From an uncultured Pseudomonadota bacterium (GTDB taxonomy: Bacteria; Pseudomonadota; Gammaproteobacteria; Ga0077536): a DNA stretch of 35,035 bases. Numbering within the stretch: position 1 is the first letter of the stretch; the number at the start of each line of letters is the position of its first letter. The translations under genes were made by a program, and so were the position numbers. The stretch lies in the NCBI GenBank assembly GCA_903825645.1, contig CAIKBL010000027.1, positions 1 to 35,035 of the forward strand, in the 5' to 3' direction. Shown in pieces: positions 1 through 35,035 of the stretch. The notes below the pieces were generated by a model. That model saw only the letters and a list, made by a program, of their open reading frames with translations, did not search any database and had not been told where the DNA came from.

Positions 1-354
1 CCGTGGCCTGCCCTTCGGCGTCGAAGGCGCCTTCAGTCCAAAGAACAGCGGGCCGGACCAACGCGTGCCAGTGATCTCACGGGCGATCATCGAGAGGCTG
101 GGAAACAGCCGCCCCTCAAAGTCGTACTGGCCGTCGGCCGTCACCACAACTTTGTAGGCGATGCCCCGGTATTCGCGGGTCAACAGCGTGCCCGTCTCCA
201 CCAGCCTGGCAATGCGGCGTTCCAGGAACTGGCGGTTGTGGTTGGGCGCCTCGCCGCCGTGCAGCCTTTGCCAGAGCGCCCTGAGCTCGGCCATTGGCAG
301 TTCGGGCAACTGGGCGACCTGTGCGGCCACCGAGGCGGGCGTTGAAGACGACAC
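1..354 (-). CDS. DUF2924 domain protein, partial (C-terminus outside window)
   Basis: Reading the minus strand from a GTG at 354 gives 118 residues that run off the left edge. The start is followed by a Ser/Thr-rich leader, then a helix with AELRALWQRLHGGEAP, then FLERRIA, then REYRGIAYKVVV, and ends in SMIAREITGTRWSGPLFFGL. This order matches DUF2924 proteins, which are usually encoded beside large serine recombinases in phage-like islands and integrative elements. GTG was chosen because the family begins a few residues before the AQVAQLPELP helix, and an in-frame stop lies about 40 bases upstream of it. No strong ribosome binding site is visible. The biochemical role of the family is not settled; a link to recombination is inferred from known neighbours. 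A recombinase gene would be expected just left of the window. Confidence 0.8.
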   Translation of the reverse strand, partial: MSSSTPASVAAQVAQLPELPMAELRALWQRLHGGEAPNHNRQFLERRIARLVETGTLLTREYRGIAYKVVVTADGQYDFEGRLFPSLSMIAREITGTRWSGPLFFGLKAPSTPKGRPR

Positions 355-1035
355 TAGCCCATTAAAGAGTAAGGATTCCCATCATGGCAAAAAAACTCAA
401 TGAGAGTATGGGGGGGGCAACTGAACTTGGTGGCTCAGTTTCCCAATCGTCCGCCTGTGGTGATTGAGCATCTCGGGGTGGAGCAACCACCCACGCGCAA
501 AAAGTCCAGCACCACTCAACGCAGAGTCCGTTCCGCTGCTTGATTGCATTCGCGCAGCGCGCAACTTTTCATCAGCGCAATCACCCGTGCTTATTTGAAG
601 AAAACATCAAATTTGGCAATGAGTTAGAAGGAATTTTCATATTCCTGTTTGCCACCGCCATTGAAGCCCCAACTGTTCTCGGTTGGGGCTTTTTTTCGTC
701 TGATGGCTGCAGTTCCCGCGGGTTTGCGCGGGTTCTTGCGGAAACCTACGGACTTCGCCGGTTCGCCATCTGGCCCGTTCTCGGCCACCTTTCGCTCTCT
801 CCAGGCCATTCTTCTCTCCGGTCTCGTTCAGCGCCTTAGAAAATCAACAACTTACGAACGGATAAATCAAGCGGTCGTTTTTTGGCATTGCCAAGGGGCG
901 GGAACCGACCCGATTCAGACAGTGGAGAAGGAGGGAATCGTCCACATCCGACCCCAAGACCGGTCGGTCAGTCCTCCACCGCGACACCCAGCGTTACGGC
1001 GACCTCCATGCGCGCGAGCTTCTCCTGCACGCCAA
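355..1035. other. Gene-poor interval between DUF2924 and the copper ATPase
   Basis: No gene can be supported here. A 47-codon plus-strand frame at 400-543 (starting MRVWGGQ, ending in a basic RKKSSTTQRRVRS tail) could be the 3' end of a decayed gene, but I recognise no family in it. A G8 run at 410-417 interrupts the area. A strong hairpin terminator lies at 664-696. A short palindrome, TTGGCATTGCCAA, sits at 882-894. Longer open frames across 540-1212 have unconvincing composition and were not accepted. Confidence 0.5.
664..696 (+). terminator. Rho-independent terminator
   Basis: A perfect 10-bp stem, AAGCCCCAAC (664-673) with GTTGGGGCTT (682-691), encloses an 8-base loop and continues into a T run up to 696. 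This is a textbook intrinsic terminator for plus-strand transcription. No intact plus-strand gene ends just before it, so it is probably left over from a gene lost by rearrangement, or it belongs to the decayed 400-543 frame. Confidence 0.8.
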
Positions 1036-3423
1036 TCAGGACTCGTCGATGGCAGCGCCCCGCAGCCGCAGCGCGTTGCCGATCACCGAGGCCGAACTCA
1101 GACTCATCGCCAACGCCGCGATCATCGGCGACAGCAGCCACCCAGTGAATGGATAGAGCAGCCCGGCGGCGAGCGGAATCCCGAGCGAGTTGTAGACGAA
1201 GGCGAAGGCTAGGTTCTGCTTCATGTTAGCCACCGTCGCGACCGACAGCGCGCGTGCCGTCGCGATGCCGCGCAGGTCGCCTTTGACGAGCGTGAGCTGG
1301 GCGCTGTTCATCGCCACGTCGGTGCCAGTGCCCATGGCGATGCCGACATCGGCGCGGGCCAAGGCCGGCGCATCGTTGATGCCGTCGCCCGCCATGGCGA
1401 CGATTCGACCTTCGGCTTTCAGCTTCTCGACCAGTTTCAGCTTGTCCGCTGGTTTGACCTCGCCATGCACTTCCTCGATGCCCAGTCGCTTGCCCACTGC
1501 CTGCGCTGTGGTCAGGCCATCACCCGTGGCCATGATGACGCGGATGTTCGCCTTGCGCAGAGTCGCCAGTGCTTCGGCCGTGCTCACCTTGACGGGATCC
1601 GAAACCGCGAGGATGCCGGCAAGCTTGGCTTCTATAGCCAGCTGCATCACGCTCGCTCCTTCGGCGCGCAACGCCTCGGCCTGTACAGCCAACGGGGCCA
1701 CGTCGACGCCCAGATGTGCCATCCAGGCTTGATTGCCCAGGCTGATCGCCTTGCCGGCAACGCTGCCGCGCACGCCGATGCCTGAGGAGGAGTCAAACTC
1801 TTCGGGCTTTTCCAGCGCGAGCTTCTTCTCATGCGCAGCCGCCACGATGGCGGTAGCAAGGGGATGTTCGCTGCCCTGGTCGAGGCTGGCTGCGAGCCGC
1901 AGCACCTCATCCGGCTCAAAGCCATTCAAACCGACCGCCTTTTCGAATGTTGGCCTGCCCTCGGTCAAGGTGCCGGTCTTGTCGACGATCAGCGTGTCGA
2001 CCTTGCGCAGGTTCTCGATCGCTGCCGCGTCGCGGAACAGCACGCCGTGGGTCGCTCCACGCCCGGTGGCCACCATGATCGACATCGGCGTTGCCAGGCC
2101 GAGCGCGCAGGGGCAGGCGATGATCAGCACCGACACCGCGTTGATCAGGCCGAAGACCCAGCTCGGCGCGGGCCCGAAGAGACCCCAACCAAAGAAAGTC
2201 AGCACCGCAGCCGTCACCACTCCGTAGACAAAGTAGCCGGCCACCGAGTCCGCCATGCGTTGCATCGGTGCGCGCGATCGCTGGGCGAGCGCGACCATCT
2301 GGACGATCTGGGACAACACGGTGGCAGAGCCGACGTGCTCGGACTGCATCACCAGCGCGCCGCTGGTGTTGAGCGTGGCGCCGATCAGCTTGTCGCCGAC
2401 CCGTTTGGTCACCGGCAGCGGCTCGCCGGTCAGCATCGACTCGTCCAGCGCGCTGCTGCCCTCGACCACAAGGCCGTCTACCGGCACCTTCTCGCCCGGC
2501 CGCACGCGCAGCTTGTCGCCGACGTGCACGTTGGCAAGCGGAATGTCCTCTTCCGAGCCGTCTACCGCGATGCGTCGCGCCGTCTTGGGGGACAGGCCGA
2601 GCAGCGACTTGATCGCAGCCGACGTTTGAGAGCGCGCCTTCAGCTCCAGAAGTTGGCCCAGTAATGTCAGCGAGATGATGACCGCCGCCGCTTCGAAGTA
2701 CACCGCAACGCGGCCCATCGATACGAACGAGTCCGGGAAGACCTGCGGCGCCACGGTGGCCACCACGCTGTAGACGAAGGCCGCGCCGGTGCCTAGACTG
2801 ATCAGCGTCCACATGTTGGGGCTGCGGTTGACGACGGATTGCGCGCCCCGCACGAAGAACGGCCAGCCGGCCCACAGCACGATGGGCACCGAGAGCACCA
2901 GTTCGACCCAGCTCTGCGTGGCCATGGCCATCCAACCAAGTTGGTGGCCAAACATCGCCAGCACGGTGACGACGACTGCCAGCGGCAGCGTCCACCAGAG
3001 GCGATGCATGAAGTCGGCCAGTTCCGGGTTGGCTTCATCAATCAGGCTGGGCATGACAGTCTCGAGCGTCATGCCGCACTTGGGGCAGTTGCCCGGATGA
3101 TCCTGGCGGATCTCCGGGTGCATCGGGCAGGTGTAGGCCGTGCCGGCAGCATCAGGAGTGGGCTCTGCAAGCGACGCCACGGGTGCCAGGTGCTTCTGCG
3201 GCTCGGTCAGGAACTTGGTGCGGCACCCGGCGCTGCAAAACCAGTATGGTCGGCCGGCATGCTCGGCCTTGTGCGGCGATTCCATGGTGACCGTCATGCC
3301 GCAGACAGGATCCTTCAGTGCCTCGTCGGCGGAGCTGGGTACAGAGTGCTCCTGATGGTCGTGCTCGTGCCCGTGCTGATGGCCGGCATGGTCACTGCGG
3401 GTGGAGTGGGTGGGCCTGTCCAT
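1036..3423 (-). CDS. copA: Cu(I)-translocating P1B-type ATPase
   Basis: An inner-membrane pump expected to export cytoplasmic Cu(I) using ATP. The 795-residue protein begins with a His-rich stretch ([15 protein letters not shown]). A YHS-type metal domain follows (DPVCGMTV to CSAGCRTKF, about 38-72), then a heavy-metal-binding module ([11 protein letters not shown] to CPKCGM, about 97-118). There is no classical GMxCxxC domain. Core motifs are TGE (332-334), CPC in the transport helix (437-439), DKTGT with the phosphorylated Asp481, the SEHP motif (His520) and GDGIND (679-684). YN and MSLSS in the last two helices are the Cu(I)-class signature. I chose ATG 3423 because GGAAGG lies 10 bases upstream; a TTG at 3432 is too close to it. 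It is the last gene of the minus-strand copper cassette and starts just after the DUF2933 stop. Confidence 0.93.
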
Positions 3424-3428
3424 GGGCT

Positions 3429-3677
3429 TCAATCCTTCCCGGGTTGGCGGCTGGGACTGTCATACTTGCCGTGGCCACCGTGTCCGTGGAACAGAAGCAT
3501 CAACGGGCAGGCCAACAGCAGCAGGTAGGGCCAGGACCCCGCCACATGGTTCCAGTGTTCGCGCAGCAGATAGAAACCACCGATCAGCACCACCATCAGC
3601 AGCGCCGCGCCCCAGGCTCGGGGCTTGCGCTGAGGTGGTTCAGGCGTCAATGCGTCGTGATTTGCGGCATGGTCCAT
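3429..3677 (-). CDS. DUF2933 small membrane protein
   Basis: An 82-residue protein with a His-containing N-terminus (MDHAANHD), a first hydrophobic segment (about 24-38), a conserved middle ([24 protein letters not shown]) forming a second segment (about 48-62), and a Gly/His-rich tail (HGHGGHGKY). This is the DUF2933 pattern. Such genes are commonly found in copper and heavy-metal resistance cassettes; the molecular role is unknown. The His-rich ends suggest weak metal binding at the membrane (inference). It sits between the SHOCT gene and the Cu-ATPase, and its 3' end carries the ATPase ribosome binding site, so the two are probably translationally coupled. Confidence 0.85.
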
Positions 3678-3747
3678 GCTGATCTCCTTCGAAGCGTTGC
3701 GTGGACATCAACGCTGGACAAGCTTAGGCCTGCCCATCGTTGGAAAG

Positions 3748-4002
3748 TCAAGCGCCGTCGCGTTCGTGGGCATCCCTGTGCAGCAGGGCTTTGCGTTCTT
3801 CGTACTGCTGCGGGATGATCTCACCGGCAGCGAGACGCCGCTGCAGGACACCGCTTGGGCCCCCGCAGCCGGCGTGCTGCCGCCGGGCCGACACGCCTCG
3901 CAGGAAGACGAACAACAACCCGCTCAGGATCACCCAGAACAGCCACCACCAAGCAGGCATGCATGCATGCATGCCGATCATGTAGCCACCGTCATGAAAC
4001 AT
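3748..4002 (-). CDS. SHOCT-domain membrane peptide
   Basis: 84 residues: a short N-terminus with MHACMPA, one transmembrane helix ([17 protein letters not shown], about 18-34), a basic/Cys linker, and a C-terminal SHOCT motif ([22 protein letters not shown], about 53-74). SHOCT is a short C-terminal oligomerisation helix common in small bacterial membrane proteins. The start ATG has AGGAG-like bases 7-10 nt upstream and lies 13 bases after the intended stop of the DUF302 gene. The N-terminal Met-His-Ala-Cys-Met is encoded by a perfect (GCAT)n palindrome. Membership of the copper cassette suggests a role in copper handling, but function is unproven. Confidence 0.8.
3956..3975. repeat. Perfect 20-bp (GCAT)n palindrome inside the SHOCT gene
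   Basis: GGCATGCATGCATGCATGCC is self-complementary along its whole length. It is read in frame as part of the Met-His-Ala-Cys-Met-Pro-Ala segment of the SHOCT protein. Slippage at such a tetranucleotide repeat would shift the frame. Confidence 0.8.
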
Positions 4003-4015
4003 GGCTGGCTCCTGA

Positions 4016-4463
4016 TCAGGTGCTTGCGGTTGTGGTCAGTGCCGCGCGGACCCGCTCCAGCTGGGCTCGCACGTCTTGCGCGACCAGCGGCCACTTCGGG
4101 GTTGCTGGTCATCTGCATCACGGCCAACGGGTCCATGAAAGCCACGACGAGGCCGCCATCTGCTTCTTCGCGCACGACGACGTCGCACGGCAAGAGCAGC
4201 CCGCTGTCAGACTCGGCCGACAGCGCCCGGTGCGCCAGTGGCGGATTGCATGCGCCGAGGATCCGATAAGGCAGGCCATCAATGCCGAGCTTGGCCTTCA
4301 TCGTGGCCTGGACGTCGATCTCGGTCAGGACCCCGAAGCCTTCGGCCTTCAGCCCATCGGTCACCTTGGCCACGGCGTGCACGAAGTCCTGCTTCGGCAA
4401 GACACAGTGAAAGCCATAGCTCGATGATGCAGGCGACCGGGTCGCGGCAAGCATGCTGCTCAT
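4016..4463 (-). pseudogene. DUF302 domain gene with a single-base frameshift near its 3' end
   Basis: From ATG 4463 the frame gives a clear DUF302 protein: [60 protein letters not shown] and [10 protein letters not shown]. After NPEVA (about residue 125) that frame turns into Arg/Pro-rich sequence and overruns the SHOCT start, ending at 3978. Removing one G near 4088 restores a normal family C-terminus, [20 protein letters not shown], with a stop at 4016-4018. That leaves 13 bases before the SHOCT ATG. The lesion is either a real mutation or a base-calling error. DUF302 proteins bind small ligands in an unknown role and are frequent in copper cassettes. Only the last C-terminal helix is affected. 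Confidence 0.8.
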
Positions 4464-4473
4464 GGCATCGCGC

Positions 4474-4670
4474 TCACTTGACCGTCGAGGCCGGCGGCCT
4501 CCGTTCGGCCATCATAGCCATCATCATTTGCATCATGGCCATGTGGTCGGCCGTCATCTGGTGGCGCTTGGCTATGTCGGCCGGCATGCCCTTGCCGTCA
4601 CCCATCCCCGCCATCGGAGCCGGGAAGATTCAGGACATCCATCATAGCGAAGATCTGACCGAGGGTCGCG
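4474..4670 (-). pseudogene. Remnant of a small Met-rich protein at the head of the copper cassette
   Basis: The intact 3' frame starts at ATG 4614 and gives 46 residues: MAGMGDGKGMPADIAKRHQM, then a segment dense in Met ([11 protein letters not shown]), then a basic/Pro tail ending in VKstop at 4474. Just upstream, in another frame, the same strand reads PPPDATLGQIFAMMDVLNLP. That looks like the missing preceding part joined by a frameshift near 4620. Met-rich motifs commonly bind Cu(I) in periplasmic copper proteins. The stop lies 10 bases before the DUF302 ATG. I do not recognise a named family, so the call is tentative. The short frame from 4614 may still be translated. Confidence 0.4.
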
Positions 4671-4744
4671 TCGGGCGGCGGTCAACGTGGCTGTCGCCTG
4701 AAGTCGGTTACCCTCACCCAATTTCCCACTTTTCGAAACAATCC

Positions 4745-5186
4745 GGAAAATAGTGGGTGCCCTCGATTTTCCGCGCGGCATTCGTGCATCCCTGCACAGC
4801 ATCGCGAGTACCGAAGATCCAGTGGTGATCAAGACCATCCTCGATCATCTCGCGCAGGCCGAGGCCGCGACGCCCGTGTCCAGACCCTTCGCTCGTGCAC
4901 CGCCGCAACAGAAACTGCCGGGCCTAGCGCAACCAGGCTGACGGCAGATCTCTCTCTGATGCAGGGACGCTAGGCTCGCCTGACACCCGGTTCGGTGTCA
5001 CTCACGCCCGGCGGACCAGACGCTCGATATTTCACCGCAGGAAAATTTCTGCGCGAGGGGCCAGCGCCATGGCCCAATGAAATTGAGGGGGTCAATGGCC
5101 TCCTACGGCGCGCTCATTCCTCCCGACGGCGCTCGAACCTATCCCCCGCGGCCCTCGACATCCGTAAAAACGGGCGGTTATAGTTC
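4745..5186 (+). mobile_element. 3' remnant of an IS91-like element
   Basis: The segment holds the C-terminal tail of an IS91/ISPps1-like transposase followed by about 245 bases of non-coding sequence. That sequence ends in CGGGCGGTTATAGTTC (5171-5186). Established knowledge: IS91-family elements move by rolling-circle replication, and their terminal (origin) end, downstream of the transposase gene, abuts GTTC/GAAC- or CTTG/CAAG-type tetranucleotides. The GTTC at 5183-5186 directly precedes the surviving part of the CFA-synthase-like gene, as expected for insertion into it. The left boundary is only approximate. The 5' part of the transposase is gone, so the element is not autonomous. Confidence 0.45.
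4753..4941 (+). pseudogene. C-terminal fragment of an IS91-like transposase
   Basis: About 50 residues match by eye the end of IS91/ISPps1-type transposases: IASTEDPVVIKTILDHLAQA, then RPFARAPPQQKLPGL and a stop at 4939-4941. The family usually reads 'IASIEDP.VI..IL.HL', then a Pro-rich tail. The catalytic Tyr motifs and zinc-binding N-terminus are absent. Residues before about 4790 do not look like transposase, so the fragment joins unrelated sequence there. It cannot be functional. Confidence 0.6.
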
Positions 5187-5671
5187 CCAGTCGCATCCGC
5201 CACCAGCGGTCAGTTCAATGGCATCGTCTCGATCGAAAATGTTCGAAGCCGTCAGCGAGAGCTACTGGCCGAGCATACTTTGAATGCATTGCGTGGAATC
5301 TGAAATCGGGCGGCCTTGCTTGTATCCAGACCACCGTCATCGACGACGTGCTGTTCGAGCGCTACCGCAAGGGTCCCGACTTCATCCAGCAATACATCTT
5401 CCCGGGCGGCATGCTGCCGTCGCCGAAAGTCTTCAAGCAATACGCCGAACAGTACGGACTACGCGTGATCAATGAATTCAAATCAGGCCGGGATTACGCC
5501 CGCACGCTCGATGCGTGGCGCAGCGCCTTCAAGGAACAATTGCCGAAGGTACGGGCACAAGGTTTCGCTGATCGTTTCCTGCGCACCTGGAAGTCTTACC
5601 TCGTGTATTGCGAAGCAAGATTTCGCGCCGGCAGCATCGACGTCGCGCAGTTCACACTCGAAAAGCCATGA
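5187..5671 (+). pseudogene. 5'-truncated, frameshifted cyclopropane-fatty-acid synthase-like methyltransferase
   Basis: The C-terminal part of a CFA-synthase family SAM-dependent methyltransferase is clear: FNGIVSIE, MFEAVSESYWP, YFECIAWNLKSGGLACIQT, RYRKGPDFIQQYIFPGGMLPS, SGRDYARTLDAWRSAF and FLRTWKSYLVYCEA. These pieces lie in three frames and require removal of single A residues at about 5238 and 5272. The N-terminal domain and SAM-binding loop are missing, and the surviving sequence begins next to the IS91-like end. The family methylates unsaturated phospholipid acyl chains. The stop overlaps the next ATG in an ATGA, so it was the upstream gene of an operon with the chalcone-isomerase-like protein. 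It is inactive as written. Confidence 0.8.
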
Positions 5672-6210
5672 CCACGCGCCGGTTAGGAAGCCTCTTTTCC
5701 GGACTGTTGCTAAGCCTTGCGACGGCACTTCCGGCCTGGTCGGCACCAGCCTATATTGCGGCCGACGTGCCTGCAGCTCGGCTGTCCGGACAAGGCACTT
5801 TCCGCTGGTTGGGCCTGTCGATCTACCTGGCACAGTTGTGGGTCGGTGCCAATGGCACTGCAGCGGATGCGCCGCTGGCGCTGGAACTAACCTATTCCCG
5901 CTCGCTCGATGGCAAGAAAATCGCCGAGTCCAGCGCTGATAAAATCCGCAAACTCGACATCGGCACACGTGACCAACGGGCCGACTGGCTGGCCCGCATG
6001 ACAGCATTATTCCCGCACGTCAACGAGGGTACCCGCATCACTGGCGTCTTCCTACCGGACCGTGGCGCACGCTTTTACCTCGATAGCAAACTGCTAGGCG
6101 AGATCGCCGATCCGGCCTTTGCCCGTGCTTTCTTCGCGATCTGGTTTGATCCGAAAACCAGCGCCGACTCGTTGCGGAAAGCCTTGTTAATGAACGCGGC
6201 ACCACGCTAA
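5668..6210 (+). CDS. Periplasmic chalcone isomerase-like protein
   Basis: 180 residues with a signal peptide (MTTRRLG then a hydrophobic stretch ending PAWSA, cleavage near 25). A chalcone-isomerase-like fold follows: RLSGQGTFRWLGLSIYLAQLWV, LELTYSRSLDGKKIAESS, GTRITGVFLPDRGARFYLDSKLLGEI and FFAIWFDPKTS. Bacterial members lack a proven enzyme activity; a role in fatty-acid or membrane-lipid handling is inferred. The ATG at 5668 overlaps the stop of the CFA-like gene (ATGA), and its own stop overlaps the next start (TAATG). In proteobacteria this set (CFA-like methyltransferase, chalcone isomerase-like protein, MFS_2 carrier, DUF3833 lipoprotein) is often found together, in some species under an ECF sigma factor responding to singlet oxygen. 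Confidence 0.83.
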   Translation: MTTRRLGSLFSGLLLSLATALPAWSAPAYIAADVPAARLSGQGTFRWLGLSIYLAQLWVGANGTAADAPLALELTYSRSLDGKKIAESSADKIRKLDIGTRDQRADWLARMTALFPHVNEGTRITGVFLPDRGARFYLDSKLLGEIADPAFARAFFAIWFDPKTSADSLRKALLMNAAPR

Positions 6211-7451
6211 TGGCACGGCTGGACCGCGCCAGCCTGTTCGCCTACGGCTTGTTTGGCATGCCGCTGGCGATGGTCGCCTTGCCGGTCTATGTGTATGTGC
6301 CGCAGTTGTATGCCGAACGCTTCGGCCTGTCGCTGACACTGATCGGTACAGCGCTGTTGCTGGCGCGCTTGTTCGATGCCTTCCTCGATCCGGCGCTGGG
6401 CGTGTGGATCGATGGCGCCCGTCGCGCCGATAGCTACCGGCGTTTCGTCTTGCTGTCCTTGCCCTTGCTGGCGGCGGGATTCGTTGCGCTGTTTCATCCG
6501 CCCACTGCGGCGGCGGACTTTCCGCTAGCGTGGTTCATGATTACGCTGCTGGTGGTCTACGTGGGATTCGGTCTGGCCACGATCAGTCACCAAAGCTGGG
6601 GCGCAGCGCTAACGCAAGCACCGACCGAACGCTCGCGCCTGACTGCCACACGCGAAGGCTGCGGGTTGATCGGGGTGATCATTGCCGCTGCCTTGCCGGC
6701 GCTGAGGCCGGCGTGGTGGCTCACCATCACCTTCCTCATCGTGCTGGCTGGATCAACGCTGTTGCTGGCACGCGCCGCGCCACTGCCGACGCGTGTGCTA
6801 CGCAGCCATGGCGGCTGGTCGGAATTGCTGGTGCCGTTTCGCAGCACGCTGTTTCGCTGGCTGTTCACGGTGTTTGTCGTCAATGGCATCGCAGCGGCGA
6901 TCCCGGCCACGCTATTTCTGTTTTTCGCCAGCGACCACTTGCGGCTGGGCCAGCAGGCCGGTCTATTTCTGGTGCTGTATTTCGTTGCCGCCGCCGCCTC
7001 GATGCCGCTCTGGGTGGCACTGGCTAAACGCCTCGGCGAAGCGCGCGCTTGGATGCTGTCGATGCTGTTGGCGGTGGCCGGTTTCATCTCGGCCTACGGA
7101 CTCGATGCCGGCGACGCCACGGCATTTGGCGTCATCTGCGTGTTGTCCGGATTGACGCTGAGCGCCGACCTTGCGTTGCCGCCCGCCTTGCTGGCAGCCG
7201 TCATCCATCAGGCCGGCGACAGCGGCAAGCGCGAAGGCGTTTATTTCGGTTCATGGAGCTGGGCCACCAAGATGAATCTGGCGTTGGCAGCAGGGGTCTC
7301 GCTGCCTTTGCTGGAATGGCTGGGTTACGTACCCGGTCTGCAAAGTGCAGCAGGCGGACAGGCACTGAGCATCGCCTATGCGGTGGTGCCGTGCCTACTC
7401 AAATTACTGGCAGCGGCGCTACTGTGGCGCGCTCCATTGCGCACTGTTTGA
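6210..7451 (+). CDS. MFS_2 / GPH-type major facilitator transporter
   Basis: 413 residues with about 12 transmembrane helices. It opens AYGLFGMPLAMVALPVYVYVPQLYAERFGLS, and the first cytoplasmic loop carries DAFLDPALGVWIDGARR, equivalent to the 'D..NDP..G...D' signature of the MelB-like GPH/MFS_2 group. Later landmarks are TISHQSWGAALTQAPTERSRLTATREG and a conserved C-terminal VYFGSWSWATKMNLALAAG. Substrate is unknown. GPH carriers move sugars or lipids with cations, and the context suggests a lipid-linked task (inference). The start overlaps the chalcone-isomerase stop by one base (TAATG), implying translational coupling. The gene looks intact despite broken genes on both sides. Confidence 0.85.
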   Translation: MARLDRASLFAYGLFGMPLAMVALPVYVYVPQLYAERFGLSLTLIGTALLLARLFDAFLDPALGVWIDGARRADSYRRFVLLSLPLLAAGFVALFHPPTAAADFPLAWFMITLLVVYVGFGLATISHQSWGAALTQAPTERSRLTATREGCGLIGVIIAAALPALRPAWWLTITFLIVLAGSTLLLARAAPLPTRVLRSHGGWSELLVPFRSTLFRWLFTVFVVNGIAAAIPATLFLFFASDHLRLGQQAGLFLVLYFVAAAASMPLWVALAKRLGEARAWMLSMLLAVAGFISAYGLDAGDATAFGVICVLSGLTLSADLALPPALLAAVIHQAGDSGKREGVYFGSWSWATKMNLALAAGVSLPLLEWLGYVPGLQSAAGGQALSIAYAVVPCLLKLLAAALLWRAPLRTV

Positions 7452-7475
7452 TCGTTCACAATTTGAAAGAATCTC

Positions 7476-7748
7476 ATGAAAATGTTCAAACCCCTGCTCG
7501 CACAGTGGTGCGCTTGCCTGATCGCAGGTTGCGGCACCATCGATCCATCGCGCCACGCGGACCAGCAACCGACGCTCGACCTGCGGCAATATTCCAATGG
7601 CACGCCGGACGCGCATGGCATGTTCCAGGATAAGTCCAGCGAAGTCATCAAGCATTTTGCAGTGGCCATGGTCGGTAGCTGGAAAGGCGATGTCGGCACG
7701 CTCGACGAGAGCTTCACCTACTCCGACGGCTTCAAGGAAAAACGCGTC
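7476..7748 (+). pseudogene. DUF3833 lipoprotein gene, 3' part lost at a rearrangement
   Basis: The 5' half encodes a lipoprotein: MKMFKPLLAQ, a hydrophobic stretch and lipobox LIAGC (Cys19). DUF3833 residues follow: PTLDLRQYSNGTPDAHGMFQDKSSEVIKHF, GSWKGDVGTLDESFTYSDGFKEKRV. Family members normally continue with another 80 or so residues beginning with Trp. Here homology stops after Val91 (7746-7748). The frame then becomes Arg/Pro-rich nonsense to 8048 because the DNA beyond encodes part of an amidase in another frame. It is the last gene of the chalcone-isomerase operon, 24 bases after the MFS stop. A hybrid lipoprotein might be translated but is unlikely to fold. Confidence 0.75.
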
Positions 7749-7749
7749 G

Positions 7750-8517
7750 CTGCTCGATCTCACGCACGGCCACCGGCCCGGCGAGGTGTACCAGATAGCA
7801 AGGCCCACGCGACCGTTTCTGGAGGAAGTAGGCACCGACCCTGGTCACCTGCGTATAGCGATGGTCGTGGACACGCCCGCCGGTGGCACGCCACTCCACC
7901 CTCAGATCCGGCAAGCGGTGATCGATACCGGCGCAGTGCTCGAGTCACTAGGACATCACGTCGAGCCGCGGCCGGTGCCTTACGACTACTGGCCGCTGAT
8001 GAAGGCGTACACCAACATCATCGCGACACAGACAGCGGCTTTTTTTGATGCCGTTGCGCCACTGGTGGGACGCGCCGCGACGCGTGCGGATATGGCCCCT
8101 TTTTTCTGGAGCCTCTGCGACAAGGGACGCAGCTTCTCGGGCGTGGAGCACTCGAACCATGTGGAGCAGGTGCGTATGGCGAGTCGCGCGTGTCTGGCGC
8201 GGATGGCGGCATGGGATGTCTGGTTGATGCCCACTTTGCCGATGCTTCCGCGGGTGCACGGTTACTATGACATGACGCTAGACTGCGATACCTATGACGA
8301 CACCCTAATGGCACCGGACTGCTGTTACACCCTGCCCTTCAACGCCATGGGTTCGCCTGCCATCTCACTACCGCTCGGTATGTCTTCCGAGGGATTACCT
8401 GTGGGCGTGCAGTTGGTAGTTCGTGATTGCGACGAAGCGGGGTTGTTGCGACTTGCGGCACAACTCGAAGTGGCGATGCCCTGGGCACAACGGCGCCCAC
8501 GAGGGTGTTGGGAATGA
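7750..8517 (+). pseudogene. C-terminal half of an amidase-signature enzyme
   Basis: From about 7750 the frame reads as the C-terminal half of an amidase-signature hydrolase: RPTRPFLEEVGTDPGHLRIAM, QAVIDTGAVLESLGHHVEP, AAWDVWLMPTLPMLP, FNAMGSPAISLPLGMSSEGLPVGVQLV and ALLRLAAQLE-like ending. The usual enzyme is 450-500 residues. Here only about 255 remain, without the Gly/Ser-rich signature and the Ser-cisSer-Lys catalytic residues. No start codon or ribosome site of its own is evident. It is joined directly to the broken DUF3833 gene, so the junction records a deletion or recombination. It is not expected to be active. Confidence 0.78.
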
Positions 8518-8670
8518 GTCCGTTCCCGGGGCAATCGCGGAATCTCGCGAAGACTCTCGCAATCGAATCGTCAAATCGTCACCAATTTCGGGCCCTCGTG
8601 AGCGCACGCTGCATCGGTTGATGGCGCCTCACGGGTACCACCTCATGCGGATTTTCAACTTCTATATCAG

Positions 8671-9987
8671 CTAAAAATCGGGCATCCGAGATCCGTTCTT
8701 CTGTATTTTCAGGCGATAACTCGCCTCGGCGAGCAGCGTCCCTCCCACTGCAAGGAGCAAGAAGACAATGGTTTCTGGTGCGATCCTGAGCCCGTCAACG
8801 AACAGAAAGGTGAAGAGTAAAAAATTGATGAGGGCACCGAGCCACAGCACCCATGGCCGTGCACCGGTCTGCCGGTATATACGTAAATGGCCCAGCATCG
8901 TGGCACTGAAGAACAGCAAAAACGCCATACTAGCCATCTTTCCGACAGCCACTAATGGGAAATACAGGATCAACAGAATCACGATGCCTGCAGAAAGCAG
9001 CAGCGGGCGGTGCGGTTGCTGCCCCAATGCCAGACGCATCATGTTCGAAGCCGGATGATCGCTGACCACCGAAGTCAGAATCCGGGACGCGGTGAAGATA
9101 GAGGCGTTCACCGCCGCAGCGCAGGCCAGCAAAGCAGCGAGGGCTATGACCTTTGAGCCGATGCTGCCCGCGATGATCTTTGCAGCCGCCCCCAGCATAT
9201 TTTCGGCGTTCGCTGCCAATACGTCATGCGGCGTGATCTGTATAGCCACCCAACTTACGACGAAGTAGAGCGCACTGATTACGCCGATGGCAATGAACAT
9301 GGCGCGTGGAACCGTCTTGGCCGGATTGGCCATAGACTGGGATGCGCTCACGACCATACCAAAGCCCTGAAAATTAATGTAAAGCATCGCGGTCGCGACC
9401 AAGACGCCGCGCCAGGTAACGCCGGAAAGACTCGGCCTCACGGGATGAATTTGCGCGAGGCCAGTTGCGCTGAACCACAAGAGCGCGCAGAACACGAGCA
9501 GGATCAGAATGCTCGCGACGCGTCCCACCCTATTCGCCCCCAACAAATTGACCAGCGCAAACAGCACCACCAATCCGACTCCCAACAACTTTAGCCGAGC
9601 AGCCGTTAGTAACGACCCCGCCAGCGCGCCGATATACGCGGAGAAACCGGCTGCATAGAGCGCGGTCGCAAGAAGAAAGCAGAGATATAAAAAGAGATTT
9701 ATCCAGCCCGACATAAATCCCGGACCGTAGCACACCAAGGCGAAACGGGCAGGTCCGCCAGGCCCAGGGTAGGTGGTTGCGAGCTTCGAGACTGCGTAGA
9801 CGCTGAAAAGGATGGCCACGCTGGCCAGCATGAACGCGAAGGGAAAATTGGTCCCATCGGCCAGATACGCATGGCCGAGAATAGAAAACAAACCAGAACC
9901 CATCATGCCGCTGAGACTTAGGGCAACTCCGGACACCAGCCCCACCTGAGGCACGCCACGGTTCGCGCTGGGAGAACTTATGTCCAT
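8671..9987 (-). CDS. APC superfamily amino acid permease
   Basis: 438 residues, very hydrophobic, with about 12 transmembrane helices. The first helix contains the APC pattern SGMMGSGLFSILG, the unwound glycine-rich segment that binds the amino-acid backbone. Other family landmarks are YPGPGGPARFALVCYGPGFMSGW in helix 3 and FQGFGMVVSASQSMANPAKTVPRAM near helix 6, where APC proteins carry 'E...NP.R..PRA'. The usual Glu is replaced by Gln/Ser in this stretch. Substrate is unknown. The gene stands alone on the minus strand, flanked by decayed sequence on both sides. The ATG start at 9987 has GGGAGAA about 10 bases upstream. Confidence 0.85.
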   Translation of the reverse strand: MDISSPSANRGVPQVGLVSGVALSLSGMMGSGLFSILGHAYLADGTNFPFAFMLASVAILFSVYAVSKLATTYPGPGGPARFALVCYGPGFMSGWINLFLYLCFLLATALYAAGFSAYIGALAGSLLTAARLKLLGVGLVVLFALVNLLGANRVGRVASILILLVFCALLWFSATGLAQIHPVRPSLSGVTWRGVLVATAMLYINFQGFGMVVSASQSMANPAKTVPRAMFIAIGVISALYFVVSWVAIQITPHDVLAANAENMLGAAAKIIAGSIGSKVIALAALLACAAAVNASIFTASRILTSVVSDHPASNMMRLALGQQPHRPLLLSAGIVILLILYFPLVAVGKMASMAFLLFFSATMLGHLRIYRQTGARPWVLWLGALINFLLFTFLFVDGLRIAPETIVFLLLAVGGTLLAEASYRLKIQKNGSRMPDF

Positions 9988-11015
9988 GACTGCAGGTTTG
10001 TCGTCCGAGTATTACCGGGATTCCACGTCATAGCGGCTACAAAGTTGCCGCTCCTAGATCGTTCGCCAGTACGAGACCGCCACGAACTTCCCCCACATCG
10101 ACGCCGTTTAGGCCAAGCAGACGAGTCACTCGTAAGACTTCTACAATGTCTACCGGCTGAACCTCTCTTGGCCGGATCCTAACCCAAAAAACAGACCTCC
10201 AGGCGGTTGTGCACCGACCGCAACGGGCAAAACAGCCAATCGGGCCTGCGCGACCACACAGCCACCTGTCGGACCCTCTACGTGAGCCTCGCAGATCTTC
10301 CTTAGGTTCCTCGTGCTCCAGATATCGATTGGGTACCGCTTAGCTCACCGCGCGAGGACGGGCGCATTAAAAACCCGTCCCCCGCCCGCGCGTGTGGCGG
10401 ACGTCAGCGTCCGAATTTGCGCGCCGGATTTTATTGAGTTTGCGCTCGCCAGCCTGATTCCATTCGCAGAAGCTAAGCACCAGTACTCGCAAAACAGCGA
10501 GATCTCTGCGTTAAGACCCCGACGTGCCCGGCTATAGTCCTCCCAAAAAATCCTCTGGAGCAGCTAATCCAGGCGATGCGAATTTGCCAATGGCTCCGCA
10601 CAGCAACTGTGCCGAAGTGACCGGCCACGCACTAAGGCAAAGCCGAACCTCATGACTAACCTTATCTCCGAGGTGGCGTTCGTCTTCAACCCGTGCAGTA
10701 TATTTTTCGCCCCAGCAACCCAGCCGCACCGGGGCCCCTTCAAATGCGCAGCACGCCGGCAATGGCGCACCTCCATACCCGTCCGGCCTATCTGCTTCAG
10801 AAGGATCCCGGTTTTTATCCAACCAACACGGCTATCGTGACGAGGCAGCCACGGGCTTCCCGGAAGGAGAGCAACGCCGAGACCACCATGATTTGATTCG
10901 ATTTCTCGCCAATCCTTATCTGACCCAGCTCGCCCCCACGAACTCACGTTATGCTATGCTAAGTCTAACGTCGCGGCGTTTAAACGAACGCGTGCTTTAG
11001 CCGACTTTCCCCACC
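9988..11015. other. About 1 kb with no supportable gene
   Basis: No convincing coding sequence, RNA gene or mobile-element terminus was found. A 7-bp inverted repeat, GGACGGG (10356-10362) with CCCGTCC (10374-10380), has an A-rich loop but no T run, so it is not called a terminator. A minus-strand open frame of 127 codons at 10564-10947 lacks recognisable motifs and a good ribosome site. The interval ends exactly where the truncated phosphatase sensor domain begins, so it probably represents remodelled DNA between two breakpoints. Confidence 0.5.
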
Positions 11016-12443
11016 ATGATCATGAACGCTGCCGTACCAGAGCTTGATGGGAAATCGTCAAATCTTCCTAAATTCAAATCAGCGACGGGTATGCAATATG
11101 GACTGAAGGGTAAGGAAGAAGTACTGGACGAACAGCTCAACCTCTTCAGTGGGTTTGCACAAATAGGCAATACTGCCGGAGAAGGTTTTTTGACCTATCC
11201 TTGGCCGAAACCTCGGACCGACGGACAGCTATTGGCGGGCGTAGCGATTTTGTCGCAGAAGTCAGATAACCGAGGAGCGTTATTTCCGAAAATGTCTTAC
11301 GTCAAAAAATTTGACCCGTGGGGTTGGATCATCGGCACCGGGGTATATCTTGACGACATACAACGAGAATTCTTCAAACAATTAGTGAGATTAGCCACTT
11401 TTTTCGCAGTGCTTTGTAGCTTCATATTCATAATCTCTCTGCGCGTTTCCAGAAGAATTTCGAATTCAATTACGACCGTCGCCGACGTCATGGAGGAAAT
11501 AGAAAAAAGCGGCGATCTACGTCGCCGTATGAGTGCGACGGGAACTGAGGAAGTGATTAAAATCGCGACCGCCTTTAACCACATGCTGCAAAGTTTTTCG
11601 ACCATCGAGGAGTTGAGTGTCGAGCTTAGTAACAAAAACAAAGATCTTGCACGGGCCGAAAATCAAATCCGAGACGAACTGGCGATAGCACGGGAAATGC
11701 AATTGGCAGTGCTACCCAAAAATTTTCCACGCAATCTGCGATGTTCGGGCGCAGCGCGAATGCTTGCCGCAACGACCATGGGTGGAGATTTTTACGATTT
11801 TATACAGCTATCGGGCGGAAAAATCGGCTTGGTCATCGCCGACGTGTCCGGTAAGGGTGTGCCGGCCGCTTTTTTTATGGCGGTTTCGCGTACAAATCTC
11901 AGAGGCCTCGCTAATGTAGCTTCAGGTCCTGGGCATTGCTTGGCGTTAACGGACGCGGTTTTGTGCACCCAAAATTCCATGGAGTTATTCGTCACTATTT
12001 TTTATGCGGTATTCGATCCTGAGACGAAGGTACTGGTTTACGCAAATGGCGGACATAATCCGCCGATCGTCAGGCGGGCGGATGGCCGTATTGAGCTTTT
12101 GGCGAGCGTTAGCGACTGCGCGCTAGGCTATTTTCCGGATAGTTTTCAGGAAAGCGCTGAGCAGCTCGCGGATGGCGACTGCGTTCTCTTCTACACCGAC
12201 GGCGTCACCGAGGCTTTTAATCTTCGTGGCGAAATGTACGGAGAGGAGCGATTGGAAAAAATTCTGGCGGAGCATCGTGGAGATCCTCAGGCACTTGTTG
12301 ATCTGATTTTCGAGGACGTTCTGGATTTTGCGGGGGGAGCACCGCAGTCAGATGACATTACGGTGTCTGTGCTTCAAGTTGGCCCCAACGGAAACCCGCG
12401 GGTGGACCGGGGCAATCTCCGTAGGGAGAGCGGGGGGCTATAA
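11016..12443 (+). CDS. SpoIIE-type PP2C serine phosphatase with HAMP and truncated Cache sensor
   Basis: Expected to dephosphorylate an anti-sigma-factor antagonist or similar partner in response to a sensed signal. Residues 1-118 are the C-terminal part of a single-Cache sensor: GEGFLTYPWPKP and KMSYVKKFDPWGWIIGTGVYLDDI. A transmembrane helix (about 124-143), a HAMP domain (about 144-197), a linker helix with REMQLAVLPKNFP, and the phosphatase domain (about 240-455) follow. Metal-site motifs are MGGDFYDF, ADVSGKGVPAAFFMA, ANGGHNPP, FYTDGVTEA and SDDITV. The family normally starts with a membrane helix and the first half of the Cache domain. Here an in-frame stop lies six codons upstream of the ATG, so that part is missing. 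Topology is therefore compromised, although the catalytic part is intact. Its base composition looks more AT-rich than its neighbours. Confidence 0.85.
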   Translation: MIMNAAVPELDGKSSNLPKFKSATGMQYGLKGKEEVLDEQLNLFSGFAQIGNTAGEGFLTYPWPKPRTDGQLLAGVAILSQKSDNRGALFPKMSYVKKFDPWGWIIGTGVYLDDIQREFFKQLVRLATFFAVLCSFIFIISLRVSRRISNSITTVADVMEEIEKSGDLRRRMSATGTEEVIKIATAFNHMLQSFSTIEELSVELSNKNKDLARAENQIRDELAIAREMQLAVLPKNFPRNLRCSGAARMLAATTMGGDFYDFIQLSGGKIGLVIADVSGKGVPAAFFMAVSRTNLRGLANVASGPGHCLALTDAVLCTQNSMELFVTIFYAVFDPETKVLVYANGGHNPPIVRRADGRIELLASVSDCALGYFPDSFQESAEQLADGDCVLFYTDGVTEAFNLRGEMYGEERLEKILAEHRGDPQALVDLIFEDVLDFAGGAPQSDDITVSVLQVGPNGNPRVDRGNLRRESGGL

Positions 12444-12789
12444 CCGGTCGAGTTACTTTGTGAATGTCTCTCTAAGTCAGGAGTGGAGCACGTTCGCTAG
12501 AAACCACGGAGTGGCCGCTAGAAGTTCAAGATAAAGTAGCGTCGCGCGGAGCGCGCGGTGTTACGGTTTCCCGAGTAATGCATATGCTTCGAGACCTGGC
12601 AGTGAGAAGGGCCAGCCCCCAAGGGTGGGGGTCTGCTGAGGGACAAGAAGGCACGTAGGGAGTCATTTGGCGGATTTTCGGAGCGCTGCGACTTGACGGC
12701 GTGATGTGAGCAAAAGTCCTTTCGGGCAGCGCATTTCACCTATTTAAATCAAACGGCCACCGGATAAATCGGAATGCCAAGGAAAAGAT
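12444..12789. other. Intergenic interval upstream of the EVE gene
   Basis: No gene is supported. Two GC-rich inverted repeats are visible: CGCGCGGAGCGCGCG near 12544-12558, and CCCCCAAGGGTGGGGG near 12615-12630. Neither has a T run. A small RNA upstream of EVE-domain genes is known in some proteobacteria, but I could not recognise 6S RNA features here. Confidence 0.4.
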
Positions 12790-13245
12790 ATGCAGTACTG
12801 GCTGATGAAATCCGAGCCCGCCACCTTTGGCATTGAACATCTCAAGACCTGTCCGCAGCGCACGAGCATGTGGGATGGCGTGCGTAATTATCAGGTGCGC
12901 AACATGCTCCGCGATGACTTCAAGAAGGGAGATTTGGCCTTTTTTTATCATTCGAGCTGTCCCGCACCTGGGATTGTCGGGATGGTCGAAATATGCTGCA
13001 CGGGATATCCCGACCCCACCGCATTCATTCCGTCGCATGATCACTACGATCCCAAAAGCAGGCGGGAATCGCCCAGCTGGTACGTCGTGGACGTTAAGTT
13101 TAAACGTGATTTTGAGCTCATTAGCCTCGATGAGCTGCGGCAACACGCCGCACTTGCAGACATGCAGGTGCTCAAGCGAGGAAACCGCTTGTCGGTCACC
13201 CGCATCTCGCCTGAAGAATGGACGTGCATTCTTTCGCTACGCTAA
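12790..13245 (+). CDS. EVE domain protein (THYN1-like modified-base reader fold)
   Basis: 151 residues, full length for a stand-alone EVE protein. It begins MQYWLMKSEPATFGIEHL and continues with MWDGVRNYQVRNMLRDDFKKGDLAFFYHSS, GIVGMVEI, WYVVDVKFKRDF and a C-terminal RLSVTRISPEEWTCILSL. These are the signature segments of the EVE fold, which resembles PUA and YTH domains and binds modified bases in DNA or RNA. It is cytosolic and non-catalytic as far as known. AAGGAAAAG lies 6-14 bases before the ATG. It stands alone in orientation with no evident operon partner. Some related proteins act in restriction-like defence, but the short single-domain form is usually a housekeeping gene. Confidence 0.92.
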   Translation: MQYWLMKSEPATFGIEHLKTCPQRTSMWDGVRNYQVRNMLRDDFKKGDLAFFYHSSCPAPGIVGMVEICCTGYPDPTAFIPSHDHYDPKSRRESPSWYVVDVKFKRDFELISLDELRQHAALADMQVLKRGNRLSVTRISPEEWTCILSLR

Positions 13246-13408
13246 CCTGCGGAGACAAGTCGTCTACCGCAACTTGCTGGCGTTGAAGGGCGCGCGATCT
13301 ACGCTGTGCAGGGTTTTCGGCGAAACATGGCCGTGCCACACTTTGCATCAAAGCCATAAATAATCATCGGTATCAAGGCCGCAGAGGCTAGGCATGAGGA
13401 GGAACGTT

Positions 13409-14590
13409 ATGGGTGGACGTCTACTTAAAGCGCTTGGTTTGGTTCTCCTGTTGGGCGTGGGAGGTCCCGAACTGTACGGCCGGTATGTGCTAGATCAGAA
13501 ACCGGGCCTCCAGGAAAACCACTTGGCAGAGAGCCTAGAGAAGTTTGCGACCTTCGACCCGGTGCTGGGTCTAGCTTACCGTATAAACGTGGATCAGTTG
13601 GTCGATGTCCCCAGTAGCGAATTTTCTATTCTGTTCAAAATCAATGAAATTGGGCTGCATGACCGTCCGATGGGGACCCATCTACGCAAGGAGCTGAAGT
13701 TCCTGGTATTCGGGGACGAATTTGCGGAGGGTTGGGGCGCCGATATCGACCAGCACTTTGCGGTGAGGGCTCAGGTCAAGGTCAATGAGAAAACCGCGCT
13801 CAATCCCCCTGTGCGCATGGTTATCGCGGCGAAGTCCAGCTACGGCGCCGCGCAAAATTACCTGATCGCGGGGCCTCTCATCGATTCGTTGCAACCCAAA
13901 GCGATCGTTTTCTTTTACTCCTCGTTAATGCCACACGCGGATGCGCTGTTCCTGCGCGACGCGAAGCTGGTAGACGGTCTGGCCACCGGCTTACGGTCCG
14001 ATGTTCCGCAGCACGCGCGGCTACCCCACCTAGAGGATTACGCCCAGTCCCCACCGGACTGGCTGGCTTCGCTTGCGAGACAGAGCGTGGCAGCCCGGAT
14101 GCTCGCGGAGTGGTGGGCACTGCGAACGACTCGCGCCGACCTCGTCCCCGGAGATCCGCTGCGGGACCGCCTAGCCGGGATTCGAGGAGAAGACGCGGCG
14201 CTAAAGGCCATTCATGCGCCCTCCTTACGGTACGTGAAAGCCCTGGCGACCCTCGCCGCCAGTCGGCATGTCCCGTTTTTACTAGTCCACGTGCCGTTGC
14301 CGCCACAGGTCTCCAGCGAGGCTTGGGATCTTGGCCGGCAAGTCTTCTCGGCACCGCCCGGGCTAATGCCGGCCGCGGATGCGGCAGTGGTTGCCGATTT
14401 CTGTAAGGCATCCGGGTTACGTTGTCTCAGCCTACACGAGCGGTTGAAAGAGGAAACCAACAACCTGAAAAGCACCCGACTATTCTATCGCTCGGAGCTC
14501 GCGCTGACCGTGGATGGGGACACCATCTTAGGCGGTTGGTTTGCCGATGAGATCTACCGTTGGCTCGGAGAGCTTGGTTATCTAACCTAG
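13409..14590 (+). CDS. Membrane-anchored SGNH/GDSL-fold protein with substituted catalytic residues
   Basis: 393 residues from ATG 13409, chosen over ATG 13394 because AGGAGG sits six bases before it. An N-terminal hydrophobic helix (LLKALGLVLLLGVGG, about 4-18) anchors or exports it. The rest resembles SGNH hydrolases: INEIGLHDRP, LKFLVFGDEFAEGWGAD, SYGAAQNYLI, KAIVFFYSSLMPHAD and C-terminal DGDTILGGWFADEIYRWL. In active enzymes the first block is GDS with the nucleophilic Ser; here it is GDE (about residues 102-104). The block III Asn is not evident, and the terminal Asp-x-x-His block reads DGDT (about 369). It may be a non-catalytic carbohydrate- or lipid-binding protein, or a very divergent enzyme. 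No operon partner is certain; an RND transporter follows 450 bases downstream. Confidence 0.65.
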   Translation: MGGRLLKALGLVLLLGVGGPELYGRYVLDQKPGLQENHLAESLEKFATFDPVLGLAYRINVDQLVDVPSSEFSILFKINEIGLHDRPMGTHLRKELKFLVFGDEFAEGWGADIDQHFAVRAQVKVNEKTALNPPVRMVIAAKSSYGAAQNYLIAGPLIDSLQPKAIVFFYSSLMPHADALFLRDAKLVDGLATGLRSDVPQHARLPHLEDYAQSPPDWLASLARQSVAARMLAEWWALRTTRADLVPGDPLRDRLAGIRGEDAALKAIHAPSLRYVKALATLAASRHVPFLLVHVPLPPQVSSEAWDLGRQVFSAPPGLMPAADAAVVADFCKASGLRCLSLHERLKEETNNLKSTRLFYRSELALTVDGDTILGGWFADEIYRWLGELGYLT

Positions 14591-15040
14591 CGGAAGCTTA
14601 GGCATCGAGGCCGGCATCTGCATGGGGCAATACCAGACTCACAATTGCGTAGGCAGGGTATTTGGCTGGGCGACTCGGTTTCGTTCCTCGGCGTGTAGGA
14701 ATATTGGGCTTTTGCCTTGCCGTGCAACTCGATAGAATCAAAAGTTCGATGGGCTTGGGAAGACGAAGGAAGGCACCATGTGCCCGATAGCGCCCAACCA
14801 ACAGATGAGCGCCGACAGACTCTGTCGGTGGATGATGTGCGGTTTCGATCGATGAAGTGTGTAGCATGAAGCGTTGCGCATTCGGTTGAAACTGTTCGAT
14901 AGGATTCGACGCTGCGGATTTTCCGTCATCTTCTGAATCGATATCACCCCTCAGCTGAACACCAAGTGTGGCCCCTGCCGGGTTGTGACGTGTCGATGAC
15001 CGCCGCAACGAATAAAACGACTATCAGAGGTTAATGCGAA
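14591..15040. other. 450-bp interval before the RND gene
   Basis: I see no gene. A 6-bp inverted repeat, CCGACA (14812-14817) with TGTCGG (14823-14828), could be an operator or a chance hairpin. A minus-strand open frame of 136 codons at 14598-15008 has no recognisable motif. The RND ribosome site AGAGG lies about 10 bases before ATG 15041. Its promoter probably lies in this interval but was not identified. Confidence 0.4.
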
Positions 15041-17452
15041 ATGAATTTCCGTCTTGCGAAATGGATCATGGATCGCCGTGCCAGCTGCGGCATTGCGTTC
15101 ATCCTGATCACCCTAGCTTTTATGGTAGGGATACCACACGTGCAAATTCGCACGATCTTCAAGGATTTGTTGCCCACCAACGATCCGTTCGTCAAGGTGT
15201 ATTTCGATCACCCGAACTTTGGCAATCCCCTGTTGATCTCTGTCATGGTCAAGCGAAAACAAGGGGATATCTATAACGAAGAGACACTATCAAAAGTCTG
15301 GAAGATGACTCGAGATCTCGATCTCGCGCCCTACGTTAATCACGACACGCTGATCTCGATTTCGACCGAGAAATTACGCTATGCAGAAGCGACTCCGGAC
15401 GGCGTTGATCTTCAAGCACTGATGGATAATCACGCGCCCCGCACCAAAGAAGAGCTCCAAGAGTTCCGCAAGCGCGTCTCCAAATCACCGAATGCGCGCA
15501 CGTTCTACATTTCGCCGGATGAAACCGCGACCCTCATTAACGTCGCATTTCTTGACTCGATCGATTACGGCGAAGCTTTTAAGTACGTCCAGAATCTGGT
15601 CGAATCGGCACGTGACGCACACCATGATGTGTATGTCGCGGGTCAGCCGACCCTTACCGGATGGGTCTACAAGTTACAGAAACAGACGTACAGCATCTTT
15701 GGCGTCACGGTCGGCTTCCTTATCGTTCTTCTCGTGTTCTACATGCGGAATATTGCCGGTGTGAGCACCCCGATCATCTGTGCCTTTGTCGCCGCATTAT
15801 GGGGCTTCGGCTTCATCGGCTGGCTGGGGCGGCCGATCGAGCCCTTGCTCATGATCGTGCCACTTCTGCTTGTGGCCCGTTCGTTCTCGCACTGCGTGCA
15901 GTACACCGAGCGATATTATGAAATCCTGCACGTCCTAAAAGATCGCCGAAAGGCGGCCGAAGTCACCATGGCGATCATGATGGTCCCGTCGGTGTTGGGG
16001 ATCATGACCGACGTCTTCGGCATCGTGTTCATTGCGATCGCGCCTATCAAGACCATGGTCAATCACGCGATTTTCTGCGGCTTCTGGGCCTTGTGGATTA
16101 TTCCCACCGGCGTGTTCCTGATTTCGATTCTGCTCTCCTACCTGCCCGCACCGAAGAATCTCCAAGACATCGTGGGTGGCAAAGGCAAAGAGTCCGGGAT
16201 CCATCTCCTTGAAGAGAATATGCTGGCGGCGATCTCCAGAATTACTGTTGGCAAACCAGCCATCATCTCCCTTATCGTCACCATCATATTGGGCGCAATT
16301 TCAATCTATGCAAATTCGCTCATCAAGGTCGGCAATCCAGTCGAGGGAAGTAACCTGCTTTGGTACAACTCGGAGTTCAATACGGCCGTACGCGCAATCA
16401 ATGCGCACTTCCCGGGCATGAACACCCTCGAGATCGTGCTTGAGGCCAAGTCGCGCGCGACTGATCACCGCGTGGCCCGTACCCCCGAGGTCGTCAAGGT
16501 ATCGAACAAGATCCAGCGGATGATGGAGGCCGACAGCAAGTTGACCCCTCGTGCGACCTTGTCCTTTACGGATTACATGCAGGAAGTGTATCGATTGTTC
16601 TCAGGGGGCAACCCGAAATGGTTGACGCTTGATCCGACCGACAAGGCCGTGGCCTTCGCCGGCTTCGCGGCGACCTTCGGCACCAGCCCGATGAACTTCG
16701 CGACCATCTCGGACTACGAATTCCAGGACTCGACGGTGTCGATCTGGTTCAAAGACAATAAGCAGGAAACTGTAGACGCGGCGCTGGCCAGCGCGCGCCG
16801 CGCGGTGGAGGCTGTTGGAATAGAACATCCGGATTTCAGGGTACGTCTTGGATCCGGCGTCATCGCCCTCCAACAAGCCATGAACAACGTGGTACACAGC
16901 TACCACTGGTTCATTCTGGGCTTGGTCAACATCGCGGTGATGATCATTTCCTGGATTGCCTACAAATCCCTAGTGGCCTCCTTGATCCTGCTGATCCCGG
17001 TGAACCTGTCGAACTTCATGCTCGGCGCGACGATGTATATGCTCGGCATTGGTTTTGATATCAATGCGACTATCGTGGCGGTCATGGGCGTCGGCGTCGG
17101 TATCGACTATGGTATTTACCTGCTCAGCCGAATCTGTGAAGAGTACATTGCGCGAAAGCGTGATCTGGCGGCCGCCATCCATGCCTCTTTGGTGACCACC
17201 GGGAAAGCCATCCTGTTTACCGCAAGCATCATGCTACTCGGTATCGTGCCTTGGTATTTCCTGTCAGATCTGAAGTTCATGGCCGATATGGGAATGCTGC
17301 TGGTCGCGATCATGTTGATCAACATGGTGCTGTCACTGGTGGTCTTGCCGCTCATCGTGTGGTTCATCAAGCCGAAGTTCCTCGACCGCGACGACTTGAT
17401 GGTGGGCGAGAACATCGATCTTTCCCAGTTCGCTATCGGGACCGAACTCTAG
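15041..17452 (+). CDS. MMPL/RND-family transporter
   Basis: 803 residues with the two-fold RND plan. TM1 (about 14-32) is followed by a large periplasmic loop starting with FKDLLPTNDPFVKVYFDHPNFGNP, then a membrane bundle with VYKLQKQTYSIFGVTVGFLIVLLVFYMRN and SHCVQYTERYYE. A second long loop contains EGSNLLWYNSEFNTAVRAINAHFPGMNTLEIVLEAK, and a second bundle contains ATIVAVMGVGVGIDYGIYLLSRICEEY and TTGKAILFTASIMLLGIVPWYF. The GVGVGIDYGIY helix is the proton-relay region of MMPL proteins. It is shorter than HAE1-type RND pumps. Related proteins in Proteobacteria often occur near DUF1302/DUF1329 outer-membrane genes; none is present here. Substrate is unknown, probably a hydrophobic compound or lipid (inference). 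Confidence 0.85.
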   Translation: MNFRLAKWIMDRRASCGIAFILITLAFMVGIPHVQIRTIFKDLLPTNDPFVKVYFDHPNFGNPLLISVMVKRKQGDIYNEETLSKVWKMTRDLDLAPYVNHDTLISISTEKLRYAEATPDGVDLQALMDNHAPRTKEELQEFRKRVSKSPNARTFYISPDETATLINVAFLDSIDYGEAFKYVQNLVESARDAHHDVYVAGQPTLTGWVYKLQKQTYSIFGVTVGFLIVLLVFYMRNIAGVSTPIICAFVAALWGFGFIGWLGRPIEPLLMIVPLLLVARSFSHCVQYTERYYEILHVLKDRRKAAEVTMAIMMVPSVLGIMTDVFGIVFIAIAPIKTMVNHAIFCGFWALWIIPTGVFLISILLSYLPAPKNLQDIVGGKGKESGIHLLEENMLAAISRITVGKPAIISLIVTIILGAISIYANSLIKVGNPVEGSNLLWYNSEFNTAVRAINAHFPGMNTLEIVLEAKSRATDHRVARTPEVVKVSNKIQRMMEADSKLTPRATLSFTDYMQEVYRLFSGGNPKWLTLDPTDKAVAFAGFAATFGTSPMNFATISDYEFQDSTVSIWFKDNKQETVDAALASARRAVEAVGIEHPDFRVRLGSGVIALQQAMNNVVHSYHWFILGLVNIAVMIISWIAYKSLVASLILLIPVNLSNFMLGATMYMLGIGFDINATIVAVMGVGVGIDYGIYLLSRICEEYIARKRDLAAAIHASLVTTGKAILFTASIMLLGIVPWYFLSDLKFMADMGMLLVAIMLINMVLSLVVLPLIVWFIKPKFLDRDDLMVGENIDLSQFAIGTEL

Positions 17453-17470
17453 CCCGAACCGCTGCGCTCG

Positions 17471-17495
17471 CCGCACCTGCAGTCTGCAGGTGCGG
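17471..17495 (+). terminator. Strong hairpin after the RND gene
   Basis: CCGCACCTGCAG (17471-17482) pairs perfectly with CTGCAGGTGCGG (17484-17495) around one unpaired T, 19 bases after the RND stop. It lacks a following T run, so it may be a transcript-stabilising hairpin or a weak terminator. Confidence 0.5.
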
Positions 17496-17510
17496 CATTC
17501 CCCTCAAGAA

Positions 17511-17545
17511 CTTAAAACCCACCCCGCCGCAAATGGCCGGGGTGG
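17511..17545 (-). terminator. Terminator of the mscL-to-glutaredoxin run
   Basis: On the minus strand CCACCCCG (17545-17538) pairs with CGGGGTGG (17526-17519) and is followed by GTTTTAAG (17518-17511). It lies about 20 bases past the stop of the glutaredoxin-like gene, in the right orientation for an intrinsic terminator, although the T run is short. Confidence 0.6.
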
Positions 17546-17565
17546 ACACGCCAGCACACAAAAAT

Positions 17566-17961
17566 CTATTGTGCGCGAGACATCAGTCCCTCGGCACGAA
17601 TCGCTGCGAGAATGGGAGCTTCCGCGTAGCCCTGCAGGATTCTGCGCCCAACCAAGATGACGGGTACGCCGCGATTGCCGATGGCTCGATAACGCGCAGC
17701 ACCCTGCCGCGAAGTCTCGATATCAAATTCACAATATTCGATAGCATGCGTGACGAAAAGACGACGAGCCTGCGCACAGTACCCGCACCAGCTCGCTGAC
17801 AACATGACGACCGTCCGAGCCGGCGGCGGCAAATTCTGATCACAAAAACGCGGCGAAACCCTTGGTACGCTCAAAAACCTTATCGTCGAAAATATCAGCG
17901 CACTAATCACCAGCACTGTGGCGATCCTCCGTCGCTGGATCAAAGGCATCGAAGAATTCAA
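17566..17961 (-). CDS. Membrane-anchored glutaredoxin/thioredoxin-fold protein
   Basis: 131 residues from TTG 17961, or 127 from ATG 17949. An N-terminal hydrophobic helix (about 13-30, IATVLVISALIFSTIRFL) is followed by a glutaredoxin-like domain. TVVMLSASWCGYCAQARRLF carries the redox CxxC motif (WCGYC), and GNRGVPVILVGRRILQGY holds the cis-Pro loop. Expected to act as a thiol-disulfide oxidoreductase tethered to the inner membrane, probably facing the periplasm (inference). The TTG start overlaps the stop of the alkyltransferase-like gene as TTGA. That suggests translational coupling; neither start has a strong ribosome site. It is the last gene before the minus-strand terminator. Confidence 0.8.
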   Translation of the reverse strand: MNSSMPLIQRRRIATVLVISALIFSTIRFLSVPRVSPRFCDQNLPPPARTVVMLSASWCGYCAQARRLFVTHAIEYCEFDIETSRQGAARYRAIGNRGVPVILVGRRILQGYAEAPILAAIRAEGLMSRAQ

Positions 17962-18287
17962 GCGTTTTCCGAGTTTTCAGTCCATGCATACCGGCTGAGA
18001 TCGAGGGTTCCCGTAAGACCGAACTCAATGCCTTCCGCTTCGAGCAGAATGCGTTGGAAATGCGGTCGATCGGGATCGCTACGCGCGCTGATTCGGCCGG
18101 CCACATTTACGACCCGATGCCAGGGTACGCGAGTATCTCTAGATAACGCGGCGAGTGCATAGCCCACTTGGCGCGCGGCACCTCGACCAACCAAGCCTGC
18201 GCCGCGCGCTACCTGGCCATAAGTGGCGACATGTCCGAGCGGGATCTCCTGCACCCATCGCCACACCCGCTGATTGCGATTCTCCAT
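17958..18287 (-). CDS. Alkyltransferase-like (ATL) DNA damage-recognition protein
   Basis: 109 residues of the MGMT/Ogt C-terminal DNA-binding fold: VWRWVQEIPLGHVATYGQVARGAG, ARQVGYALAAL and RVPWHRVVNVAGRIS. In true O6-alkylguanine-DNA alkyltransferases the motif is PCHRV with the acceptor Cys; here it is PWHRV (Trp56). That substitution defines ATL proteins. They cannot remove the alkyl group; they bind O6-alkylguanine, flip the base (Tyr23 is well placed) and hand the lesion to nucleotide-excision repair. The start ATG lies 12 bases after the alpha/beta-hydrolase stop, and its stop overlaps the glutaredoxin-like start, so it sits in the middle of a minus-strand operon. Confidence 0.92.
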   Translation of the reverse strand: MENRNQRVWRWVQEIPLGHVATYGQVARGAGLVGRGAARQVGYALAALSRDTRVPWHRVVNVAGRISARSDPDRPHFQRILLEAEGIEFGLTGTLDLSRYAWTENSENA

Positions 18288-18299
18288 TCCGGCGAGAAG

Positions 18300-19097
18300 T
18301 CAGCGGTGGCGACTCAAAAAAGCCAATAGCCCTGTGTTGAACTGGGCCGGCATTTCGACGTTGAAGAGGTGCTGTGATTCAGGAATGATTAATAGCTCAG
18401 CGCCGGGGATCCTTTCATACATCAACTTCGCCGCATCTACCGTCGTGCCTGGATCCAACGCCCCGACCATCACCAAGGTGGGGACCCGTATCGCACTAAT
18501 GGTTTCCCGCTGGTCCATGTCGCGAATTGCCCCGGCGCAGGCCGCGTAACCGGCCGGGACCGTGGCGAGAATAGCCGCGCGCATTTCGGCTATGGCTGCG
18601 GATTCGGTGCGCTGGCAACGGGCGGTAAACCAGCGGCTAATGGTGGGCTCCGCGACGACGGCCATTCCGCCCTGCTCAACCGCTTTTATCCGACCGGCCC
18701 ACAGTTCCGGCGGCCCCATATAGGCGGCTGTGGCACAGAGGGAGAGTGAGCGCAGTCGGTTGCCATAATGGGTGGCAAACATCTGGCCCGTCATGCCACC
18801 AAGCGACAACCCACAGAAATGTACTTTTTCAAGTCCCAGCGCATCGAGCAAACCGAGCACATCGGTGGCCAGCTGAGGCAAGGTATAGGGCCCTGGTGGA
18901 ACGGCTGAACGACCATGGCCACGGGTGTCATAACGCAGAACACGGAAGCCGGCCGCGAGCAACGCCGGAACCTGTCGCACCCACATCGTTAGATTTGACG
19001 CCAATGAATTCGACAGCAGGACTAACGGATGGGACGGATCACCCTCGAGTCGGTAGTGCAGGGTCGTCCCGTTGACGGTCACACTTTGTTCGGTCAT
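18300..19097 (-). CDS. Alpha/beta hydrolase, 3-oxoadipate enol-lactonase-like
   Basis: 265 residues from ATG 19097, which is preceded by GAGAAAGAG. The alpha/beta-hydrolase order is clear: PLVLLSNSLASNLTMW (oxyanion region), YDTRGHGRS, nucleophile elbow GLSLGGM (Ser near 102), acid near VGALDPGT, and His in PESQHLFNVEMP. The overall pattern closely resembles PcaD-type 3-oxoadipate enol-lactonases, which act in the beta-ketoadipate branch of aromatic degradation. No other pca gene is nearby, so the substrate is uncertain and I give no symbol. It follows mscL by 87 bases and precedes the ATL gene by 12 bases, in the same orientation. Confidence 0.82.
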   Translation of the reverse strand: MTEQSVTVNGTTLHYRLEGDPSHPLVLLSNSLASNLTMWVRQVPALLAAGFRVLRYDTRGHGRSAVPPGPYTLPQLATDVLGLLDALGLEKVHFCGLSLGGMTGQMFATHYGNRLRSLSLCATAAYMGPPELWAGRIKAVEQGGMAVVAEPTISRWFTARCQRTESAAIAEMRAAILATVPAGYAACAGAIRDMDQRETISAIRVPTLVMVGALDPGTTVDAAKLMYERIPGAELLIIPESQHLFNVEMPAQFNTGLLAFLSRHR

Positions 19098-19184
19098 ATA
19101 AAAACTCTTTCTCGCCAGCCCCGAGGAGATCGCGTCTCGACGTCTGATGGGCATTCGGACGCATCAATGTAAAAGACCACATGC

Positions 19185-19577
19185 CTACTTTCGAAGGAGA
19201 TCTCGGATTTCCATCAATAAGACTTCCTGCGCGGAGGGCGGCGGCGGGGCCGCGGCAGCCTCCGCTTTTTTGATCGTATTGATCGTCTTGATCATAGCGA
19301 AGATCGCGAAAGCGATGATTAGAAAATCGAAGCAGGCCTGAATAAAGGCCCCATAATTCAGGGTTACCGCAGGCACCTGCGCGACCGCCGGTCGCAAGAC
19401 CAGTTTAAGGTCGCTGAAATTGGCGCCGCCCGTGAGGACACCGAGGATCGGCATCACCAGATCGCCCACCGCCGAGGAAACTATCTTGCCGAAGGCCCCG
19501 CCGATGACCACACCGACGGCGAGATCGACCACGTTGCCGCGCATCGCGAACTCTTTGAACTCTTGTAGTATCTTCAC
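19185..19577 (-). CDS. mscL: Large-conductance mechanosensitive channel MscL
   Basis: 130 residues. The N-terminal helix [45 protein letters not shown] includes the pore-lining TM1. TM2 is [23 protein letters not shown], and the cytoplasmic bundle ends [18 protein letters not shown]. The pentameric inner-membrane channel opens under hypo-osmotic shock to release solutes. The GTG at 19577 is preferred because AGGGAG lies eight bases upstream and the family starts a few residues before [11 protein letters not shown]; a GTG at 19586 is too close to that site. It heads the minus-strand run toward the alpha/beta hydrolase, possibly with its own promoter. Confidence 0.97.
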
Positions 19578-19668
19578 TGAAATCACTCCCTGACCTTAAA
19601 CGAAACGTCGGCTCGACCATACCGAGGAAGTGCACACGACGCCATACTCCTGTATCTACGCTAGCCTA

Positions 19669-20607
19669 TCAGCGGGGAAAGTGGTGGTGCTGATCCGGCC
19701 AGTCGCGATAGTTAAAGACCTGCCCAGACTTGCGCACCCGCGCAATTTCAGCGATTCGGAGATCCGCATATACCCACTGCGGCTTATTCAGTTCGCCGCG
19801 CGCGAGCACCCCGCTAACCGGGAAACCGTGGTCCACGGGCGTGTAGACACCGGCAGCGCCAATGTTCTTGTCGAGCGCCTCTGACCAGGCGCAGTCGCCG
19901 ACCGTTGGGGATTGAATGACGTAACACTGGTTCTCCAGCGCGCGGGCCTGACAACCAATCCGGACGCGATGATAGCCCTCCAGCGTGTCCGTACAGCTCG
20001 GGACGATCAGGATTTCTGCACCTTGCTCTGCCTGGTGGCGCGCAAAAAGCGGGAATTCGCTGTCATAACAAACATTGATCGCGACTCTGCCAAAGTCTGT
20101 CACAAACACATTCAGACCCGCCCCGGGCGACATCCCCCAATGCTCCTTCTCAAAACGAGTCATCATCAGCTTTTCCTGAAATTCGCAATGCCCGGTGGGC
20201 CAGAAAAAATAGGCCCGATTACAATAAGTGCCTTCCGCTACTTCGACCGGGTAGCTGCCCGCACACAGATATACATGATGGGTCTGGGCAAGTTCGCGGC
20301 ACAAATTCAGAAAATCTGCCAATGTCCGTTGCAGGTGAGAAAGGGAACGAGAAAGGGATTGCGCCACGTCGTCACCGAAAATAGAGGTGATCTCAATGGA
20401 AAAATATTCAGGAAAAACCAGCAACCGCGCCCCTTGATGGGCGGCCTCCGCGACCCAATTCCCGAATTTCGCGCAAAAATCCGACCAATGGCCGTGCTGA
20501 TCGAGCGGATATTGAGCCGCCGCTACCCGGACGATGGACGGGTCCACAGTCATACGGCGTGCCCGCAGTAATTCGGGTTGGCTTCGAAGCACCCCCGAAA
20601 TAACCAT
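19669..20607 (-). CDS. Nitrilase-superfamily carbon-nitrogen hydrolase
   Basis: 312 residues from ATG 20607, or 294 from ATG 20553 (MTVDPSIVRVAAAQYP), which fits the family start better; no ribosome site decides. The catalytic triad is visible: Glu67 in LLVFPEYFSIE, Lys146 in FQEKLMMTRFEKEHWG and Cys180 in VAINVCYDSEFP. A C-terminal part with QARALENQCYVIQSPTVGD follows. These cytosolic enzymes hydrolyse amides or nitriles. The closest-looking subgroup is the one found fused C-terminal to a GNAT domain in proteins such as Bacillus YhcX. Here a GNAT gene lies 49 bases upstream in the same operon, as if the fusion were split. Substrate unknown. Confidence 0.88.
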   Translation of the reverse strand: MVISGVLRSQPELLRARRMTVDPSIVRVAAAQYPLDQHGHWSDFCAKFGNWVAEAAHQGARLLVFPEYFSIEITSIFGDDVAQSLSRSLSHLQRTLADFLNLCRELAQTHHVYLCAGSYPVEVAEGTYCNRAYFFWPTGHCEFQEKLMMTRFEKEHWGMSPGAGLNVFVTDFGRVAINVCYDSEFPLFARHQAEQGAEILIVPSCTDTLEGYHRVRIGCQARALENQCYVIQSPTVGDCAWSEALDKNIGAAGVYTPVDHGFPVSGVLARGELNKPQWVYADLRIAEIARVRKSGQVFNYRDWPDQHHHFPR

Positions 20608-20656
20608 AACGGGGCCGAGTCGAGGATGAATCGCCGCAGGGGATAAGCCTTATCAA

Positions 20657-21259
20657 TCACAAGCGTTTCAACCAGAATTGCAGCGCCTTCACTGAGGACT
20701 TGTGGTCAGGTACTTCCGGCCAGGCAAGGTAAGCACGCAATTTCGGTTGGGGGGTATATCCAAAATGAAGCCAGACTGGATCGAGTGACCGGTAGCCCGA
20801 GGGACGTGCCAGATGGTCGCACGCCCGAATCACACCACATAGCGCCATCACGCCAAAGCCAAGCGCCCGCGCGTGAGCCTCGCGGCGCGCCATAAAAGTG
20901 CGATACGTTCCACGACCACGATAGTCGGGGAGCAGGACGGATTCACCGCAGTAAAATATTTCGCGCACATCGATGCCCTCGGCGCGGAAAGGTTGCTGGA
21001 AGGCGTCTGCCTCCTGGAGGAGCGGTAAGCCGGTGGAGACACCGACGATCCGGATCCCATCCCGCACAAGGACTGCGAAACTCTCGGGGCTCTGTGAATA
21101 GGTGGCGAGATACGCCTCTTCGTAGGCCAGCGAACCGGCATAGAGGTAAGGATATTCCCGAAACACCGAAATCCGCAGCGTAGCGATTTCAGAGAGACAG
21201 GCCTGGAAGGCCGGCATCCGGCCGGTCATGACGTCGATTTCAAGGAGGTCCGTTTTCAA
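20657..21259 (-). CDS. GNAT-family N-acetyltransferase
   Basis: 200 residues from a TTG at 21259, which overlaps the stop of the preceding gene as TTGA. This start places the conserved LSEIATLRISVFREYPYLYAG near residue 22, as in relatives; ATG 21229 would remove ten residues. The acetyl-CoA motif is GESVLLPDYRGRGTYRTF (about 105-122), with Arg-Gly-Arg-Gly as the pyrophosphate loop. The C-terminal part ends WLHFGYTPQPKLRAYLAWPEV. Expected to transfer an acyl group from acyl-CoA to a small amine. Its neighbours, an NTF2-fold protein and a nitrilase-family hydrolase, suggest acylation and deacylation steps in one small-molecule pathway (inference). Confidence 0.83.
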   Translation of the reverse strand: MKTDLLEIDVMTGRMPAFQACLSEIATLRISVFREYPYLYAGSLAYEEAYLATYSQSPESFAVLVRDGIRIVGVSTGLPLLQEADAFQQPFRAEGIDVREIFYCGESVLLPDYRGRGTYRTFMARREAHARALGFGVMALCGVIRACDHLARPSGYRSLDPVWLHFGYTPQPKLRAYLAWPEVPDHKSSVKALQFWLKRL

Positions 21260-21663
21260 CCGCCGACCTGGAAAACCCAGTCCCACAGATTGTAGTAATT
21301 TGTGACCCGAGAAATATGGTTTTCGCGTAGTTCGAAAAATGCACCCGCAGGCAAGCGATAACGCTGTCCCGAGGCCAGGGGTAGTCCTTCGTCGCTGATC
21401 AGATATTGCCCAACGACGGTAAATTCAGCGGCCGCCCGACGGCCATCGCGGCTGAGCATGATTTCCAGATCAACCAACTGCTCGTCGTAGCTACGATTCA
21501 TTCGCGCCAGGAAAAGCGTAAACGCGTCTCTGCCAATTTCGCGCACGCCTTGATTAATGTCGTGAATAACATCCTCAGTAAGCAACGCCAGCAAAGCCGG
21601 CATATCACCGGCGTTGAACGCCGTATAATAACGCTGAATGAGCCTCTCCGCTTTTTCGCACAT
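21256..21663 (-). CDS. SnoaL/ketosteroid-isomerase-like NTF2-fold protein
   Basis: 135 residues with the NTF2-like cone fold: a first helix AERLIQRYYTAFNAGDMPALLALLTEDVIHDINQG, then EIGRDAFTLFLARMNRSYDEQLVDLEIML, and strands AAAEFTVVGQYL, GQRYRLPAGAFFELRENHISRVTNYYNLWDWVFQVGG. 'DVIHDINQG' and the YYN at the C-terminus mark the subgroup annotated as ketosteroid isomerase-related. Function of the subgroup is not established; such folds can isomerise, cyclise or simply bind hydrophobic ligands. It starts 36 bases after the PaiB-like gene and overlaps the GNAT start, so it belongs to the same transcript. Confidence 0.83.
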   Translation of the reverse strand: MCEKAERLIQRYYTAFNAGDMPALLALLTEDVIHDINQGVREIGRDAFTLFLARMNRSYDEQLVDLEIMLSRDGRRAAAEFTVVGQYLISDEGLPLASGQRYRLPAGAFFELRENHISRVTNYYNLWDWVFQVGG

Positions 21664-21699
21664 CGGGTATCTACCGGCTAAACAGATCTACGTAAGCCA

Positions 21700-22323
21700 T
21701 CATACTTCACTCGACGGCGCGGGCGCAGACCCGGCCGATTGCATGAGCGCGCCGATTTCGTGGGCGGCCTCCCCCGGCTCCTGTAAGAGTTTTGCCGCTA
21801 CGCTGGCCTGGTCCGCGGCACTCCGGTTCTGGCTAAGCTTACGTTTGCCGAGACAGGTCTCGACCGTGAGCTCAAAACCCCGGATACCGCTTAACAGTTG
21901 ATGGTAGATTTTGCTGTCCTCAAACTCGCCTAGACCCGATTCTCCTTCGTAGGCACGCGAGAAATCCGCCACAAGCCGGGCCGTTTCTATGTCCGACAAG
22001 CAGCGGAGATGGCCCTGAACATGGACCGCCACATAATTCCAGGTCGGCACGGCGGGTTGCGCGTACCAGCGCGGCGAAACATAGGCGTGCGGGCCATGGA
22101 AAACCAAGGTGGTTGGTGCCGCCAACGCCAACTGTTCACACTGCGCATTCGCCACCGCAAGGTGCCACCGGACACGTCGCGCAACGCGATCGACGAGAAA
22201 AGGAACATGGCTTATAAAAGCATGGCCCGCCGCGTTCGTGATCGCTAATCCAAAAGGATGTGCCATCATGAAGGTATAGGCTGTCGCCTCATCAGCGTCG
22301 CGAAAATGTTCCGGGGTATACAT
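21700..22323 (-). CDS. PaiB-like FMN-binding protein
   Basis: 207 residues starting MYTPEHFRDADEATAYTFMMAHPFGLAIT, followed by HAFISHVPFLVD, TTLVFHGPHAYVSPRWYAQPAVPTWNYVAVHVQGHLR (about 71-107), and LSGIRGFELTVE. This is the pattern of the FMN-binding negative transcriptional regulator PaiB, a pyridoxamine-phosphate-oxidase-like split barrel. In Bacillus the pai operon also encodes PaiA, a GNAT polyamine acetyltransferase; a GNAT gene is two genes downstream here, which is suggestive. The start has GAGGAGAG nine bases upstream. It heads the four-gene minus-strand operon and is divergent from the AI-2E-family permease, with 105 bases between them. Confidence 0.9.
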   Translation of the reverse strand: MYTPEHFRDADEATAYTFMMAHPFGLAITNAAGHAFISHVPFLVDRVARRVRWHLAVANAQCEQLALAAPTTLVFHGPHAYVSPRWYAQPAVPTWNYVAVHVQGHLRCLSDIETARLVADFSRAYEGESGLGEFEDSKIYHQLLSGIRGFELTVETCLGKRKLSQNRSAADQASVAAKLLQEPGEAAHEIGALMQSAGSAPAPSSEV

Positions 22324-22428
22324 GCTTGATTACTCTCCTCTAGACCAACAAGAGCCCCGTGCCCAACTGGCGGTTCGGCACAATGCGACGCTAGCGCGGA
22401 AACGCACCCTTGCCAAGGTGAGTCGCTG

Positions 22429-23538
22429 ATGGCTCCCATGACAAACATGCGAACCGAGAACATGCTGACCCTTGCAGCAATTGTTTTGTTGGTCACCGGC
22501 TGTCTGACGGTTCTGGCGCCGTTTGTCTCAGCCCTGCTCTGGGCCGTGATTCTCTCCTTTTCAACGTGGGGCATTTATGCGCGGGTGCTGCGTATCTGCG
22601 GGGATCGGCGAGGTCTTAGTGCGGGGATCATGACCCTCATCCTCGCGCTGGTCCTACTCGCCCCGGTTGTGCTTGTCGCCGCGCAGCTGGGCGACAACCT
22701 GCAACATCTGGGCAGCGAGGTGGAACACTTGATGGCGGGCGGATTGCCCCAACCGCCTGCCTGGTTGAAGGGTTTGCCGGTGGTAGGGCGTTACGCAAAC
22801 GACTACTGGCTATCGCTTTGCACTGATTCAGCCTTACGCGGCACCGCCGGCAATAAGGCCCAGCTCTGGCTCCAAACGCAGGCCAAGCCTATCACGACGT
22901 GGTTGTTCGAACGGGGACTGGATGTGGGACAGGCTATCCTGCAGCTTACCTTAAGTATTTTCGCCGCCTTTTATCTCTATCGGGATGGTCTCCGGGTCGC
23001 GGCCCGCTTCAGTGCGGGCATGGAGCAAATTGCCGGCAGACGAGCCCAAGCGCTCACCGATCTGGCCGCCCGCACCGTTCAGGGCGTGGTCTACGGCATC
23101 CTCGGGACCTCGCTTGCACAGGGCGCCGCCGCCGCCATCGGCTTTTCACTGGCTGGCGTACCGGGACCGCTGTTGCTCGGACTAATCACGAGCGTGGTGT
23201 CGATTATCCCCGGCGGACCGCCGCTCATCTGGATCCCGGCAACCCTCTGGCTATGGCATGGACAGACCCCGGGCTGGGCTACCTTCATGGCCATTTGGGG
23301 ATTTTTCATCATCAGCGGGATCGACAACTTGGTACGTCCCTATCTGATCAGCCAAGGCGCCTCACTGCCTTTTTTGTTGGTATTGCTCGGGGTGATCGGT
23401 GGACTGCTTGCTTTCGGTTTCATCGGCGTATTTCTAGGCCCGACCTTGCTGGCGGTCGGTTTTGCGGTCCTGCGCGAGTGGACACGCGACGAAAAAGGCC
23501 TACGAGACACGCATGCGGAGCCCCCCGCAACAATGTAG
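22429..23538 (+). CDS. AI-2E family transporter (PerM/YhhT-like)
   Basis: 369 residues with about eight transmembrane helices: an N-terminal pair (about 12-45), a third near 65-87, a central amphipathic domain with AQLGDNLQHLGSEVEHL and LWLQTQAKPITTWLFERG, and a C-terminal bundle. Family landmarks are FAAFYLYRDG, VVYGILGTSLAQGAAAAIGFSLAGVPGPLLLGLITSVVSIIPGGPPLIWIPATLWL, ISGIDNLVRPYLISQGASLPFLLVLLGVIGGLLAFGFIGVFLGPTLLAV. These match the AI-2E/PerM permease family. Only some members export autoinducer-2; others carry ions or unknown solutes. AAGGTGAG lies seven bases before the ATG. It is divergent from the PaiB-like gene. Confidence 0.9.
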   Translation: MAPMTNMRTENMLTLAAIVLLVTGCLTVLAPFVSALLWAVILSFSTWGIYARVLRICGDRRGLSAGIMTLILALVLLAPVVLVAAQLGDNLQHLGSEVEHLMAGGLPQPPAWLKGLPVVGRYANDYWLSLCTDSALRGTAGNKAQLWLQTQAKPITTWLFERGLDVGQAILQLTLSIFAAFYLYRDGLRVAARFSAGMEQIAGRRAQALTDLAARTVQGVVYGILGTSLAQGAAAAIGFSLAGVPGPLLLGLITSVVSIIPGGPPLIWIPATLWLWHGQTPGWATFMAIWGFFIISGIDNLVRPYLISQGASLPFLLVLLGVIGGLLAFGFIGVFLGPTLLAVGFAVLREWTRDEKGLRDTHAEPPATM

Positions 23539-23568
23539 GTTGGGATCGGGGGGAGCGAAAAGAACCGG

Positions 23569-23916
23569 CTAGTCGAGGATCACTTTCGTCGCTTCAGTGG
23601 CGATGATCCGGACCCCATCATGACGCGCTGTGCATCGGTAACTCTCCAGTGAAAGGCGGTAGAGATCACGAGCCGCCACGGCTATGCGGGAGCCCGGACC
23701 GTCATCGCGTACCGCGAAACCCGCCACCCGCGCTTCCTGGACAAACTGGACCACCGAATCTCCCGGCGCGAACCGAGCGCAAAGCGCGGCGGCGAGCGCC
23801 GCCGCCTGCATGGCCTGCCACTGCAGATAGCCGAGCGCCAACAGCAAGGCGAGCGCCGGCGGTAAAAACGGGACCATCGCCGGGGAAATCTTTAGCCTTG
23901 CAAAGAAATCTTTCAT
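23569..23916 (-). CDS. Hypothetical single-pass membrane protein
   Basis: 115 residues that I do not recognise. A short basic N-terminus (MKDFFARLKIS) is followed by one hydrophobic helix (about 14-31, VPFLPPALALLLALGYLQW), an Ala-rich helix with one Cys, and a small soluble domain: GDSVVQFVQEARVAGFAVRDD, AARDLYRLSLESYRCTARHDGVRIIATEATKVIL. The composition and alternating pattern look like a real protein with a periplasmic beta-rich domain. It lies 40 bases downstream of the dehydrogenase gene in the same orientation, so it is probably co-transcribed. Confidence 0.6.
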   Translation of the reverse strand: MKDFFARLKISPAMVPFLPPALALLLALGYLQWQAMQAAALAAALCARFAPGDSVVQFVQEARVAGFAVRDDGPGSRIAVAARDLYRLSLESYRCTARHDGVRIIATEATKVILD

Positions 23917-23956
23917 CTCGCGCGCTTCTTTCTGTATCTCATGCTCGCCGAAGCCG

Positions 23957-24841
23957 TCAACGTTGAGGAGGCAAGCCGGCCGCTTCGGCGCTCAGGCGTG
24001 CGATACCGGCCCAGTCAAAGTCACCATAACCTTTAACAATCGCGGTCATATAGCGGTCATGCAGTAAGCCGGCCAGTGGCATCGGGACCATCGCCGCGTC
24101 GGCAGCCTCTTGCGCGAGGCGCACGTCTTTTAGGCCCAATCGAAGCTTAAAGCCCGCGGGCTCATAGTTATCCGCCGCGATCAGCCCCCCATAGATCTTA
24201 TAGACTGGGGCCGGAAAAATCGTACTGGTCAAGACGTCAAGAAATTGCGCGGGCTCAATGCCGTGCTTTCGTGTGAGCGCAAATGCCTCGCCGAGGGTTT
24301 CCATCATCGCCGCGAGCATGAAATTTCCGGAGATTTTTAGCACGTTGGCAGCCGACGGGCGGTCCCCGACAATGAAGGTACGCTGCCCCATGGCTTGGAA
24401 GAGCGGCTCGCAGCGGGCGAGCGCAGCCGGATCACCGGCGGCAACGACAAAAAGTTGGGCCGCGGCGGCGGCAGGCGGACGCCCAAAGACCGGCGCGGAG
24501 ACGTACGTGCGCCCGCGGGCGAGATGTTCAACGGTCATGCGCTCAGCGAGCGCCGCGCTGATAGTCGCCATCGAGACGTGGATCGTCTGTGGACCTAGCG
24601 CATCCATAAAAGCCGGGGTGAGCATCACTTCCTCAACCGCAGCGTCATCCGCCAACATGCTGATCACCACCTCGTTCCGAGCACAGGCGGCCGCACTCGA
24701 CGCTACCTCAGCACCTTCGGCCGCGAGCTCCGTGAGACTAGCAGCGGTCCGGTTCCAGATCATGACCTTATGTCCGGCCTTACGGAGATTGCGAACCATG
24801 CCAACGCCCATAGCGCCGATACCAATAAACCCTACTTCCAT
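23957..24841 (-). CDS. 3-hydroxyisobutyrate dehydrogenase-like NAD(P)-dependent oxidoreductase
   Basis: 294 residues from ATG 24841, which has GAGG eight bases upstream; a frame start at 24883 is less likely. The N-terminal Rossmann fold is MEVGFIGIGAMGVGMVRNLRKAGHKVMIWNRT. The substrate loop is YVSAPVFGRPPAAAAAQLFVVAAGD. The catalytic Lys lies in NVLKISGNFMLAAMMETLGEAFAL, and the C-terminal helical domain has FKLRLGLKDVRLAQEAADA. This is the beta-hydroxyacid dehydrogenase family; members oxidise short hydroxy-acids or reduce semialdehydes or imines. The substrate-loop sequence diverges from classical HIBADH (FGRPPAAA instead of SGG), so the substrate is open. It is divergent from the LLM oxidoreductase gene. 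Confidence 0.88.
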   Translation of the reverse strand: MEVGFIGIGAMGVGMVRNLRKAGHKVMIWNRTAASLTELAAEGAEVASSAAACARNEVVISMLADDAAVEEVMLTPAFMDALGPQTIHVSMATISAALAERMTVEHLARGRTYVSAPVFGRPPAAAAAQLFVVAAGDPAALARCEPLFQAMGQRTFIVGDRPSAANVLKISGNFMLAAMMETLGEAFALTRKHGIEPAQFLDVLTSTIFPAPVYKIYGGLIAADNYEPAGFKLRLGLKDVRLAQEAADAAMVPMPLAGLLHDRYMTAIVKGYGDFDWAGIARLSAEAAGLPPQR

Positions 24842-25041
24842 ATCAATATCCTCATGAATCCCGATTACGCGTGTCAATTTCACCGGCCAAGGGACCCCGT
24901 TCGACCCGCTCGGCGAGGCCGCTCGCTATTGGCTTAAGGTCGGTCAACGTCGCAACAGATGAGACCGCGATTGACTACGGTTACACTCCAATCCCCGCGA
25001 CGAGGTTCGCGCATTGAAACACACAATCACCGGAGGGGAGT

Positions 25042-26031
25042 ATGCACCCAGTCAAATTTGGCTTGTTTCTGTTGCCGGACACCGTGGCCGCAGCCATGAC
25101 GGCTGCGCAGCGCGCGGAGCGAGAAGGCTTTTTTTCTGTATCGGTCAACGACCATTTCTATTCGCCGCTTGGCTCGGCGCAATCAAACCAGCTGGAATGC
25201 TTCACCACGCTGACTGCAATGGCGGCCGTGACCAGCACCATCCGCGTCGTCCCCGCGGTCGCAGCAATTTCGTTCCGCACCCCGCCGATGATGGCCAAAA
25301 TCATGACTTCGGTGGATCTCGCCAGCAATGGGCGTTTTATCGCCGGGCTGGGCGCTGGCTGGCAGCCTACCGAATATCTCGCTCACAACTATCCCTTTCC
25401 TCCCACGGCCGTGCGACTGGAACAGCTCGACGAGGCCATACAGGTTTTCAAGGCGATGTGGACTCAGGAAGCGCCCTCGTTCAAGGGAAAACATTTCTTC
25501 ATTGAAAATGCCTATAACAATCCGCGCAGCGTCCAACGTCCCCACCCGCCGATCATGCTCGGTGGTTCCGGCACGGGTCTGCTGAAAATCGCAGCGCGCG
25601 AAGCGACTATCCTGAATATCATTCCGCCGACCGGAAATGGCAAGGATTTCGTCAACGATCCGGTGGCAACAGTAAAATTCGACTCGGAGACCTTGAAACA
25701 CCGAATTGGCATTCTGCATAAACTCATGCGGGAGCACGGCCGGGATCCGAAGGAAATGGAGCTTGGCGGCCTATTGTTGCTGGGTCTCTCCCGCGACGCC
25801 AACGATCCGGGACTGCGACAAATGGCGGCCGGCCTTGGTTTTCCGGATTATGCAACCGCCCAACGGTCCCCGGTTGCACTCCTGGGAACACCGGAGGAGG
25901 TCCGTCAAGAACTCCACAAGCGCATCAGAGAAACCGGCGTCACCTATTATATTTTTGTGGCGTCTTCCGACGAGACCCAGCAAATGTTCGTGAACGAAGT
26001 GATGCCGGACTTTGCTAACATCAGCGGATAA
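25042..26031 (+). CDS. LLM-class flavin-dependent oxidoreductase (luciferase-like)
   Basis: 329 residues forming a luciferase-like TIM barrel: KFGLFLLPDTVAAAMTAAQRAEREGFFSVSVNDHFYSP, TSTIRVVPAVAAISFRTPPMMAKIMTSVDLASNGRFIAGLGAGWQPTEYLAHNYPFPPTAVRLEQLDEAIQVFKAMW, PHPPIMLGGSGTGLLKIAAREATILNI, LLGTPEEVRQELHKRIRETGVTYYIF. The GRFIAGLGAGW and LGGSG segments bind FMN or F420. The subgroup is usually annotated as F420-dependent, but many proteobacterial members use FMNH2. Expected to oxidise a small organic molecule. GGAGGGGAG lies a few bases before the ATG. The divergent dehydrogenase and following PAS protein may be functional partners. Confidence 0.88.
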   Translation: MHPVKFGLFLLPDTVAAAMTAAQRAEREGFFSVSVNDHFYSPLGSAQSNQLECFTTLTAMAAVTSTIRVVPAVAAISFRTPPMMAKIMTSVDLASNGRFIAGLGAGWQPTEYLAHNYPFPPTAVRLEQLDEAIQVFKAMWTQEAPSFKGKHFFIENAYNNPRSVQRPHPPIMLGGSGTGLLKIAAREATILNIIPPTGNGKDFVNDPVATVKFDSETLKHRIGILHKLMREHGRDPKEMELGGLLLLGLSRDANDPGLRQMAAGLGFPDYATAQRSPVALLGTPEEVRQELHKRIRETGVTYYIFVASSDETQQMFVNEVMPDFANISG

Positions 26032-26033
26032 CG

Positions 26034-26086
26034 GTGCCCGGGTTAAGAGGCGCCGTAACAGGCGTCCTTTAACTCAGCCTGGGCAC
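26034..26086. repeat. Long imperfect inverted repeat after the LLM gene
   Basis: GTGCCC (26034-26039) pairs with GGGCAC (26081-26086), enclosing a second arm, GTTAAGAGGCGCC, opposite GGCGTCCTTTAAC with a few mismatches. It begins three bases after the LLM stop. It could be a transcript-ending or stabilising hairpin, but has no T run. Confidence 0.45.
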
Positions 26087-26199
26087 GGAAGGGCGGGCAG
26101 ACCAGGAATCGGCTGAGGCGTGCCGCACCGGTGGACGCTACGGCCGCGCTCGTTCGCACGAGCGCAAGCGCCAAAAAAAATTACCGCAGGGAACAACGG

Positions 26200-26634
26200 T
26201 TGAACATCAGCGAATTCGAACATCAGCTTTTTGAACGGGGCGCCGATGGCATGATGGGCGTCGACGAGCGCGGCATTCTGCGTTTCTGGAATGACGGTTG
26301 CGTCCATATTTTTGGCTTTAGTACGCAAGAGGCTGTCGGCCAATCGCTCGACCTCATCATTCCAGAGTCACTGCGAGCAGGGCACTGGAATGGCTTTGAG
26401 CAGACGATAAAAAACGGATCGACACGCCGGCATCCGCGGCAGTTGCTGTCAGTTCCTGCGATCCACAAGGATCAACGCCGGATATCGGTCGAGTTCTCCA
26501 TCATTCTGCTACAGGGCAAAGCAGGCGCCCCGTGCGGCATGGGCGCTATCGTGCGCGATGTCACAACACAATTTGAGGAAACCAAGGCCTTGCGTCGACG
26601 CCTGACGGCGCTAGAGCATCCGTTCAAAACCTGA
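26200..26634 (+). CDS. Stand-alone PAS-domain protein
   Basis: About 144 residues from TTG 26200 (AGGGA nearby upstream); a GTG at 26131 would add 23 low-complexity residues. The PAS fold is complete: FEHQLFERGADGMMGVDERGILRFWNDGCVHIFGFSTQEAVGQSLDLIIPESLRAGHWNGFEQTI, VPAIHKDQRRISVEFSIILLQG and GMGAIVRDVTTQFEETKALRRRL. The C-terminal helix resembles the start of a signalling linker, but no output domain follows. Such proteins bind small ligands or flavin/heme cofactors; here the ligand is unknown. It follows the LLM oxidoreductase in the same orientation and could sense a related metabolite (inference). It converges with the efflux operon. Confidence 0.78.
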   Translation: MNISEFEHQLFERGADGMMGVDERGILRFWNDGCVHIFGFSTQEAVGQSLDLIIPESLRAGHWNGFEQTIKNGSTRRHPRQLLSVPAIHKDQRRISVEFSIILLQGKAGAPCGMGAIVRDVTTQFEETKALRRRLTALEHPFKT

Positions 26635-26707
26635 TCCTCTCCACCCTTACCCAGGATGGTCTCGGCGTTTCCGTTTAAACTGAAGATCGAGACGCCTAAC
26701 GAGGAGA

Positions 26708-27886
26708 TCATCTAGGCGCATTCGACACGGGCACCCTGCGCATGTTGTCCGCGATGATTTTCGCAATGTCCCCATCGACACCTGCGAGTTCGCTTTCATA
26801 CACCGCGGTGTGATAAGCGTTCCCGTTCAGCTCGGGCGCAGGTCCCGGGTCCAGCGGTCCCTCGAGATGAATACTGATCTCAGCGGACAACCCTTGGCTC
26901 AATGGGTGGGCTTTTAGTTCCGCCGATGAAAGCCGAATGCGCACCGGGACCCGCTCAACGATATGGACAAAATTGCCAGCGGCATTTTCCGGCGGAAGCA
27001 GCGCAAAAACGCTGCCGGTCCCAGGGTGCACCCCCTCGACCGTCCCGTGATAAAGACGGGCGCCCGTTAGCGTGTCCACTTCAACTTCGGCGCTAGCGCC
27101 GGGCCTCACGCCAGCGATCTGGGTCTCCTTGAGATTAGCTTCTACCCATACGTCATCTAACGGCACAATCGCCAGCAGCGGCGTCCCCGGCTTGACCAAA
27201 TCTCCCAGCTGCACCTTACGCCGCGAAATAATGCCGCCAACCGGGGCGCGGATCTCGTTGCGCACGAGTTCAAGATAACGCTGACGTACGACCGCCGCAC
27301 TGCGCAAGACCGCGGGGTGCGTTTGCACGCGGGTACCGCTGATCCGGCTCTCGGCGATCTGCAGTTCCATCGTGGTGAGCTCGATAGTTGCCGAAAGTTC
27401 CCGGATCCGATCTTCGGTGTTCTGCACCAATCGCGCGGGGATCGCTTCTTCTGCCACCGCACGGCGATAACGCACCAAATCGTGCTCGAGGCGGGTCAAT
27501 GTCGCATTGGCAACGACGATCGCCTGTCGGTCTTTTTCCGCTTTTCGGAAAAGCCCCACAACCTCACGGACGGCGTCAGCCAAGACGGCGCGCGCTTCCT
27601 CCAGCGCGAGTGCCGCGCGCGTCTTATCGAGCTTAACAAGCACTTCGCCGACTTTTACTTCGCGGGTGTTCTCCGTGCGGATCTCCACCACTGTCCCATC
27701 CGTCTGCGCAGTCAGCGTGATGACATTCCCGACCACATACGCATCGTTGGTCGAGACCCAGTGCACTGGATTTCGCCAATGCGGAACGGCATATAGCAAG
27801 CCAGCGACCGCAAACGCGGCGAACGCCCAGGGGACAAGCGTATGCGCTCTGCCGCGCCGGCCATACCCACTGCCCGTTTCATTCAT
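26708..27886 (-). CDS. HlyD-family periplasmic adaptor of a tripartite efflux pump
   Basis: 392 residues from ATG 27886, preferred to ATG 27901 because AAGGA lies upstream at normal spacing. An N-terminal membrane anchor (about 17-35), STNDAYVVGNVITLTAQTDGTVVEIRTENTREVKVGEVLVKLD (first lipoyl half), a coiled-coil hairpin (about 85-180), NEIRAPVGGIISRRKVQLGDLVKPGTPLLAIVPLDDVWVEANLKETQ (second lipoyl half and barrel) and a membrane-proximal C-terminal domain follow. This is the EmrA/HlyD layout. It links the inner-membrane DHA2 pump to the NodT channel. The start overlaps the end of the NodT gene by eight bases. It is the third gene of the operon. Confidence 0.92.
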   Translation of the reverse strand: MNETGSGYGRRGRAHTLVPWAFAAFAVAGLLYAVPHWRNPVHWVSTNDAYVVGNVITLTAQTDGTVVEIRTENTREVKVGEVLVKLDKTRAALALEEARAVLADAVREVVGLFRKAEKDRQAIVVANATLTRLEHDLVRYRRAVAEEAIPARLVQNTEDRIRELSATIELTTMELQIAESRISGTRVQTHPAVLRSAAVVRQRYLELVRNEIRAPVGGIISRRKVQLGDLVKPGTPLLAIVPLDDVWVEANLKETQIAGVRPGASAEVEVDTLTGARLYHGTVEGVHPGTGSVFALLPPENAAGNFVHIVERVPVRIRLSSAELKAHPLSQGLSAEISIHLEGPLDPGPAPELNGNAYHTAVYESELAGVDGDIAKIIADNMRRVPVSNAPR

Positions 27887-29327
27887 CGGAGATCCTTCCA
27901 TTTGACATGCCCCCGCCGAGGGACTCGATCACATCCACCCAAGCAAGCGCGAGCTCTGCCTCCATCGCTCTGGCCACATAGCGCGCATTATCGAGGGCAA
28001 GCTGGCTCTCGAGGGGCGGCAGTCCGTCTGCGAGCCCGGCCTGTCTCAGGGTCTCGGCGAGATGACGTGTGGTGTGCGCAGCCGTTAAGGCATGCGCTTG
28101 ATCCGCTAGATGGGCGCGTGCCTCCGTCCATCGACTTAGGGCGTCCGCGGTTGCCTTAACGACATCGACGAGTCTCGCGTTATACGCTTCAATCGCTTCG
28201 TCGTACGCGGCCTCTCGGAAATTCAAAGCGGCTTTTAATCTTCCACCCTCGAAAAGTGGGAGCACGATTGACGGCCCCACGCCGGCGACCAGATTCGCTG
28301 GTTGAAACAAGCTCATAATGTTCAATGTCTCGAAACCCACCACGCCGCGCAGATTGATGTCGGGATAGAAAGCCGTTCTGGCGATCTTGATCTCCTGCCG
28401 CGCCGCTTCCGCGCGCGCACGGACAGCCTGGATGTCAGGGCGTCGCGCCAAGAGCGAAAGCGGCAGCACCGAAGGCAATTCCAACGCTGGCGTAGTGGGC
28501 GCTGCCGCCACGCTGGGCATAGGTGACCACGTCATCCCTCGGCCGAGCAGCGCGGACAGCTGATGTTGCAAAAGCGCCGCCGCCAATTCCAGTTGGGAAG
28601 CGCGTTGGTGCAGCTCCGCCAGATTGATCTCGATTGACTCTAATGGTGCTTTTCCCTCCAGACCCAGTTTGATGCGGACTTGTCGAATATGGCGCGATTT
28701 TTCCAGCGTTTCCGTCATCACCGCGACCAGCCGGCTTTGGTCCCAAACCGCGGCCCACTTGACATAAGTACGCACGACCGCAGCGGTCAAGACGAGCCTG
28801 GCCATCGCCAATTCAGCGGCATCGGCATCCCGTGCGCCGCGCGCCGCCGCTAACGCCGCGCGGTCCCGCCCCCAAAGGTCGAGGTGGTAAGAGAACGAAA
28901 GTGGATCAACCGTGGTGAGAAAAAAGTCTCTGCCCGCGAGCTTCGCCTGCGTGCTGTCACCGGAGAAGCGCTGTTTCGAGATTCGCGCGTCAGTGGAAGC
29001 TAAAGGGAGTAAATCTGCTCCTCTGATTTTCACGATGGCTTGGGCTTGCTCAAGCCGGTCGGTGGCGCGTTTCATACCTGGATTGTCGGAGAGGGCCGTA
29101 TCGATCAGCGCGGCAAGGGCTGGCACTTGTAACGCCTGCCACCAGGTGATCGACGGCCATGGGTCGTTGACCGATATCTGTACAGGAACTAACGCGCGCA
29201 AATCGATAAGCGCCGCCGGCGCAGCTGGGGGTGGCGGACGAACACACCCACACAGAAGGAGTATCAGCAGGCCGGCGGCGCTTTGGTGCCACGGTGGGCC
29301 CAGAGGATGTAACCAACCACCCTTCAT
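27879..29327 (-). CDS. NodT-family outer-membrane efflux lipoprotein
   Basis: 482 residues. A signal sequence with lipobox LCGC (Cys28) and a Pro-rich linker precede two TolC-type repeats: PWPSITWWQALQVPALAALIDTALSDNPGMKRATDRLEQAQA at the N-terminus, DLWGRDRAALAAARGARDADAAELAMARLVLTAAV in the first hairpin, LLARRPDIQAVRARAEAARQEIKIARTAFYPDINLRGVVGF, and ALNFREAAYDEAIEAYNARLVDVVKATADAL in the second. These are the hallmarks of RND/MFS outer-membrane channel subunits. The ATG overlaps the pump gene's stop (ATGA), and the 3' end overlaps the adaptor start. The three gene products therefore form a self-contained drug or metabolite exporter. Confidence 0.93.
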   Translation of the reverse strand: MKGGWLHPLGPPWHQSAAGLLILLLCGCVRPPPPAAPAALIDLRALVPVQISVNDPWPSITWWQALQVPALAALIDTALSDNPGMKRATDRLEQAQAIVKIRGADLLPLASTDARISKQRFSGDSTQAKLAGRDFFLTTVDPLSFSYHLDLWGRDRAALAAARGARDADAAELAMARLVLTAAVVRTYVKWAAVWDQSRLVAVMTETLEKSRHIRQVRIKLGLEGKAPLESIEINLAELHQRASQLELAAALLQHQLSALLGRGMTWSPMPSVAAAPTTPALELPSVLPLSLLARRPDIQAVRARAEAARQEIKIARTAFYPDINLRGVVGFETLNIMSLFQPANLVAGVGPSIVLPLFEGGRLKAALNFREAAYDEAIEAYNARLVDVVKATADALSRWTEARAHLADQAHALTAAHTTRHLAETLRQAGLADGLPPLESQLALDNARYVARAMEAELALAWVDVIESLGGGMSNGRISDE

Positions 29328-30832
29328 GCAAAGTCCTTTTCTGAGATTGCGGCAACGTCAGGCTTCAATCGCTGCGGCCCCGCGAAGCAGACTAAGATGA
29401 ACCCCAGCAGCAGACAAAGACCTCCGGCACAGAAAAAAGCATCGCTGATCCCCATGATAGCGGAATGCTTTGTCACAAAGCCCATCGCCGCGCGTGTGGC
29501 CAGCGGGGGAGAAAATCCGCGGGAGAGAAACCGTTCGGTGAGGAGGGCCGTATTGGCATCGAAGCTGGTCAGTTGTTCAACGAAATGGCTTTGGTGAAAA
29601 GGGGTTTGGCGGTACAGGACAATGTTCACGAGGCTGATCCCCGTCGCCCCGCTCGCCGTTCTGACGGTATTCGCAAACGATCGCATCTGATCATGATGCT
29701 CCGCGGGCAAATCCTGCAGCATCAACGTGTTCAGCGGCAGAAAGAACAGTCCGAGGCACACCCCTTCAAGGAGCTTGGGTAAAAAAAGCGCATAGTAGGC
29801 AGACGATTGATCGAATCGACTTATCCAGAAATAGCTCATCGCAAACCCGAAGAACCCGAGACTGGCCAACCAGTGGGCGTTTCGGGGCGAGACCCGCGTC
29901 TGCAGCAGGATGCTGAGAGGCATCGCGCACAGGGCCATGGGCAGAAACACGAGTCCTCCCGCCGTAGAAGAATAACCGAGCAACGATTGGAGTTGGACGA
30001 TGAGCAGGGACAGCAGACCCTGAAAGCACAGGAACCCGATCGCGAGGGAAACCAACCCGATCAAGGCATTGCGGGACCGCAAAAGCCGCAGGTCAAAAAA
30101 GGGCTGAGCGGATTGATACCACCACGCCAGCCAACTCACCCCCGCGACACCCAAAACCAGCGCCAATGTTCGGATCCACGCAGCGTCCAGCCAATCCCAA
30201 TCGTTGCCCTGATTAAGGAGGGTCTGAGCCACCATCAGTATTAAGGCAAACAACAGGTATCCCGGCCAATCCATCGCCCGACGTGGGTTCTCTGGCGGGG
30301 GCTGCCGAAGATGCACGGCCACAAAAGCGAGCACGCCTAAGGCGGCATTTAGGACAAAAAGGCCCCGCCATCCTGGCCCATCCGCTAGCCAACCGCCGCA
30401 GGTCGTCCCGATCGAAAACGGGCTGAGTGTACACACCCCCCAGGCGGCAGCAGCATGCACACGCATGGGCGTCGGAAACGTTTCCATGAAAAGCCGCTCT
30501 GCAGCGGGGAAGGCGGCACCGCCACCGACGCCCAGCAAAAATCGACACAGGAGAAAAACGCCGAAATCCTGGGTAACGACACAACCCACGGAGGCCGCAG
30601 CAAAAGCGGTGGTGCCGACACTGAAGGCCCACTGCGTGCCCTGGCGCCGTGCTAATCCACCGGCCAGTGGGATCCCAACCGCGAGGCCGACCATAAAGTC
30701 GTTCTGCGTCCAGGTGCCAAAGCTCGGGGAGACGCCAAAATCACCGCTCACATGGGGCAACATCGCGATATAGGCGCCGGCATTGAACAGCACGAGGACG
30801 TACAAGACGGCCAAGGCACCGCGATAAATCAT
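29324..30832 (-). CDS. DHA2-type MFS drug:proton antiporter (EmrB-like)
   Basis: 502 residues from ATG 30832, giving the usual 14 transmembrane helices. Upstream in-frame alternatives (TTG 30907, GTG 30946) would add a hydrophilic leader; no ribosome site is decisive. Landmarks are FGTWTQNDFMVGLAVGIPLAGGLARRQG (helix 2-3 loop, motif A region), LLCRFLLGVGGGAAFPAAERLFMETFP, GVCTLSPFSIGTTCGGWLADGPGWRGLFVLNAALGVLA (motif C), and LNTLMLQDLPAEHHDQMRSFANTVRTASGATGISL, a DHA2 signature. Expected to expel hydrophobic compounds together with the following NodT and HlyD subunits; the substrate cannot be read. It is the first gene of the operon, with an intergenic region toward the VOC gene. Confidence 0.9.
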   Translation of the reverse strand: MIYRGALAVLYVLVLFNAGAYIAMLPHVSGDFGVSPSFGTWTQNDFMVGLAVGIPLAGGLARRQGTQWAFSVGTTAFAAASVGCVVTQDFGVFLLCRFLLGVGGGAAFPAAERLFMETFPTPMRVHAAAAWGVCTLSPFSIGTTCGGWLADGPGWRGLFVLNAALGVLAFVAVHLRQPPPENPRRAMDWPGYLLFALILMVAQTLLNQGNDWDWLDAAWIRTLALVLGVAGVSWLAWWYQSAQPFFDLRLLRSRNALIGLVSLAIGFLCFQGLLSLLIVQLQSLLGYSSTAGGLVFLPMALCAMPLSILLQTRVSPRNAHWLASLGFFGFAMSYFWISRFDQSSAYYALFLPKLLEGVCLGLFFLPLNTLMLQDLPAEHHDQMRSFANTVRTASGATGISLVNIVLYRQTPFHQSHFVEQLTSFDANTALLTERFLSRGFSPPLATRAAMGFVTKHSAIMGISDAFFCAGGLCLLLGFILVCFAGPQRLKPDVAAISEKDFA

Positions 30833-31271
30833 CGTCACCACGTGGGAATTGGCCTGCCGGCCCACACCGTCCAAAGTCGCCGGGCAGTCGACCAAGCCAG
30901 AACTCAAGTGCGTTGCCGCCTTAGCGATTGCTGCCGCGTCACGCACGCCGGATCAGGCTGTGCTAAAACCACGCTGCGGAACGACTGCTTGTGCGGACTG
31001 GGGCCCGCGATTTCCGGCAAACGATCGCCGTTTGACGTGCCCAGAACGACGTTGGCAAGAGCGGTCGGTTGGGTCAACGCGTGCTTTCTTGGTTGGCGGT
31101 GTTATGGATTAGTCGCCGGCCGTGATGTCGCTCGATTAATCAAGCACGTCTCACCGGCACACCATCAAGAAAGGGCTACCCGTGGCGCTCTTGTGGCCGG
31201 AGGAATATGCTGAACTTGTCGCTGCGGCGGCGCTACAATCGGAGATAACCCGGGTTGAGATGGAGCTTGCC
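30833..31271. other. Divergent intergenic region between efflux operon and VOC gene
   Basis: About 440 bases probably hold the promoters of both divergent units, though no sigma-70 promoter can be called with confidence. A near-palindrome, CTCGATTAATCAAG (31131-31144), is the best operator candidate. Part of the region may belong to an N-terminal extension of the DHA2 pump. In-frame coding is also open upstream of the VOC start to 31182, but it does not resemble the family. Confidence 0.4.
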
Positions 31272-31967
31272 ATGGCCAAACTGAACGGCGTTCATCATAT
31301 CGCGATTATGACGGCGGATGTCAAAACCCAAATTGACTTCTTTTCCGACGTATTGGGCATGCGCCTCACGGCGCTTTATTGGATGCATAATGTCGAGGGG
31401 TATTTTCACGCCTTCATGGAGTTGAATGCGAGCTGTTCAGTGGCTTTCGTCTTCGCCCCGAGTGTCAAAGAGATCCCCGTTCAATTCGGCGTGTCCCATG
31501 CGGGGAACCCGGTCAAGCCGTGCGCAGCCGGCGTGATGCAGCACCTCGCCTTCAATGTTGATAGCGAGGCGGAGCTGCTGGCGATGCGCGATCGGATCCG
31601 CGCCCGGGGTGTCAGAGTTATGGGTCCGCTGGACCATGGCTTCTGTAAATCCATTTATTTTGGTGGCCCCGAAAATCTGGTGCTCGAAGTCTCTACCTCG
31701 CAAGCCGCGATTAATCCCGAAGCCTGGATTGATCCGGCGGTCGTGGCCCTGAATGGCATCAGCGCCGAAGAGTTAGCTCGCTACAAGAACCCAGCCGCGT
31801 ATCACGCTGCCGATACGCCGGTAACCCAGCCGCCAACCGGTCTCGGGCGCCCGGAGTATACCCAAATGGATCCTGGTTTCTCGGGCGCTTTTGACCTGCC
31901 CGACGAGGTGGTGACCCGCGAATTGAGTGAGCCGACTCCTCCCGTGAATGTCGCCGACGCGGCCTAG
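31272..31967 (+). CDS. VOC (vicinal oxygen chelate) family protein
   Basis: 231 residues from ATG 31272; an upstream ATG at 31182 would add 30 atypical residues. The first beta-alpha-beta-beta-beta module reads GVHHIAIMTADVKTQIDFFSDVLGMRLTALYW, with likely metal ligands His9 and Glu50 (FHAFMEL). The second module has MQHLAFNVDSEAELLAMRDRIRARGVRVMGPLDHGFCKSIYFGGPENLVLEVST with His91 and Glu139. All four positions of the usual 2-His-2-Glu site are therefore present. A C-terminal extension of about 80 residues is rich in Pro and acidic residues. The family includes dioxygenases, glyoxalases and isomerases; the reaction is unknown. An SDR gene follows 88 bases later. Confidence 0.85.
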   Translation: MAKLNGVHHIAIMTADVKTQIDFFSDVLGMRLTALYWMHNVEGYFHAFMELNASCSVAFVFAPSVKEIPVQFGVSHAGNPVKPCAAGVMQHLAFNVDSEAELLAMRDRIRARGVRVMGPLDHGFCKSIYFGGPENLVLEVSTSQAAINPEAWIDPAVVALNGISAEELARYKNPAAYHAADTPVTQPPTGLGRPEYTQMDPGFSGAFDLPDEVVTRELSEPTPPVNVADAA

Positions 31968-32055
31968 TGAAAAGCACTGTTTGAAGCTGTCCAGCAGCCG
32001 CGCGCCCGCACCGCAATCCTGATAGAACCCTTTAGGCCGTTAAGGAATGATCGTT

Positions 32056-32726
32056 ATGAATTTACAAGGTAAACGCGTTGTGGTGACCGGTGCAAACGGT
32101 ATTCTGGGCCATGCGGTCGTCGCCCGCAGTCAAGAACTCGGTGCCGAAGTGATCGGCCTCGATATCCATTTCGATCAGGCACATCCCTTGTCTGCGCAGC
32201 AGGCGACGGTGGATCTGACCGACCGCGCGGCCACGGAGCGCTGTTTTGCGACGCTGGGCCGAATCGATGTTCTATGCAATGTCGCGGGTGGTTTCGCGAT
32301 GGGCGAGACGGCCTATGAAATCGCCTCCCCACAGTGGGATGCCATGTTCAAAATCAACGTGGCCACTACCCAGAATGCGATTCATGGCGCAGTGCCGATC
32401 ATGCTGGCACAGGGCCGCGGCAGCATCGTCAATATCGGGGCGATGTCGGCCCGTGAGGGACAAGCCAACATGAGCGCTTATTGCGCTGCGAAGAGCGTGG
32501 TCATGCGACTGACGGAAAGTCTTTCAAAGGAATTACGCACGAAGGGGATCAACGTTAATGCGGTGCTGCCCAGCATTATCGATACTCCGCGAAATCGTAC
32601 CGACATGCCGGATGCGGATTTTGCCAAATGGGTCAGGCCAGCGGATTTATCGAACGTCATCTGCTTTCTGGGCTCGGATTCAGCCGCGGCAATCCATGGC
32701 GCATTGGTCCCAGTAACAGGGCTGTC

Positions 32727-32730
<4 letters not shown>
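32056..32730 (+). CDS. Short-chain dehydrogenase/reductase
   Basis: 224 residues from ATG 32056, which has AAGGA nine bases upstream; ATG 32047 is directly against that site. The cofactor motif is TGANGILG (11-18), with GLDI after the second strand. NVAGG (75-79), the catalytic pair Tyr142/Lys146 in SAYCAAK, and PSIIDTPRNR follow. The position normally holding the catalytic Ser, 13 residues before Tyr, is Ala129 (IGAMSA), while Ser131 lies two residues later. This may change or weaken activity. It probably reduces or oxidises a hydroxyl group using NAD(P). It forms a pair with the VOC gene, and its stop overlaps the convergent ggt gene by four bases. Confidence 0.88.

Positions 32731-35035
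<2,305 letters not shown>

What the first reader, a model, noticed from the sequence alone, without database searches (positions are those of the whole stretch)
19669..22323. Four-gene PaiB / NTF2-fold / GNAT / nitrilase operon, candidate small-molecule pathway
The genes are on one strand with gaps of 36 bases, an overlap, and 49 bases. Nitrilase-superfamily domains of this type occur fused to GNAT domains (YhcX-like); here they are separate, consecutive genes in the same order. PaiB in Bacillus also partners a GNAT polyamine acetyltransferase. Together this suggests acylation and hydrolysis of an amine or amide, with a flavoprotein and a binding or isomerising protein. I know of no characterised pathway with this set.
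Basis: partly seen in the sequence, partly recalled or inferred. Interest (0 to 1): 0.55.

Follow-up and report, generated by a model that had tools for sequence, protein, structure and literature searches.

The report
Conserved acetyltransferase-nitrilase gene cassette
Three neighbouring bacterial genes (a small NTF2-fold protein, an acetyltransferase and a nitrilase-type hydrolase) travel together across many bacteria as one unit of unknown chemistry; here a probable heme protein of the PaiB family has joined them.

Summary
The conserved unit is three genes: SnoaL/TIGR02096 protein, an unusual GNAT (AlphaFold pLDDT 91, clear GNAT fold, no Pfam match above cut-off) and a nitrilase. In 275 genomes of the class, 14 of 14 standalone nitrilases of this type sit next to the GNAT, and 10 of 11 SnoaL genomes also hold both. 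All 13 GNAT genomes without the standalone nitrilase hold a fused nitrilase elsewhere. A second, named set is less regular: 28 of 50 GNAT genomes had a strong nitrilase match, and three Pseudomonas genomes had none. PaiB was found adjacent only in the window's family (10 of 18 loci) and keeps the heme-site residues of piperazate synthase and PaiB, so 'flavoprotein' is probably wrong. The nitrilase is kin to GNAT-fused nitrilases, but the GNAT is not their GNAT domain. MscL follows the nitrilase in two separate clades; formaldehyde-oxidation genes lie near 5 of 92 cassette loci. The substrate is unknown. Best guess: acylation of a small amine coupled to amide hydrolysis, a detoxification or repair step. 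A real, wide, apparently undescribed cassette of known kinds of enzyme: moderately interesting, not categorically new.

The parts
21700..22323 (-). PaiB-family protein (PF04299), probable heme binder; lineage-specific first gene
   Evidence: His54, Asn59, Thr94, Lys162 invariant in 7 family members and matching heme-site residues named in PMC13274692
21256..21663 (-). SnoaL/NTF2-fold protein, TIGR02096 'ketosteroid isomerase-related'; core gene 1
   Evidence: above curated cut-off; closest solved structure 3f7x, E 1.2e-50
20657..21286 (-). GNAT-fold acyltransferase of a family without a Pfam match above cut-off; core gene 2
   Evidence: motif LRIxVFREYPYLYxGxxxYExxYL largely invariant in alignments of 60 and 55 sequences
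19669..20607 (-). Nitrilase-superfamily hydrolase, standalone relative of GNAT-fused nitrilases; core gene 3; Glu67-Lys146-Cys180 and Glu153 invariant in 28 sequences
19185..19586 (-). MscL mechanosensitive channel, next gene downstream; linked to the cassette in two separate clades
18300..19154 (-). Alpha/beta hydrolase meeting the PcaD (3-oxoadipate enol-lactonase) model; family-level synteny
17958..18287 (-). Alkyltransferase-like protein (PF01035 domain); family-level synteny
17566..17961 (-). Glutaredoxin-like protein at the end of the same-strand run

Best explanation
SHOWN: SnoaL(TIGR02096)-GNAT-nitrilase is a conserved three-gene unit, found on chromosomes and plasmids, that keeps its own composition while its surroundings change. 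INFERRED: the GNAT acylates the amine of a small metabolite, the nitrilase hydrolyses an amide in the same metabolite or its product through the Glu-Lys-Cys thiol mechanism, and the SnoaL protein isomerises, dehydrates or holds the intermediate. The most likely role is disposal or repair of a reactive small amine or amide, in some hosts in connection with C1/formaldehyde metabolism. In this family a heme-binding PaiB protein was added upstream as sensor or enzyme, and MscL downstream.
For: Class sample of 275 genomes: GNAT in 27, standalone nitrilase in 14, SnoaL in 11. All 14 standalone nitrilases are next to the GNAT by coordinates; 10 of 11 SnoaL genomes hold GNAT and nitrilase, SnoaL being adjacent in 6 and elsewhere in 4. 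Fisher P 1.7e-16 (GNAT/standalone nitrilase) and 1.5e-10 (GNAT/SnoaL); still 2e-13 and 1.3e-7 without the three genomes of the window's family. All 13 GNAT genomes without standalone nitrilase (11 families) have a nitrilase in an open frame of 500 or more residues, against 33 of the other 262; I fetched 12 of these 13 and all 12 carry the fused GNAT domain. Same order on plasmids of Ruegeria, Aeromonas and Aquicella. Invariant catalytic residues. Formaldehyde genes (AdhC, FghA or formate dehydrogenase) within about 7 kb in 5 of 92 cassette loci (L135, L140, L147, L159, L181), contiguous on one strand in L140 and L147 and just upstream in L159.
Against: No substrate, expression or mutant data. 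Of 50 named GNAT genomes without an adjacent nitrilase, 28 had a strong match (E<1e-30), 14 only weaker ones and 8 none at E<=1e-10; three of those 8 are Pseudomonas genomes, one of which holds GNAT and SnoaL. So the nitrilase is not obligatory, although some of these genomes are MAGs and may be incomplete. 31 of 46 genomes with the fused nitrilase lack this GNAT. Formaldehyde genes near 5 of 92 cassette loci against 0 of 56 GNAT-only loci is suggestive only; the two Sphingobium loci are related, two further members of the family of L159 have SnoaL without AdhC, FghA or formate dehydrogenase nearby, and a Comamonas plasmid has the formaldehyde cluster without the cassette. Genomes are related by descent, so Fisher P values overstate the evidence.
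Confidence: 0.38

Rival explanations
1. A nitrogen-compound or osmolyte module: the pathway makes or breaks a small amide or betaine-like solute, and MscL vents it.
For: MscL is the next gene after the nitrilase in 13 of 17 window-family loci with room and in 5 Verrucomicrobia loci (18 of 74 GNAT-nitrilase loci in all), and the two groups lie in separate clades of the GNAT tree. A glycine betaine ABC transporter and electron-transfer flavoprotein genes stand just upstream of the distant GNAT of Azospirillum, and a lone SnoaL lies near homologues of those Fe-S/ETF proteins (59% and 49% identity, L183); BCCT-transporter and oxidase genes that I read as betaine catabolism flank a related nitrilase in Priestia.
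Against: 56 of 74 GNAT-nitrilase loci have no MscL next. A weak terminator-like site lies between nitrilase and MscL, though such sites are not above shuffles. The Azospirillum GNATs sit on a long branch.
Confidence: 0.2
2. A polyamine-control pair as proposed for PaiA/PaiB (recalled): GNAT acetylates polyamines, PaiB regulates.
For: PaiB is next to the cassette in 10 of 18 family loci; PaiA is the top structural hit (Z 17.4, rmsd 2.4); PaiB-family members of any kind are enriched in GNAT genomes (10 of 27 against 25 of 248, P 6e-4).
Against: PaiA ties with three other GNATs within 1 Z unit and shares 10% identity; PaiB adjacency was not seen outside one family; genome size may explain the enrichment (not tested).
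Confidence: 0.12
3. A damage-repair module: the nitrilase is an omega-amidase or deaminated-glutathione-amidase-like repair enzyme.
For: The best characterised sequence relatives are Nit2 (2w1v, E 1.3e-24 with the profile) and deaminated-glutathione amidase models.
Against: Far below the curated cut-offs (57.8 against 355 bits); does not explain the GNAT or SnoaL.
Confidence: 0.15
4. The genes are neighbours without a shared function.
For: SnoaL and GNAT-nitrilase are unlinked in 4 of 10 class genomes, PaiB is optional, and some GNAT genomes lack the nitrilase.
Against: Recurrence in many families and on plasmids in different contexts; strong co-occurrence.
Confidence: 0.05

Closest known systems
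GNAT-nitrilase fusion proteins (YhcX-type; the name and the CDD 'Rim1-like' class are recalled)
   Same: Same nitrilase class by profile (E 1e-72 to 3e-64); in the class sample the fused form stands in for the standalone one in all 13 GNAT genomes without it.
   Different: The standalone GNAT is another GNAT family. In the class sample SnoaL goes with the standalone form, but two named genomes (L073 Dyella, L080 Dokdonella) have SnoaL-GNAT with a nitrilase match in a long open frame elsewhere. B. subtilis YhcX itself was not compared.
Nit1C cluster (Podar et al. 2005, PMC1199592; passages read)
   Same: A widespread conserved cluster combining a nitrilase and a GNAT, of undetermined function in that paper.
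   Different: Nit1C also has radical-SAM, AIR-synthase, flavoprotein and two hypothetical genes; none of the named ones is among the three conserved genes here or the window neighbours scanned. The nitrilase misses the Nit6803 model (36.6 of 502.6 bits; that Nit6803 stands for the Nit1C nitrilase is recalled).
PaiB / piperazate synthase / NohD family
   Same: Sequence match to PaiB (9vyc, E 7.2e-30) and weaker matches to piperazate synthases and NohD; heme-site residues kept.
   Different: Activity unknown; PMC13274692 (passages read) says PaiB binds heme but lacks N-N bond-forming activity.
TIGR02096 proteins with solved structures 3f7x, 3i0y, 3f8h
   Same: Same family by sequence, E 1e-50 to 3e-40.
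   Different: Deposited as 'putative polyketide cyclase'; no activity is given in what I saw.

Membership tests
GNAT superfamily | GNAT fold | tested here: met
   Model pLDDT 91.1; PDB GNATs at Z up to 17.4 over 158 residues
GNAT superfamily | acyl-CoA dependent transfer | not testable with these tools
   needs an assay
Nitrilase superfamily | Glu-Lys-Cys catalytic residues in a CN_hydrolase domain | tested here: met
   PF00795 E 7.3e-26; Glu67, Lys146, Cys180 and Glu153 invariant in 28 sequences
GNAT-nitrilase fusion (YhcX-type) | nitrilase domain of the fused class | tested here: met
   Profile of 28 standalone nitrilases hits 16 of 16 fetched fused proteins at E 3e-64 or better
GNAT-nitrilase fusion (YhcX-type) | same GNAT domain family as the fused N-terminal domain | tested here: not met
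   GNAT profile finds none of 16 fused domains at E<=10 (default filters); reverse search best E 0.001; remote similarity only (hhalign P 9e-5, probability 59%)
Nit1C cluster | Nit6803-type nitrilase | tested here: not met
   36.6 bits against a cut-off of 502.6
Nit1C cluster | radical-SAM and AIR-synthase genes in the cluster | tested here: not met
   Window only: no such family among the cassette genes and the neighbours scanned; other loci were clustered but not annotated throughout
TIGR02096 | score above curated cut-off | tested here: met
   123.5 against 97.1 bits
PaiB / piperazate synthase | heme-site residues (His, Asn, Thr, Lys) | tested here: met
   His54, Asn59, Thr94, Lys162 align with His-61, Asn-66, Thr-102, Lys-173 of SbPZS
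Piperazate synthase / NohD | N-N bond formation or N-hydroxylamine dehydration | not testable with these tools
   needs an assay; a partner N-monooxygenase was not searched for
PaiA/PaiB regulatory pair | GNAT is PaiA | tested here: inconclusive
   PaiA top by Z but tied with three other GNATs within 1; 10% identity

The most novel reading that the evidence does not exclude
An undescribed, horizontally spread pathway in which a new GNAT family and a class of nitrilase otherwise fused to another GNAT process one amine/amide metabolite, with a TIGR02096 protein supplying an isomerase-like step. It protects against aldehyde- or C1-derived amine adducts, and some lineages wired it to MscL for release and to a heme-binding PaiB for sensing.
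Probability: 0.15. Interest if true: 0.7.

Novelty: new variant of a known kind. Interest (0 to 1): 0.42.

Why it matters
A gene set that keeps its composition across many bacterial families and on plasmids usually marks one metabolic step sequence. Here four annotated but functionally blank families (TIGR02096, an unmodelled GNAT family, the GNAT-linked nitrilase class, lineage PaiB) become one testable unit. The swap between standalone and fused nitrilase gives a prediction for the unexplained GNAT-nitrilase fusions as well.

Tried and rejected
Rejected: a simple split of a YhcX-type fusion (the GNAT differs); Nit1C membership; FMN as the PaiB cofactor is unlikely. Considered but left open: formaldehyde detoxification (5 of 92 cassette loci against 0 of 56 GNAT-only loci; a PF04828 GFA gene after a lone SnoaL in L188, whose family I recall as broad); osmolyte link through MscL.

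Led nowhere: paper searches for the gene set or its combination with formaldehyde. Searches returned no paper; one search listed 8 papers, none of which looked relevant by title; led to the two papers quoted (PMC13274692, PMC1199592) but to no description of the set. No match of the Aeromonas cassette DNA in E. coli genomes. Conserved operon neighbours beyond MscL and lineage-level synteny were not found. A SnoaL survey of the family of G542 (unnamed; its GNAT groups with a Sphingobium plasmid's) gave 3 of 59 genomes, only G542 near formaldehyde oxidation genes. The GNAT fold search does not separate PaiA from other GNATs. Rows dropped: loci with short flanks (L116, L022) in the MscL count, into which L094 (MscL after nitrilase) did not enter; L113, with a broken GNAT frame, and other rows with stops or short matches in the tree; G073 (open frame 272) from the fused set.
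Full report
OBSERVATION. The four ORFs, strand and gaps are as reported. PaiB/FMN_bind_2, SnoaL_2/TIGR02096 and CN_hydrolase matches are above curated cut-offs. The third protein has no Pfam match above cut-off, but its AlphaFold model (mean pLDDT 91.1, 55 sequences) is a GNAT fold. The same-strand run continues with MscL, a PcaD-like hydrolase, an alkyltransferase-like protein and a glutaredoxin.

IS IT A UNIT? In a sample of 275 genomes of the class, the GNAT occurs in 27 (all at E below 1e-40, none between there and the 1e-10 limit), the standalone nitrilase in 14 at above 200 bits and SnoaL in 11. All 14 standalone nitrilases lie beside the GNAT. Ten of the 11 SnoaL genomes hold both; SnoaL is adjacent in 6 (G000, G004, G013, G100, G166, G190) and elsewhere in 4 (G047, G095, G195, G274). 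A second nitrilase group, 30-36% identical and in open frames of 500 or more residues, is present in 46 genomes. I fetched 16 of these 46, and all 16 carry an N-terminal GNAT domain. All 13 GNAT genomes without a standalone nitrilase have it, against 33 of 262 others. Only 2 of the 14 standalone genomes also have the fusion. Fisher values are; shared descent makes them optimistic, although the 13 genomes fall in 11 families.

LIMITS OF THE UNIT. A second, named set, from many phyla and including members of the same class, is less regular. Of 80 named GNAT loci (the best 80 of 167), 51 had no nitrilase match within the fetched flank. I searched 50 of those 51 genomes: 28 have a strong match (E<1e-30), 14 only weaker ones and 8 none at E<=1e-10. 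Three of the 8 are Pseudomonas (L070, L077, L091). Two with strong matches in long open frames, Dyella and Dokdonella (L073, L080), have SnoaL-GNAT, so SnoaL is not confined to the standalone nitrilase. In Verrucomicrobia a diverged nitrilase of the same class follows the GNAT in nine loci (E 4e-28 to 2e-36 with the profile).

THE WINDOW'S FAMILY. All 18 loci (window plus 17 relatives) hold SnoaL, GNAT and nitrilase; L113 has a broken GNAT frame and in L102 an opposite-strand gene sits between GNAT and nitrilase. PaiB is adjacent in 10 of 18. So the four-gene set recurs, but I found it only here. In the class sample the PaiB matches outside G000 and G004 are 29-42% identical and, in the GNAT genomes, lie elsewhere; none of the 80 named loci shows one.

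SPREAD. The three-gene order is on plasmids of Ruegeria, Aeromonas caviae and Aquicella; a Sphingobium plasmid carries SnoaL-GNAT and a Xanthomonas plasmid GNAT-nitrilase. In most Pseudomonas loci seen, SnoaL is divergent from GNAT-nitrilase. Neighbours otherwise differ from lineage to lineage.

CONTEXT CLUES. MscL is the next gene on the same strand in 18 of 74 GNAT-nitrilase loci with at least 700 nt downstream: 13 of 17 in the window's family and 5 in Verrucomicrobia. The two groups lie in separate, supported clades of the GNAT tree of 134 rows (100/99 and 100/95; bootstrap not fully settled). Genes for glutathione-dependent formaldehyde oxidation or formate dehydrogenase are within about 7 kb in 5 of 92 loci holding SnoaL or the nitrilase, and in 0 of 56 GNAT-only loci; in Sphingobium they run AdhC-VOC-FghA-SnoaL-GNAT. 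A Comamonas plasmid has nearly the same formaldehyde cluster as Aeromonas but no cassette. These are leads, not proof.

PARTS. Nitrilase: Glu67, Lys146, Cys180 and Glu153 invariant in 28 sequences; nearest solved relatives are Nit2-type proteins; far below the cut-offs of all nine NCBIfam models listed. GNAT: the region 37-60 (LRIxVFREYPYLYxGxxxYExxYL) holds many of the invariant columns, which in GNATs is usually near the acceptor site (recalled), pointing to one specific acceptor. Against the GNAT domains of 16 fused proteins the similarity is remote. [quoted passage not shown] That paper says PaiB binds heme but lacks N-N bond-forming activity.

MECHANISM. The most likely reading is acylation of a small amine by the GNAT and amide hydrolysis by the nitrilase on the same metabolite line, with the SnoaL protein on an intermediate. 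That the three work together is supported; the substrate and order of steps are inference. Rivals are an osmolyte module with MscL, a polyamine pair, a repair amidase, and chance neighbourhood (only tenable for PaiB).

KNOWN OR NEW. The nearest described things are GNAT-nitrilase fusions (YhcX appears in auxin papers; search listing only) and the Nit1C cluster (passages read), from which this differs. My paper searches found no description of this set; the library holds open-licence PMC papers only, so the claim of novelty is limited to it.

Noticed in passing
window 18300-19154: Alpha/beta hydrolase passes the curated PcaD (3-oxoadipate enol-lactonase) cut-off (264.8 against 255.85 bits) and stays close to the cassette in most of the family's loci; other beta-ketoadipate genes were not looked for.
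   Followed up: partly
L135 5987-7891 and L143: In an Aeromonas caviae plasmid the SnoaL-GNAT-nitrilase cassette lies between a LysR gene and a formaldehyde cluster; a Comamonas plasmid has LysR and the cluster without the cassette and without frmR, so that block looks inserted in one or lost from the other.
   Followed up: partly
L141 5995-8254: A Priestia plasmid carries a standalone nitrilase followed by two GNAT genes, the first matching the GNAT domain of the fused nitrilases (E 8.5e-51): a split form of the fusion, beside oxidase genes that look like betaine catabolism.
   Followed up: no
L113 6970-7529: GNAT gene interrupted by a frame break in one family member (G030) while SnoaL and nitrilase look intact.
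   Followed up: no
L102 4496-5551: An opposite-strand gene (DHH-phosphoesterase-like by recalled motifs) sits between GNAT and nitrilase in one genus member.
   Followed up: no
L136, L137, L161, L163-L165, L167-L170: In genomes akin to Ruegeria the cassette often sits in a housekeeping run (UPF0262 and low-molecular-weight phosphatase upstream; IF-1, Maf, RNase E/G and YacG downstream in the annotated Ruegeria plasmids).
   Followed up: no
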